Source: a virus. From it: DNA of 52,873 bases. Both the position numbers and the translations under genes were made by a program. A model generated the notes under the pieces. The model was not told where the DNA came from. It was given only the letters and a program-made list of their open reading frames with translations, and searched no databases. Shown one piece after another: positions 1 to 52,873 of this stretch; position 1 is the first letter of the stretch; each line of letters begins with the position of its first letter. The stretch is from the IMG/VR virus record IMGVR_UViG_3300030098_001117, positions 1 through 52,873 of that record, one strand, 5' to 3'.

Positions 1-1081
1 GCTGATAGCTTATTCTTCCATGTGCTGTAGTGCCATCTGCATTGTTAAAAGCTAAATTTCCTTGATGTGTTGAACCTGATTGTATCGTTATTCCGTCATT
101 ATCATCACCATCACCTACTACTAATTTTTGTGCGAATACATAACCTGTTTGTGAGGTTTGACCTAAATGTACATCGCCCGCAGTATCCAAATATATACCT
201 GTAGTAGCTGCCCTGATTAGGATTGGATTATAAGCACTTGCACCATCGTCATATCCTATGATGTCTATTTGTCCATTTGTAACACTAGATATAACAACAC
301 CTTCACCTTGATGTCCTTCAAAAGAAGCTACATTAGCATCTGCTGAATTTACATGAAGTGTCCTTGCAGGACTCGCAGTTCCTATACCTATTCTGTCTGT
401 ACTAGCATCTACATAAAGAAGATTCTCCTCATTGTCCCCTTCTACTTGAAAATCTTGATTAATACCTTCTTGGTTAAAATGAATCTTTGAAGTATTAAAA
501 GCAGCTCTTGTGCTATTACCGACTACAATTCTAAAGTCATCTGCATTAGCAAATCTTAAATAGGTATCAGTATCGCCTGCGTGAATTATTTTTGAAGGTA
601 TTGTTAAATCACTACCTACTGATAACGTACTGTCCAACGTAGTAGCACCAGTTACATCAAAAGTTCCTACTATGTCTATGTTGTTGGCTAATTTTGCAGA
701 GGTTACTGCTAGATCAGCTAATAAGGCAGTGGATATATTGCCATCAGCAATCTTTGCTGTGGTTACGTTGTCATCTACTATGGAAGCTGTTACTACTGCA
801 CTTGCAGCTAATTGGTCTGCTCCTACGGCATCATCTGCTATTTTTGCCTGTGTTACTTGGTCATTTCCTATATGGGCAGTATCAATAGAACCATCTACAT
901 AGTGTTCTGAATCTATAGCATCATCGGCTATTTTTGCACCAGTTACAGCATCTGCGTTTATCTTTGCTGTGGTTACCGAGTTGCTAGCAAGTTCTGTGGC
1001 TACTATTGCACCATCAGCTATCTTGTCTGCTGTTATAGAACCATCTTCTATCTGTTCGCTTTTTACTGTTGTGTTAGCCAT
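1..1081 (-). CDS. Tail fibre protein, N-terminal part (cut by window edge)
   Basis: An open frame starts with ATG at 1081 and reads through to the left edge (360 codons, no stop). The first ~130 residues are a run of short units of the type 'T-A-K-I-A-D-(D/G)', as in phage fibre shafts. A later segment contains 'DRIGIGTASPARTLHV', which is also found almost unchanged in the two neighbouring fibres. It is the last gene of the fibre block, 4 bp after the 2OG oxygenase gene. The missing C-terminus may be the S74-like fragment at the right edge (52727-52873), but a direct end-to-end join is out of frame. Fibre identity rests on repeat style and neighbours. Confidence 0.85.
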   Translation of the reverse strand, partial: MANTTVKSEQIEDGSITADKIADGAIVATELASNSVTTAKINADAVTGAKIADDAIDSEHYVDGSIDTAHIGNDQVTQAKIADDAVGADQLAASAVVTASIVDDNVTTAKIADGNISTALLADLAVTSAKLANNIDIVGTFDVTGATTLDSTLSVGSDLTIPSKIIHAGDTDTYLRFANADDFRIVVGNSTRAAFNTSKIHFNQEGINQDFQVEGDNEENLLYVDASTDRIGIGTASPARTLHVNSADANVASFEGHQGEGVVISSVTNGQIDIIGYDDGASAYNPILIRAATTGIYLDTAGDVHLGQTSQTGYVFAQKLVVGDGDDNDGITIQSGSTHQGNLAFNNADGTTAHGRISYQ

Positions 1082-1085
1082 TTTA

Positions 1086-1529
1086 TTACTCTATTGTTTT
1101 TCCACTGAACCAAACGCACAGTGAATTTCTTTTGCCTTTCTCTATAGCTGTTACTTCATGGTCTAAATTAGACCTAAATGCTATTAATGTTCCTTTTGTT
1201 CTTGGCATAGTTTCATCTTCTATTACTAAATCTCCGCCCTCGTATTCATTGCCATCTGTTAGCTGCAAGGTGGTAGATACTTTTCTTGCACTTGTGTAGT
1301 TAGGAAAAGGCGGTGTATCTTTATGCAATACAGCTTTATCTCCTTCTTCATACAAATGAAATCTATTGTCTTTTAACCCCATTAATTCAAACTTCCACTC
1401 TTTCTCATCACAAGCCATATCCACAAGGCTTTTTATTTTATCTTGCACCTCATCATTTATGCCACAGTTATTTATAATCTGTTCACATTCGTCAGATGTA
1501 AAAGCGTTTTCTCTTACCCAAGCTATCAT
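1086..1529 (-). CDS. 2OG-Fe(II) oxygenase, prolyl-hydroxylase-like
   Basis: Non-heme iron, 2-oxoglutarate-dependent dioxygenase fold. Counting from the longer frame (GTG at 1562), the iron ligands are H80-x-D82 in 'LHKDTP' and distal H135 in 'LDHEV', with the 2OG-binding Arg ten residues on ('KGKRNS'). 'YEGGDL' and 'KGTLIAF' are the usual conserved strands. I chose ATG 1529 because it forms an ATGA overlap with the stop of the preceding gene, which indicates coupling, while the GTG at 1562 has no good ribosome site. It lies inside the tail-fibre block, so a virion protein is a plausible hydroxylation substrate, but that is inference. A second oxygenase of this superfamily lies at 32132-32692. 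Confidence 0.85.
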   Translation of the reverse strand: MIAWVRENAFTSDECEQIINNCGINDEVQDKIKSLVDMACDEKEWKFELMGLKDNRFHLYEEGDKAVLHKDTPPFPNYTSARKVSTTLQLTDGNEYEGGDLVIEDETMPRTKGTLIAFRSNLDHEVTAIEKGKRNSLCVWFSGKTIE

Positions 1530-1807
1530 GACGCCATATCTGCTTCTATTTTGGCTTTCCACGCAGTCTTAATTGCGTCTGTCCAAACAGCGTTACAAAC
1601 ACCTTGAACTTCAGCAGTTTCACCTGATATATCAGTATCAGCCCATGCTTCAGATGTCCAAACAGCAGGTGGTAAAACGTGTCTGTTAAAAGAGCGAGAC
1701 AATTCTTTCCCACCTTCTTTTATTACAGTCGCAGTTCTTACCTGAACGTGACTGTATTCACCAATCACTTCTATTTTGTCTACTTCTATTGTTTTTGTTA
1801 ATGCCAT
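1526..1807 (-). CDS. Small conserved phage protein in fibre block
   Basis: 93 residues behind a strong ribosome site (AGAAGGAG, 6 nt before ATG). The sequence has no signal peptide or membrane segment. An N-terminal beta-rich half ('EVIGEYSHVQVRTATVI') precedes a Trp-rich C-terminal helix. It sits between the 760-residue fibre and the 2OG oxygenase and its stop overlaps the oxygenase start. I do not recognise a function; a virion-associated or fibre-assembly role is a guess from position. Confidence 0.75.
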   Translation of the reverse strand: MALTKTIEVDKIEVIGEYSHVQVRTATVIKEGGKELSRSFNRHVLPPAVWTSEAWADTDISGETAEVQGVCNAVWTDAIKTAWKAKIEADMAS

Positions 1808-1822
1808 TATTTTCTCCTTCTA

Positions 1823-4105
1823 TTAAGTGTCTGTGTTATAGGTTACGCTGAAAGATATTCTTCCAACTTGATTCCAGTTTATTACTGCGTTAGACCCATT
1901 ATTCCCAGTACCAGTTTTATAAAGCCTTAATTGATTGGTGCTAGTACCAACATAACCATTAAAATTTCTATCTGTATCTGTAAAAGCCGTAGAAACATCC
2001 CAAGGGGTTACGCCTGCATACCAGTTGTCATCAGATGCCGTAAAAGGCAAAGTGAGAAACATATAAGAACCCTGCCAAGACCACATCTGAGAGTGCTGAA
2101 CATCTACCCAGCAATGAACTATATTCCCTATTTTAGTGTATTGACCATATTGATAAGTGTATGTTGTACCACCATCACCGCCACCTGATTGTCCAAAAAC
2201 AGGTGTCCAAGTACCTTCTTCATAGTCATCAAGTGCGTTAGCTGCTGCTGTGTCTCCATTGAAGGTTATACCATTAGCAGTAATACTTAGTCTTTCTGTG
2301 TCTGAAACTTGAAAATCTATTGTTTCTGCAGAGCCATCAAATATTTGTTTTTCATCTCCATTACCAATTTCTAATGAAGCATCTAGTGCAGCTATTTCTT
2401 TTATATAAGTTTTTCCATCATTATCAAATTTAGCGACATTTACTCTAGAGCTTCCATGACCAGTGTAAATTAATAAGTCATCTGATAAAGCTGAAATTAA
2501 TGGTGGTAATGTAGAACTTCCATTATCTTTTATTTCTATGCCTGAGTAAGCATCTGTTGATTCAACTCGTAGTGGTTGGTTATCAGCACTAGAAATATGT
2601 AAAGGTTTAGCTGGACTCGCAGTTCCTATACCAATCTTATCTGCACTACCATCTACAAAGAATAGATTTTGTTCTGTATCTCCTTCTATTCTAAAGTCTA
2701 CTGCTGCTCCACTATCATTAAATGTTTGTGCTGCATCTGCATTAAAAGCACTTGGAGTTTCCCAAGCTACACCACTTCCTGTTGAAGTTAATACTTGTCC
2801 GTCACTACCTTGTGCTCCACCGACTAAATAATTTGTTGCATTTACTGAACTATTAAATGTAGCTGCACCTGCTTCTGACATATCAAGGGTTAATGCTGTG
2901 ATCGTACTACCACCATCATTACCCCTGAGTATAATGTCTTTATCTGATATTTTAGTTTCTATATAAAGACTATTACTTGAGTTTTCAAAAGAAGCATAAT
3001 GGGTTCCACCATCATTTAATCCTATTGCACCACCATCAGCATCAAGAGTTATATTTGCACCAGAATCAATAGTAATATCACCAGAATCTGAAATAGTAGA
3101 ACCATCTATGGTTATATCGTCTACTGTAAGAGCAGGTGCAGTGACTTTATGTGAAAAATCAAATTCATCATTAGAAGCATCCCATAATAAAGTTGCGTCA
3201 TTAGAAGCATCTACTGCGTCTTGTATGGTTATACCTGCTCCATTTGCAGAACCTGATGTATCACCTGAGCCTTTGTTTAGTGTTATATTTTTATCTTCTA
3301 CGTCTAATGTAGCTGTATTTAATGTCGTTGTACTGCCACTTACTGTGAGGTCTCCTCCTACTGTAACATTGCCTGTAGTTGTTAATGTAGTTGAATCAAT
3401 ATGACCTGTTACATCTATACCATCTGAAGATGTAGCCAATCTTTCTGTGTTGTCGTGATATAAAGTAACTGCACCATCTGCTAGAGCATTTATCAAAGTT
3501 TCTGATCCAGCTAAATTTTTAACTCTCCAAGTATTTGAACTATGTTCTACAGTTGTTCCGCTTAGATAAGTAACGCCGTTTGAATGATGACGAATATTAT
3601 AGTCTTTACTATCTCCAAATGAGAGATAAGCTAAATCTGGAAATCTTGTATATGTCGCTGTTGTACTACTACCATCGTGTGCAGCTTCACTACCATCTAG
3701 GTAGAAATATGTTGTTATTCCACCAGCTCCATCATCTGACCTGAATAAAATATCTTTATCGTCAACATGAGATGCAATAACAAAATCACTACTTGAATCA
3801 GTTAAAGCACCTATAGTAGTTCCTGCGTGTTTAAAATATATGTTCCCACCATCAGCATCAAGTGTAATATCACTAACTACATCTATAGTCATACCTCCAC
3901 CAGTAGTTATCCACGAATTTCCGTCTATGGTTGTATTATCAACTACCACACCTGCGTTGGCTGTAAGTGCACCTGTTGATGTTAGAGTACCTGCTACTGT
4001 TATATTGGTATCTAGTTTGGCACTGGTAACTGCATCGTCAGCTATATTTGCAGTTAATACTGCGTCATTTGCCAAGACCCTTGATGTTATTTTAGTGTTT
4101 GCCAT
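1823..4105 (-). CDS. Tail fibre protein with C-terminal head domain
   Basis: 760 residues. The N-terminal ~40 residues have the 'T-A-N-I-A-D-D-A' shaft unit. The middle is built from beta-helix-like modules such as '[22 protein letters not shown]' style blocks, 'NITLDADGG' and 'TLDMSEAG', shared with the 2369-residue fibre. Residues ~520-540 carry 'DKIGIGTASPAKPLHI'. The last ~130 residues start at 'LDDYEEGTWTP' and form a Trp/Tyr-rich beta domain without an S74 chaperone, likely the receptor-binding head. Its ATG lies 1 bp after the stop of the preceding fibre gene, with AGAGGG as ribosome site inside that gene. A host-adhesion role is inferred from family and position. Confidence 0.85.
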   Translation of the reverse strand: MANTKITSRVLANDAVLTANIADDAVTSAKLDTNITVAGTLTSTGALTANAGVVVDNTTIDGNSWITTGGGMTIDVVSDITLDADGGNIYFKHAGTTIGALTDSSSDFVIASHVDDKDILFRSDDGAGGITTYFYLDGSEAAHDGSSTTATYTRFPDLAYLSFGDSKDYNIRHHSNGVTYLSGTTVEHSSNTWRVKNLAGSETLINALADGAVTLYHDNTERLATSSDGIDVTGHIDSTTLTTTGNVTVGGDLTVSGSTTTLNTATLDVEDKNITLNKGSGDTSGSANGAGITIQDAVDASNDATLLWDASNDEFDFSHKVTAPALTVDDITIDGSTISDSGDITIDSGANITLDADGGAIGLNDGGTHYASFENSSNSLYIETKISDKDIILRGNDGGSTITALTLDMSEAGAATFNSSVNATNYLVGGAQGSDGQVLTSTGSGVAWETPSAFNADAAQTFNDSGAAVDFRIEGDTEQNLFFVDGSADKIGIGTASPAKPLHISSADNQPLRVESTDAYSGIEIKDNGSSTLPPLISALSDDLLIYTGHGSSRVNVAKFDNDGKTYIKEIAALDASLEIGNGDEKQIFDGSAETIDFQVSDTERLSITANGITFNGDTAAANALDDYEEGTWTPVFGQSGGGDGGTTYTYQYGQYTKIGNIVHCWVDVQHSQMWSWQGSYMFLTLPFTASDDNWYAGVTPWDVSTAFTDTDRNFNGYVGTSTNQLRLYKTGTGNNGSNAVINWNQVGRISFSVTYNTDT

Positions 4106-4106
4106 A

Positions 4107-7100
4107 TTATCCCTCTAGAGTTTCTATTCTAGATTTTAAATCATCTATTATTGTTTGTTGTTCTTGAATTGCTTTTAACAACACAGGTATTGTTTCTGTA
4201 TATTTGATTGAGTAATATTCTTCTTCCTCATCATCTTTTAACTTGGACTTATCTAATACTTGGTCAAACTTACCTACAAAATCTTGTGCTATAAAACCTA
4301 TAGTTTGATGTGAACCTTCAATATCTTTTCTGTTATAAGTTACACATCTTATGTCTTTAATTTTATCTGTGACAGAACCAATATCTTGTATATTTTCTTT
4401 TAATCTTTCATCAGAAAAAGTTCCCCATGATGTGGCATCTGCTGCCAAATTAACACCTGCTGTATTGCCAGATGAATACATTCTTAAAACCCTATTTCCA
4501 GAATTTTGACCAATATAATATGCTGTTCCATCTAACCATTGAAAAGCAGAATATCCACTCCCCTCAATTCTTACATGAGCATCTCCTTCAGAGTTATTAG
4601 CTGCTTCTTTAACGTGAAGTTTTGCAGTAGTACTTGTAGTTCCTATGCCTACGTCTCCTGAATTCGTTATCTGGACTCTTTCTGTATTATTGGTGGCAAA
4701 AACTACAGGTAAATTACTAACAGTACCAAATACCATAGCGTTTTCTGTGTTGCCACTAAACAAGGTACTGCTGTTGTTGTTATCCATACCTGCAATACCT
4801 TCTTGGGTTTTGCCATCAGTATAAAATCTTATGAAGCAATCTTCTTGACCGCTATTATCTGAGTCGGCTTCTAGTCTTAATTCTATGCTTCCTGTATCTT
4901 TAAGATTAAGTTTTGTATCAGGACTCGTAGTTCCTATGCCTACGTTGCCATTAATATAAGCACTACCTCCTAAACGTAAATCCTTGAACCTATAAGAAGG
5001 ATCACCTAAATCGGCATCGTTATCAACTATAGCTCCTGCATTGTCGGTTGGTAATATTCCATTAGCATGAAATCTCAATCCATTATGTCCTGCTGTGCTA
5101 CTATAAATTGTAAGGTCGTTAGCCACATTTGCTAATTGACCAATAGTTGCTATGTCAACTTTGTGATTAAATAATGCTGTTCCAGCGTCTGACATATCAA
5201 GTGTAAGGGCAGTAATATTTGATGAATTATCTACACCTTTGAATACTAAGTCTTGGTCGTTTATTTCTGATTTAATTACAAAATCATTACTACTATTAAA
5301 GAATTGACCTATAGTTGTTCCTGCATCTTTAACATATACATTACCACCATCAGCATCTAAGCTAATATCGCCTGCTACATCTAATGTGAAGTCACCTGAA
5401 GAATTTGCAATACTGCCTGTTACTGTTACACCTGATGATGATGTTGCTAATCTTGCAGTACCATCTTTATATAATGTAGCAGTTCCTGATGCTGCTGATA
5501 TTTGATTTGTACCATCAGACTCTCTAATGTAGATACTATCTCCATCAATTCTTAAATCACCTGTGCCTACTTCCGATATTACTGAATGTGAACCATTATG
5601 TTTTATTACTAAATCATTATCATTACCAATGTTTAATTCAACACTATCTCCCCATTTAGTAGTTTTATTAAATATAGTTTTAGTAGCACTTCCGTCTATA
5701 GTTATGTAAGACGCTGTTCCACCAGAACCATCATCACTCTGGAATATAATGTCTTTGTCATCAGCATTATTAAGTAGTATTAAATCACCAGTATTATTTT
5801 CTATGTATGAATGTGAGCCTGAGTGATAGATTTGTAAATCACTACTGTTACCAAAATCTGCTTTTATACTATCAGTATGTTTGGTATGTTTATCAAACTG
5901 GGTAAAACCTGCACTTCCATCTATAGTTATATACGCTGTATGTCCACCACTTCCATTGTCTGTTCTAAAAATAATATCTGAATCATCTGCGTAATTGGTA
6001 AGATAAAAATGACCAACTTGGTTTTCTATATGTGAAGATGCACTATCATGGTAAAGAGTAAGGTCAGCTAAATCACCTAGTTTTATTTTTTTGCTATCAG
6101 CTAAACTAACATCTGAAGCAAAGGTCACGTTTTCATTGCTATCAAAGGTCATAACCACTGCATCAGCAGAAGATGTTATGCCTACAGCCGTTTCCATGAT
6201 GTCTTTAACGTCTGCCTTTTTAAGTGCATTATCTGTAGCATCAAGAATCATTAAGTAATCACCTGATACTGGTGTTACTGCTGTTAAATTAGATATACCA
6301 CTTGCAGGGAAGGTATTAATGTCCGTTTGGGTAAATGTCATTACCTCTATAGCTGCACTGCTCGCAGGTGCTGCATCAAAGGTTAATGTAGTGCCTGATA
6401 CTGCGTAAGTGGATTTGTTTTGATAAACACCATCTATATAAACCTGTGTATTGTTCTCACTATCAGCAGATACCCCTAATGTGAAGGCAGTTGTGCTTCC
6501 ATTGCCTGTGAAACTGTTTTGCCAAACCCCAGTACCTGCTACTGCTGCAGTAACATGATAGACGACAATTTTCCTGCCATTGGGGGGGGCGGCATCTAGT
6601 GTAAGGGTAGTTCCACTTAACGTGAAATCGTTGGGGTTCATGAACACACCCTCAACAAACACTATAATATTATCTTCACTATCTGGGGCTTGGCTTAATG
6701 TAAATGCTGTTGTTGAACCATTTGCTGTATAAGTATTAACACTAAAGGTAGACGTACCACCACCGCCTATTTCTCCCCAAGAGTCTGTATATCCTTCAAA
6801 CTTACTAAGTGTTGAGTTATACCTAAATAATCCTGCTGCTCCTGAAGGTCTTTGTGCTGTTGTTCCTACTGGTACTTTTACTGCGTCAGTATTTGATATG
6901 TCTAAAGATACGCTTGGTGAGCCAGTTCCGATACCCACTTCACCAGTATCATCTATTGCGAATCTTGTGTATTGAGTACCGCCTTCACTTGCAGCTTCTT
7001 GTATTAAAAATCTTCCATTAGAATCAATACCTTGTTGCCATATTTGCCCTGTTCCTGTTCTGGATAATCTAAAATTAGGAGCAGTTGCATGAGAAACGTG

Positions 7101-10100
7101 TAAAGGGGCATTTACTGTACTTGCACCTATACCTAAGTTTCCACTCTTATCTACACTAATTAAAGGTGCATCAACATTTGCACCACCGATAACAAAATTA
7201 TCAGTAGCATCATCATGTCCTATTGTGTATTGAGCAGACCCATCATTAAAAAATTTGATTTCTGTATCACTACTTGCAGGTGCGTCTAATCTTATTCTTG
7301 CATCTCCTGAAGCTGACTGAATATCAAGCATTTCTACTGGAGCTATTCCAATACCAATTCTCCCAGAGCTACCAAGTAGTACATCATGGTTAAAAGTCGC
7401 AGTACCTGCATCGGACATATCAAGGGTCAGAGCAGTTATTATGCTTCCGCCATCATTCCCCCTAAATTGCATATCCTTATCTTGAACAGCAGCTTTTAAT
7501 TGAACGTCACTGCTACTGTTTATAATTGAAAATATATCTGTTCCTGCGTCTTGGAATTTGATGTCACCGCCATCTGCGTCAAGGGCAATATCTCCTGCAA
7601 CATCAAGTGTTAAATTACCTGTTCCAACATTAATTGTTCCGTGTGCTCCATTATGATAAACCTGCATATCATTATCATCACCAAGCTGTAATTGAGCAGA
7701 ATCAGAATCTAAATGTAGGCTGCCGTGAAATTCTCCGCCACTATTGAATATAGCATTACCTGCATTTGACATATCTAAGGTAAGAGCAGTAATTTCACTT
7801 CCACCATCATTACCTCTGAACAACATATCTTTATCAGAGACCCTAGACCTTATGTAAAAATCACCACTATTATTATTTAAGCTAAATGTTCCAACAATAG
7901 TTCCATCATCACTTAATATAATATCTCCACCTCCTGCATCTAGTGTGAGGTCTGCTCCTACATCTATACTTAAATCTGCAGCATCAGATATGGTTGAACC
8001 ATTAATAGTTATATCGTCTACAGTCAGAGTTGTTAATGTTCCTAAACTGGTAACATTAGTTTGTGCTGCAGTTGATAGAGTTCCTGCTAGTGTAGTTGCA
8101 GTTAGTGTTCCAGTTACTGTTGCACCTGTTGCTGAGGTTGCGAATTTTGCTGAGCTATCGTAGTAGAGAGTAACAGCACCATCTTCTGCTGCAAAAAGAT
8201 AGGATTCTCCATTAGCAGCCTGAAGATTCAAATTAGTTCCCTTAAGAATTAAGTGACCTGTACCCCCATCAGAAATATAAGAATTAGAACCATCATGGTA
8301 TATTTCTAAATCACCACCAGTACCGAATATAGCTTTGGCACTATCAGCAAACTCTAAAGCATCGTCTGATTTATCCCATACAACATTATTGTTAGCACCT
8401 GTAAACGTAACATCTCCATCGTGGGTTGCTCCATCATCAGTTACCGTTCCTGTTACATTTATACCGCCAGAAGCTGTTGCTAGTGTTGCCGTGTTATCGT
8501 AATAAAGAGTAACAGCACCATTAGTAATACAGTCTATAAAATTTTCTGTGCCAGCCTCTCGTTGCAAAAACAAGTTACTTGCTTCAATGTATAAACTTCC
8601 TGCACCAGTTTCCTTTATGTAAGAAGCATTGCTACTACTATCGTGGTAAATTTGTAAATCATCACCTGCACCAAATACTGCTTTTCCATTATCTCCTAAT
8701 TTAATGTCATGGTTAAAAGATGCAGTACCTGCGTCTGACATATCCAGAGTTACGGCTGTTACTGTAGTTCCGCCATCATTACCTTGTAATAAAATATCAC
8801 CATCAGAAATTGAACTATAAATTCTTAGGTTATTACTGTTTTCAGATATTTTTCCAAATTCAGTTCCACCATCTTTTAAACGCAATATGCCATTAGCAGA
8901 ATCTAAAGATATATCCCCACCTATATCTATGGTGAAATTACCACTATCAGAAATAGTAGAGCCATCTATAGTAATGTCATCTACTGTTAGTGTGGTTAGA
9001 GTACCGAGACTTGTAATAGCCGATTGTGCTGCCCCTGTTACTGTAGCTGCCGTTCCTGATACATTACCTGTTACATCACCAGTTATATTTCCTACAAAAG
9101 AAGAAGCTGCAAATGCTTTATTGGCACTTAATCTTGAATTGCCATTATCCCAAGTAATGGTTGGTTTAGAACTTGAACCACCAAACTCTATACCTGCACC
9201 GTCCGTGTTAGCTAATGAAGTAGCACCTTTGCCTACTCTTATAGTTAAATCTTCTACTGTTAATGTTGATGTATTAAGGGTTACTGTATCTCCGTTTACA
9301 GTTAGATCACCTGTTACTGTTAAATCATTGCCTATGGTTACGTCATCAGGTAAAGCTATAGTAATTGCATTGTTAGATACAGTAGTTGTTATCTCGTTTG
9401 TTGTTCCACTTATGGTTAAAGTTTCACCAGTGTTGAATGTATCGTTTGAGCCACTGTCTGCTGATAAAGTAAAAGATGTACTTAGTGATGCTGTGGTTGC
9501 AGATGTTACCCTGCCTTTTGCGTCTATAGTAACTACAGGAATAGCCGTAGAACTTCCATAACTGGCTGCTGTTACACCAGAAGTACCTAATGATACTGCA
9601 CCACTACTAACGCTAAAATCACTCGTAAATGAAGCCACACCTTTATTGGAAGAAGTAGCGTCCTCTGCTGAAAAAGTGACTGTGCCTGAACTTTCTGCGA
9701 CATCTAACCCTTCACCTGCTGCAAATGTAATAGTTCCACCTAAAGCAGTGGCAGTTGTATTAGAACCATCACTGACAGTGATAGTGGAGTTGGCTAACAT
9801 GGCATTAGTAACTACTCCACTTCCAATTATTAAATCTATAGTGCCATCGCCATCTTCATAAGTAGCTGCTATACCAGTTTCAGTATTACTACTAAACATT
9901 GCTCCAACAATGTCTTGAACTCTCTCTGCGTTGACTGTAACTGCACCAGATGAAACTGAGAAATCAGTTGAGTCAAAACTTGCTACCCCTTTGTTACTTG
10001 CAGTTGCATCTTCAGCACTAAATGTTACTGTTCCACTTGATTCTGCTACGTCTAAGCCTTCTCCTGCTGCATAAGTTACTGTTCCGCCTAATGCTATAGC

Positions 10101-11216
10101 TGTGGTGTTGCTTCCGTCTGAAACTGTGATTGATGAATTGGCTAGTTTGGCATTTGCTATAGAGCCTGCCAACATTGCATTAGTTATAACCCCTGAACCT
10201 ATAACTAAGTCAACTGTTCCGTCTCCATCCTCGTATGTAGCTGCAATACCTGTTTCTGTATTGCTTGAGAACATAGCACCTACTATATCCTGTACTCTTT
10301 CAGCGTTTACAGTTACGGCTCCTGAAGAAACAGTAAAGTCCGTGCTATCAAATGATGCTACACCTTTATTGCTACTGGTAGCTTCTTCTGCTGCTATGGT
10401 TATCGTATTAGAAGTGGCAGAAGTATCTATACCTTCTCCACCTGCAACAGTTAGAGTTTCGCTGTCTAAATCTATAGCTATTGTTCCACTATCCGTAGTG
10501 GCATCTAAATCTTGTGCTGTAACTTGTGCATCTACATAGGCTTTAATGGATTGCTGTGTAGCCAGTTTAGTAGCACTATCTGAGGATAAATCATCTTCAT
10601 CTAATACTGCTGAACCTGAAACACCTGTATTGAATACTGGTGAGGTTAATGTTTTGTTCGTTAATGTCTGTGAGCCAGTTAATGTGGCTACTGTGCTATC
10701 TATTGCAAATGTAACTGCATTTCCACTTCCTGTAGTATCTATTCCAGTTCCACCTGTAAATGTTAATGCTTCTGAATCTAGGTCTATGGATAAAGCACCA
10801 CCTGAATCTCCTTGAAAGTCTAAGTCTTGTGCCGTTACTTGTGCATCAACGTAAGCCTTAATGCTTTGTTGTGTGGCTAATTTGGTATTGCTGTTAGTTC
10901 CTAAGTTATCTTCATCTAGGACACCAGTTACTGATGCTCCACCTGCAGTAAAGGTCAATCCAACTAATTTAGTGGTTAGAGAACTGGCATTACTGGAAGT
11001 TGTTGCCAACCATCTTGTATTAGCGTGGTCATATATTACTGTTGAGCCTATATCACTAGAACCTACGGATTCGTCTGCTGTAGTTGCTCCTAATAATGTT
11101 TGTGCTCCTGCTAAACCTTGTGTTCCGACTGTTATTACGCTGATAGCGTCTGCGTCAGTAACAGTTACTTTATTTATAGTATTGGTATTAGTTGTTGATA
11201 CCTTTGATATAGCCAT
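4107..11216 (-). CDS. Giant tail fibre with S74 self-cleaving chaperone
   Basis: 2369 residues, the largest gene here. The N-terminal part holds two '[16 protein letters not shown]' segments and a long tandem duplication around '[16 protein letters not shown]'. The shaft is many copies of '[11 protein letters not shown]', 'LDADGG' and '[12 protein letters not shown]' modules. The last ~100 residues are a Peptidase S74 intramolecular chaperone: 'SDERLKENI' gives the Ser (S2268) and Lys (K2273) of the known self-cleavage site, followed by 'IGFIAQDF' and a terminal coiled coil. In this family the domain trimerises the fibre and is then released. The start overlaps the preceding stop as TAATG. 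Side fibre or long central spike are both possible. Confidence 0.9.
9667..10392 (-). repeat. Tandem protein duplication with scrambled codons in the giant fibre
   Basis: Two units of about 115-125 residues (about 10015-10392 and 9667-10014) encode nearly the same protein, including '[16 protein letters not shown]' and '[17 protein letters not shown]'. Over a stretch of about 30 identical residues roughly a fifth of bases differ, nearly all at third positions. The duplication is therefore kept at protein level while the DNA copies no longer match well. Confidence 0.8.
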
Positions 11217-11569
11217 TATCTACTTATGTTCCTTCTTACTGTGTAAGTTCCTTCAAGTATTCTGTAAACACCTGATGAACCATCCACTACTTCTAAATCA
11301 TACACCCCATCACCTGCAGTTAAATTAGCTGTATCGGCAGCAGATATGCTCAACGTAACAGTCCCTGCAGCACCCCCTAAAGAGATTCTGCTATTTGCTG
11401 TTGTGAGTGTTATTACTGGTGAAGAACTTTCAGGAGTCTCCCTCAAGTCCATTTCTGCTGATGCGTAACCAGATAAATTGATTACGGTGTCGCTTGAATC
11501 TTTAAGCGTTAGGGTCTGACCAAATGTTGCCCCTTGTTCTATTATAAAATGATGATAACCTGCACTCAT
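11216..11569 (-). CDS. Small virion protein, fibre or baseplate related
   Basis: 117 residues. The opening '[27 protein letters not shown]' style (N-terminal ~40 residues) is a form I associate with small beta-sandwich phage structural proteins found just before fibre genes. The rest is beta-rich with no membrane segment. Its stop overlaps the ATG of the giant fibre (TAATG). Upstream, a short reading frame ends in an ATGA overlap with this start. An attachment or fibre-adaptor role is inferred from position. Confidence 0.75.
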
Positions 11570-11677
11570 ACCTTTTTCCTATATCTAGTATGGTATCTAC
11601 CATCATAAGCGTCTGCTTCGTTAATCTTATCACTATGTACCTAAGATACAATAATGAAATATCAGTAGAGTTATAGG

Positions 11678-12031
11678 TTAAGAACTTTTCTTCTTAGTAG
11701 TTCTCTTTTTAGTAGTCTTTTTAGCAGTAGACTTCTTCTTAGGAGCCTTACCACCTTCCCATGCTTCATTCACATCAGGTGTATCAGGGTCGTCTCCTTT
11801 AAGTGTTCCATCTTCATTTCTTGCCCTTACAGGCTCGCTTGTTTCTTCTGCCCCAGTCTCTGCTTTGACTTCCATTGCCCAACCATTCTCTACAAAAGTG
11901 TTCATTACGTCTTGTTGCCAATCCTCTTTAGCTTCTACTAATTCATCAGCAACATACAGTTTTGTATCTGTGCCTAATTCATTAGCTGCAGCAGGTTTGG
12001 GAACAATGATTTTAAATGTCTTTTTTGCCAT
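11678..12031 (-). CDS. Acidic protein with lysine-rich C-terminal tail
   Basis: 117 residues from ATG 12031, chosen over an in-frame ATG at 12073 because AAGGAAA sits just before 12031 and the upstream part lies in a hairpin. The core is acidic. The last ~25 residues are almost only Lys, Thr, Ser and Arg ('KKTTKKRTTKKKSS'), resembling a histone H1-like tail that could bind DNA or the capsid interior. It lies between the capsid decoration candidate and the fibre block. No known family recognised; packaged-DNA binding is speculation from composition. Confidence 0.75.
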   Translation of the reverse strand: MAKKTFKIIVPKPAAANELGTDTKLYVADELVEAKEDWQQDVMNTFVENGWAMEVKAETGAEETSEPVRARNEDGTLKGDDPDTPDVNEAWEGGKAPKKKSTAKKTTKKRTTKKKSS

Positions 12032-12053
12032 GTCTTTTTCCTTGTTAAAGGTA

Positions 12054-12073
12054 GTGGGGGCATACACCCCCAC
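12054..12073 (-). promoter_or_regulatory. GC-rich hairpin after the capsid and decoration genes
   Basis: GTGGGGG and CCCCCAC form a perfect 7-bp stem around a 6-nt loop, in a very AT-rich genome. It lies in the only sizeable gap after the decoration candidate and before the lysine-rich gene. No U-tract follows on the minus strand, so it is more likely an attenuator, RNA-processing site or mRNA stabiliser than a simple terminator. Confidence 0.5.
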
Positions 12074-12085
12074 ATCCTATTCTCC

Positions 12086-12550
12086 TTACGAGTTATGTGC
12101 TGTAAAAGCGTTGTCTGTGCTATGTCTAGCACTTCCTCTCACAATCATCGCACCAATAGGTGTTCCGTTTGAGTGAGTTCCAGTCTTAGCTAGTACAACT
12201 CTGATATACCTCTTGTTGCCTACATAGCCGATTCTAAAGATACCACCTGCTGTGTCAGGGTTACCATTAGCAGTACCATCTAGTTTCAGGAATATTCCAC
12301 CTGAATCAATAGTACCATCTACTACACTGGCTTGGGCACAATCAGTGTAAGTTGAGTCGTCATCAGATTCCTCTAAAGAAACCTCAAAATAAACAGAACT
12401 AGAAAGAGTATCTCCTTCTGCTCCAACATCAACTAATACAGTTGCACTTTCATAACCTTGTAAATCAACGCCAGTTCCATTACCTGCTGCAGTTTTAACC
12501 GCATTGATAATAGAAACAGCAGGAGATATGTTATTAGATAAGTCTTTCAT
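12086..12550 (-). CDS. Probable capsid decoration or head protein
   Basis: 154 residues, beta-rich, rich in Gly/Asp/Thr, with no signal or membrane segment. 'NAVKTAAGNGTGVDLQGYES' opens the conserved part, and 'GGIFRIGYVGNKRYIRVVL' is a likely beta core. It directly follows the major capsid gene, where HK97-type phages often encode a decoration protein. The function is inferred from that position. Confidence 0.7.
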   Translation of the reverse strand: MKDLSNNISPAVSIINAVKTAAGNGTGVDLQGYESATVLVDVGAEGDTLSSSVYFEVSLEESDDDSTYTDCAQASVVDGTIDSGGIFLKLDGTANGNPDTAGGIFRIGYVGNKRYIRVVLAKTGTHSNGTPIGAMIVRGSARHSTDNAFTAHNS

Positions 12551-12564
12551 AATTACCCCCCAGC

Positions 12565-13782
12565 TTACGCTGATACTTTTTGTTTAACAACTGCTTCAGC
12601 CTGTATGACCTGTCCACCAACCCTTCTTCTAGCAACGTATCTTACGTTACCTGAAGTAGCTTGTGTGAATGGATCTCTGCTTACAGACAAAGCAACCCTG
12701 TCTACAATCATGTATGCTCTTCTGAAGTCACCAAATAGCACAGGGTAAGCATTAGCTGCTACGTCTGGCATATCAGTAGCTTCTACATAAGGATAACCTA
12801 ATATAGTATTAGGAACTCCTGCTTGTAGAGACATACCTGTTTGGAACACATACTGTCCTGCAGTATCTTTAAGTTTTCTTATAGCAGAAAGTGTGCTTCT
12901 GTTAAAAACAAAAGTACCATTTCTTCCATAGTCAGACTTAATGCTGTGAACTAATGTGATCAGACCATCAGCTAGTAATGTACTAGCGTGACCTGAATTA
13001 GATTCACCAACATCGCCATTAGTTAATAAACCTTCAGGCTTACCAACAGCGTTACCACTGACAAATGCAGTTCCTTCAGCCTTCGCAAATTGCTCTGCGA
13101 ATTCTGATTGCATTTCCGCTTCAAGATCAAAGACTGAATCTTCTAAGTTTTGCTCAGAAATATCAACTAAGGCATACAACTCATGTGCAGGCAATTCTTC
13201 TAAAGCCACATTATAACCTGTGGTTTCAGACCTTGTTCCTGCTTCTGCTACCCATGAGGCAGAGAATTGTGCTGAACGCTTAGGCACTTGGATTGATCTT
13301 TGTCCAGTGCTTCTCACTCTTGCTATTGAACGAATAGGCGAGATTTCTGTTACTGTTTTCAGTAACTCTCTCACATACTCAGGTGGTGCAAGATAACCAC
13401 CAGTGCTGTCATTGCTGACAGTTAACGCTTTCTTTTCATCAGGCTCTAATCCTTCTAGACCTTTTCTGATAAATTTAGAGAACGATTCACAAGTGTCGTC
13501 AATTTGCTTAACGTCATAGCCTGAGTTTGGTCTTTTCATGACCGTTTCAAGCTGTTCCATTTGCTCTTTGATTCCGTCTTGTGCAAGTTTGGCTTGGGTC
13601 ACCTCTTGGTTGATTACTTCTAAGCCGTCAAGTTTGCTCTCAATGTTAGCAATCTTGTCGTCTAAAAGCGTATCATGACCCTTGCCTGATTCAAGTGCTT
13701 CTAACTTTTCGTCATTAGCTTTTTTAAATTCTTCAAAAGCTTGACCCAACTCAGAAACAACTTCTTTTATATCATCAGACAT
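12565..13782 (-). CDS. Major capsid protein, HK97 fold
   Basis: 405 residues. Residues 1 to ~110 are a charged coiled coil (delta/scaffold domain) as in HK97 gp5, expected to be removed by the protease encoded just upstream. The mature part begins near 'ALTVSNDSTGGYLAPPEY', a typical HK97-fold start. It continues with 'ISPIRSIARV', 'WVAEAG', 'NLEDSVFDLE' (E-loop to spine helix) and a C-terminal 'RDPFTQATSGNVRYVARRR' region typical of phage capsid family PF05065. Ribosome site GGAG before the ATG. Very confident from domain order and context. Confidence 0.95.
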   Translation of the reverse strand: MSDDIKEVVSELGQAFEEFKKANDEKLEALESGKGHDTLLDDKIANIESKLDGLEVINQEVTQAKLAQDGIKEQMEQLETVMKRPNSGYDVKQIDDTCESFSKFIRKGLEGLEPDEKKALTVSNDSTGGYLAPPEYVRELLKTVTEISPIRSIARVRSTGQRSIQVPKRSAQFSASWVAEAGTRSETTGYNVALEELPAHELYALVDISEQNLEDSVFDLEAEMQSEFAEQFAKAEGTAFVSGNAVGKPEGLLTNGDVGESNSGHASTLLADGLITLVHSIKSDYGRNGTFVFNRSTLSAIRKLKDTAGQYVFQTGMSLQAGVPNTILGYPYVEATDMPDVAANAYPVLFGDFRRAYMIVDRVALSVSRDPFTQATSGNVRYVARRRVGGQVIQAEAVVKQKVSA

Positions 13783-13792
13783 AATTTGCTCC

Positions 13793-14581
13793 TTACAACT
13801 TATTTATGGTTAATGTTAAATGTTTAATGGCATCTACCAGTTCAGCACCATCATCAACCTCTCGCTGAATAAATGCTTGATTGACAGCCTTTGCTGCAAC
13901 CTTAGATTCAGAACGAGATAAATTGAAAGCATCACGCAGTCCGTTCTCCCATTCTCTAATAGAAATCTCCTCACCCTTCACCTGCCTTACAGTAGCTTTA
14001 GGGTTCATAGGAAAAGTCACAAGACTAATTTCCATTAGGTCTACTTCTTTGATAATGCGTTGATTTTTACGCTTATCATAAGAAACCGATTTTGGGTTTA
14101 CTCTAAAGCCTATGCTGAGACCATCTAGAGCACCCATTTTTAATAATTCATAGGCATCTTTGCCTGCTTGTGTTTTGAGAGCCAACCTCCCCTTAACATA
14201 AAGACCGTGAGAATCTTCCCTTATTTCGTCAAACACCCCTATAGGCATATCAGATTTATGTTGATAGAGAAGCTTGACTCCCTTCTCCCCCCTCTGGTCT
14301 AAACTTTTTTGGAAAGCACCTTTCTTAATGATGTCATTGCCCAAATCCGTGTTGTTGAATACCGAACCATAACCTTCAAAAGTTCCATCATCTGATTCAG
14401 CTTTTATTTCTGATTTAATTTCTATGAAGGATTTTTCTTCATAATCAGCTTCAGTAGTTACTTCTTTATCTTCTACTACTTCAAGATGTTCTTTGTCATT
14501 CTCGTTGGAATCTTCAGGCGAATCGTACTGATCTGTACTGACAGCTTGTTCAGGTTCATTAGTTATTAACTCACTGCTCAT
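13793..14581 (-). CDS. Prohead protease, HK97/U35 family
   Basis: 262 residues. An acidic N-terminal extension of ~50 residues comes before the family core, which starts at 'FEGYGSVFNNTDLGNDII'. The catalytic His is H108 in 'YQHKSDMPIG' and the Ser is S156 in 'GLSIGF'; a later 'LMEISLVTFPMNPKA' block completes the fold. It cleaves the capsid scaffold domain during maturation. It lies directly upstream of the capsid gene and 11 bp from it, with GGAGAT as ribosome site. Confidence 0.95.
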   Translation of the reverse strand: MSSELITNEPEQAVSTDQYDSPEDSNENDKEHLEVVEDKEVTTEADYEEKSFIEIKSEIKAESDDGTFEGYGSVFNNTDLGNDIIKKGAFQKSLDQRGEKGVKLLYQHKSDMPIGVFDEIREDSHGLYVKGRLALKTQAGKDAYELLKMGALDGLSIGFRVNPKSVSYDKRKNQRIIKEVDLMEISLVTFPMNPKATVRQVKGEEISIREWENGLRDAFNLSRSESKVAAKAVNQAFIQREVDDGAELVDAIKHLTLTINKL

Positions 14582-14624
14582 AGTGCTATCTCCAAATTTA
14601 TACCTATATATAGTATCTGAATCA

Positions 14625-15446
14625 TTAATCTAACACAACATCTTGTTCATCTGCATAAATAATGACACATCTACAGTTAATTACATTTCTAGCACCGCCT
14701 TTTGGGTCACCTGCGTAACCCATAGGAGTACCACCTATATTAAAATCTTCTTCCATACTTCTTTTTTGTCCGTTAGCTGCTGCATGAGATGACCTAGTTC
14801 TAAGGTCCCCTGTTGACACCCACTGCTTAACTACTGACATACCCAAATTACTTTGTGCTGCTAAATAATAACTATGGTTAGCAAAACTTGCAGCATTATG
14901 TGTTTCTGTTCTAGCTATAGTTGCTGCCCTACCTCTAGTTATAGGCAATACTACATCTGAAATATTTTTGGATATTTGTGCAAGAGTTAAATTATTTTCT
15001 CTGCCCTCTATAATTATCCTATTTACTCTGTTTGCCATTCTTTGAGTTATGCCTGATAACACCAATGCCCTTCCTGAATAATAACTGGCAATTACGGCTT
15101 CAAAATCTATACTTCTTCCCATTACAAAAACTTCTTCTTCCTTTTTGCCCCTATCATGCAATTCGTTGGCGTTTTGATATACGGCTCTAAATATTTTCCT
15201 GTAATGTTGAGACATAGTTGGAAGTAGTTCTTCATTAAGGTCTTGTATAGATGAATTAAGGTCAAAGACTCCGTACTCTTTTATTAAATGTGCCCTAGTG
15301 AGTACAAATTTACGAAACAAAGAAGTTAATCTTCTATATAACTGCCTTTCTAAATTATTTCTTAATCGTTGTTGTCTCCGTACTTCCCTTAGAGCACTTA
15401 TTCTGCCCCTTCGTATATTACGGAACTCTTTTTTAGCTAATGACAT
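14625..15446 (-). CDS. Mu F-like minor head protein
   Basis: 273 residues with a very basic N-terminus (many Arg). The C-terminal ~90 residues match the phage Mu F / SPP1 gp7 head morphogenesis domain: 'IARTETHNAAS', 'QWVSTGDLRTRSSHAAANGQ', 'GDPKGGARNVINCRC'. It overlaps the end of the portal gene by 14 bp, the standard place for this protein. It is expected inside the procapsid, near the portal. Confidence 0.9.
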   Translation of the reverse strand: MSLAKKEFRNIRRGRISALREVRRQQRLRNNLERQLYRRLTSLFRKFVLTRAHLIKEYGVFDLNSSIQDLNEELLPTMSQHYRKIFRAVYQNANELHDRGKKEEEVFVMGRSIDFEAVIASYYSGRALVLSGITQRMANRVNRIIIEGRENNLTLAQISKNISDVVLPITRGRAATIARTETHNAASFANHSYYLAAQSNLGMSVVKQWVSTGDLRTRSSHAAANGQKRSMEEDFNIGGTPMGYAGDPKGGARNVINCRCVIIYADEQDVVLD

Positions 15447-16797
15447 TCTTAATGTCTAATACTGCTTTTTCATCTTCATCAAATGGTAATTCTTCAGTTA
15501 CATCATAGTCATCTATTTCTTCTTCAGCTATAGGGTCTTGTACTTGTGGTGTTTGTTCTTCACCTATAGGGAATAAATTTGCTGATATGTATAATTCATC
15601 TGCACCATCTATAGGTGTTAATCCTATTTTTTCTCTGGCTTCGTTTCTAGTCATTATTCCTTCTCTAACAGCACTTGTGATATTTTCATAAGTTTTTTTA
15701 GTGCGTTCTGCTAAAGCAGGTATTTGGTCTATATCAAAACAAAAATATAAATCTTCTCCGAACATAGGAACCAACCACTCATTTATATCTGATTCTATTT
15801 TTCTAAGATGAGGAATAATAGTTTCTTCATATAAAGCAAGTCTTGCTTCCGCTACGTTAGCGTAAGTCTGTGCATCTGGAACTCCTACTAATTGACTAGG
15901 CACTCCAAAACATAATGCTATATCTGTTGCTGCCATGTGCTTCAGGTTTATAAAGTCCATGTCTCTTGGAGACAACCCCATTTCTTTCCAATCAAAGTCT
16001 CCTTCAAGAAGCATAGGTCTACCTGCATTAGAAGTACCACTGAACCTGTTATTCATATCAGATAGAAGTTGTTGTCTTTGTGATTCAGTTAAATTAACAC
16101 TCAAGCCTGCATCGTCTTGTGGTTTAAATACAACTGCTCCACTAGGTCTTGCACCATTACTTAATAAATTGACGTTATGCTTTCCTGACATATTATGTTG
16201 GTCAACTTCTATAGAAGCTGCAGACATAGGGGATAGACCATAATAATCATCTAAAGGGTTCCATAATTTGATGTGCTTTACTTCACTGAACCCAGTTGTG
16301 TCATCTACTGGGTAACTTGCTTGTACCTTGCCATTAATAACGTAATCATAACTATCAGGTATTGGTCTTGAGCCACCTTTAATAACCATTCTATCTGGTC
16401 TTAATAAATGCAGTTCTTTAGGAGCACCAAGTTCTGAGCCTACTCTTAATACATAAGCATTACCGCTTAACAATAAGAATCCAAATACACTATTAAAGAA
16501 CTCACTGTGAGACTGCAGGGGATTAGGACGAGACAATAGAGATATTATTGGGTGACTCTCTAACACCTGATCCCCTGACTTGACCATGAAAGGTACTGCA
16601 CTTGCACCTTTAGCTATTTCGTTTACACAGCGATACACGATACTGTTTTTCATGTAGCCTTCTTCAGCTAAATCTTCATATCTGTAATTTCTTGATTTAG
16701 ATGTTCCAACTCCAAAGTAACCAACCATGTTACCTGTCATTTTTCTTTCTGTTGTATTTCTAGTAAATACGTTTTTTATATTATCCAGTATAGCCAT
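15433..16797 (-). CDS. Portal protein, HK97 type
   Basis: 454 residues from ATG 16797, which forms a TAATG overlap with the end of the terminase gene; a longer frame from 16854 lies entirely inside the terminase gene and is not needed. Family features: 'MKNSIVYRCVNEIAKGASAVPF' near the start, 'HSEFFNSVFGFLLLSGNAYV', 'KHIKLWNPLDDYYGLSPMSAA' and 'GVPSQLVGVPDAQTYAN'. The C-terminus is acidic. It forms the dodecameric DNA entry ring. Confidence 0.95.
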   Translation of the reverse strand: MAILDNIKNVFTRNTTERKMTGNMVGYFGVGTSKSRNYRYEDLAEEGYMKNSIVYRCVNEIAKGASAVPFMVKSGDQVLESHPIISLLSRPNPLQSHSEFFNSVFGFLLLSGNAYVLRVGSELGAPKELHLLRPDRMVIKGGSRPIPDSYDYVINGKVQASYPVDDTTGFSEVKHIKLWNPLDDYYGLSPMSAASIEVDQHNMSGKHNVNLLSNGARPSGAVVFKPQDDAGLSVNLTESQRQQLLSDMNNRFSGTSNAGRPMLLEGDFDWKEMGLSPRDMDFINLKHMAATDIALCFGVPSQLVGVPDAQTYANVAEARLALYEETIIPHLRKIESDINEWLVPMFGEDLYFCFDIDQIPALAERTKKTYENITSAVREGIMTRNEAREKIGLTPIDGADELYISANLFPIGEEQTPQVQDPIAEEEIDDYDVTEELPFDEDEKAVLDIKNVIS

Positions 16798-18101
16798 TAG
16801 CTTATTCTCCAATTTACTTCGCCCCTTGACCTGCTTATTTCGGATAATCCCCATACTAAAGCATCTAGTCTGTCAGGACTTGGTTTAAGTCTTTCACCTG
16901 TGTAGGTTGTCATTTGTGATTCTAGTTCAGGGAAAACGCCCATGTGGTGAACACGCCTTTGTTCATATAGGGCACTAACAGGCTCCGCCCTAACCAACTT
17001 TCCACGAGTAGCATGAACACTTCTATAACTTGCGTTGGGGTCTATACCTCTTATAAGTCTTTCCACTAAATCACCGCCATTGTTTACCTCTGCAACTATT
17101 CTATCAGCTTCCCACTCGTAGAAAAGATTAATGGCTATTCTTCCCCATTTATCCGCAGAATACTTTCCGCTCTGGTCTTCTAGTACATAATACTCATTAT
17201 TTGCGTCTTTGCCTACTACTACGATGCCTGTCTCATCTGAATCTTCCCCTGATGTAACTGCAGGGTCTATAGCCACAATTATCTTAGTGAGCTCTCTTTC
17301 TTCATTTTCAGGCAGCCTTGTTTCTTCAATCATAGCATTGCTCCACAATGCCCCTTCTACGCTATCTACTATTTCTGCATATAGTTCTTGCCTACCTAAA
17401 TTAGTTCCTTCATACCTTTCTTTAAGCATAGCCAATGCTGAAGGTGCTAGGTTGGCTTCATTTTCAAATGTGCTTCCTGACGTAACTATTACATCTTCTC
17501 TTTCTATAAGTTGTTTAATTAGCGGTGTGGGTTTTGGAGTAGTAGTAATAACGCATTGTGGGTTGTCGCCTAACCTCAAACCAAACATTAATTGGTCAAA
17601 TGTTTCTGGGTATCTCCATGCAGCTAATTCATCACACCATGCTCTATGAAACTGTGGACCCCTAAGCCTGTCAGGTTCAATAGCAGCGTAACCAATAATT
17701 TTGCTGCCATTATCTAATCTTATCTCTGCTGTGGTCTCTGAATAAGACTTCCTTCCTCTTGATGTATAAAAGCAATCATCAGGAATGATAGATAACAATC
17801 CACTAGGACCACCAAAACAAACTCTTTTTAGATCTCCAAAAGTAGGTGCTATAACTGCACAAATACTGTCTGGATTGCGTAAAGCGTATAAGGCTATGTC
17901 TTGTGCACCTGTTCTAGTCTTACCCCAACCACGACCTGCCAAGATTAACCAGATGTGGTGTTCTTCTTGCGGACTTAGTTGCTTGGCTCTAGCTTTAGTA
18001 AGCCAATCAGTGTACAGACTTAGAGTCGCCTTTTCTGCGTTGCTCGGCAATGTTGTCCAACAATCCCAAAGCCTCTCTGAATGTTTCGCTGTCTTTTCCA
18101 T
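16797..18101 (-). CDS. terL: Terminase large subunit
   Basis: 434 residues. ATPase: Walker A 'AGRGWGKT' (55-62), Walker B 'AWCDELA' (154-160), coupling motif 'TTTPKPTP'. Nuclease: D279 in 'VAIDPAV', and a C-terminal 'DRLDALVWGL' that supplies another acidic residue. The short, HK97-like architecture suits a siphovirus. The first 95 bp overlap the small-subunit gene in another frame, but no later ATG precedes the ATPase. The N-terminal 'LWDCWTTLPSNAEKATL' fits family members, so the long overlap seems real. Confidence 0.95.
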   Translation of the reverse strand: MEKTAKHSERLWDCWTTLPSNAEKATLSLYTDWLTKARAKQLSPQEEHHIWLILAGRGWGKTRTGAQDIALYALRNPDSICAVIAPTFGDLKRVCFGGPSGLLSIIPDDCFYTSRGRKSYSETTAEIRLDNGSKIIGYAAIEPDRLRGPQFHRAWCDELAAWRYPETFDQLMFGLRLGDNPQCVITTTPKPTPLIKQLIEREDVIVTSGSTFENEANLAPSALAMLKERYEGTNLGRQELYAEIVDSVEGALWSNAMIEETRLPENEERELTKIIVAIDPAVTSGEDSDETGIVVVGKDANNEYYVLEDQSGKYSADKWGRIAINLFYEWEADRIVAEVNNGGDLVERLIRGIDPNASYRSVHATRGKLVRAEPVSALYEQRRVHHMGVFPELESQMTTYTGERLKPSPDRLDALVWGLSEISRSRGEVNWRIS

Positions 18102-18561
18102 TTGTTTCTAGGTTTACATTATCTGTAGCTTGCCCTAACGCCAACTTTCCGACCTTCTGCACCTGACCCAATGCTTGACTAAGACTGTTTAAAACCTGAG
18201 GTTTAATTTTATCATCTTCAGTGTTTTGTCTTAGGCTTTGTGCTATCTGACCCATTAAGCCTTTAGCCAACTGTAAACTGGTCTTATCAAATTGAACGGC
18301 TTCTTGTATAAGTTCCTTCCTTCGTCTTTCATCTAGTTCAATTAAATACTTATCTTGAAACCTTTTTTGTTGAAAAGTCCAATCCTCTCTCTGTGCAGTT
18401 TTATATAAAGTGGGTTTAGGAATCCCATAATCAGCAGCTAGTTCATCTATAGAATATAGTTTTCTACCGCCTTTGTTATCTTCTATACCTTGTACAAACT
18501 TGTTTCTAATTTCCTCTTTTTTGGTAAGAGTTAGTTTTTTATTTATCTTTTTTTTAACCAT
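18007..18561 (-). CDS. terS: Probable terminase small subunit
   Basis: 184 residues: a lysine-rich start, a helix-turn-helix at ~37-60 ('SIDELAADYGIPKPTLYKTA'), then long helices and a polar tail. This is the layout of small terminases that bind packaging DNA. It is immediately upstream of and overlapping terL. It is the first gene of the left late block and follows a near-consensus promoter (18593-18622). No strong ribosome site is visible. The call depends mainly on HTH plus position. Confidence 0.8.
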   Translation of the reverse strand: MVKKKINKKLTLTKKEEIRNKFVQGIEDNKGGRKLYSIDELAADYGIPKPTLYKTAQREDWTFQQKRFQDKYLIELDERRRKELIQEAVQFDKTSLQLAKGLMGQIAQSLRQNTEDDKIKPQVLNSLSQALGQVQKVGKLALGQATDNVNLETNGKDSETFREALGLLDNIAEQRRKGDSKSVH

Positions 18562-18592
18562 AAATTATCACTTTTTATAAAAGGCTAATGAC

Positions 18593-18622
18593 ATTCTAAA
18601 GTCATATATCTATATGTGTCAA
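18593..18622 (-). promoter_or_regulatory. Minus-strand promoter for the head genes
   Basis: On the minus strand a perfect -35 TTGACA (18622-18617) is followed 18 bp later by TAGAAT (18598-18593), five of six matches to the -10 consensus. It would start transcription ~30 bp before the small terminase. The operators at 18631-18668 lie immediately upstream. Confidence 0.6.
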
Positions 18623-18630
18623 AAAAATAA

Positions 18631-18668
18631 GTACATTTTGTGCAAATAGGTGTTTACATTTGTAAACA
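18631..18668. promoter_or_regulatory. Double palindromic operator, copy 1
   Basis: Two palindromes lie between the divergent promoters. GTACATTTTGTGC (18631-18643) is an imperfect GTACA-N3-TGTAC. TGTTTACATTTGTAAACA (18651-18668) is perfect, with 8-bp arms. The second overlaps the plus-strand -35. The same pair occurs before 28688. Likely repressor or activator sites; the cognate protein may be one of the small HTH proteins (25131-25358 or 30311-30517). Confidence 0.65.
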
Positions 18669-18681
18669 TTTCATCTATAAT
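18653..18681 (+). promoter_or_regulatory. Early plus-strand promoter before the amidoligase gene
   Basis: TTTACA (18653-18658), a 17-bp spacer and a perfect TATAAT (18676-18681). The -35 lies inside the 18-bp palindrome, so binding there would block or modulate it. Confidence 0.65.
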
Positions 18682-18720
18682 CTACATATTAAGTTAATAA
18701 ATTGAATAGGAGTAAATTGA

Positions 18721-19758
18721 ATGAATAACTTACCAACCATAACAGACAGAACATTTGGAATAGAAATGGAGTTTGAAGGTGCTGATATTAGAGAAGTAGC
18801 CAGAACTCTTAACCAAGTTGTTGAATGTCATTTTGAAGGATACACGCACACAGTATTAGATTACTGGAAAATAGTTACAGATGGTAGCTTGCCTAATTAT
18901 GATACTTGCGGTGAGATTGTTAGTCCTATACTTAAAGGACAAGAAGGAATAGAACAACTTGCTAAAGTATGTGAAGCCTTAGACACAATAGAAGGAATTC
19001 ATGTTACTAGAAGATGTGGATTACACATTCATTTAGGAGTTGAAGATTTAACTGTCGGACAGATACAGACTGTATATGAGAGATACGCAGACTACGAAAG
19101 TCAAATAGACCTAGTAATGCCAAGAAGCAGAAGAAGAAGCAATGCTCATTGGTGCGGAAGTATTACTGGCAGTAAGAATAGAGTTAAAAGAGCAACTACT
19201 AAAAGACGTCTTGCAGGAAGTGCAGGAACTAGATATTTAAAAGTTAATTTAGAATCTTTGGCTAGATACGGAACTATAGAGTTCAGACAACATAGCGGAA
19301 CTTTAAATTTCACAAAGATTGTTAACTGGTTAAGTTTCTTGATGGCTTTTGTTGAAAAGAGTGTTGCTTTAACACCTGCTAACAGAAGAAGAAGTGTCAG
19401 TAAGAACAGACCTTACAATTTAACTAGAACTCTTATAGAGAACAATGGGTATGAAATTGAATACTCTAGACAATACAATGGTTGGATAGTTACAGGTGAT
19501 GGAATTTCTACTGCCCTTGAGGTCTTATTATTTAATTGTGATTTGAATACCTTTTATGATACTGCAAGAGAAAACAGTTTAGATAGGGTTTCATTAGTTG
19601 CATGGTTGGAAAGAAAAGGATTAAACATAACCTTTGTTGATTTTGAAAACATAACAACAGAAGAAGAAACAGTTTCTGAAACGGATAGCGGATGGCTTGA
19701 TGGTGTAGACCTAAAAGTCAAAAGTTACTTTGAAGAAAGGGAAGATGAACTTAACTAA
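18721..19758 (+). CDS. Amidoligase-family enzyme (glutamine synthetase/COOH-NH2 ligase fold)
   Basis: 345 residues. Motifs of the phage/bacterial Amidoligase_2 family (PF12224): 'FGIEMEFEG' (12-20), 'DGSL' with 'CGEIVSPIL' (~54-71), 'RRCGLHIHLGV' (97-107) and 'GTIEFRQHSGTLN' (184-196). These acidic, His and Arg residues bind ATP-Mg and the carboxylate in the glutamine-synthetase-like fold. The family makes amide or peptide bonds between a carboxylate and an amine; the substrate here is unknown. AGGAG precedes the ATG by 8 nt. It pairs with the cyclotransferase gene next door, a known gene partnership. The last ~35 residues are acidic. Confidence 0.85.
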   Translation: MNNLPTITDRTFGIEMEFEGADIREVARTLNQVVECHFEGYTHTVLDYWKIVTDGSLPNYDTCGEIVSPILKGQEGIEQLAKVCEALDTIEGIHVTRRCGLHIHLGVEDLTVGQIQTVYERYADYESQIDLVMPRSRRRSNAHWCGSITGSKNRVKRATTKRRLAGSAGTRYLKVNLESLARYGTIEFRQHSGTLNFTKIVNWLSFLMAFVEKSVALTPANRRRSVSKNRPYNLTRTLIENNGYEIEYSRQYNGWIVTGDGISTALEVLLFNCDLNTFYDTARENSLDRVSLVAWLERKGLNITFVDFENITTEEETVSETDSGWLDGVDLKVKSYFEEREDELN

Positions 19759-19774
19759 ATATAAGGAGAAAAAA

Positions 19775-20269
19775 ATGAAATATAAATCTTACCTGTATGG
19801 TGCTTATGGAAGCAATCTGAATGTGAACCAAATGAAAATGAGGTGTCCTAATGCTGAACCAGTCGGTAGCTTAATGCTGCATGGTTGGGAACTTAAATTC
19901 AGAGGGGTTGCTGACGTAGAAGAAGTAGATAATGCCAAAGTTCCACTCGGTTTGTGGAGAATTACGCAGACCTGTGAATCTGCATTAGATACTTATGAAG
20001 GTTACCCTCACCTTTACACCAAAAAATTATGCACTGTAAAAGGCATAGAAGAAAAATTGGGTAGTGAAGAAGTTATGCTCTATATAATGAACAGCAAGGG
20101 AATTACTCCCCCTAGTATGCCTTATCTAGATTGCATAATAAAAGGCTACAAAGACTTTGGACTTGATGAAGACTATCTCAAGTTTGCATTGAAAGATGCT
20201 TACGCAAGAGAAACATTTGTGGATTCATATACTCCCAAGCCAAAGAGAAACTTTAGATTAATTAAATAA
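19775..20269 (+). CDS. Gamma-glutamylcyclotransferase-like protein (AIG2/GGCT fold)
   Basis: 164 residues from ATG 19775, chosen for the AAGGAG just before it; a longer frame from 19730 lies in the previous gene. 'YGAYGSNLN' (8-16) is the substrate-binding loop and E75 in 'LDTYEGYP' matches the catalytic Glu of the family. The family releases gamma-glutamyl amides as 5-oxoproline or transfers them. It sits 16 bp after the amidoligase, so the two may make and unmake, or trim, the same isopeptide. A terminator follows. Confidence 0.85.
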   Translation: MKYKSYLYGAYGSNLNVNQMKMRCPNAEPVGSLMLHGWELKFRGVADVEEVDNAKVPLGLWRITQTCESALDTYEGYPHLYTKKLCTVKGIEEKLGSEEVMLYIMNSKGITPPSMPYLDCIIKGYKDFGLDEDYLKFALKDAYARETFVDSYTPKPKRNFRLIK

Positions 20270-20280
20270 TCATAAGTTAT

Positions 20281-20309
20281 AGAGCCCTTTAACGAGGGCT
20301 CTTTTTTAT
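20281..20309 (+). terminator. Rho-independent terminator
   Basis: AGAGCCCT and AGGGCTCT pair as a perfect 8-bp stem (20281-20288 with 20295-20302) around TTAACG, followed by TTTTTATT. It closes the amidoligase-cyclotransferase operon just before the convergent ParB-like gene. Confidence 0.9.
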
Positions 20310-20424
20310 TTCAACGACCTAAAAGCCGCATGATTAGGGGTATGCTATACCATTACTTGATGCCTTTTTGTTGCTTAAAACGCATTTCTCGCAGCCTAAT
20401 TTAGTATTTTTAGACTACTTTTGG

Positions 20425-21234
20425 CTAGTTTTTAGATTTACACAATTCTAAAAGCATTTCTGCAGGCTTATCTCCGAGCACCGATTTGACCACATCTGCT
20501 TCGTCTCCACTAAAGACTAGATTCAGTCTATAGAAGTTGGCTGCTTGAACTGCCATGCTTCTTTCTTCTTCTGTTTTTGCTTCTGCTACTTTTCTTTCAA
20601 CTTCTCTTTGAGCATTTAACGCTTCTGGAGTAAGAGCCTTAATCATAGTTCCATCTGCGGTTTTGTGTTCAGTGCCTGTTACACTATCTTCTGATGTGTC
20701 GCTATCAGTAGGAATCCAAGCCGTTCCAAAATCTTCATCAGCCATAGCTTCAGGAGCAGGTATATCTTCAATCATTCTTTGAAGTTCTAAGTCGTCCATC
20801 ATCAGACTGTCTTGTGCCCAATCTAAGGCTCCTAGTTTTTCTAAGTCCCTCAAAACTTCAGATGTTAATTCAATATCTTCAGAACCCCTTGCTCTGTTGT
20901 GCCTTAGAGTAGCTATTCTTGCTTGTTCATAAGTCATCGGAGTAACTACTATAGGTATTTCTGTATACCCTAGAGCCTTTGAACATCTCCATCTGTGTTC
21001 ACCATCTACTATTCTGAACATACTTTCATCATCTTCGTGCTTTACACACACTATAGGCTGAGTAAATCCATCTTCAGTCATTGACCTTTTTAGCAATTCA
21101 AATTCATCATCTGATTGCCTGTTGGGATTATAGGTATTAGGTACAATTTTATCGTGAGTAACGTATTGAATATTTAAAGCCTCTAATACTTTATTCTTCT
21201 TTTCTACTTCTGCCTTACCTTTAGTTCTAGCCAT
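20425..21234 (-). CDS. ParB/sulfiredoxin-fold protein (IbrB-like partner)
   Basis: 269 residues. The N-terminal ~110 residues are a ParB-type nuclease fold: 'IVPNTYNPNRQSDDEFELL', 'DGFTQPIVC', then the signature 'DGEHRWRCSKALGY' (77-90). The rest is charged and lacks an obvious HTH. It is directly downstream of a PAPS-reductase-like gene. That pairing is the one known from the E. coli IbrA/IbrB regulators and is repeated in many phages. The molecular role of such pairs is unclear; partition is unlikely because no ParA is present. Confidence 0.8.
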   Translation of the reverse strand: MARTKGKAEVEKKNKVLEALNIQYVTHDKIVPNTYNPNRQSDDEFELLKRSMTEDGFTQPIVCVKHEDDESMFRIVDGEHRWRCSKALGYTEIPIVVTPMTYEQARIATLRHNRARGSEDIELTSEVLRDLEKLGALDWAQDSLMMDDLELQRMIEDIPAPEAMADEDFGTAWIPTDSDTSEDSVTGTEHKTADGTMIKALTPEALNAQREVERKVAEAKTEEERSMAVQAANFYRLNLVFSGDEADVVKSVLGDKPAEMLLELCKSKN

Positions 21235-21258
21235 GTTTTCTCCTGTTATTTTGATTAT

Positions 21259-22395
21259 TTAAAAAGTTGGTTTTCCGCCCCAAGTACCAGAACCTTCTCT
21301 AAAGTATTCTGGCTCCATATAGGGAAGCGTTCCTTGTTTCAAAGAAAAGGGGTCTCCGTTGTATAGGTTTATTGCTAATTTTTTCCATGAACCATTCGGA
21401 TTTGCTCTTATAGAATTTACCTGCGGAAAATCCATAGCAGAACCGTTTTGTTTGTTGAACTTTCTTAGTTCAGATTCCATAACTTTCACTGCCCTTTCTG
21501 CTATCCAATCTGGTGCTTCTTCTATACATTCTCTTTTAAAACATTCTTCCCACGTTTCTCCTGACTTTCTTATAGGTTGACATGATATTTTTCCGAATTG
21601 AGCAGCGGTCCTAATGCCGTCTAATCTATGACATACTGAATCAAACCATCTTGGAAATGCTTTCTGACCTAATTGTAAATCAGGGATTCCTGCAGTCGTC
21701 ATTGTTAAAGGTGCAATTCTGAGTTTATTTTTTGACCTTCCATGTTTTACCATTACATCGTAAGCATGATTGTAGTCCCATTTAAAATCTCCTATTGCTT
21801 TCCAAATATCTCCATCTGTCCAATCATATATTGGTCTTAGATACTTTACTCCTATTTCATTGCCTTTAGTTATGTGACCTTTGCTTGAAAACAACCCCAT
21901 ACGTCTATTAGGACTCTCTTGTACTCTCAGTCCGATACAAGCCATTAGGTCCTTGCCTTCTTCAACAGGAAACCTTTCTGGTGTAACTAACGCAGTTATA
22001 TTCTGTTCTTCAATCTTATACGCATAAGGTGGTGGCTTCCTTACCCAATCATCAGGGTTAACTGCTTCATCAAAAATCCACCAATAAGGTAAATTTCTAT
22101 TGAATACATTTATAACAGGTTGACCTGCGTAAACATGATGCATATTTACTTCAGGTCTTTGGGCAACTCTATCTAAGTATTCGTATGTATTCGGAAACAA
22201 TATTTCTTCATCACGATGTATAACATTTATTGGAAGCTTACCTGCTGCATCAGCAGCCATTATCGCAAGTTCCATGCAGACCGTGCTGTCTTTGCCTCCG
22301 CTTTGGGAAATTACTATCGTGTGCCCTTGCTCGTAAACTTCTTGGAGTCTATTTAAAGCTGCATCAAATACGTTTAGGTTTAAATTTAGCTTCAT
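21259..22395 (-). CDS. PAPS-reductase-like protein (IbrA/DndC superfamily)
   Basis: 378 residues. A PP-loop 'SQSGGKDST' (30-38) is the ATP-pyrophosphatase motif of the adenine-nucleotide alpha-hydrolase fold. 'IHRDEEILFPNTYEYLDRV' follows, as in PAPS reductases. The C-terminal half has 'YLRPIYDWTDGDIWKAI' and is longer than true CysH, and there is no CysH-type C-terminal cysteine motif. IbrA- or DndC-like enzymes fit better than sulfate assimilation. Its ATG overlaps the methyltransferase stop as ATGA, and the ParB-like gene follows 24 bp later, so the three form one operon. A role in nucleic-acid modification is possible but not shown. Confidence 0.8.
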   Translation of the reverse strand: MKLNLNLNVFDAALNRLQEVYEQGHTIVISQSGGKDSTVCMELAIMAADAAGKLPINVIHRDEEILFPNTYEYLDRVAQRPEVNMHHVYAGQPVINVFNRNLPYWWIFDEAVNPDDWVRKPPPYAYKIEEQNITALVTPERFPVEEGKDLMACIGLRVQESPNRRMGLFSSKGHITKGNEIGVKYLRPIYDWTDGDIWKAIGDFKWDYNHAYDVMVKHGRSKNKLRIAPLTMTTAGIPDLQLGQKAFPRWFDSVCHRLDGIRTAAQFGKISCQPIRKSGETWEECFKRECIEEAPDWIAERAVKVMESELRKFNKQNGSAMDFPQVNSIRANPNGSWKKLAINLYNGDPFSLKQGTLPYMEPEYFREGSGTWGGKPTF

Positions 22396-23075
22396 AACTG
22401 TAATATCAATAAATAGTATTTACACTTAGAAAGGTTGTGAATGTTTTTGTTCATACTTCTGTATATATCTTTTAATGTCTCACTTTTATTGTCATATTCT
22501 ATACTAGAAAGACCCAATGTGTACGACCAATCATAATCTATATTATCTAATAAGTCTTGTATTTGTTTATAAGTAAACCTGTAAGGGTCAATAGTCTCTC
22601 CCCCTTCATGGCTGACAACTTCATAATCAACAGAACTATTTAAAAAAGTTACATATAGGAATCCACCTTTCTTTATATAATCAAAAAGTTTTATAAACCC
22701 TTCTTCCCCACAATAATCCGTTATAGAAAAAAGGCTTGTAACTAAATCATATTTATTTTCATCAGAATAACTCATAAAATCTTTATGAAGGAATTTATAC
22801 TGTTTGTGTTTTGCCTTTGCTTGTGAAAGCATCTTTTCACTTATATCTAAACCTAAATAGTTATAGGGTTTAATTTCTTCTCTGAACAAATCTAAAAACA
22901 ACCCTGTTCCTGCCCCACAATCTAATACAGTCTTATTTTGTGCATAAGCTGCAGGAGGCAAACAATCAATTAGAACCTTGTTTTCAGCTTTTATTATTTT
23001 GTGATTTTCTTTACTGTTATATATATCGTCATATCTAGAAGCAGCCGCATCATATAATTCTTGTATGTTTTTCAA
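22392..23075 (-). CDS. Class I SAM-dependent methyltransferase
   Basis: 227 residues. 'YDAAASRYDDIY' near the start, SAM motif I 'VLDCGAGTGLFLDLF' (50-64), acidic end of strand 2 in 'YLGLDISEKML' (~93), and 'YDLVTSLFSITDYC' as motif IV. There is no DPPY-type DNA-methylase motif, so a small molecule, protein or RNA substrate is as likely as DNA. It is translationally coupled to the PAPS-reductase-like gene by an ATGA overlap and follows the primase-helicase by 10 bp. Confidence 0.85.
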   Translation of the reverse strand: MKNIQELYDAAASRYDDIYNSKENHKIIKAENKVLIDCLPPAAYAQNKTVLDCGAGTGLFLDLFREEIKPYNYLGLDISEKMLSQAKAKHKQYKFLHKDFMSYSDENKYDLVTSLFSITDYCGEEGFIKLFDYIKKGGFLYVTFLNSSVDYEVVSHEGGETIDPYRFTYKQIQDLLDNIDYDWSYTLGLSSIEYDNKSETLKDIYRSMNKNIHNLSKCKYYLLILQL

Positions 23076-23085
23076 TGGGATGCTC

Positions 23086-24786
23086 CTAAACTGTCCAGTT
23101 TTCTTGGATTTCTACTGCTCTTTCCTCAAAAACTCTTTTTTTGTGATTATAAAATAATTTGCATTCCCCAATCTGACCATATAATCCCTGCTCTCTAATC
23201 TTTCTTGTGATTATATTTATAGAGTCATCATCAAAGTCTCTGTGTACTGTAATTACAGCATCACTTTGATTGTGCCAATGAGAAGCACCTGCTATGTCAT
23301 AAGCGGTTGGTGGTGCATAACCGCCATCGTTTTCTTTTTGCATCTTGGTAGGATGTGCTACTACCCAAACAGTGCAATCATGAACCCTTGCAAACTTTTT
23401 ACAGTTAGAAATAAAATCCCTTATGTGTTCATCTTCTCTATAGTTGCCCCTTCTTCTAGCATCTACTTCATTGTAAGGGTCTATGACCAACCCATTAATT
23501 CCGAACTTTAATACGCTTTGTTTGGCTATATCTAATATCTTCTCAATGTTGGGTATGTGTTCCCTTGTCTCAATAAAATAAAAATGCTCATTTACCCAAT
23601 CTAGAGCATTGTGCAACTCATCAGTGCTCATTCTTCCTTCTATGCTTTTATCAAAAGGTTTTTCTGAAACTATTTGTGCAAGCCTTCTTATGTGCATACT
23701 GGTAGAGTGCTCTGGACTAAACATAGCAAACTTCCATCCATGCTTTCTAGCTATGTTAACTAGAAACTGGTCTAGAACTGTGCTTTTTCCATGATTAGGT
23801 ATGCCAGTCCAAACATGAAATGTTCCTTTTAACACTTTGTATATCCTATCTATAGAAGGAAACCCTATCTCAATAGGCTTTGTATAATTGCCATTAAATA
23901 AATCTATGACTTGGCTAGTATAATTGTTAACAGTATATAAACCATCCACTGGATAAGGCTTTGCCTTTTCTACTATTTTTTTTAAAGTGGCAGCACCATG
24001 CTTAACCAAAACATCATTAGCATCTTTACAATCTTTAGGAACTTCTACATACCAACACCTGTCTTTTCCAAACCTATGAAGCAACTCCTTATTTAAGTTT
24101 TCTCCTGCCCCATCATTATCTACAAAAATAATTATTTTTTTTGCTTTTAATGGATATGCCTGCAAACAACTAAACCTTTTATCATTTTCTTTGAAGTTTG
24201 CCTGTGCAGGAGCTCCATCAGGTAGAGTTGTTGCATTACGAAACCCTACTTCCCACAAACTTAAAACATCTATTTCACCCTCTACAAATATAACCGTATC
24301 TGAATCTTTTACTGCCTTATAGTTATATAAAGATTTTTTAGCATTAGGAGTTTGCTTAAATTGTTTGTCTACAGTTCTGAACTTTATATTGTCGCATCGG
24401 TTATTGTGTGGATTGTAGGGCATAGCTATCCACTTACTATCTTTAGTATGAACACAATGGTATTCGTATGTCTCTCTGCTTATTGAACGAGAAATAAAAT
24501 AGTCATCAAGAAACTTTGTGTGCTTTGTGTTTTCTATAGTTATTGGTTCTGCAGCCTTTGGCTTATTAACACTTTTAGTTATTGGTGTTGTTTTATCGTA
24601 TACAGAGCCAGTGTCTTCACAGTGATGACAAAACCATACAGCACTATCTATATCAATAGTTACAGAAAGAGGTCTATCTGAAGCTTTGTGTGGTGGTTGA
24701 CACTTTGGACATTTTGTTTTGTGTGTTCCTTCTGTGTAATTTTTTAATCTTATATTGTTTTCTAGTAGCTTATCCTGCAAGTGCAT
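23086..24786 (-). CDS. Replicative primase-helicase (T7 gp4-like)
   Basis: 566 residues. An N-terminal zinc ribbon has C26-x2-C29 and C53-x2-C56. TOPRIM primase motifs are E169 in 'FVEGEIDVLS' and 'FVDNDGAGEN' (220-229). A DnaB-type helicase domain has Walker A 'GIPNHGKST' (327-335), Walker B in 'GLVIDPYNEVD', and 'AHPTK' plus 'SHWHNQSDAV' downstream. It primes and unwinds at the phage replication fork. It overlaps the upstream HTH gene by 17 bp. No phage DNA polymerase is visible in this window, so host polymerase may be used or the gene lies elsewhere. Confidence 0.93.
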   Translation of the reverse strand: MHLQDKLLENNIRLKNYTEGTHKTKCPKCQPPHKASDRPLSVTIDIDSAVWFCHHCEDTGSVYDKTTPITKSVNKPKAAEPITIENTKHTKFLDDYFISRSISRETYEYHCVHTKDSKWIAMPYNPHNNRCDNIKFRTVDKQFKQTPNAKKSLYNYKAVKDSDTVIFVEGEIDVLSLWEVGFRNATTLPDGAPAQANFKENDKRFSCLQAYPLKAKKIIIFVDNDGAGENLNKELLHRFGKDRCWYVEVPKDCKDANDVLVKHGAATLKKIVEKAKPYPVDGLYTVNNYTSQVIDLFNGNYTKPIEIGFPSIDRIYKVLKGTFHVWTGIPNHGKSTVLDQFLVNIARKHGWKFAMFSPEHSTSMHIRRLAQIVSEKPFDKSIEGRMSTDELHNALDWVNEHFYFIETREHIPNIEKILDIAKQSVLKFGINGLVIDPYNEVDARRRGNYREDEHIRDFISNCKKFARVHDCTVWVVAHPTKMQKENDGGYAPPTAYDIAGASHWHNQSDAVITVHRDFDDDSINIITRKIREQGLYGQIGECKLFYNHKKRVFEERAVEIQENWTV

Positions 24787-25114
24787 TTTTACCCCCTTTC
24801 TTAGTTTTTAGTTTGTCTTTAGTATAGGCGGTAGTGGGTGTCCTAAGAGTAAGGACATGGGCGTCCACACTCAAAAAATACCTGTTTGAAGTACCAGAAC
24901 GCATTTCCTTCCTTATTAAATTATTTTGCTCTAACCAAGCTAAACACCTTCTTACTTGTCTATCTGAAATACCGCAAATACTAGCTATATGCTTTTCACT
25001 AGGATAGCAAGAGTGCTCTTGGTCTGCGTAGTTTGATAGAATAAAAAGGACTAATTTAGTTGAAGGGGTATTACATTTTTGGCGTTTACACCAACCTATT
25101 GCTTCTATAGACAT
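24770..25114 (-). CDS. Helix-turn-helix protein, replication-initiator-like
   Basis: 114 residues. The region at ~17-70, 'STKLVLFILSNYADQEH' then 'HIASICGISDRQVRRCLAWLE', is a winged HTH of the HTH_36 type, which often forms the N-terminus of phage replication organiser proteins. The C-terminal ~40 residues are basic and unstructured. It directly precedes and overlaps the primase-helicase gene, which suggests origin recognition or helicase loading. Regulator is the alternative. Confidence 0.75.
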   Translation of the reverse strand: MSIEAIGWCKRQKCNTPSTKLVLFILSNYADQEHSCYPSEKHIASICGISDRQVRRCLAWLEQNNLIRKEMRSGTSNRYFLSVDAHVLTLRTPTTAYTKDKLKTKKGGKNALAG

Positions 25115-25130
25115 AGTAACCCATTATGTA

Positions 25131-25358
25131 CTAGATAGATTTATCTGGCAAGACATTAAAATCATAAAAGTCATTTGCCGTTACTAGACCCCCTGTAACT
25201 TCATAAATAATTTGCATTTCTTCTTTTCTGGGAATTCTTTTATCCTGACACCATTTAGAAATTGCGTGTTTAGAAAATGTACCACCAAGCCTTTTAGACT
25301 CATCTAAAAATTTATCTTGGGTAATTTTATGTTTACTCAAATAATCAGATAATTTCAT
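25131..25358 (-). CDS. Small Cro/CI-like HTH regulator
   Basis: 75 residues. 'LSDYLSKHKITQDKFLDESK' then 'TFSKHAISKWCQDKRIPRKEEMQII' is a Cro/XRE-type HTH. It is divergent from the exonuclease/ERF operon across a 92-bp gap, a Cro-like position at an early control region. No full-length CI-type repressor with a dimerisation or cleavage domain and no integrase are present, so it is more likely a switch in a lytic programme than a prophage repressor. Confidence 0.75.
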   Translation of the reverse strand: MKLSDYLSKHKITQDKFLDESKRLGGTFSKHAISKWCQDKRIPRKEEMQIIYEVTGGLVTANDFYDFNVLPDKSI

Positions 25359-25383
25359 GATGGCTAGAATACATCATTTGTTC

Positions 25384-25412
25384 TTGTAAATCCACCCATA
25401 TTGTACTAAAAT
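25384..25412 (+). promoter_or_regulatory. Early promoter of the recombination operon
   Basis: TTGTAA (25384-25389), 17 bp, TAAAAT (25407-25412), about 40 bp before the exonuclease ATG. An imperfect palindrome, GTACTAAAATAGCAC (25403-25417), covers the -10. Confidence 0.5.
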
Positions 25413-25450
25413 AGCACATCTAAATTGATATTAACCTGAAAACACATAAT

Positions 25451-26233
25451 ATGAATACAAATAATCCTTTTGAACAACATAATGTTGACCACCTTTCCCC
25501 CTCATCTATAAACGAATTTATAAACAACCCTACACACTGGCTATTAAAAGTTAGTGGATATAAAGAAAATTTTGGCATTCCTGCTTTTTGGAGGGGTACT
25601 GCAATAGACAACACTATAGAAAAGTCTTTGTTTGATATGAGGTTATCAGAAAAAAGCCTTGTAACTTATGCACTAGATGTTTTTGACCAACGTGAATATG
25701 ATGCCATGCAGGGCGGTCTTGCTTATAACAAGGCAAAAGCACAGACTGAAAGAAACGTATTAGTGGACTATATAAAAATTGCGATACCTTTTTTTAGACA
25801 GTTAGGAAAGCCAATAAAGTCTCAAGGGAAAATAAAACTAGAATATGAAGAAATTCCCATTCCAATAATCGGCTATTATGACCTCTATTATGAAGGCATA
25901 GTGCGTGATATAAAAACCACGAATAGAATGCCGAGTGTATTACCGAATTCTTATAGCAGGCAGTTATCTATATATGCTACTGCTTTAGAAGCCGTTCCTT
26001 TAGTTGATTATGTATATGCCACAAAGACTACACAAGAAGTCCGAACTGTGCCTGTACCTGATGTAGAGGAGCACATGAAAGTTGTTAGGAAAGCCTGTGG
26101 TTCTATGATGAACTTACTGTCTTATTCTGATGACATTAAACAGGTGGCTAGTTTATTAGTACCAGACTTTGACGACTGGCGGTGGTCAAATAAAGAGAAA
26201 ATAGCTGCTGCTGAACTTTTTAACTTGAAATAG
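25451..26233 (+). CDS. PD-(D/E)XK exonuclease, RecB/Cas4-like
   Basis: 260 residues. 'LSPSSINEFINNPTHWLL' at the start and 'RGTAIDNTIE' (48-57) are typical of the RecB-like nuclease superfamily. The catalytic set is D144 in 'GYYDLYY', D153 and K155 in 'VRDIKTT', and Q171-x3-Y175 in 'SRQLSIY'. It likely resects double-stranded ends for the ERF annealing protein encoded 8 bp downstream, as Exo does for Beta in lambda. First gene after the divergent promoter region. Confidence 0.88.
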   Translation: MNTNNPFEQHNVDHLSPSSINEFINNPTHWLLKVSGYKENFGIPAFWRGTAIDNTIEKSLFDMRLSEKSLVTYALDVFDQREYDAMQGGLAYNKAKAQTERNVLVDYIKIAIPFFRQLGKPIKSQGKIKLEYEEIPIPIIGYYDLYYEGIVRDIKTTNRMPSVLPNSYSRQLSIYATALEAVPLVDYVYATKTTQEVRTVPVPDVEEHMKVVRKACGSMMNLLSYSDDIKQVASLLVPDFDDWRWSNKEKIAAAELFNLK

Positions 26234-26241
26234 AGGTAAAT

Positions 26242-26940
26242 ATGGATAAATTGATAAGTGCAATAGTTGAAGCACAAAAAAAAATCAACGATGCAAATAG
26301 GTCTGCAATAAATGAGTTCTTTAAAAACAAAAGAAACACATCAGGTAGTCCTTACGCAACATTAGAAGATGTTATACAGGCGGTAAAAGAGCCTTTACTA
26401 GAGCAAGGTGTTTTGTATCAACAAATATCTGAGCAAGTAGAGGGTGGAGTTTGTATAGAGACTGTGTTCATAGGACATGGCTCTAGGCTAGAAACAGGAA
26501 AAATATTTGTTCCTGCTGATAAGCAGACACCACACGGCTACGGCTCTGCACTGACGTATGCTCGCAGGTACTCATTATCTTTAGCTTGCGGTATTGGTGC
26601 TGCTGATGATGATGCTAATAAAGCAGAAGAAACAGTCAAAAAGGTCGCAAAAGTAAAGCCTTTACCTAAGACTGCATCTAAGCATGAACCTGCCATGAAA
26701 GAAGATGCTAAATATCATATAGTTAATTCAGATGGTAACATGATTGCATCAGCAGATGACGAAGGAAAGTTCTTAGAACTATGCAGAAGTTTTTTAAAGA
26801 ATCCTGAAAAAGCTGCTTGCCAAGAAATATATAAGTCAAACGAGAATACCATCAAGAAGGCTTTAATAGCTTCTTCTAATGACACTAAGAAAGCATTAGA
26901 AAATCTTATATCTTTATATGAAAACAAGGGAGAAAAATAA
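26242..26940 (+). CDS. erf: ERF-family single-strand annealing recombinase
   Basis: 232 residues. ERF family (PF04404) signatures: 'YATLEDVIQAVKEPLLEQG' (~37-55) and 'GYGSALTYARRYSLSLACGI' (~95-115), followed by 'GAADDDAN'. The C-terminal ~90 residues are a lysine-rich linker and a helical tail specific to this protein. It anneals complementary single strands in phage recombination. Partner exonuclease is immediately upstream. Ribosome site GAGG. Confidence 0.92.
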   Translation: MDKLISAIVEAQKKINDANRSAINEFFKNKRNTSGSPYATLEDVIQAVKEPLLEQGVLYQQISEQVEGGVCIETVFIGHGSRLETGKIFVPADKQTPHGYGSALTYARRYSLSLACGIGAADDDANKAEETVKKVAKVKPLPKTASKHEPAMKEDAKYHIVNSDGNMIASADDEGKFLELCRSFLKNPEKAACQEIYKSNENTIKKALIASSNDTKKALENLISLYENKGEK

Positions 26941-26941
26941 A

Positions 26942-27274
26942 ATGAATCTAAATAAAATAGATGCAGAAATAGTGCACATGAAACCCAAAAGCAAAGCAAC
27001 GCACAAACAAGACCTTAACTGGTGCGTATGGCGATGTATGTCAGATGGACGTTGGTGGACTTTTTGGGAATTACAAGACGCTATACAAAGAAACACAGGA
27101 AAGTTCTATGGTGAGCCAACTATAAGTGCTGCCATACGGAATATGCGTAAGTATGAATGTCGTGTAAGATTTGGATTGCCATTAGATATGGGTGTGGAAA
27201 TAATTACCAAGAAGCGTATATCTGGGGGCAAAGGTTATAAATATAGAATGTTAGAGGTATCTAATTATGGATAA
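26942..27274 (+). CDS. Small winged-helix-like early protein
   Basis: 110 residues from ATG 26942, chosen for the AGGGAG shortly before it and because the longer frame lies in erf. 'DGRWWTFWELQDAIQRNTGKF' and 'EPTISAAIRNMRKYE' look like the helices of a winged helix, and 'ISGGKGYKYRM' like its wing. It likely binds DNA. It lies between recombination genes. No specific family recognised. Confidence 0.75.
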   Translation: MNLNKIDAEIVHMKPKSKATHKQDLNWCVWRCMSDGRWWTFWELQDAIQRNTGKFYGEPTISAAIRNMRKYECRVRFGLPLDMGVEIITKKRISGGKGYKYRMLEVSNYG

Positions 27275-27620
27275 ACAATTTGATGATGAATTAAAAGGTG
27301 TCTTTTTTAAAGAGAACCAAGCAGAAGTTATGTGGACAGGAAACATGACTAAAGGCGGAGAAAAAGGTTACTACAGAATAGTTCAAAGTGAAAACCGCGA
27401 TGGTAAAAAGAAACTAGAACTTATGAAATCTGTAGGTCTTATTTATGCAACCTCAGAAGAAGAAAAAACCAGTCCCAATAGTCCAGACTTTGGCGGAAGG
27501 GTTACTGTAGATAAAGATAAGCTAAAGTTTGGAAGTTGGCTAAAACTATCTGCAAGCGGTATTGATTATCTGAGTGCATCTTTTAAAAAGATTGACGAAG
27601 AAGATGAAGCACCATTTTAA
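27267..27620 (+). CDS. SSB-like small replication/recombination protein (putative)
   Basis: 117 residues. The start 'DDELKGVFFKEN' and the end 'KFGSWLKLSASGIDYLSASFKK' resemble a widespread phage family whose members begin with a 'G-x-L-F-K-N' type strand and end with a W-containing beta hairpin. The final residues 'DEEDEAPF' form an acidic tip ending in Pro-Phe, like the C-terminal peptide of bacterial SSB that recruits partners. Its place next to ERF and exonuclease supports an ssDNA-binding role. I cannot confirm an OB fold. Confidence 0.6.
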   Translation: MDKQFDDELKGVFFKENQAEVMWTGNMTKGGEKGYYRIVQSENRDGKKKLELMKSVGLIYATSEEEKTSPNSPDFGGRVTVDKDKLKFGSWLKLSASGIDYLSASFKKIDEEDEAPF

Positions 27621-27625
27621 GTTCA

Positions 27626-27964
27626 ATGGAAGAACAAAATGAACTGTGGATTCACAGAATAAGAAAGTTAGCCAAACCCATCAGAAAAGCTGAGTATGAA
27701 ATACTAAAAAGCGATGCAGATATAAAAAGACTGCTCGCCAAATTAAAAACTATAGCTATGGCGGAAGGGCACAAAACAGTAGCATCCCAAGAGGTATTTG
27801 CTGAAAATAATCCTGAACTATATAGAATAAGGTTGCAGCTTGCGGTTAATAAAGCAAACCTTTCTAGTTTGAAAGTAGAACTCAAAGCACTTGAAGTAGG
27901 TTTTGAGGAATGGCGAACAAAAATGGTAAATGCAAGAGAAGAAGCAAAAAGATACGGAGCATAA
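27626..27964 (+). CDS. Coiled-coil early protein of unknown function
   Basis: 112 residues, almost all helical and highly charged, with two coiled-coil stretches ('RKAEYEILKSDADIKRLLAK' region and 'LQLAVNKANLSSLKVELKAL' region). No known domain. It lies between the SSB-like gene and the next overlapping gene, so it belongs to the recombination operon. Confidence 0.7.
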   Translation: MEEQNELWIHRIRKLAKPIRKAEYEILKSDADIKRLLAKLKTIAMAEGHKTVASQEVFAENNPELYRIRLQLAVNKANLSSLKVELKALEVGFEEWRTKMVNAREEAKRYGA

Positions 27965-28172
27965 ATTTTCAGATGATTTGCTTATTATTATTTCAGCTTT
28001 TATTGAATCAATAAAAACAGTTAAAGGACTTGAGAAATATTGGTTGTCTAATAAAAAAGCAATCAAAACAATGCGTGATTTCAATGAGCAAAATTATCAT
28101 AAATTAATTGAAAACTTTAAATCAGCTAAAGCTATCATAATAGAGGGAGAAAAAAATGAAGAAAACACTTGA
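27930..28172 (+). CDS. Small early protein of unknown function
   Basis: 80 residues, starting inside the previous gene (35-bp overlap). 'FSDDLLIIISAFIESIKTVKG' then 'YWLSNKKAIKTMRDFNEQNY' reads as a compact helical protein and fills what would otherwise be a gap. Function unknown; operon position suggests a recombination accessory. Confidence 0.65.
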   Translation: MQEKKQKDTEHKFSDDLLIIISAFIESIKTVKGLEKYWLSNKKAIKTMRDFNEQNYHKLIENFKSAKAIIIEGEKNEENT

Positions 28173-28287
28173 GGAAATTCTAAAAGAAAAGTTAAAGAAA
28201 GAAGGGGTAAGTGATAAATGGATGCAGGAACATCTTATTGTCATAGATGGCAGGGAAGATAAAAAAGATAAGCCTAATGAAAGGTAG
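28156..28287 (+). CDS. 43-residue small protein
   Basis: ATG 28156 has GAGGGAG before it. The frame runs 43 codons to TAG 28285-28287, overlapping the previous gene's end by 17 bp and the next gene's start by 11 bp. It is a Lys/Glu-rich helix start ('KKTLEEILKEKLKKEGVSD') then 'WMQEHLIVIDG'. Overlap style and ribosome site support it; function unknown. Confidence 0.55.
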   Translation: MKKTLEEILKEKLKKEGVSDKWMQEHLIVIDGREDKKDKPNER

Positions 28288-28594
28288 AAGTCCAACTTCT
28301 AAAGAAAAGGAGCACATGGCAAAAGTACGAGAACTTGGCTGCATCGTATGTCGTAAAAAGGGTTTTTATTATGTGCCTAGCGAAATACATCATATAGAAG
28401 GAAAAACGAAGGAAGGTGCTCATTTTTTAGTCTTGCCTTTATGTTTTGAACACCACCGAAGGGGCGGCGATAAAGAACCAATAAGCAGACACCCATATAA
28501 AAGAAAGTTCGTTGAAGCCTACGGCTCTGAATATGAACTTTTAGAAGAAGTAAATTCATTAATAGTAGAAGATATAGACCACTTACCTTTTTAA
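28277..28594 (+). CDS. HNH/Ref-like zinc nuclease
   Basis: 105 residues from ATG 28277; ATG 28247 and 28316 are alternatives. C22-x2-C25 in 'GCIVCRKK', 'SEIHHIEG' (H38, H39), and 'LPLCFEHHRRGGD' (C56, H59, H60) match the His-Cys arrangement of the HNH superfamily, closest in layout to the P1 Ref / NinG-like phage recombination nucleases. It is the last gene of the recombination operon, so DNA end processing or recombination-linked cutting is likely. Confidence 0.75.
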   Translation: MKGRSPTSKEKEHMAKVRELGCIVCRKKGFYYVPSEIHHIEGKTKEGAHFLVLPLCFEHHRRGGDKEPISRHPYKRKFVEAYGSEYELLEEVNSLIVEDIDHLPF

Positions 28595-28599
28595 ATTAG

Positions 28600-28631
28600 G
28601 TACATTTTGTACTTGTTTATTTATGTAAACA
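28600..28631. promoter_or_regulatory. Double palindromic operator, copy 2
   Basis: A perfect GTACATTTTGTAC (28600-28612) lies next to TGTTTATTTATGTAAACA (28614-28631), which keeps the outer TGTTTA-N6-TAAACA of copy 1. Both elements are in the same order and orientation relative to the gene as at 18631-18668, but closer together by 6 bp. Confidence 0.65.
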
Positions 28632-28641
28632 TTGTTATACT
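28613..28641 (+). promoter_or_regulatory. Early promoter of the small-gene operon
   Basis: TTGTTT (28613-28618), 17 bp, TATACT (28636-28641). It overlaps the second palindrome and drives the gene cluster from 28688 onward. Confidence 0.6.
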
Positions 28642-28687
28642 ATCACCATGTTAAATAATAAATTGAGCCGAAAGGCAGGAGAAAAAA

Positions 28688-28969
28688 ATGATTAGCATAA
28701 ATTTAAACTGTTTTGATTGTAATGAAATGTCTACAGATGAAATCGTTAATGCAGTGATACCTCAATTAGTTACTGCTATTAAAGAAAAAGCGTATGTAAA
28801 TGGATATAAAGCCACTGATGCAGAAGCTTTAGGTCTTGTAGTAAGTAAGTTTTGCAAATGGGATAGAGGAGACATCCTTAACGTAGCTTGTGAAGCTTTA
28901 GAAGATTCAAATTTCCATGATGACGTTGCAACTATTGAAAGCAAATTATTCATGAAGGAGCAATCATAA
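28688..28969 (+). CDS. Early protein of unknown function
   Basis: 93 residues behind CAGGAG. Mostly helical, four Cys, no membrane segment ('INLNCFDCNEMSTDEIV', 'KFCKWDRGDILNVACEAL'). First gene after the second double-operator promoter. Not recognised; early host-takeover or anti-defence function is possible by position only. Confidence 0.7.
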   Translation: MISINLNCFDCNEMSTDEIVNAVIPQLVTAIKEKAYVNGYKATDAEALGLVVSKFCKWDRGDILNVACEALEDSNFHDDVATIESKLFMKEQS

Positions 28970-29205
28970 TGTTACAGGACAAAGATTACGAATTAATAAA
29001 TGACCTCTGGACATTAAGAGACAGAGAAGATTTAAAACATGATTGCATTAATTATGTAGAGTCTAACTTTCGCAAAAAGCCATTAGTTGTACTTGTGATA
29101 GATTTTTTGCAGTTAGCCGTTTCAATGAATGGTTTATCATCTAAAAATTTAGACATGATGTATGAAGATAGCCTTCAATTTGAGGAGTGTACCAATGAAT
29201 ACTAA
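28969..29205 (+). CDS. Early protein of unknown function
   Basis: 78 residues, coupled to the previous gene by a TAATG overlap. It has an acidic helical N-terminus, a hydrophobic stretch 'PLVVLVIDFLQLAVSM' (probably a buried helix rather than a membrane segment) and an acidic tail. Not recognised. Confidence 0.7.
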   Translation: MLQDKDYELINDLWTLRDREDLKHDCINYVESNFRKKPLVVLVIDFLQLAVSMNGLSSKNLDMMYEDSLQFEECTNEY

Positions 29206-29365
29206 TAAGAATTTAGAAGTGCTTTTAAATGATTTGAGCAATAAATATGATGTTGATTTATTTAATTTGCCGCTTGCTTCAGTTAAAGAAGTTTTAAATG
29301 ATAAGGACTGGAACGCTTTGCATCAAGTAATAAAGTACGGCAACTCTAAACAGAACAATGAATAA
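29195..29365 (+). CDS. Early small protein of unknown function
   Basis: 56 residues from ATG 29195, chosen for GAGGAG 8 nt upstream. 'LEVLLNDLSNKYDVDLFNLPL' is predicted helical. It overlaps both neighbours. Not recognised. Confidence 0.65.
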   Translation: MNTNKNLEVLLNDLSNKYDVDLFNLPLASVKEVLNDKDWNALHQVIKYGNSKQNNE

Positions 29366-30311
29366 TACAGTCTTACAGAAACTAATATATATGTACCAAG
29401 ACGTACATTATCTAAATGAAAGAGTTGGTATGCCACCGCATTTTAATCTAATGGTTGAACCTATACCTGAAAATGTAAGGCAAGAGTATTTCAAGGCTAT
29501 GAGCCAAGAGATACAACAGGCAGCAAAGTTCTACATAGACCAAAAAGATGAACACAACATATTAAGCGAACAGGAAGTAGAAAAAATTATTCCTGCTATG
29601 CCTGTATATGCACCCTACAAACTTTTATTCATACAGATAGAAACACCTGATGCAGTAATGAATGTGCTAGTGCGTGAATTGGACTATACTGCTGAGGAAA
29701 CAGACGAACCTATTTTCTTGATGTCTATGCTTATGTATGACAGAGAAAATGGATATTTTGTGCATGACTATTCTCAGTATGCGTTTACATTTCATAAAGG
29801 GGAAGTGTTCATTGAAGGGTTAGGCGAAAGTGGTAAAACACTTACGGCAGAGGATTATACATATTGGGTTCAAGGGCATTTTGTAGATTACATAATCACT
29901 GACCCTGATGAACAAGGGCAATATACAAATGTATCACTAAATATTTGGACTAAAATGGTATCAAGTGCGTTTATCACGTTGAACATTATGTTGAATTATC
30001 CTGAGATTACTCAGTCAAAAGATGTGCAAGGTAGACCAAACACAACCGATGGTCACACGAGGTTAAAAAAGTTTACGCATACTGTCTTGGCAGAGAGACC
30101 TAGCTATGAGCATAAAACTTTGAAGCTAGATATGTATGGAAACGATGAAGCAGGTGGTGGTTGTGGAAACAGTAGGTCAAGTGGTACTGCGTTCCATAGT
30201 GTGAGAAAACATATTAGAAAACTGGCTAATGGCAAAACAACTTTTGTGAAGGCACACTTCAGGGGTTCTAAAGATGTTGGTATCATAGATAAAGATTACG
30301 AGGTGAAATAA
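29358..30311 (+). CDS. 317-residue early protein of unknown function
   Basis: It overlaps the previous gene by 8 bp and the HTH gene by 1 bp. The N-terminal ~200 residues are mixed alpha/beta ('APYKLLFIQIETPDAVMNVL', 'FVDYIITDPDEQGQY'). The C-terminal ~60 residues are basic and include 'GTAFHSVRKHIRKLANGK' followed by 'FVKAHFRGSKDVG', a pattern I associate with uncharacterised phage proteins. No catalytic motif is recognisable. It is the largest unknown early gene. Confidence 0.8.
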   Translation: MNNTVLQKLIYMYQDVHYLNERVGMPPHFNLMVEPIPENVRQEYFKAMSQEIQQAAKFYIDQKDEHNILSEQEVEKIIPAMPVYAPYKLLFIQIETPDAVMNVLVRELDYTAEETDEPIFLMSMLMYDRENGYFVHDYSQYAFTFHKGEVFIEGLGESGKTLTAEDYTYWVQGHFVDYIITDPDEQGQYTNVSLNIWTKMVSSAFITLNIMLNYPEITQSKDVQGRPNTTDGHTRLKKFTHTVLAERPSYEHKTLKLDMYGNDEAGGGCGNSRSSGTAFHSVRKHIRKLANGKTTFVKAHFRGSKDVGIIDKDYEVK

Positions 30312-30517
30312 TGACAGGTGAAGAACTAAAAGAATTAAGAAAAGATACTAATACAACTCAATCTGAAATTGCAGATTATTTGGGTTACTACACAAATGGT
30401 ATACCAAATAGGTCAGTAATTTCTAGATGGGAAAAGGGCAGAACACCCATAAACCCTCGTATCAGTATGTTGCTAGCACAATTTTTTAAAAAAATAGAAG
30501 AAAAGGAGACAGTTTAG
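30311..30517 (+). CDS. Small XRE-type HTH protein
   Basis: 68 residues. 'ELRKDTNTTQSEIADYLGYY' and 'RSVISRWEKGRTPINPRI' form a classic XRE HTH. It is coupled to the previous gene by TAATG. A candidate reader of the palindromic operators. Confidence 0.8.
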   Translation: MTGEELKELRKDTNTTQSEIADYLGYYTNGIPNRSVISRWEKGRTPINPRISMLLAQFFKKIEEKETV

Positions 30518-30519
30518 TC

Positions 30520-30999
30520 ATGGATTATATATACACATTTTTTGTTGACCCCAAAGAAAGAATCATACAACATAAAAAAATAAGTCAAAAAGACTGGTAT
30601 GAAGAAATGAGAGCAGATATAGGTTGCAGGCTTATAGAAACTCAAGCAGTCATAGATGCACCTGCAACTCGTTGGTGGGGAGACGAAGAAGGTCTATTAA
30701 AAAGTGATGAAGAAAGATATTTTTTCAAATTTTCTACATTACAAAATATAGACAATGGCATCAGAGTTTATGACCACAGTAAAGCAACAAAGGATTATAT
30801 AAAAAACTTTGATTCTTTTTGGACTCCACCAATAGTTTGGGAGTTTTGTGGTCCATGTTTTTTTACTGGTGTAACAGAGACAGAGGAAGGGGAAGATTTA
30901 GCAAGCGTACAGTTGCCCCTTTGGCAATTTGCTCAGTGCATAGAGTTTATGCACGAAGGTTATCAAGTAGAACCTTCTATTGAATTTATTAGTATATGA
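30520..30999 (+). CDS. Early protein of unknown function
   Basis: 159 residues, aromatic-rich. 'FVDPKERIIQHKKI' and 'IGCRLIETQAVIDAP' near the start vaguely recall DUF3846-type phage proteins, but I am not sure. 'WTPPIVWEFCGPCFFTG' lies in the second half. No signal peptide. Behind AAGGAGA. It ends in an ATGA overlap with the next small gene. Confidence 0.7.
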   Translation: MDYIYTFFVDPKERIIQHKKISQKDWYEEMRADIGCRLIETQAVIDAPATRWWGDEEGLLKSDEERYFFKFSTLQNIDNGIRVYDHSKATKDYIKNFDSFWTPPIVWEFCGPCFFTGVTETEEGEDLASVQLPLWQFAQCIEFMHEGYQVEPSIEFISI

Positions 31000-31154
31000 G
31001 AAAAGCAACACAAAATCATTTATTACGTCACGAACCTAAATGTGGTTCTAGGGGAAAGAAAACAAGTATAGGCAGAGGAAATGTTGGAACATCCACCATG
31101 AACAAACACAAAAAGCGTATGCGTAAAGCTAAATATAGGGGACAAGGCAAATGA
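30996..31154 (+). CDS. 52-residue very basic protein
   Basis: An ORF from ATG 30996 to TGA 31154, joined to both neighbours by ATGA overlaps (30996-30999 and 31151-31154), which argues strongly that it is translated. Rich in Lys/Arg/Gly: 'CGSRGKKTSIGRGN', 'MNKHKKRMRKAKYRGQG'. It resembles small basic proteins seen in other tailed phages; nucleic-acid binding is likely from charge. Confidence 0.7.
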   Translation: MRKATQNHLLRHEPKCGSRGKKTSIGRGNVGTSTMNKHKKRMRKAKYRGQGK

Positions 31155-31408
31155 AAGACATTGAAGATTTTAAAGATGAATGGAGAAATGAGGTAAAGTC
31201 TGACGTAACATTTAAAGAAATTAATTTACCTAAAGATAAGTATTTGCAAGCAAAAAAAGATACAAGAATAACTGCTAGAGCCAATCAAGAATATCAAGAT
31301 AAATTAAAAGAAATGTCTAAAACTTATAATCTAGCAGAAGGAGTTTTACTTTCTTATATGATTGATTATTTTTATGAACACTTAATGGAGAAAACAAATG
31401 AAAGATAA
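31151..31408 (+). CDS. Possible ribbon-helix-helix protein
   Basis: 85 residues. The C-terminal half has a short strand 'TRITARANQ' then two helices ('EYQDKLKEMSKTY' and 'AEGVLLSYMIDYFYEHL'), the layout of a ribbon-helix-helix DNA-binding fold. Lys-rich N-terminus. Coupled by ATGA to the basic protein before it. Confidence 0.6.
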   Translation: MKDIEDFKDEWRNEVKSDVTFKEINLPKDKYLQAKKDTRITARANQEYQDKLKEMSKTYNLAEGVLLSYMIDYFYEHLMEKTNER

Positions 31409-31556
31409 TACTTATGGCGATTATTCTAAAGAAGAAGAATATGGACAAGCACCTACAGAGCCACATGATGAATATGGCAGACCTGTTAAAAAAAGGAAAA
31501 TGCCTAAGAACTGGGCAAAAAAAATAGCTGCTTACAACAACAATAGAAGAAATTAA
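31398..31556 (+). CDS. 52-residue early protein
   Basis: ATG 31398 starts inside the previous gene (11-bp overlap) and ends at TAA 31554-31556, directly before the next ATG. Acidic, Tyr-rich first half and Lys-rich second half ('KKRKMPKNWAKKIAAY'). Function unknown. Confidence 0.6.
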   Translation: MKDNTYGDYSKEEEYGQAPTEPHDEYGRPVKKRKMPKNWAKKIAAYNNNRRN

Positions 31557-31706
31557 ATGACTAAATTTAGAGATATTCTATTTTATACAGTAATAGGTTT
31601 ATTGTTTGGGTGTTTTGTATTGGCATTAATGCTAATTTGTTTGCCTTATTATTTGGGCAGGGAACTATGGCATAGATTAGAAGATTGGCAAATGAATAGA
31701 AATTAA
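31557..31706 (+). CDS. 49-residue single-pass membrane protein
   Basis: It begins immediately after the previous stop. One strong hydrophobic segment (~9-33, 'FYTVIGLLFGCFVLALMLIC') sits between basic ends. Possible early membrane effector (superinfection exclusion or anti-holin); not recognised. Confidence 0.6.
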   Translation: MTKFRDILFYTVIGLLFGCFVLALMLICLPYYLGRELWHRLEDWQMNRN

Positions 31707-31725
31707 TAAAAAAATGGGGGAGAAA

Positions 31726-31890
31726 ATGTACGAAGTATTTAAGTACGATAAGAAGAATAGCTATTTCAATAACTTCTATAACTGGTGGGCATTAGACTGT
31801 GAGGAAAAAAGAGGATTCGGACAAAAGCCTTACACAGACGAAGAAGCTATAGCTAAATTTAACCAGTATTACGGTCATTACAATAAATAA
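31726..31890 (+). CDS. 54-residue Tyr/Asn-rich early protein
   Basis: ATG 31726 has GGGGGAG just before it. Aromatic-rich: 'YFNNFYNWWALDCEEKRG', 'TDEEAIAKFNQYYG'. Last gene before a fresh promoter at 31891. Function unknown. Confidence 0.55.
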   Translation: MYEVFKYDKKNSYFNNFYNWWALDCEEKRGFGQKPYTDEEAIAKFNQYYGHYNK

Positions 31891-31919
31891 TTGTTCAAAT
31901 TTTAACCAGTTGGTAAAAT
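31891..31919 (+). promoter_or_regulatory. Plus-strand promoter before the second oxygenase
   Basis: TTGTTC (31891-31896), 17 bp, TAAAAT (31914-31919). The spacer holds a near-palindrome around TTTTAACCA/TGGTAAAA. It would drive the 62-residue gene and the oxygenase. Confidence 0.5.
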
Positions 31920-31946
31920 AGACCTTTAATCATGGGGGGAAATGCA

Positions 31947-32135
31947 ATGACGCAATATGATTATAAAGTTGATTCGGTTAGACAAAGATTGAAGGCTGAA
32001 GAATTGGATAGACAAATAGAATCTTACTATGCTGATTCTAAAATGGTCAGAACTAGATATAGGAGTGGACGTATTTTGATAAAATACAAAGACCCTAATC
32101 TACATTCAGTTGAAATATTTGAAGAACCTATATGA
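31947..32135 (+). CDS. Small protein coupled to the oxygenase
   Basis: 62 residues from ATG 31947, chosen because GGGGGG lies ~8 nt before it. Charged helix then short strands ('RYRSGRILIKYKDPN'). Its stop overlaps the oxygenase ATG (ATGA). Function unknown. Confidence 0.65.
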   Translation: MTQYDYKVDSVRQRLKAEELDRQIESYYADSKMVRTRYRSGRILIKYKDPNLHSVEIFEEPI

Positions 32136-32692
32136 ATAGTTGGTGGTACGCTTGGGATGCAGAACTTTCTGAGTCTGCTTGTGATGAACTTCGTATGCTC
32201 ATTACCCAAGTTGACACCAAGCTAGGAGAAGTTGGTCACGACAATACCAGTCTTAACAAAAAGATAAGGTCATCTGAAATAGTAGGCATTGATTACAACA
32301 ATCCTTATTCAGACTTTATCAATAGCCTTGTCTACAAATATATAGTCATGGCTAATAGGGAAAGTTTTGGCTTTAACTTAAATGGAATGTATGAGTTCCA
32401 ATTAGGTAAATATAAATCAGGAGACTTTTACACTGAGCACATGGACTGTAACTTGTTAAATAATGCTTCTCAAAGAAAGCTAAGTGTTACTGTTCAGCTT
32501 AGTCACAGCAAGGAATATGAAGGTGGAGACTTTGTTTTTACTAAAGATATACCCACACCTGACCAAGAATTAATTAGGCAAAAGGGCACAGTTATCGTGT
32601 TTCCTTCTTTCTTATATCATCAAGTAATGCCTGTTACCAAAGGAACTAGATATTCTTTAGTGGGTTGGTATGAGGGTAATGATTGGATTTAG
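32132..32692 (+). CDS. 2OG-Fe(II) oxygenase (PiuC/PHYHIP-like)
   Basis: 186 residues. Iron ligands H103-x-D105 in 'YTEHMDC' and H163 in 'LYHQVMPV', with 2OG-binding R173 in 'KGTRYSL'. 'RKLSVTVQLS', 'YEGGDF' and 'KGTVIVFPS' are the family strands. It opens with 'NSWWYAWDAELSESACDEL', as in other phage hydroxylases of this type. Substrate unknown: protein side chains and nucleobases are both known targets of the superfamily. It is the last gene of the early plus-strand block and meets the late block head-on. Confidence 0.88.
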   Translation: MNSWWYAWDAELSESACDELRMLITQVDTKLGEVGHDNTSLNKKIRSSEIVGIDYNNPYSDFINSLVYKYIVMANRESFGFNLNGMYEFQLGKYKSGDFYTEHMDCNLLNNASQRKLSVTVQLSHSKEYEGGDFVFTKDIPTPDQELIRQKGTVIVFPSFLYHQVMPVTKGTRYSLVGWYEGNDWI

Positions 32693-32712
32693 AGAAGGGC
32701 AGAACGAATGTC

Positions 32713-32946
32713 CTACCCAGTATTCTCTCCACTTTTCTCACTTTGATACTTGATGTTCAACCCTGCTAGGGTACAAAGCCGATTTTTTTCATCAAGTCCT
32801 TTTGGAGTAATAGCAAAGCCTTCTTCTTCTTTGGCTACAAAGCCGTCGTTGACTACTTCTTCTAAATGTTCTTGTGGTGTTTCTTCTTTGAACATTACTG
32901 ACAGTATTGCCCCAAGTCTTTTGTTCTGTTTCTTTGACAGTGCCAT
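32713..32946 (-). CDS. Small protein at the end of the lysis operon
   Basis: 77 residues from ATG 32946, which overlaps the endolysin stop as TGATG. 'SKKQNKRLGAILSVMFKEETPQ' and 'VNDGFVAKEEEGFAITPKGL' suggest a small winged-helix-like fold. Not recognised. Confidence 0.65.
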   Translation of the reverse strand: MALSKKQNKRLGAILSVMFKEETPQEHLEEVVNDGFVAKEEEGFAITPKGLDEKNRLCTLAGLNIKYQSEKSGENTG

Positions 32947-33392
32947 CAGACAGCGTACCACTCTCCACCTTGAAACATAATAGCTTCCGCTTCTCTGCGT
33001 CTAACTAAACCATTTAATACTTCACCACCTGCTTTATTCCATCTTTTCATTTGTGCAGGAACTTCGTCATACTTACCTTCATTCAAAACTTTTAACATTG
33101 TGCTTTCTTGTAAGTTTCCTGAACCTAAGTTAAAGACCCAAGCAACCAATGCATCAAATTGACATTGCTTGAGAGGAACTTTGACCATCTTATTTATATA
33201 ATCTTCATATTCAGGCAGTTCTTCCTGTAATAAATGTTCTGCTTCATCTTGGTTAATCTTGTCGCCTTCCCTAACTCCTTTTATAGTTCCATATCCTATT
33301 GTCCAGATTCCTACGCTGTCCTGATACGCTTCTAACCTACAACCTTCAAACTTTTTAATTAACGAGATTCCTTCTTCGCTTATTATTTGCAT
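32946..33392 (-). CDS. Endolysin, T4-lysozyme type (GH24 muramidase)
   Basis: 148 residues from ATG 33392, with GGGGAG six bases upstream; an in-frame extension to 33509 lies inside the nuclease gene. The catalytic set is E16-8aa-D25-5aa-T31 ('KFEGCRLEAYQDSVGIWTIGYGT'-type block), exactly the GH24 spacing. No signal peptide or signal-anchor, so it needs a holin. It cuts the glycan of peptidoglycan. Downstream of the nuclease and membrane protein genes. Confidence 0.95.
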   Translation of the reverse strand: MQIISEEGISLIKKFEGCRLEAYQDSVGIWTIGYGTIKGVREGDKINQDEAEHLLQEELPEYEDYINKMVKVPLKQCQFDALVAWVFNLGSGNLQESTMLKVLNEGKYDEVPAQMKRWNKAGGEVLNGLVRRREAEAIMFQGGEWYAV

Positions 33393-33393
33393 A

Positions 33394-33789
33394 TTATTCT
33401 CCCCAAGTTCCATCTTCTCGGACTTTGGCTTTCTTAGTACCACCCCAATATTCCACTGCATGACCTTCATCAATAAGCGTCTTACAAATGTCATTACCTT
33501 CTGCATCATAGGGTATTCCTAATATTCTTCCGTATTTGCCTTTTCCTAAAGATTTAACTTTAAATGTGCCTTCGCACAATTCTATTAATCTTTCTTTAGC
33601 TTTAAGACCTAATGCCTTTTCAGCTAAGTTCCTTGTTCTGCTCTCAGGGGTATCTATCCCTGCGAGCCTTACCCTTTGTTTGTGTAATTGAACATCAAAG
33701 CCTAAGTCCAACGTACAATCAAGGGTGTCCCCATCAACCACCCTGTCTAGAGTTGCTCTGTATACAAAAGCGTCAGGGGATTCACTCAT
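33394..33789 (-). CDS. Thermonuclease-like nuclease (SNase family)
   Basis: 131 residues. 'RVVDGDTLDCTLDLGF' (16-31), 'RVRLAGIDTPESR' (39-51) and 'GKYGRILGIPY' are the SNase motifs holding the Ca-binding Asp and catalytic Arg/Glu. No signal peptide is visible. Lies inside the lysis operon; it may degrade leftover host DNA during lysis or act earlier. ATGA overlap with the gene before it. Confidence 0.9.
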   Translation of the reverse strand: MSESPDAFVYRATLDRVVDGDTLDCTLDLGFDVQLHKQRVRLAGIDTPESRTRNLAEKALGLKAKERLIELCEGTFKVKSLGKGKYGRILGIPYDAEGNDICKTLIDEGHAVEYWGGTKKAKVREDGTWGE

Positions 33790-33974
33790 TTCTTAGGTGC
33801 TACTTCTTTAGCCTTTCCCACGTTCAAGGCACACCAATCTAGGACTTTGTAAATCTTTCCTATGATTTGGTCGTCTTTAGGTGTTGGTGTTAAGGCACAC
33901 ACCAAAGATGCAGCCATAACAATAAAGGGAATAACTTGTGCTACTCTAACTAGCCACTCTATGATTTCTAACAT
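33786..33974 (-). CDS. Small membrane protein, holin candidate
   Basis: 62 residues with one hydrophobic segment (~8-29, 'VRVAQVIPFIVMAASLVCAL') and a cytoplasmic-type tail 'TPTPKDDQIIGKIYKVLDW'. This layout is common in small phage proteins next to lysozymes. It lies between the spanins and the nuclease-endolysin pair. A holin or anti-holin role is inferred. Confidence 0.65.
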   Translation of the reverse strand: MLEIIEWLVRVAQVIPFIVMAASLVCALTPTPKDDQIIGKIYKVLDWCALNVGKAKEVAPKK

Positions 33975-34018
33975 AATTACCTCCTACTATGTTTAGATAG
34001 GATTGATTCTATAACAGA

Positions 34019-34393
34019 TTATTCCTTTTTTGTATCATCTTCTTCTTTATCTAGACTTCTGTAATACTTAATGATGCTTAAAATATCTTTTGTATATCTG
34101 GTTATTTCAGCCATGTCCATGCTTAGATTTTCGTATTCTTTACTGGTTAAGGAGTAATAAGCACGCTTCGGAGCATCTCCATTTTCAAGATTTTTAAGAT
34201 ATTCTTCCATTCTTTCTGGGGTCATAACCTCCCAATCAACATCAGATAAACTCATGGGATATGGTAGAGGTGGGTGATAAATAGGTGGTCTTTCAGATAT
34301 TGTTTTGACCTGCACTGGTTTTACTTGCGGTTGCATTAGAGAACAACTCGCCATAAATATACTAAGACTAATTACTGCTAGGTGCTTCATCAA
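34019..34393 (-). CDS. Outer-membrane lipoprotein, o-spanin-like
   Basis: 124 residues. Signal peptide with lipobox 'IFMASC' (Cys17), then a proline-rich stretch 'RPPIYHPPLPYP', then a helical, charged C-terminus. Overlaps the upstream i-spanin gene by 26 bp, as Rz/Rz1-type pairs do. It would sit in the inner leaflet of the outer membrane and pair with the i-spanin to fuse membranes at the end of lysis. Confidence 0.75.
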   Translation of the reverse strand: MMKHLAVISLSIFMASCSLMQPQVKPVQVKTISERPPIYHPPLPYPMSLSDVDWEVMTPERMEEYLKNLENGDAPKRAYYSLTSKEYENLSMDMAEITRYTKDILSIIKYYRSLDKEEDDTKKE

Positions 34394-34772
34394 ACTGGTT
34401 TGGATTACTTAACTTTTCAAGAGTTGCCATGACTCTTGCTGATGCTTTATTAATTCTATTCTGTAAATCTTCTGGGTTTGCTAACGCAGATTCATCTAAA
34501 TCTAAGTTGGAAAATGTTTTTCTTAGCCTATTAACATCTTTCATGGCTTGTCTATTTTCCTCAGCGAGATTATTCATCTGCTGTTGCTGTTGTTTTGCTT
34601 GTTCTAAATGCCTTTCTATGGCTTCGTTCTGTTCTTGTATTTGTGTCTCAAGGACTATTTGATTCCCTTTCAGGGTAGCTATCTGGTCGTTTAGATAATC
34701 AATGTAATACCAAGAACTTGCTAATGTTACTAATAACAATCCGCCTAGTATTAGTGATAATTTCATTCCCAT
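34368..34772 (-). CDS. i-spanin-like protein (Rz-like)
   Basis: 134 residues: an N-terminal membrane anchor (~5-23, 'LSLILGGLLLVTLASSWYY') and then a long periplasmic coiled coil with a Gln-rich run ('QAKQQQQQMNNLAEENRQ'). That is the inner-membrane spanin layout. It overlaps the cyclase gene by 10 bp and the o-spanin gene by 26 bp, so lysis and the curli-like cassette share one transcript. Confidence 0.78.
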   Translation of the reverse strand: MGMKLSLILGGLLLVTLASSWYYIDYLNDQIATLKGNQIVLETQIQEQNEAIERHLEQAKQQQQQMNNLAEENRQAMKDVNRLRKTFSNLDLDESALANPEDLQNRINKASARVMATLEKLSNPNQFDEAPSSN

Positions 34773-36535
34773 GTATACACTTGTAATGGTTTTTCTTTAC
34801 CTTTGACCTTCAAAGGCTCTAATTTTTTTAAATTATAGTCACTCTTTATAGCAGTATTGTAACCAATGAGCAAATCTACTCCTGCTTCTTTAGTGCCACT
34901 TTCTAACCTTGCACCTGTATTAACTGCATCACCTATTGCCGTATAGTCAAATCTTGATTCACTGCCCATATTTCCTATCACTGCATATCCAGTATTGATG
35001 CCTATGCCTATAGCAACAGGCGGTAAATCCTTTTCAGCTAGTTCTTCACTCAGCAATTCCATATTCTTTTTTATATCTAAAGCACAATCTATAGCCTTAT
35101 TTTCATGGAAATCTTGGTCTAAAGGAGCATTGAATATAGCCATCATTGCATCCCCTATGTATTTATCCACCATCCCCCCATGAGCCTGAACTGCTTTTTG
35201 TTGAGCAGTAAGTGCTTTATTCATAATATAAGTTACATCTTGGGGATCTAATTTTTCTGACATTGAGGTAAACCCACGAACATCAGTAAATAAAAATGAT
35301 GCATAGCGAGTTTCTCCGCCTAGCTTTAACAAATTTGGATTTTTTTGTAACTCTTTTACCTGTCTTGGGTCTAGGTAATGCTCAAATTGTTTTTTAATCT
35401 GCTGTCTTAATTTGTATTGCTCTCTAAATCTCATATAGAAAGCTACAGAACCAGTTATAAATTGAGATATTAATGCCCAAGTTACATCTATTAGTAATCC
35501 TTGTTGAATAGTCCAGAAGCCAAAATAAGCCGTTGTAAGCATTAAAGATATAAATAGGGTAATACCAAGCGTAATACCAAAAACGTGCAGGAGAAGCCAC
35601 GCAAATAGCACTGAGAGGGCAAATATACCTACCTCTAGTGCTAAAGCATAGTCAGGAACATAAGGACTGTTTTCAATAAGTATAGACTCTGCTAATGCAG
35701 CCTGAATCTTATGTGGTTCCAAAAGTTGATTATTAGGAACAGCTAATTGGGGCATTATTCCTTTTGCAGTAAAACCAACAAATACAAACTTATTTTCTAC
35801 ATCCATTTCTTTGAGGTCTGTCTGCGGAGTATCTACCCACGAAACCCATTTACGACCAAGAGCATCAGTTTTCACAGGCAGTAAACCTTTTACTCTTATT
35901 TCCTCTATTCCTAATTCATTAGTTTTGATAACGTATGTATCAGCACCAGTTAATATTTTTAATACTTCAGTACCATACGCAGGGACCCAACCATCAGGAG
36001 TTCTTAGCAATAAAGGTAATCTTCTTATCAATGAATCAACTTCTACTCTAGCAACTGCTATACCTTGATTGGCGTTCTCTTTAAGTATATCTATATTTTG
36101 AATAACCCCCTGTGCATCTATACCACCTTTGTCATCACCCATAATGACAGTTCCTGTTGTCGGTGGAAAATCTCCGTTATCATTTTCAAACATTGCCAAG
36201 ATACTTGGTGCGTAAGATAAGGCTTCAGAGAATTCTGCATCTCCGCCAAATCTATCTGGTTGAGGAAAGGCAACTACCCAACCGACACCTATTGCTCCAC
36301 TATTTAAAATTTCTACCTGTATTTCAGCGAGCCTTTGTCTACTCAGTGGGTAGCCACCCTCTCTAGTTATATCATCTTCTGTGATATTAAGTATAGTGAA
36401 ATATCCAGAAGGCTGTTGTTCTGGAACTAATACATCAAATGTTTTTAGTTTTAAGGTTTCACGTGGAACGTTTTCAAACACTAAAGGCATACCCAATAGA
36501 ACTAAAAGAACTATTGGTATTACCCTCTTAATCAT
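34763..36535 (-). CDS. CHASE2-domain transmembrane adenylate cyclase (class III)
   Basis: 590 residues. Order: N-terminal anchor (~4-20), periplasmic CHASE2 sensor (~25-290), three membrane helices (~297-368), a short coiled linker ('QYKLRQQIKKQFEHYLDPRQ') and a catalytic domain (~408-590). Metal Asp D418 ('FTDVRGFTS') and D462 ('IGDAMMAIF'), purine-binding K458 with T532, and transition-state N539 and R543 ('AVNTGARLE') are all present, so the enzyme should be active and make cAMP. The Lys/Thr pair is the class IIIb type. It overlaps curlin 2 by 8 bp and the i-spanin gene by 10 bp. Bacterial CHASE2 cyclases are often neighbours of FecR-domain genes, as here. Confidence 0.93.
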   Translation of the reverse strand: MIKRVIPIVLLVLLGMPLVFENVPRETLKLKTFDVLVPEQQPSGYFTILNITEDDITREGGYPLSRQRLAEIQVEILNSGAIGVGWVVAFPQPDRFGGDAEFSEALSYAPSILAMFENDNGDFPPTTGTVIMGDDKGGIDAQGVIQNIDILKENANQGIAVARVEVDSLIRRLPLLLRTPDGWVPAYGTEVLKILTGADTYVIKTNELGIEEIRVKGLLPVKTDALGRKWVSWVDTPQTDLKEMDVENKFVFVGFTAKGIMPQLAVPNNQLLEPHKIQAALAESILIENSPYVPDYALALEVGIFALSVLFAWLLLHVFGITLGITLFISLMLTTAYFGFWTIQQGLLIDVTWALISQFITGSVAFYMRFREQYKLRQQIKKQFEHYLDPRQVKELQKNPNLLKLGGETRYASFLFTDVRGFTSMSEKLDPQDVTYIMNKALTAQQKAVQAHGGMVDKYIGDAMMAIFNAPLDQDFHENKAIDCALDIKKNMELLSEELAEKDLPPVAIGIGINTGYAVIGNMGSESRFDYTAIGDAVNTGARLESGTKEAGVDLLIGYNTAIKSDYNLKKLEPLKVKGKEKPLQVYTWE

Positions 36536-37310
36536 ATTGGGTAATTGTTAGAGTTTTATTGCAATTTGTTACGCAGTTATAGGTAGCTGTAAAAGATTTA
36601 TTTGTAGTTCCGCTTTGAGTTACTGATACGTTGTAATCGTCTTTATAGAAATTTAGCCTAGCAGTATGGTCTCCTGAGCCTGATTGATTTATAGACGCTG
36701 TTCCATCATCTGCGTCTGAATACCAAAACACATCTGCATCATGGTCTCCACTTCCTGATTGAGTTATGGTCGTTGTATTTCCATCAGCGTAGTTATAGTT
36801 GTATATATAAGCATTATGATGCCCTGTTCCAGATTGAGTTATAGTGCTAGTAGCATCATCTCCAAATGCCAATATCTTTGCGTACTTGTTGTTTCCAGTT
36901 TGCGATATTGAATAGGTAGTATCATCTCCTGCCATTAATATCTCTCCATGATTATCGTCTCCATTTTGAGTTATAGTTGCAGTATTGTCGTCTTGGTCTA
37001 AATCTAAATATCCGTAATTGTCATCACCTGTCTGGGTTATGGTGAAGTTATTATCTGTGTGATTAGACCATTGAGAATAGGCTTTAGTCGTATTTCCTGA
37101 GCCTGTAGTGGTTAAATTGATAGTTGCCCTAGTACAAGTATGGGTTTGGTAGACTCCGTTGCTTAAACCACAATAGACAGTGGCATTGTTTGTATATCCC
37201 ACCTGTTTAATATTGATAACAGAATCATTACCTTTCTGCTGTATGACAGTTGAATTGTTTCCTGCAAAAAGGGGAAAACTAATCAGACTGATTAATAATA
37301 ATCGTACCAT
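36528..37310 (-). CDS. Curlin-repeat amyloid protein 2 (CsgA/CsgB-like)
   Basis: 260 residues from ATG 37310 (ATG 37322 also possible). Signal peptide 'VRLLLISLISFPLFAG'. The mature part is seven to nine curlin-type repeats of ~20-23 residues with the core (S/T)-I-(T/N)-Q-x-G-x2-(N/D/H): 'ITQTGDDNYG', 'ITQNGDDNHG', 'ISQTGNNKYA', 'ITQSGTGHHN', 'ITQSGSGDHD', 'INQSGSGDHT', 'VTQSGTTNKS'. Many Asp, Tyr and His lie between cores. It has a Cys pair near the N-terminus and 'CVTNC' near the end. Expected to be exported through the CsgG-like pore and to form amyloid. Confidence 0.85.
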   Translation of the reverse strand: MVRLLLISLISFPLFAGNNSTVIQQKGNDSVINIKQVGYTNNATVYCGLSNGVYQTHTCTRATINLTTTGSGNTTKAYSQWSNHTDNNFTITQTGDDNYGYLDLDQDDNTATITQNGDDNHGEILMAGDDTTYSISQTGNNKYAKILAFGDDATSTITQSGTGHHNAYIYNYNYADGNTTTITQSGSGDHDADVFWYSDADDGTASINQSGSGDHTARLNFYKDDYNVSVTQSGTTNKSFTATYNCVTNCNKTLTITQYD

Positions 37311-38343
37311 CACCTCCACCATTTACTGTTATATTTATAAATTTTCCACCTGCTAATATTTGAATGTTATAAGCACTCCTCTTTTCTATCTGTAAGTCTA
37401 TCGTATTTTCCACACTTCTGAAAAAATTTAGCATCTCACCTTCTACAAAACTATACACTTGTGCCTTTGGGTCATAACCTGCAATGATGCCCTCTAAGGT
37501 AACATCACCTATTTTTGAGACTTCATCTTCGCCTTCTATAAAAGCCAATAGGTCTATTAAGAAATCTACGTTTAATAAATCTATGGATAACCTGTCTATT
37601 TCAAGTTCATCTTCTTCTAATTCATCTTCATCAAAGTTTTCTTCTAAAAAGTCTACATCCAGAACATTAGTGCTTCTGGTGTTTTGTTCATCAACGGCTT
37701 CTTGTACTTCATCTGGTGGATTAACTATTAAAAGGTTATTAATGAAGTTTAAGGTCATATTTACTAAAGTGACTGGTTTGGTAGGGGGTGCTTCAGAAAC
37801 GCTTACCATAGTCGCCTGAAAGGGCTTATTTAGGATTTCTATACCTGCTGCAGTCTCTACTGTTATTTCCCCTGAACTTGTACCATCTTCATTCGGAAGC
37901 AATATCACCAGTGATCGCCCTATTTCGTCTACAGTCGTAGTAAAATCTGTACCACGAATAGATATGTCTGCACTTGGCGTCTTAATAGATATATTTTTTT
38001 TATCTATCTTTCCGAGTTTTCCAGTTATAAATCTTGCAGTACCACTAGCCATATTGAGAGCCAGTCTTGATTTACTTGGATTTGGGTCATAGATGTATTC
38101 ATCTACAACTATTTTAGAATGTTCTGTTAACTTAATAACTGAATCATCTAAAAACTGTATAGCCATACGACCATTGCCAGTACGCACATCATCATTACTG
38201 AGTATGCCTAAAGACAATTCAGCTAATAGTTTATCCCCATTGTTACTGCGTAAGACTTCTCCATTCCCACGCAGTTCAGAAATAGAACCTATATCTGCAT
38301 ATAAAGAACTAGATACTAACCCTATTAGCAACCAGTAGTGCAT
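37279..38343 (-). CDS. FecR-domain secreted protein
   Basis: 354 residues with an N-terminal signal peptide ('HYWLLIGLVSSSLYA'). The FecR domain (~25-135) includes 'GNGEVLRSNNGDK', 'DDVRTGNGRMAIQFLDDSVIKL' style strands and 'ISIKTPSADISIRGTDF', the most conserved part. Then comes a very acidic stretch ('EENFDEDELEEDELEID', ~235-250) and a beta C-terminus. No anti-sigma membrane helix and no FecI gene, so this is not the iron-signalling FecR. It resembles the secreted FecR proteins found with CHASE2 cyclases. It overlaps both curlin genes. Confidence 0.85.
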   Translation of the reverse strand: MHYWLLIGLVSSSLYADIGSISELRGNGEVLRSNNGDKLLAELSLGILSNDDVRTGNGRMAIQFLDDSVIKLTEHSKIVVDEYIYDPNPSKSRLALNMASGTARFITGKLGKIDKKNISIKTPSADISIRGTDFTTTVDEIGRSLVILLPNEDGTSSGEITVETAAGIEILNKPFQATMVSVSEAPPTKPVTLVNMTLNFINNLLIVNPPDEVQEAVDEQNTRSTNVLDVDFLEENFDEDELEEDELEIDRLSIDLLNVDFLIDLLAFIEGEDEVSKIGDVTLEGIIAGYDPKAQVYSFVEGEMLNFFRSVENTIDLQIEKRSAYNIQILAGGKFINITVNGGGDGTIIINQSD

Positions 38344-39011
38344 TGGTCAATGTTTATCGTACCGCTTGTTGAAGCTGCGACAATATTGATTGTGTCCGTT
38401 ACACCTGATGCACTTGTTGTTTGGTCAATGTCTATATCGTTACTATCCCCAGTAATACTGGCAGTTATACTTTTATCGTCTGTTCCAATTTGAGTCACGT
38501 CTATATCGTTGCTGTTGCCGTCAATTGTCCAATTATTGACTGCTCCTATAACCTCACTTCTGATGTTTAAATCATTAGAGTTACCAGTTATAACTGCATC
38601 AAAGTTTCCGCCTGTAGCAGCACTTGAACTACCTTGTAACCAAGTCAAAATGTTTTGGTTACCTGTTGCAGAATAGTCAAAGTCAGAACTCGTTACAGCA
38701 CCACTACCTCCTGCCGTGATTGTACTCGTATTGGAATCACCAATTTGGTACATAGTCCAACTAGAACTTGCAGCTTGACTGATAGCATTAGCCAAAGTAT
38801 TAGTATTACCTTGTTGCTTTATATCAGCAGTTATTGAAGCACCTGCAAAAGTAGACCTAGTGTTTGAAGTACCCACTTTATTTGTGTTTCCAATTTGATC
38901 AATCGTTAGGTTAAATGCCCCACCACCTGATTGAGTGATGTAAATATCATTGTCACCTGACCACAGATTAAACGTAGCTAGTATTAATAAAAGTTGTAAT
39001 AAATATTTCAT
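38325..39011 (-). CDS. Curlin-repeat amyloid protein 1 (CsgA/CsgB-like)
   Basis: 228 residues. Signal peptide 'KYLLQLLLILATFNLWSG'. Repeats are more diverged than in curlin 2: 'ITQSGGGAFNLTIDQIGNTN', 'IKQQGNTNTL', 'MYQIGDSNTSTI', then 'ITGNSNDLNI', 'IDGNSNDIDVTQIG' and 'ITGDSNDIDIDQ'. It ends in 'CTTGC', with Cys as the very last residue. Coupled to csgG by TAATG and overlapping FecR by 19 bp. It could be the nucleator (CsgB role) or a second fibre subunit. Confidence 0.8.
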   Translation of the reverse strand: MKYLLQLLLILATFNLWSGDNDIYITQSGGGAFNLTIDQIGNTNKVGTSNTRSTFAGASITADIKQQGNTNTLANAISQAASSSWTMYQIGDSNTSTITAGGSGAVTSSDFDYSATGNQNILTWLQGSSSAATGGNFDAVITGNSNDLNIRSEVIGAVNNWTIDGNSNDIDVTQIGTDDKSITASITGDSNDIDIDQTTSASGVTDTINIVAASTSGTINIDQCTTGC

Positions 39012-39856
39012 TATCCTCTTACTCCATCTATAGGGTCTGGAATCTCAATATAATTGTAATCCCATAACTCCTTTTGTAAGCCTTCCATTACTAACTCGTA
39101 GACTGCTGTTTCTATGGCAGACCTAACTGCATACCCTGTGGCTTCCGTCTGTGTATAGCCTGTTTCTATTTCTACTAATTCGGTATCACCTACTTCTGTA
39201 AATCTAAAAACATCTCTGCTTACACCTGCACTCAGTATTGTCTTGCTTACTGTTACATTCAATATAACTTCGCCAGTCTGTACGAGAACTGCCCTCATGG
39301 ACACAGTTACATCATCTATTCGGTATTGGTTTGTATTCCCAATGCCCAAATACCTTGCACCATTTCCACCAGTCCTTATATCAGACTCATAGGAAACTAT
39401 GCCACCTTCCAAGATTATACCTGCATATAGAATAGGTTTCAGTTTATTAGCACCTTTTCCATCATAGGTTTCCCTTGTAGATTTAATTAATTGTCTTTCT
39501 TTCGTTAAATTATTGAGTCCTTTTCTTTCTACTACTACAAACCACTCTCCATTTCCTACACTTTTTAAGGCTTGTATTAAATAGTTTTCTGCTCCCTGTG
39601 TTACAGCAGTTGAGAATAATGCCATTTTATTAGAGGGTTTACGCTGACCAGTTAAATCATCAAAGCTATAAACAGCTATAACTGCCTTTTGATTTGGTTT
39701 AGGTATATCTAATAATTTTTGTAAAGTTATTCTTTCTACCCTAGCATCTTCAGGGCAAGTTAATAGATCTATACAATTGTTATGTCCAACAGGTGCAAAA
39801 CTGGCACACCCTGTAATCATAAAACTGATTACTATATACCACAGTCTGCTGTACAT
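39011..39856 (-). CDS. csgG: CsgG-like outer-membrane curli secretion pore
   Basis: 281 residues, clearly homologous to CsgG over its length. Lipobox 'MITGC' (Cys17). 'IAVYSFDDLTGQRKP' (~60-74), 'FSTAVTQGAENYL' (81-93), 'WFVVVERKGLNNL', 'LEGGIVSYESDIRTGG', 'GARYLGIGNTNQYR', 'VSKTILS' and 'SAIETAVYEL' all align with the E. coli protein. The constriction Phe of E. coli (F56) is kept as F81, but the region of Y51 and N55 differs and is one residue longer. It would form a nonameric lipoprotein channel in the outer membrane. It overlaps csgF by 25 bp. Confidence 0.95.
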   Translation of the reverse strand: MYSRLWYIVISFMITGCASFAPVGHNNCIDLLTCPEDARVERITLQKLLDIPKPNQKAVIAVYSFDDLTGQRKPSNKMALFSTAVTQGAENYLIQALKSVGNGEWFVVVERKGLNNLTKERQLIKSTRETYDGKGANKLKPILYAGIILEGGIVSYESDIRTGGNGARYLGIGNTNQYRIDDVTVSMRAVLVQTGEVILNVTVSKTILSAGVSRDVFRFTEVGDTELVEIETGYTQTEATGYAVRSAIETAVYELVMEGLQKELWDYNYIEIPDPIDGVRG

Positions 39857-40332
39857 ATCCCAAATATTCCTATCGGTATTACAATTTCTGTTATAGAGCC
39901 ATCTTCTGCTATAACTGTTAAGGTAATGTATTCTCCATCATTAGAGAATGTTATCGTATTACCTTCTAATTCTATTGAACCCCCAGTTCCTCCATCTTCA
40001 TTAAATAACATATCTGATATGTCTCTGGATAGATTACTAAATATACGGCTTTGTAAATTGTTTAAGAATTTGTTGAGTGTGCTGTTTTCTATCTCTCTTT
40101 CTATTTCTTCTAATTCTGACTGTATCTTTTCAGCCAGTTCATCTCGTCTCTTTCTTTCCTGTTCATCAATGGTTAAATAATGAGCAGATGTTCCTGCTCC
40201 ACTGAAACTAGGATTTTTAAATTCGTGAACTATTGGTGAAGCATTAACATTAATAGCAACCACACTTAGTATTAAAACTAGACCTATTATGACTGCAACT
40301 TCGTTTCTATTTAATTTAGGTTTTTTTGACAT
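39832..40332 (-). CDS. csgF: CsgF-like curli assembly factor
   Basis: 166 residues from ATG 40332, chosen for TAGGAGA before it (frame opens at 40350). Signal segment ~9-31 ('EVAVIIGLVLILSVVAINVNA'-type), then 'HEFKNPSFSG', which matches the N-terminus of mature CsgF ('FQFRNPNFGG'), the part that inserts into the CsgG pore. The middle is a charged helix and the end is beta-rich with 'GICTADCGI'. It directly precedes csgG, as in bacterial csgDEFG. Its job would be to couple secretion to surface nucleation. Confidence 0.85.
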   Translation of the reverse strand: MSKKPKLNRNEVAVIIGLVLILSVVAINVNASPIVHEFKNPSFSGAGTSAHYLTIDEQERKRRDELAEKIQSELEEIEREIENSTLNKFLNNLQSRIFSNLSRDISDMLFNEDGGTGGSIELEGNTITFSNDGEYITLTVIAEDGSITEIVIPIGIFGICTADCGI

Positions 40333-40407
40333 TAAGTTTCTCCTAACCAAATAGCAATATACATAACCAGTAAAGTTATAAGCATAGATGATAAAACCAA
40401 TATCTCG

Positions 40408-40680
40408 TCAGGTCTTTGGTTTGCTTTCCTCTGTACCCTTTTGTTTTTGTTCATCTTCTTTCAACTCCAAGACAGTGTTCACTTTCTGTTGTAATCGTAT
40501 CATATCTTGATCTAAAAGCCGTAATTGGTCGGTCAAACGAATAATCGTGGTTTTCATTTGATCTACTGCAGGGTCTATTTTGTTGGTTATCGTTTGCCAA
40601 ACAAAGTAGACGAAATAGCCAAGTCCAACCACCATGACTGTTGAGAAACCAAACTTGTCTATTAAAGCAACTATATCCAT
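40408..40680 (-). CDS. Small membrane protein with coiled coil (paralogue A)
   Basis: 90 residues: one membrane helix (~9-31, 'FGFSTVMVVGLGYFVYFVW') and a coiled coil with 'LLDQDMIRLQQKVNTVLEL', then a Lys/Glu tail. Related to the next gene upstream (40680-40973). Holin-like or spanin-like position, immediately before csgF; function not known. Confidence 0.72.
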   Translation of the reverse strand: MDIVALIDKFGFSTVMVVGLGYFVYFVWQTITNKIDPAVDQMKTTIIRLTDQLRLLDQDMIRLQQKVNTVLELKEDEQKQKGTEESKPKT

Positions 40681-40973
40681 TAATCTCTGCGAGCATCTAT
40701 CTTCCCATCTTCTACAAAGTTTTCTGCTCTCGCTATCCTGTCTAGGTCTGGTGCTAAATTTAAAGCACTAGATACACTTGTATCAATGCGAATCATGTCG
40801 TTATTCATTATTGATGCTCTTGTTATGAGCATGGTTGTTATTCCCTGTACTGTTTTAATTTCAGCCACCAGTTGTCCCATAAGTTGCTTCATAATAAGAA
40901 ATATAAAATATCCCATTACTAGACCACCTGCTATGGGCAAACCAACATCTTCAATTAAGTTAAATACTTCCAC
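40680..40973 (-). CDS. Small membrane protein (paralogue B)
   Basis: 97 residues: membrane helix (~12-32, 'LPIAGGLVMGYFIFLIMKQL') followed by helices with 'MNNDMIRIDTSVSSALNL'. Shares 'GYF' and 'DMIR-x2-x2-V-x3-L-x-L' spacing with paralogue A and starts in the same way ('LIEDVG' versus 'LIDKFG'), so the two look like an old tandem duplication. Possible holin/anti-holin pair. Confidence 0.72.
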   Translation of the reverse strand: MEVFNLIEDVGLPIAGGLVMGYFIFLIMKQLMGQLVAEIKTVQGITTMLITRASIMNNDMIRIDTSVSSALNLAPDLDRIARAENFVEDGKIDARRD

Positions 40974-41359
40974 TATTTATCTTCACCTTTGAAACTTTTA
41001 GATGCTCCTGAAGTGCCTGCGTATAAGCCAAACCAAGCTGCACCTGCTCCAACAATTACTGATATTAAGCCTGACTGTTCAAACGTAGGATTAGGTAAAT
41101 CCATAAACCAAACCACAGTGTAATAAAGCAATACTATATATACAGTTAAAAAGGCTCTTGGAAATATTCTCCAAGAATCTACTGCTTGTGCTAAAAATAT
41201 CCATTTCTGATGTGGGTTTCTCATACCTTCATCTTCCAACTCTCTGATTCTATCCTTTAAATCAGCCTTTTCCTGAAGCAGTTCCATGAATTTATTGAGG
41301 TCAATTTCCACCTCATTCCTATCCATGTCTCCACCAAATCTACCTGAACTTTCATTCAT
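40973..41359 (-). CDS. Two-helix membrane protein, holin candidate
   Basis: 128 residues. An N-terminal coiled coil ('DLNKFMELLQEKADLKDRI') precedes two membrane helices (~70-90 'AFLTVYIVLLYYTVVWFM' and ~98-118 'LISVIVGAGAAWFGLYAG'). Two-helix topology plus location at the head of the lysis-curli region fits a class II holin. AAAGGAG before the ATG lies inside the preceding 27-codon ORF. Confidence 0.7.
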   Translation of the reverse strand: MNESSGRFGGDMDRNEVEIDLNKFMELLQEKADLKDRIRELEDEGMRNPHQKWIFLAQAVDSWRIFPRAFLTVYIVLLYYTVVWFMDLPNPTFEQSGLISVIVGAGAAWFGLYAGTSGASKSFKGEDK

Positions 41360-41435
41360 AGCCTTCTCCTTTGTTAAGTATTAAAAAAATAATTTCCATA
41401 TCCTCAAAACCACAAGTATATCCAAATCCTTCCAT
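41352..41435 (-). CDS. 27-residue small protein upstream of the holin candidate
   Basis: ATG 41435 has a strong AGGAG six bases upstream and the frame ends at TGA 41354-41352, overlapping the next ATG by 8 bp. Sequence 'MEGFGYTCGFEDMEIIFLI' then a short polar end. Strong initiation signal and coupling suggest a real mini-gene or translational leader. Confidence 0.5.
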   Translation of the reverse strand: MEGFGYTCGFEDMEIIFLILNKGEGYE

Positions 41436-41448
41436 TATTTTCTCCTAT

Positions 41449-42132
41449 TTAAACATCAATATACCTTTCCATTAAGAAAGTTGCATCTCTATCAGCCTGT
41501 TTATCTGATTGATTCATATACGCTATGTACTGGTCTTTAGTAAATTTGTTTTCTATATAGTCTACAGGGTCTATTCTATCCACACAGGTTTTGGCAACTG
41601 AAGCGTAAGGGTCTGAAACATAATAACTAGACTGCCCTCTAGGAGTAAAATGCACAGAAGATTCACCCCCACTGAATAAAAACCATGCCTTAGACGACAT
41701 TACTGCATAATCGTTGTGATAACCTTTCCCTCTTTTATCAGGATGAAAACAAGTCAGGATATGTTCTGAATTAGTCCCATCCATCCATGCTCTAGTAAAT
41801 CCTACAAAATCATTACTGGATTTCTCATATATCATCTCAGTTAAGTAGAATGGTTTAGGAAAAAATGATCTAGGCAGTATGGTGTTATTGCCTGTGGGTA
41901 TTCCTACTCTTTCTGCTTCTGCCTTAGTTAAATCGTTCATACCAGTATTTCTCCACGTCAGTTCCATCTCCTCTACCCACGTTGGAAATACCTTATCAAA
42001 TTGTTTGGTTGGCACGACACCATCTGCTCTCCAATCTGCTCTTGCCAATAGTATGTCGGCTTTATCTTCATCTCTATTCAACATAGGTTGAATGTAAATG
42101 TTATCACCTGTATATCTGTAAGAAGCTATCAT
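41449..42132 (-). CDS. GNAT-like protein A
   Basis: 227 residues. 'YTGDNIYIQPMLNRDEDKADILL' at the start and 'ILTCFHPDKRGKGYHNDYAVMSSKAWFLF' (~127-155, quoted in part) recall the N-acetyltransferase fold, where R/Q-x2-G-x-G/A binds acetyl-CoA ('RGKGYH'). The match is partial. It is 1 bp downstream of a related gene and between tail tip and holin candidates. Target unknown. Confidence 0.6.
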   Translation of the reverse strand: MIASYRYTGDNIYIQPMLNRDEDKADILLARADWRADGVVPTKQFDKVFPTWVEEMELTWRNTGMNDLTKAEAERVGIPTGNNTILPRSFFPKPFYLTEMIYEKSSNDFVGFTRAWMDGTNSEHILTCFHPDKRGKGYHNDYAVMSSKAWFLFSGGESSVHFTPRGQSSYYVSDPYASVAKTCVDRIDPVDYIENKFTKDQYIAYMNQSDKQADRDATFLMERYIDV

Positions 42133-42133
42133 A

Positions 42134-42715
42134 TTAAGACCATGATAATGAATAAGCGTGTGCTTTATAAGCAGACTGGTTTGAATGGTTAATCCAAGTT
42201 GACCAATCTGAAGCAGAAATACTGCTCCATCTCCAAGTGCCTTGATTGAATATGGGTTCTTCTTTATCTGTTGCTGTATATAAAGTGTCTAGGTAATGAC
42301 CAGTGGTAGGTAGTTTCATAGCTGATTGTGTAGCTTCTAAGCCTTCATAATAAAATTTATGCCTTAAAATTCCTGCTTCCTTATAAAATCCATTACTTCT
42401 AGCTGAAGGAGTTATAGCAGTAAAAGCCAATTCTATTGCTTGGTTTAAATAGACCAACCTATGATAACCAATAATACTATCATCACTGTTTTTGCATATA
42501 CTCAATAACATAGAGCCATATCCTGTATTTGATTTTAAAGCTGAAGTAACTGCCAACCCATTAGCTTTATTTTCTCTATACCAATATGCCTTTTGTGAAT
42601 CAGAATCTGGTGTTACAGAACCTATACTGAAATTAGCAGCACTAGCCAATGTAGCCATATCTGACTCTTGTGCTTTTCTTAGGTAAATGTTTTGTCCTGT
42701 AATTTTAAATGCCAT
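42134..42715 (-). CDS. GNAT-like protein B
   Basis: 193 residues. 'GQNIYLRKAQESDMATLA' is a typical GNAT opening, 'DSIIGYHRLVYLNQAIELAFTAI' the central strands, and 'SARSNGFYKEAGILRHKFYYEGL' the CoA-loop region. It shares the '(D/Q)NIY(I/L)' start with protein A. It lies just after the tail tip gene. Modification of a virion protein or a virion-bound role are both possible. Confidence 0.62.
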   Translation of the reverse strand: MAFKITGQNIYLRKAQESDMATLASAANFSIGSVTPDSDSQKAYWYRENKANGLAVTSALKSNTGYGSMLLSICKNSDDSIIGYHRLVYLNQAIELAFTAITPSARSNGFYKEAGILRHKFYYEGLEATQSAMKLPTTGHYLDTLYTATDKEEPIFNQGTWRWSSISASDWSTWINHSNQSAYKAHAYSLSWS

Positions 42716-42753
42716 TATTTCTACTCTCTTTCTGAGCCTTTTGGTCTGGGGGG

Positions 42754-45480
42754 CTACCCCGATTTAAAATCCCATCCTGAGCCATCAATTATTTGTGCTG
42801 ATAGCGAACAAACTATACTGTTTAATGTAACAGTGGTAACTTGAAAACTACCTGCACTGACTGCCCCTCCTAAACTTACAGTTGCACTTGCTCCATTGCT
42901 TTGAGTAGTCATTGCTAATAAAGAAGTATTATTTGATGTATTTACTGCAGCCCTTATGACTGTAGTCCCTAAAGATGTTCCTGCCCCATTTAACCAAGTT
43001 ACTGTCCAATCATAAGTAGTTGCAGCAGGTGTTAAGTTGTCTGACAGATTAGACCATATAACGACTTGTGCTTTATCTACAGTAAAGGTGGTTACATTAG
43101 TGTTCAATAAAGTGGCTGTACTGGTTAATCCTGTTCCACCAATACTGGCAGGCAAAGTTCCAAAAGCAAAAGTTCCACTGCTTACGGAAAGTGCTCCTGT
43201 TTTGCTTGATACATCTTCACCAAAGCCACCTCTTGCTTTGGCTAATGTTCCTGATGTCACATTGCCTATATCTCTCATATCAACATTTGGTACGTTACCT
43301 AAGCCTACATCTGAAGATGTGGTATTTGAGTTTAAAAGTGTAGATACGCTTGTTAACCCAGTTCCACCCCTTGCTGCTGCTAATGTTCCACCTGTAGCAT
43401 TATCCATATCTCTCATATCTACGTTAGGCACATTTCCTAAACCAACATCAGAAGAAGTAGTGTTGCTATTTAAGTGAGTTGAATTAGCAAAATTAGTTAT
43501 TCCAGTTCCCCCACTTCCTGCAGGTAATGTTCCTGTTCCATCAGTAGCATAATTAACAGTAGAGTTAGTTATAGCAGAAGCAGCTATAGCAGTTCCTCCT
43601 ACTGTATGATTAACAGTAGAACTCCATGTAGAAAAAGTTCCTATTGCTCCAACGTGCCTTATTCTGAAGTTATATTGAACACCCATTTCCATACCACCTG
43701 CTATATTTGCTTTAGCAACTCCTTTCCCTGCCGTTGAATGTGGAAAGAACGCAGACTGTCCATTTTTTTTGTATTGTACTTCTGTGCCAGTTACTAATGG
43801 AGATGCACTATTAGTCCAAGTGATAGTTACAGAGGTCATATTGAAAGCATCTACATCTAATGTATCAGTAGTTACAGCGAGGTTAGTAGGTGCTGCCATA
43901 GCAAAACCACCTATTGCTAAGTCGCTTCCCTGTGCTATAGCTGTTGCGTAATCACTGGTTGCAAATGTATAAAAAGCCGATTCAACTTCTTTTAAAACTA
44001 ATTCTGTTGCTAAGAATTGTGCATCTGCTTCTCCTCCTATTTCTAAATTAATTGATACCACCTCAAACACCTTAGCTGAATAACTAAGTCTGGTATTGGT
44101 TACATAAACCCAATCAGCAGGCTGTAATTGCATAAATTCCAAACCAACCAAACAGCTAATAGTCTGTGTTTTTCTTTGTGATTTAAGTGCTATTCTCCCA
44201 ATTCTTTGTGCCATTGTATGAGTGGTTGTGAATGGTAATCTAAGTTCCATTTGCTTTACATAGTTAGGCTTGTCATTAGCAACTCCATTTGGTGTATCTT
44301 CTGTTAAATATGTTGCATCTTGATACACAGGAGCATCTGCAGCTATGTAATTATTAGCTGCATCTATAAAGGTTGGCTTTACAGTATTGTAAAGTTCACC
44401 AGTATTAGATTTAGTGTCTACTGATATAGGGGCAAGTAAATTATCATCAGTTATAGTCAATGAAGGAGTTTGTGCTGCACCTGCAAAAAGATTAAATTTT
44501 CCATTCACATAAGTTATTTTTCCTGCCATTGAACTTAACATACCTTCTAAAACACTTGACCCACTAGCTGAAAAGTTTGTGAAACCATTTAAAGCGTATC
44601 TTTTTTCCGTAGAACTGCCATCAGCAAGAGTAACATTCTGGTCACAGATATTGGCTGCAGAAGCAAATCCTCCTGCGTTTGTTGTGTCATTAATTTCAGA
44701 ACTTAATGTTTTAAGACCATAAGTTGTATTGGCAATATAATCTCTTATACATAGAGCAGGGTTACTGCTAAAGGCTGTACTGCTATCTCTAGGATCATAT
44801 ACTTTTTTTCCTTTAACTTTAAAAGATGCTGCAGGCATACCGCCACCAAACTTTTCAGAGTCAAATACCATTTGTATATACACATAAGCACAATCTAAAA
44901 ATTTATCTGATGTTGTTATAGAAGATAGCTGTGCGTCCATCCAACCATTGACTGCTGTTTGTGAACCATCTTCAAATGTATATCTTATTAAGTTACCTGT
45001 ATTATTAAATTTATTTTCGTTTTCTGAATTAGTAAAATCAGCATTAGTAACTGTATAAACAGTAGAATCATTTATAGTGCTAGAAGTAGATGTTAAATCT
45101 ACATCATTTAACCTTACCCCCTCTAAACTTTGTATTTCATGTCCTGCTAAAACAACTACCATGTGTAATAAATAATTATCTACACCAGTGGTTTCCATGT
45201 GTACTATTGTTCCACCTACACGACATTCACCATAGACTAACTGTCTGGGTTCAGTTGGTGCTCTTGCTGCAAACTTTGCTCCATAATTTGCACCTACAGC
45301 TTCTATACCTTTTTGTGTAATTGAGCCAATAAATGCCATTGCTGCTACTGCTTTCCAACCTTTCGCAGCCTTCATAAAATTAGTCCAGAAGTTAGACATG
45401 CCACCTGTCGCAGTAGAAATAGCAGTAATAATTAGAAAACTAACTACTGCTTTTATGGCATTTTTTATATGTTTACCCAT
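42754..45480 (-). CDS. J-like tail tip / central fibre protein
   Basis: 908 residues. An N-terminal hydrophobic stretch (~8-28) comes before 'FAARAPTEPRQLVYGECRVGG' (a hallmark of TipJ-type tail tip proteins). A long hub region ('CIRDYIANTTYGL', 'VYVTNTRLSYSAKV') follows, then one fibronectin III domain (~525-625, 'AAPTNLAVTTDT'), a duplicated shaft segment with 'DVGLGNVPNVDMRD', and a C-terminal beta domain. It likely contacts the receptor. It overlaps the NlpC/P60-like gene by 8 bp. Confidence 0.88.
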   Translation of the reverse strand: MGKHIKNAIKAVVSFLIITAISTATGGMSNFWTNFMKAAKGWKAVAAMAFIGSITQKGIEAVGANYGAKFAARAPTEPRQLVYGECRVGGTIVHMETTGVDNYLLHMVVVLAGHEIQSLEGVRLNDVDLTSTSSTINDSTVYTVTNADFTNSENENKFNNTGNLIRYTFEDGSQTAVNGWMDAQLSSITTSDKFLDCAYVYIQMVFDSEKFGGGMPAASFKVKGKKVYDPRDSSTAFSSNPALCIRDYIANTTYGLKTLSSEINDTTNAGGFASAANICDQNVTLADGSSTEKRYALNGFTNFSASGSSVLEGMLSSMAGKITYVNGKFNLFAGAAQTPSLTITDDNLLAPISVDTKSNTGELYNTVKPTFIDAANNYIAADAPVYQDATYLTEDTPNGVANDKPNYVKQMELRLPFTTTHTMAQRIGRIALKSQRKTQTISCLVGLEFMQLQPADWVYVTNTRLSYSAKVFEVVSINLEIGGEADAQFLATELVLKEVESAFYTFATSDYATAIAQGSDLAIGGFAMAAPTNLAVTTDTLDVDAFNMTSVTITWTNSASPLVTGTEVQYKKNGQSAFFPHSTAGKGVAKANIAGGMEMGVQYNFRIRHVGAIGTFSTWSSTVNHTVGGTAIAASAITNSTVNYATDGTGTLPAGSGGTGITNFANSTHLNSNTTSSDVGLGNVPNVDMRDMDNATGGTLAAARGGTGLTSVSTLLNSNTTSSDVGLGNVPNVDMRDIGNVTSGTLAKARGGFGEDVSSKTGALSVSSGTFAFGTLPASIGGTGLTSTATLLNTNVTTFTVDKAQVVIWSNLSDNLTPAATTYDWTVTWLNGAGTSLGTTVIRAAVNTSNNTSLLAMTTQSNGASATVSLGGAVSAGSFQVTTVTLNSIVCSLSAQIIDGSGWDFKSG
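43230..43480 (-). repeat. Duplicated shaft segment with scrambled codons in the tail tip
   Basis: Two copies of 'LNSNTTSSDVGLGNVPNVD' plus 'MRD' (about 43265-43340 and 43400-43475) are identical in protein. In the 12-residue part 'GLGNVPNVDMRD', 8 of 12 codons differ between copies, all synonymous. Confidence 0.75.
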
Positions 45481-45898
45481 CTATTCTCCAAGCCTTAACT
45501 ACTTCCACATTGCTTTTTACTAACATTCCTTCATCATTAACACCTAAAGCGTTCATACCATCAAATACACAACTTAATTCGCTTTCTTCCTTATAAACTC
45601 CGAAATCACCTTTTTGTATAAAGTTGGGATTGACTTCTATTATGCCTGTGGTTTTCTTTATTGCATTGGCTATAGCATTAGCTAATCCCTTGCCTTTTCC
45701 ATATTCTTTTATTTTTTTTATGGCACTATCTTCGTCTTTCCATTTCCAGTTTTTAGGCAATAAACTTTCCTTAGTCATAACCTTTATAAAACCATTAGTG
45801 AAATGTATGCAGTCCCATTTACCCCACACAAAAGGCTTGGTTCTATTCTTTATAATGTATTCGTCAAATGCTATTTCCCAGTCAGGTAATTTTTTCAT
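45473..45898 (-). CDS. NlpC/P60-like tail assembly protein (DUF6950-type)
   Basis: 141 residues. 'KPFVWGKWDCIHFTNGF' places a conserved Cys at the start of a helix, as in the phage K-type cysteine peptidases and their DUF6950 relatives; 'QKGDFGVY' is the usual second motif. It sits just before the tail tip gene, the normal lambda K-like position. It may trim peptidoglycan at entry. Confidence 0.75.
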   Translation of the reverse strand: MKKLPDWEIAFDEYIIKNRTKPFVWGKWDCIHFTNGFIKVMTKESLLPKNWKWKDEDSAIKKIKEYGKGKGLANAIANAIKKTTGIIEVNPNFIQKGDFGVYKEESELSCVFDGMNALGVNDEGMLVKSNVEVVKAWRIDG

Positions 45899-45905
45899 AA
45901 ATTAC

Positions 45906-46541
45906 CTATCGCAAAATTTGTCTAGGAACGTGCTTGTTGGTGTCATTTCTTCCACCTGCATTTGAATCAAAGTTTTGTTTCTGACCCCAAGATATTTGTT
46001 TGTCCTGTAATCCTTGTACTCTATTGAAACAAGTATCTCCATTATGTAGAAACTGTTGTGATTCTACAGTGTATCTAAGGTTAGAAGGTCTTTCCAAATC
46101 AACCAATCTGTTCTCACAATCAACATTTATCATTGCTCCTTCAGGTGAATCACTTATAGTTAAATTGACCATGCGACCCTTAAACATGGTAAGAGTTCCT
46201 GCAACTTCATTACTTCCACCCATTAAAAAACCCAGATATACAGTAATAGGTCTATTCTGATAATTTTCAGTAAGTGCGTAATTAAGTACAGTTGAATCCA
46301 TGCCTGATATTGCTATAGACATTCCTGAAGATTTTAATTCTGTGTTTTCTTCAGAACCACTAATTGTTAGTAGCGACCCTGCACCTGTATAGGTCTCTGA
46401 ACTAATTGTTAGATCATCTAAGCCAGTCCATAATCTTATGTCGTCTGTATCAAATTCTGCCTTAACCGCAACAAATAAATTTTGGTGTTCTGCACCAAGT
46501 CTTGTTGTTATTGCACTATCTAACCCTTGTCTCGTTGCCAT
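45906..46541 (-). CDS. Tail tip/hub protein, DUF2163-like
   Basis: 211 residues. 'AVKAEFDTDDIRLWTGLDDLTI' (N-terminal) and 'SEENTELKSSGMSIAISGMD' are typical of the hub proteins of GTA-like and lambda-like tails. The C-terminal 'NGDTCFNRVQGLQDKQISWG' resembles the Cys-containing end of this family. Between the distal tail protein and the NlpC-like gene. Confidence 0.75.
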   Translation of the reverse strand: MATRQGLDSAITTRLGAEHQNLFVAVKAEFDTDDIRLWTGLDDLTISSETYTGAGSLLTISGSEENTELKSSGMSIAISGMDSTVLNYALTENYQNRPITVYLGFLMGGSNEVAGTLTMFKGRMVNLTISDSPEGAMINVDCENRLVDLERPSNLRYTVESQQFLHNGDTCFNRVQGLQDKQISWGQKQNFDSNAGGRNDTNKHVPRQILR

Positions 46542-47389
46542 TACACCACCTCAACACAAGAAAAACTTATTCCATATAAAGATGACTTGTCAGCATCCCA
46601 ATCCACCGAATTATCTACCAATCTGAACTTCCCTTTTGGGGCTTGAAATAAAACAAAATGCCCATTACTTAGAGTTGATCTTAGTTTAGGCTCTGTTTGT
46701 ACTGAGAATTGGTCAGGACTAGCATCAGTTACCACTGCATCTTCTACTGCCATAACTAATTGAACTGGGTCTGCTGTAGCTGAAGCTGCACCCAAAACTC
46801 CTAGATAATCTCCTTTTTTTATAGTTCCAGTATAACTACCTGATGTTTTGAGGTTTAAACCTGTTGAACCTTTAACATTCATTTGAACTTTACAACCACT
46901 GGTAGAACTTACATTGGTTAATGTGCTATCTACTTCTACTTCTGTTGCACTGTTTACTGCTGTTATTTCATGCGTTCCGTTATTTTCTTCATTAGCCATT
47001 CCAGTAACATGAATAAAGTCTCCGACTATTGCACTTCCAAATGTACTTGCTCCTGCTGTAAAAGTGTCAGTATTTGTAACTGTTAAGGCTACGTTGGTGT
47101 TAGACACCCTATTCTCGCCAATTAGGTGCGTGTGGTTGAAAGTTCCTGTGTTGGTTAGGGCATCAGGGTCACAGAACTTAAAATAGTTCGTAGTGCCCTT
47201 TAATTTCAATAAGAAAGATTGCCACTCTACAGCTTGTGATCTGTTCATGGCAGGCAAAGTTACGTCTGCTTGCCAATATACTGCATCAAATTCTTGGGTT
47301 AGTTGTTTACCAGTAAAAGGTGATGCTGTCTGTCCGATTGCTCGGAACAAACTAAAATTACTTCTAACAAAGTTAGGAGTATTAGGCAT
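46541..47389 (-). CDS. Distal tail protein-like
   Basis: 282 residues from ATG 47389; a GTG at 47407 with AAGGGG before it is an alternative. 'PNFVRSNFSLFRAIGQTASPFTGKQ' and 'WQADVTLPAMNRSQAVEWQSFLLKLKG' (parts) match the N-terminal ring domain of GTA-type distal tail proteins, with a ~120-residue beta insertion after it. It directly follows the tape measure gene. Confidence 0.75.
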   Translation of the reverse strand: MPNTPNFVRSNFSLFRAIGQTASPFTGKQLTQEFDAVYWQADVTLPAMNRSQAVEWQSFLLKLKGTTNYFKFCDPDALTNTGTFNHTHLIGENRVSNTNVALTVTNTDTFTAGASTFGSAIVGDFIHVTGMANEENNGTHEITAVNSATEVEVDSTLTNVSSTSGCKVQMNVKGSTGLNLKTSGSYTGTIKKGDYLGVLGAASATADPVQLVMAVEDAVVTDASPDQFSVQTEPKLRSTLSNGHFVLFQAPKGKFRLVDNSVDWDADKSSLYGISFSCVEVV

Positions 47390-47399
47390 AGCTATTAAC

Positions 47400-49109
47400 T
47401 TAGCCACCTTGTAATCCCCTTCTGTATGAACCTCCACGCATTGCAGCTTCTAATACTGCTCCCTTAGTTACATCTGATATTTGAGGTAACATCTTTGTAA
47501 CTTCTGCTCTAACTGTTGGCACTACTCCTGTAGCAAAGTTTATAGATTGATTTACTATAACAGGAGAACCACCACCCATAGCATTTCTAGTATTCATGTT
47601 ATTCATTATTGTTCCACCAGTATTAGGGACAAATATTTCTGGTCCACGTTCTCCTACTATAGTTGGCTGACCACGTTGAGCTGCACCACCTCCTGCCAAT
47701 GTTGGTAATTCTTTAAAATCTTCTCCTCCTAACCCTAGTCCGCTTGTATGGAAAATAGCATTTAGTATTTTATTTATTACTGCCATTTGTAAAAATATAG
47801 CGATAATTTGACTTACTAATTTTCTTGCAAAATCCTTAAATGCGTCAAGTGCATTTTGTGAGTTCATTAAAGCATCAACAAAGTCCATAGCAAAAGCCTG
47901 TGAAGTAGACACTATCGCTTGAGTCATCATCTGTGCTGCCCCCTCAACATCATCTGCCTTATCTATCACTTCATTTATAGAATTTTTAAATTCTGTAAAG
48001 TCTAAATCTTTATCTATTTGTCCCATATCTTTCATTTTCTTAAAAAATGGCTCAATAGCAGCATCGCCTTCTTTCATTATTTGTTTTATTTCTTTTAAAG
48101 GGTCTTGTGATTTTCTGTAAATACCAAGCAGTTGAGTTCTTAAATTTAACTCCCTACCCATAAGTCTTATTCTTTCTATTTCTTCATCAGTAGGTTCAGG
48201 TGTCTCCATATTTCCTGTACCCCCACCATCTTGACCACCAAACCAAGTATAAATATTTACACCGCCTAGTTCTTTGTAATCTTTTATAGATTGCGTAATC
48301 CTATTAAGAAATCCAGTTAATTCGTCTGTTGTTTTCTTCAGGAAAGTATCAAGACCAGAACGATAGATTTCATCCATTAAACTTTTCCATGCAATTTCAA
48401 GATTAGAAGCCTTAATAGCTAATGTCTCCATCTGGTCAGCAACAGCACCACCGAATCTTTCTTGTAAGCCTGAAGTTAATGCTTTAACTAAAATTGCTGC
48501 ACCTTCAGCTGATTTACCGAAATCTGCTATGTCTTGCCTAGTTAAACCCAATCTATCTTGAAATATTGTGAATACGTCAACCCCTCTATCAGTTATCATA
48601 TTAAGTTCTTCTAAACCTAGACCACCACCTACAGACCTCTGTGTCATTTTGATTAAAGCCTCAAATGTACCTAATGTATCAGTAGCTACTGAAGCCGTAT
48701 CTGCAAATGTTTGTAATTGTGCTTCATTAGGCTCTATACCTGCTGATTTAAGAGCAATGAAAGCCTTTGTTACAGTTTCTATTTGGAAGGGGGTTGTTTG
48801 TGCAAAAGTAATTACCCTTTGCATGGCAATTTTGCCTTGCTCCATTCCTCCAAAAACTTTATTCAAAGAAACTGCTAAAGTTTCAAATTCCATTCCAACT
48901 TTAACGACATTTCTACCTAACAAGGCAGCAGCAGCACCCAAAGCTACAACGGCAACCCTAGCTTTTGAAAAAGCAGCAGCCATACTTGTACCTGCTTGCT
49001 TTGAATTTTTGCCTGTATTTTTTAATTGTTTATTTGTTTGATCAAGTTTTTTCCTAAGGTCTTTTGTATCAGCCTTAATTTCAACAATTAATTGATCTAC
49101 TGTAGCCAT
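47400..49109 (-). CDS. Tape measure protein
   Basis: 569 residues. N-terminal coiled coil ('KADTKDLRKKLDQTNKQLKN' region), then the conserved tape-measure domain with 'FETLAVSLNKVFGGMEQGK', 'FAQTTPFQIETVTKAFIALKSAG' and 'GGLGLEELNMITDRGV' (parts). A hydrophobic stretch at ~435-455 and Gly-rich C-terminus ('GERGPEIFVPNTGG') complete it. At ~0.15 nm per residue it predicts a tail of ~85 nm. Its ATG overlaps the stop of the frameshifted chaperone product (TAATG). Confidence 0.93.
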   Translation of the reverse strand: MATVDQLIVEIKADTKDLRKKLDQTNKQLKNTGKNSKQAGTSMAAAFSKARVAVVALGAAAALLGRNVVKVGMEFETLAVSLNKVFGGMEQGKIAMQRVITFAQTTPFQIETVTKAFIALKSAGIEPNEAQLQTFADTASVATDTLGTFEALIKMTQRSVGGGLGLEELNMITDRGVDVFTIFQDRLGLTRQDIADFGKSAEGAAILVKALTSGLQERFGGAVADQMETLAIKASNLEIAWKSLMDEIYRSGLDTFLKKTTDELTGFLNRITQSIKDYKELGGVNIYTWFGGQDGGGTGNMETPEPTDEEIERIRLMGRELNLRTQLLGIYRKSQDPLKEIKQIMKEGDAAIEPFFKKMKDMGQIDKDLDFTEFKNSINEVIDKADDVEGAAQMMTQAIVSTSQAFAMDFVDALMNSQNALDAFKDFARKLVSQIIAIFLQMAVINKILNAIFHTSGLGLGGEDFKELPTLAGGGAAQRGQPTIVGERGPEIFVPNTGGTIMNNMNTRNAMGGGSPVIVNQSINFATGVVPTVRAEVTKMLPQISDVTKGAVLEAAMRGGSYRRGLQGG

Positions 49110-49656
49110 TATTCGTCAGGGTATAATTCCATTAAATTTTCCAATTCATCACTGGTCATGGGTTTTTCTTGTTCTGCAGCATGGAATTGTTTAAATCCTT
49201 TTATAGCTTCCCACATTTCTCTAGGAGACATATCCCAAAAATCTTTTGGTCGCATCATCATCATGCCTAAACAAATTTGCATATATAATTCCCATTCTAT
49301 TCTTGTATCTCCTGTGGCTTTTTTTCTTCACCACCTTCTTCAGCTGATTCTGGGTCAGTTAATGAATCTGCTAATAGCTGAGCTACTATAGTTGATGCTT
49401 CTAATAGAGTTGCTTTCTGTATAATATCTTTGATTTTTCTTTCATCAAAGTCATTACCACCACCTCTAAGAGCATACTTCAATACTATTATCAAAGTCTT
49501 AACTCTTACTTTAGCCTGTGATATATCGTTAGCTAATTCAAGAATTCCTTTATCAAGTTCATCTTCTATCTTAACCAGTGAATCTATGGTGAGCCTACAT
49601 TTGTAAGTTTCACCGCCCAAGTCTATCTCAATCTCGCCCTTTAGTGGGTTTGTCAT
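49109..49656 (-). CDS. Tail assembly chaperone, long form by -1 frameshift
   Basis: A second open frame downstream of the short chaperone gives 69 residues, 49318-49109: '...RIEWELYMQICLGMMMM', then 'RPKDFWDMSPREMWEAIKGF', the signature of the Phage_TAC_6 family. It lacks its own ribosome site near an early ATG. It joins the short form by a -1 slip on A-AAA-AAG (49324-49318), giving a G-GT-type fusion as in lambda and most siphoviruses. Its stop overlaps the tape measure start. Confidence 0.82.
49297..49656 (-). CDS. Tail assembly chaperone, short form
   Basis: 119 residues from ATG 49656 (AGGAGA before it; a frame to 49689 overlaps the preceding gene). 'PLKGEIEIDLGGETYKCRLTIDSLVKIEDEL' in part resembles GTA-type chaperones. 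The end is acidic and poly-Lys ('EEGGEEKKPQEIQE'). It binds the tape measure protein in assembly. The slippery site lies seven codons before its stop. Confidence 0.85.
   Translation of the reverse strand: MTNPLKGEIEIDLGGETYKCRLTIDSLVKIEDELDKGILELANDISQAKVRVKTLIIVLKYALRGGGNDFDERKIKDIIQKATLLEASTIVAQLLADSLTDPESAEEGGEEKKPQEIQE
49318..49324 (-). other. Programmed -1 frameshift heptamer A AAA AAG
   Basis: In frame: GAA GAA AAA AAG CCA. The heptamer is the same as in E. coli dnaX. A purine-rich AGGTGG lies 6 nt before it, in the place of dnaX's internal Shine-Dalgarno stimulator. The -1 frame gives the second half of the tail chaperone. Confidence 0.82.
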
Positions 49657-49873
49657 CTGACTTCTCCTGTTTTGTACTTGCCATTGCAAGTTTGATTAAA
49701 ATTATGTCGTCTCTTTCGTCAACCGAACTAGATAACACTTTATAGGTTTTACCATCTATTTTTACTTCAGATGGGTCCTTACCTAACTGGTTAGGCAGTT
49801 CAAGTTCATCGTCTTTTAACATTCCAACGATGTTACCTTTACTGCCTTTAACTTTTACCTGTTCCCAAGCCAT
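49628..49873 (-). CDS. Small tail-module protein
   Basis: 81 residues; 'MAWEQVKVKGSKGNIVGML' then 'VKIDGKTYKVLSSSVDERDDIILIKLAM' (parts), Lys-rich tail. It lies between the tube protein and the chaperone and overlaps the latter by 29 bp. Function not known; conserved position suggests tail assembly. Confidence 0.7.
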   Translation of the reverse strand: MAWEQVKVKGSKGNIVGMLKDDELELPNQLGKDPSEVKIDGKTYKVLSSSVDERDDIILIKLAMASTKQEKSDDKPTKGRD

Positions 49874-49875
49874 AA

Positions 49876-50289
49876 TTAGACTGTAGCGAATGTAATAGCA
49901 CCTGCACTTTCAAAAGATACACTGTAAGTGACCTCTCCGTTGTACTCACCTGCATATTCTAGGGAAGTAACTTGGAAAGCACCTGTGAATGTACCGAAAT
50001 CAGGAACTAAGAATTGGTAATTATTTTGCGTGTCTGCTAAAGCGTTAGTCTTTAGAGTTGTTTCACTTGCTCCATCAGTGAATACACCACTGCCTGAAAC
50101 ACTAATAGACTGAACCCCTGCGTCTGCTAATAAAGTTCTGTTATTAGAACTGTCCTTATTAGTAACGTCTACGGATTCATTATTAACTGTAAGACTTGTT
50201 GACCTTAGACCTGCTATTGTTGTGAAAGTTTCAGGAGAACCGCCATTCCCCACTTTCATTAGCATTGCACTACCTTTTTGTGCTGCCAT
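49876..50289 (-). CDS. Major tail (tube) protein
   Basis: 137 residues. 'AQKGSAMLMKVGNGGSPETF' with 'TTIAGLRSTSLTVNNESVDVTNKDS' (parts) is the typical beginning of TP901-1/GTA-type tube proteins, followed by 'ADAGVQSISVSGSGVF' and a beta C-terminus. It is the first gene of a subgroup preceded by an 87-bp gap with a hairpin, consistent with high expression. Confidence 0.92.
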   Translation of the reverse strand: MAAQKGSAMLMKVGNGGSPETFTTIAGLRSTSLTVNNESVDVTNKDSSNNRTLLADAGVQSISVSGSGVFTDGASETTLKTNALADTQNNYQFLVPDFGTFTGAFQVTSLEYAGEYNGEVTYSVSFESAGAITFATV

Positions 50290-50306
50290 ATTTATACTCC
50301 AATTAC

Positions 50307-50329
50307 GAAAGTATTAGTTAGATACTTTC
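50307..50329 (-). promoter_or_regulatory. Hairpin in the tube-protein leader
   Basis: GAAAGTAT and ATACTTTC form a perfect 8-bp stem around 7 nt, 17 nt before the tube protein ATG. No U-tract follows on either strand. It may stabilise the 5' end of the tube-protein mRNA. The rest of the 87-bp gap holds GCCAGTTGGC-TTTTTT on the minus strand, a weak terminator-like element. Confidence 0.4.
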
Positions 50330-50376
50330 TAATTAAAAAAGCCAACTGGCATCCAAAATTTATTAGTAACAGCTAG

Positions 50377-50784
50377 TTAAGAAGTTCCTAATATTATGGC
50401 TCGGAATCGCATGACACCGTGCCTTGTTATCCCATCTGGGTCTCTCATAATATCACTGTATTCAAATCTACTATTCACTAGATTATATCCAGTAACACTA
50501 AGATTGTAATCATGCAACAAATCATGGATTCTGTCCATTATTGTTTTTGTTTCTTTGCTCCCTTTGTACTGGGACCAAACATGAATATTAACTGTTAATT
50601 CTCCACCATCTACGTCTTTAGTGCTGTAATCTATGGCAGTTTCTTCACCTATAGTAACAAATGGATAGCTGTTGCCTTCTTGCACTTCATCATACACACC
50701 TGCTCCATGTGTATTGGTTAAAGTAGAGTCTGTATTTAATCTGCTATAAATAGCAGTCTGTAATGCAAATTGACCTATAGCCAT
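50377..50784 (-). CDS. Tail terminator-like protein (DUF3168)
   Basis: 135 residues. 'LQTAIYSRLNTDSTL', 'VYDEVQEGNSYPFVTIGEET' and 'VNIHVWSQYKGSKETKTIMDRIHDLL' (parts) match DUF3168, the tail-completion/terminator family. Coupled to the gp10-like gene by 1-bp overlap. Confidence 0.88.
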   Translation of the reverse strand: MAIGQFALQTAIYSRLNTDSTLTNTHGAGVYDEVQEGNSYPFVTIGEETAIDYSTKDVDGGELTVNIHVWSQYKGSKETKTIMDRIHDLLHDYNLSVTGYNLVNSRFEYSDIMRDPDGITRHGVMRFRAIILGTS

Positions 50785-51227
50785 TATTTTAAATATCCCC
50801 CTTGCTTAAATATTCTCTTTATTTTAGGTTTATTTTTTTCTAATGCAGGAAACATGAAAGGTCTTGCTGACATTTGAGAAGTACCAAACTCTAGAGCCTT
50901 TGCGTAAGGTGCAGATGCCACAATTTGACCTATAACTTTAGTGCCTTCTGATTTAACTTGACTGGTTATGTTTTGTACTAAAAAACCAGTATCACTAGCA
51001 GGTGGCTCTCCTGCTGCTGAAGCAGTATGTGTTCTAGTGGGATTGTACTTTGTATAAGTTATGCCAGACTTATTTCCACTTACTATGCTCTGTTTGGCAG
51101 TGCCTTCTACTAATGTGGTACTTCTCTGAACCAAGCCTTTCAAATGTTTCTCAGGATTAGTTACGATTCTTTTTTTTAGTTTATTTTGAAAAGCCTTTAA
51201 ATCTTTTATTCCACTTTGTTTTGCCAT
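50784..51227 (-). CDS. HK97 gp10-like tail completion protein
   Basis: 147 residues, basic. 'RSTTLVEGTAKQSI', 'GEPPASDTGFLVQNI' and 'APYAKALEFGTSQMSARPFMFPAL' (parts) are the gp10-like family hallmarks. Lies between head closure and tail terminator genes, with 1-bp overlaps on both sides. Confidence 0.9.
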   Translation of the reverse strand: MAKQSGIKDLKAFQNKLKKRIVTNPEKHLKGLVQRSTTLVEGTAKQSIVSGNKSGITYTKYNPTRTHTASAAGEPPASDTGFLVQNITSQVKSEGTKVIGQIVASAPYAKALEFGTSQMSARPFMFPALEKNKPKIKRIFKQGGYLK

Positions 51228-51550
51228 TAGATTGCTACCCCCAACTCACATTCTAACTCTAAAAATCTATCTCTGTTGTCCACATTTTTAATGGTTTTTA
51301 TGTTGTAAGTATCACTATCGTACAGTATGCGGTAATTAGTGCCTATATCCCTGCGATAACGTATTGTGATTGCATGAGTTGTCTTTTCTTGTACTTGACC
51401 CTGCCTGTAAGTTTCCGTTCCTCTCAGGGGCTTTATGTCAGCCCAAAGATTAGCTAATGTGGACCATGCTTCCGTTAATCCACCACCTGTGTCTCTTGTA
51501 TTTGTAGGTTTTTGCAATTCAACCTCATATCGCATCTTACCTATACTCAT
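51227..51550 (-). CDS. Head closure (head-tail joining) protein
   Basis: 107 residues. 'YEVELQKPTNTRDTGGGLTEAWSTL' (part), 'LWADIKPLRGTETYRQGQVQ' and 'IRYRRDIGTNYRILY' match the SPP1 gp16/HK97 head-tail joining family (PF05521). Confidence 0.9.
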   Translation of the reverse strand: MSIGKMRYEVELQKPTNTRDTGGGLTEAWSTLANLWADIKPLRGTETYRQGQVQEKTTHAITIRYRRDIGTNYRILYDSDTYNIKTIKNVDNRDRFLELECELGVAI

Positions 51551-52203
51551 TATCCAACTGCCATTAATGTACTTGACCCTAGACCACCATGTATCACATA
51601 AGGGGCATACAAAGACTTCATAAGACTAGGTGTTCCCTGTGCTTCATACATATCTCCTCTGTGTTCGTACATATAGGCTATGTGTTGCAACATACCCATT
51701 CTAATAGGCTCAGGTACTGTGTAGGCGTTTGTATATCCTGCTACATAAATAACTTCTATAGCATTAGCTACTCGTAAAGCAGTAGGGAAGTTTTCTCCTG
51801 TTCTTAAAACTATTCTCGCAGGCTCTCTAGCAGTATCTACATAGTATTTGCTTGCTGCCATAGTAGTCGCATTATCAGAATCGTCATAAGTTTTTAATGA
51901 GGTTACGCTTTGCACTGGACCTTTCGGAAGTACAACATAATTTTTGTAATAATTTATATCAGGAGCTGTCCTCATTCCTTCCCATAAAGGATCTTCAGTA
52001 TCTAAAGCTGTATCTATAGTTAAAGTAAGTGTTTGTTGCATTAAGGCTCTATTCATGTGTGATTCTGCATATTGCCTTGCTGCTAATATCAAAGGTTGTA
52101 CTATTCTTTCATCTGTTGAATCTTCAACCCTTAAATATTCTTTTACCTCTTGTAAAGATAAAGGTTCTGCTGTTGGTTCTGTGCTTACTGTTAGACCTGC
52201 CAT
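51550..52203 (-). CDS. Head-tail adaptor (gp6-like connector)
   Basis: 217 residues. 'LSLQEVKEYLRVEDSTDERIVQPLI' (part) and 'LPKGPVQSVTSLKTYD' are typical of the GTA/HK97 gp6-like adaptor, with 'AIEVIYVAGYTNAYTVPEPIRMGMLQHI' (part) as the C-terminal helix region. It binds beneath the portal. Confidence 0.9.
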   Translation of the reverse strand: MAGLTVSTEPTAEPLSLQEVKEYLRVEDSTDERIVQPLILAARQYAESHMNRALMQQTLTLTIDTALDTEDPLWEGMRTAPDINYYKNYVVLPKGPVQSVTSLKTYDDSDNATTMAASKYYVDTAREPARIVLRTGENFPTALRVANAIEVIYVAGYTNAYTVPEPIRMGMLQHIAYMYEHRGDMYEAQGTPSLMKSLYAPYVIHGGLGSSTLMAVG

Positions 52204-52394
52204 TACATTACTGCTCCTAATATACCTGAAGTAATTAAGACACCATAAAGACCCCAGATTAGATATTCAATGCGTACAAATCTAGCAGAGCCTGATTCCA
52301 ACCTCTTTTCTAAATTCTCGTACCTAATAGCACATATTTGTTCGTGCAGTTCTAAAGCACTTACATCATTGCTTGGTTTCGCTATCTCCTGCAT
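52203..52394 (-). CDS. Small membrane protein
   Basis: 63 residues: an amphipathic helix with 'ELHEQICAIRYENLEKRLES' and a C-terminal membrane helix (~44-62, 'YLIWGLYGVLITSGILGAV'). A 1-bp overlap couples it to the adaptor gene. Widespread type in marine phages; function unknown. Confidence 0.7.
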   Translation of the reverse strand: MQEIAKPSNDVSALELHEQICAIRYENLEKRLESGSARFVRIEYLIWGLYGVLITSGILGAVM

Positions 52395-52686
52395 CTTCTT
52401 CTATTACCTCAACTTCATCTTCTTCAGGTTTGTTGATTTCGTTTTCCATTATCCAATCACGTCTGCGTTCAGTATTAGCTAAGTTATCTTGTATATCTAA
52501 CTGTAAATTAACTAACGCTTCATTCAGTTTTGTTAATTGAACTTGGTAATCCAATAGTCTTTTGAATTGAATTTTGCCTTCATCAGAAAAACTTTCATTC
52601 ACATCTATGTCTATTGTTTCACCATCTTTGTCATAACGAAATGTAGGTTTAGGGCTTTCATTTGAATTGTCTTTGGTATCTACCAT
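52366..52686 (-). CDS. Small coiled-coil protein next to the fibre end
   Basis: 106 residues behind TTAGGAG. 'FRYDKDGETIDIDVNESFSDEGK' (part) then a coiled coil 'LLDYQVQLTKLNEALVNLQL', and a very acidic tail. It overlaps the next gene by 29 bp. Not recognised beyond being common in such phages. Confidence 0.7.
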   Translation of the reverse strand: MVDTKDNSNESPKPTFRYDKDGETIDIDVNESFSDEGKIQFKRLLDYQVQLTKLNEALVNLQLDIQDNLANTERRRDWIMENEINKPEEDEVEVIEEDAGDSETKQ

Positions 52687-52726
52687 GTCTTTCTCCTAAG
52701 TTAAAATTGTAGTTTAGCATCATATA

Positions 52727-52873
52727 TCAGCTATCTTCTAGTGTTTTAATTCTTGCTTCTAGTTCTTGTATTGTTTTGACTAACAATGGAACTAACTTAG
52801 CTTGGTCTATACCTTGATATACAGGGAATGTTTTTGATTCTACCCACGTTGAATCAGAAGGATATGTTCCGTC
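52727..52873 (-). CDS. C-terminus of an S74-type tail fibre (cut by window edge)
   Basis: 48 residues to TGA 52729-52727. It reads 'DGTYPSDSTWVESKTF', then 'QAKLVPLLVKTIQELEARIK', ending 'TLEDS'. The last part is the coiled-coil end of Peptidase S74 chaperone domains, like the end of the 2369-residue fibre ('[12 protein letters not shown]' and 'RIETLEG'). It is likely the missing end of the fibre at 1-1081. Confidence 0.8.
   Translation of the reverse strand, partial: DGTYPSDSTWVESKTFPVYQGIDQAKLVPLLVKTIQELEARIKTLEDS

Follow-up and report, generated by a model that had tools for sequence, protein, structure and literature searches.

In phage lambda the early genes follow the order cro-O-P, and Cro acts mainly as a repressor. 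In PY54, a temperate telomere phage with a prophage repressor, Cro uses a single palindromic operator of 16 bp, cI and cro are transcribed as leaderless mRNA, and related Cro operators differ at peripheral bases (PMC4488713). Mesorhizobium phage vB_MseS-P1 (PP232116; hereafter P1) is a temperate, inducible prophage with a LexA-like repressor, an integrase and CII, and the words "operator" and "palindrom" are absent from the main-text passages of its description (PMC11409702). The window, by which we mean the whole 52,873-base stretch analysed (IMG/VR record IMGVR_UViG_3300030098_001117; 36.7% GC), is a siphophage-like genome with its structural genes on the minus strand. As in the lambda cro-O-P order, a Cro-like gene of 75 codons (HTH75, 25131..25358, minus strand) is followed leftward by a replication initiation O-like gene (24770..25114, minus; phrog_391, E 2.6e-17) and, as the third gene of the operon, a primase/helicase (23086..24786, minus), with a predicted operator at its own promoter. 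Unlike lambda, the divergent neighbour of HTH75 is a PD-(D/E)XK nuclease gene and not cI, there is a single operator per promoter where lambda OR has three in tandem, the operator is reused at promoters ca. 6.8 kb to the left and 3.2 kb to the right, and no integrase was found among the 40 window proteins scanned (the portal-position ORF and small ORFs lay outside the PHROGs scan). Since a divergent repressor gene is absent and no integrase occurs in those 40 proteins, the region is not a lambda-type switch. HTH75 resembles PY54 Cro in having a single palindromic operator and leaderless mRNA, both predicted here, with an operator of 13 bp instead of 16 bp (PMC4488713). A nucleotide search with two stretches of the window against named phages returned no relatives, and literature searches (mostly of titles and abstract openings, with few subscription papers) returned no description of the elements reported below. 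A ParB-like protein is encoded beside a phosphoadenosine phosphosulfate reductase-like protein at 20425-22395.

Two palindromes stand as a pair at two places on the plus strand, exactly where the earlier note had located them. We call the first element A (13 bp, 4-5-4 layout) and the second element B (18 bp, TGTTTA-N6-TAAACA). At site 1 these are GTACATTTTGTGC (18631-18643) and TGTTTACATTTGTAAACA (18651-18668), separated by 7 bp, and at site 2 GTACATTTTGTAC (28600-28612) and TGTTTATTTATGTAAACA (28614-28631), separated by 1 bp. A perfect GTACA-N3-TGTAC had been reported at site 1; the 13-mer there is a single base short of a perfect palindrome. Site 1 heads an Amidoligase_2 gene (18721..19758, plus; Pfam E 2.3e-31) and then a gamma-glutamyl cyclotransferase-like gene (19730..20269, plus), the true start of which may be internal, whilst site 2 heads an early cluster whose first gene (28688..28969, plus) is of unassigned function. 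The predicted -35 of the amidoligase promoter, TTTACA (18653..18658, plus), lies within the left half of B and is followed after 17 bp by a predicted -10, TATAAT (18676..18681, plus), 45 bp after the start of A; at site 2, B takes up the stretch immediately upstream of a predicted extended -10, TGTTATACT (TG-T-TATACT, with TATACT at 28636..28641, plus, and TTGTTT 17 bp upstream), 36 bp after the start of A. The pair thus stands at two predicted plus-strand promoters with differing spacing, as had been claimed. The amidoligase and cyclotransferase-like pair (18721-20269) is divergent from the terminase genes; among 22 HTH75/HTH68 or related records selected, 17 have the amidoligase. In 300 dinucleotide shuffles of the window, TGTTTA-N6-TAAACA reached a mean of 0.007 (2 observed; 0 of 300 shuffles with two), and the A+B pair with a gap of up to 12, present twice in the window, was found in none of the 300, so that neither B nor the pair meets the objection of being common elsewhere. 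Element A by itself is non-significant within the window (GTAC-N5-GTRC: 2 observed, mean 0.85, at least 2 in 55 of 300 shuffles) and needs comparative evidence, and B at up to 2 mismatches is not rare (14 observed vs 9.0 expected, equalled in 6 of 100 shuffles).

Conservation was assessed in 21 loci encoding relatives of the window amidoligase, L003 being the twin of the window. An exact B lies within 120 bp before the amidoligase gene in 20 of the 21, the exception being L023 (43% identity), and is present in 11 of the 12 distinct 100-bp upstream sequences. Of the 22 whole records, 20 contain exact B, each with between one and three copies (G021 and G022 gave none), whereas the reversed control pattern was found in none. 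A second copy stands ca. 10 kb from the amidoligase copy, before the early cluster, in the records reaching that region: it is exact in G001, G002, G003, G004, G006, G008, G013 and G016, carries one mismatch in G015 and G018, which have in addition an exact copy over the -10/start, is found only over the -10/start in G014, and is decayed at site 2 of G020. Both copies of B have element A beside them; close relatives show it as GTACA-N3-TGTRC or something near it, others as GTACANNATGGGT, GCACAAAAAGGGC or similar sequences. A search of relatives for the pair, proposed in the earlier note with absence of conservation as the counter-outcome, therefore finds it conserved, and the same A+B pair at both promoters, kept in relatives, is in keeping with the suggested link between the amidoligase operon and the early cluster. 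The fixed order of the palindromes holds generally and breaks down in G014, G015 and G018, which carry a downstream copy of B covering the -10 and the start. Start to start, A and B are 13-14, 19-20 or 30 bp apart across relatives; A occurs without a full B at the HTH75 promoter, after the HTH75 stop codon and at 31637 of G016, and B without A at the third site of G003, G004 and G006. Because each occurs without the other (a full copy in the case of B) and their mutual spacing varies, the two elements seem to act independently, which fits the original suggestion of two regulators or a bipartite site. The G016 promoter at 31637 (GTACAAAAAGGGT-TGTTTA..TATAAT) lies upstream of a further ribosome-binding-like site, and in G014 (a reversed record) positions 13223-13270 and 19553-19600, 6.3 kb apart, share 48 identical promoter bases ending TGTTTATTATGTTAAACA. 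A B-like sequence in the HTH75 coding start (25330, one mismatch) was set aside as chance, being confined to the window and its twin G001 among 23 records.

Scanning the window and six relatives with a position matrix of A gave two further strong copies, both at HTH75: GTACAATATGGGT at its promoter (25394..25406, minus; 48 bp before the ATG) and GTACATAATGGGT over its stop codon, just 5' of the repO-like ATG (25119..25131, minus). HTH75 was found in 10 of 10 tested relatives. Among the best 80 of 87 HTH75 loci there are 24 distinct class-A rows, several of them near-relatives, and in 22 of these A flanks the gene on both sides (matrix score at least 7), the upstream copy starting 45-48 bp before the ATG in 21 of the 22 rows (41 in L146) and the second lying just 3' of the stop. 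L130 has A only after the stop, and L132 has none upstream and a weak match (7.8) after the stop. This ties A strongly to the product of 25131-25358, one of two HTH proteins the earlier note had named. The stop-codon copy ends 4 bases before the repO-like ATG (1-5 in other relatives examined), and TTGCCA-17-CATAAT in the window could put it over a -10. DNA looping between the two A copies flanking HTH75 was rejected, as their distances (263-285 bp) are without helical phase, and the sigma-54, FNR, CRP and LexA consensus sequences fit neither A nor B. A de novo motif search upstream of HTH75, in 16, 10 and 19 hand-chosen loci of subclasses A, B and C, respectively, returned for each a 4-5-4 palindromic 13-mer with its own half-sites (A RNAC..GGGT; B TTCA..GGAA; C TACC/AACT..GGTT/GGTA) at 15.8, 14.1 and 13.4 bits per sequence, compared with shuffled maxima of 7.0, 8.1 and 7.0; subclasses B and C are without the subclass-A element A. 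The motifs of these other subclasses, TTCA-N5-GGAA directly after TATAA and TACC/AACT-N5-GGTT/GGTA, upstream of HTH75 homologues in L144-L159 and L160-L197, would thus be two putative operator codes besides that of subclass A.

As a held-out test, a symmetrised A matrix trained on the present group of phages was run over the whole P1 genome (40.8 kb, 63% GC), in which gp12 is a homologue of HTH75 (35% identity). The best match, GTCCATTTTGTGC at 5599, scored 15.9 (next non-overlapping match 7.9), differs from the site 1 element A of the window by one letter and sits in the 97 bp that separate gp12 from gp11, the LexA-like repressor gene, against a TTGACG -35 and 36 bp before a predicted -10. 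Random P1 pieces of the same size reached this score in 13 of 5000 draws, about the number expected to contain the site itself. By its location, this match assigns HTH75 the position that cro has in an immunity region of the lambda kind, with A in its operator. The other named-phage relative of HTH75, MT835519, has no A-like element upstream by eye, and a host search with the HTH75 alignment in genome contigs yielded 36 pattern matches, of which 0 were confirmed as relatives. The AlphaFold2 model of HTH75 (pLDDT 91.3) is a small single-domain helical HTH fold of five helices, for which the N-terminal domain of TP901-1 CI is the best VIA-align match (Z 9.0, rmsd 1.8, 62 aligned); XRE/CI-type HTH proteins make up most of the rows, middling Z values being common for helical models. 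Foldseek gave no match at E ≤0.001 for the HTH75 or HTH68 models, Pfam gave none for the window HTH75, the P22_Cro profile matched in one of seven family members only (E 0.014) and phrog_35 (repressor) matched HTH75 at E 1.6e-4. From the flanking copies and the P1 match, element A is likely the operator of HTH75.

The distance from A to the predicted -10 falls into groups about one helical turn apart with no values between, in 27 hand-chosen promoters: 34-36 bp in 14 early, early2 and cro promoters, 44-47 bp in six amidoligase promoters and 54-57 bp in seven, the groups containing related phages and the independent shifts being few. The distance from A to B holds no single phase, unlike that from A to the -10. 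Boxes were predicted with approximate E. coli frequencies; near-duplicates and amidoligase promoters with the 14-bp form of B (G022, G024, G030, G031, G037, G039, G043, G045, G055, G056) were excluded, as were G052 (A weak or unclear by eye), G053 (ca. 57 by eye), G057 and G058. G048 and its relative G050 differ by one turn (45 vs 54); in G050 two TATAAT tie (54 and 37) and 54 was taken, aligned with that of G048. In G002 the scorer chose TATAAC at 47, with TGC-GAATAT at 44 equally plausible, and in G054 it chose 57, with 54-55 possible. At the HTH75 promoter itself, in 23 loci with an A score of at least 7 (L130 and L132 excluded), the best -10 starts 34-35 bp after A in 21 and 29 bp after it in L146 and L148; in the window this is a putative TATTCT (25366..25371, minus). 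With A 45-48 bp before the ATG, the start would fall about on the ATG, which predicts a leaderless mRNA like that of lambda cI from PRM. By eye, -35 matches at this promoter are poor in most rows, which fits activation too. On the assumption that transcription starts ca. 7 bp after the -10, the centre of A falls near -41, -51 or -61, where activators in contact with RNA polymerase are known to bind. The first is near where lambda CI at OR2 activates PRM, and the three centres in one helical phase resemble CRP-type class I/II promoters, although HTH75 is of a different protein family and activation here is a proposal. This phasing suggests contact with RNA polymerase at A.

Element B overlaps the -35/spacer in relatives and the -10/start in G014, G015 and G018, positions like those of a repressor operator. 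In the window it heads the early operon behind site 2, in which lies the gene for HTH68 (30311..30517, plus), an XRE/HTH_3 protein of 68 aa (Pfam HTH_3, 34.3 bits vs a cut-off of 23) found in 10 of 10 tested relatives. Wider relatives carry the forms GTTTG-N6-CAAAC, GTTTG-N6-TAAAC and a 14-bp GTTRYA-N2-TRYAAC, several with a second copy over the -10; in G045 the exact 14-bp form lies directly before HTH68, 55 bp upstream of the gene, and the HTH68 ATG of G039 is immediately preceded by a degenerate version of this B-like palindrome. These cases tie B, with moderate strength, to the second HTH protein named in the earlier note (30311-30517). Stretches of 4 kb upstream of distinct HTH68 loci contained 44 matches to the 16-bp pattern with at most 1 mismatch (11.2 in shuffles) and 18 to the 14-bp pattern (9.4 in shuffles), the shuffles being single-base and some of the matches looking coding. 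GTTTA-N6-TAAAC occurs in only 10 of 46 HTH68/HTH75 records (many of them fragments), not always at promoters, and HTH68 with the same recognition helix is also found in records without it. The HTH68 column that best separates the operator forms is residue 27 (mutual information 0.52 vs 0.36 for the next), placed by the model in the hairpin between helix 2 and the recognition helix. An aromatic residue stands there in 15 of the 21 rows with the 16-bp form and in 0 of the 9 with the 14-bp form (Fisher p 7e-4 when the tree is ignored), the rule being broken by L068, L076, L093, L070, L074 and L114; on the tree the co-variation is not significant, with only 2 supported independent pairs. This comparison used hand-set operator classes in 30 of the distinct HTH68 rows, excluding L059 as a near-duplicate and rows without a clear promoter palindrome (including L060, L065, L069, L071, L073, L075, L077, L080, L082, L084, L086, L092, L103, L112 and L116-L118). 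The co-variation is suggestive of a link between HTH68 and B but short of proof, and we favour B as the predicted operator of HTH68.

The positions of the elements, their conservation, the association of A with an HTH75 subclass and the promoter geometry are observations; how far they reflect two phage regulators has to be weighed against other readings. Chance palindromes in AT-rich DNA would be compatible with the non-significance of A alone in the window, yet the pair in 0 of 300 shuffles and B in 11 of 12 distinct sequences make this explanation negligible. The pair might instead be the signature of a host regulator or of sigma-specific promoters and not of phage control, as the -35 hexamer makes up part of B's left half and site 2 has an extended -10; we regard this as very improbable, since the right half of B and the whole of A are conserved outside the hexamers, and A tracks the phage HTH75 subclass even in P1, a GC-rich phage of another host. 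More room is left for another protein at B, be it a host regulator, the wHTH-like 118-aa product of 26918-27274 or the 85-aa product of 31151-31408, ribbon-helix-helix-like with a weak PHROG match (E 0.0021), both labels being by eye: the B-HTH68 link is moderate, many HTH68 records are without B and 26918-27274 has tblastn matches in 11 relatives besides the twin of the window. We nevertheless think it unlikely, given the B-type palindromes that immediately precede HTH68 in G045 and, in degenerate form, in G039, a tblastn match for the ribbon-helix-helix-like protein only in the twin among 62 HTH68 loci, and the lack of B before the operon of the 26918 gene in the window.

The closest competitor concerns the sign of regulation at A. 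HTH75 might be a pure repressor, with A only blocking polymerase, alone or together with HTH68, and the phasing reflecting repressor contacts or history; the predicted operators of subclass B over the -10/start and, by eye, of subclass C in the spacer are at repression positions, so that subclass A may have a repressor role too, P1 has a weak A-like GCACAGAATGGGG (5.5) in the spacer of the same promoter as its strong match, and at both site 2 and the HTH75 promoter A is directly adjacent to the -35. The amidoligase copies of A, however, are displaced upstream by a further one or two turns, too far for a single dimer to cover the -35, and it is the A-to--10 distance that is in phase and not the A-to-B distance, which makes a pure repressor possible but the less probable reading; activation by HTH75 at the early and amidoligase promoters has about an even chance.

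We thus come down, with some confidence, on each site being a composite control region for two phage-encoded regulators, HTH75 at A and HTH68 at B, where binding, the sign of regulation and the timing are what we infer from sequence. A dimer of HTH75 would bind A (13 bp, half-sites roughly RYMC, spacing 5), the HTH75 gene itself having copies of A both at the promoter and past the stop codon, and, lying on the polymerase face in the promoters measured, would most likely activate or touch polymerase at the promoters of the early cluster and of the amidoligase. HTH68, a product of the early operon under site 2, would most likely bind B as a repressor and then shut both promoters, giving delayed negative feedback. 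The pattern suggests that two small phage proteins time early genes from paired sites.

The finding is real and conserved, and the best explanation is that two phage regulators each have an operator which is used again at promoters far apart, the unusual part being the helically phased use of a Cro-family operator. It offers a readable regulatory code of protein, operator and promoters for a large uncultivated phage group whose regulation we did not find described in our literature searches, places the amidoligase/gamma-glutamyl cyclotransferase operon under the same predicted control as the early cluster, and gives a concrete case where components of a lysogeny switch seem to have outlasted the switch. 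More tentatively, a Cro-family protein may have been turned into an activator of early genes after its phage lineage had lost the lysogeny switch, with an XRE protein ending the pulse. If so, a Cro-family activator would drive two distant promoters from helically phased sites, and the XRE product of one promoter would close both via overlapping operators, producing a self-limiting early-gene pulse that would be common to a wide group of amidoligase-carrying phages.
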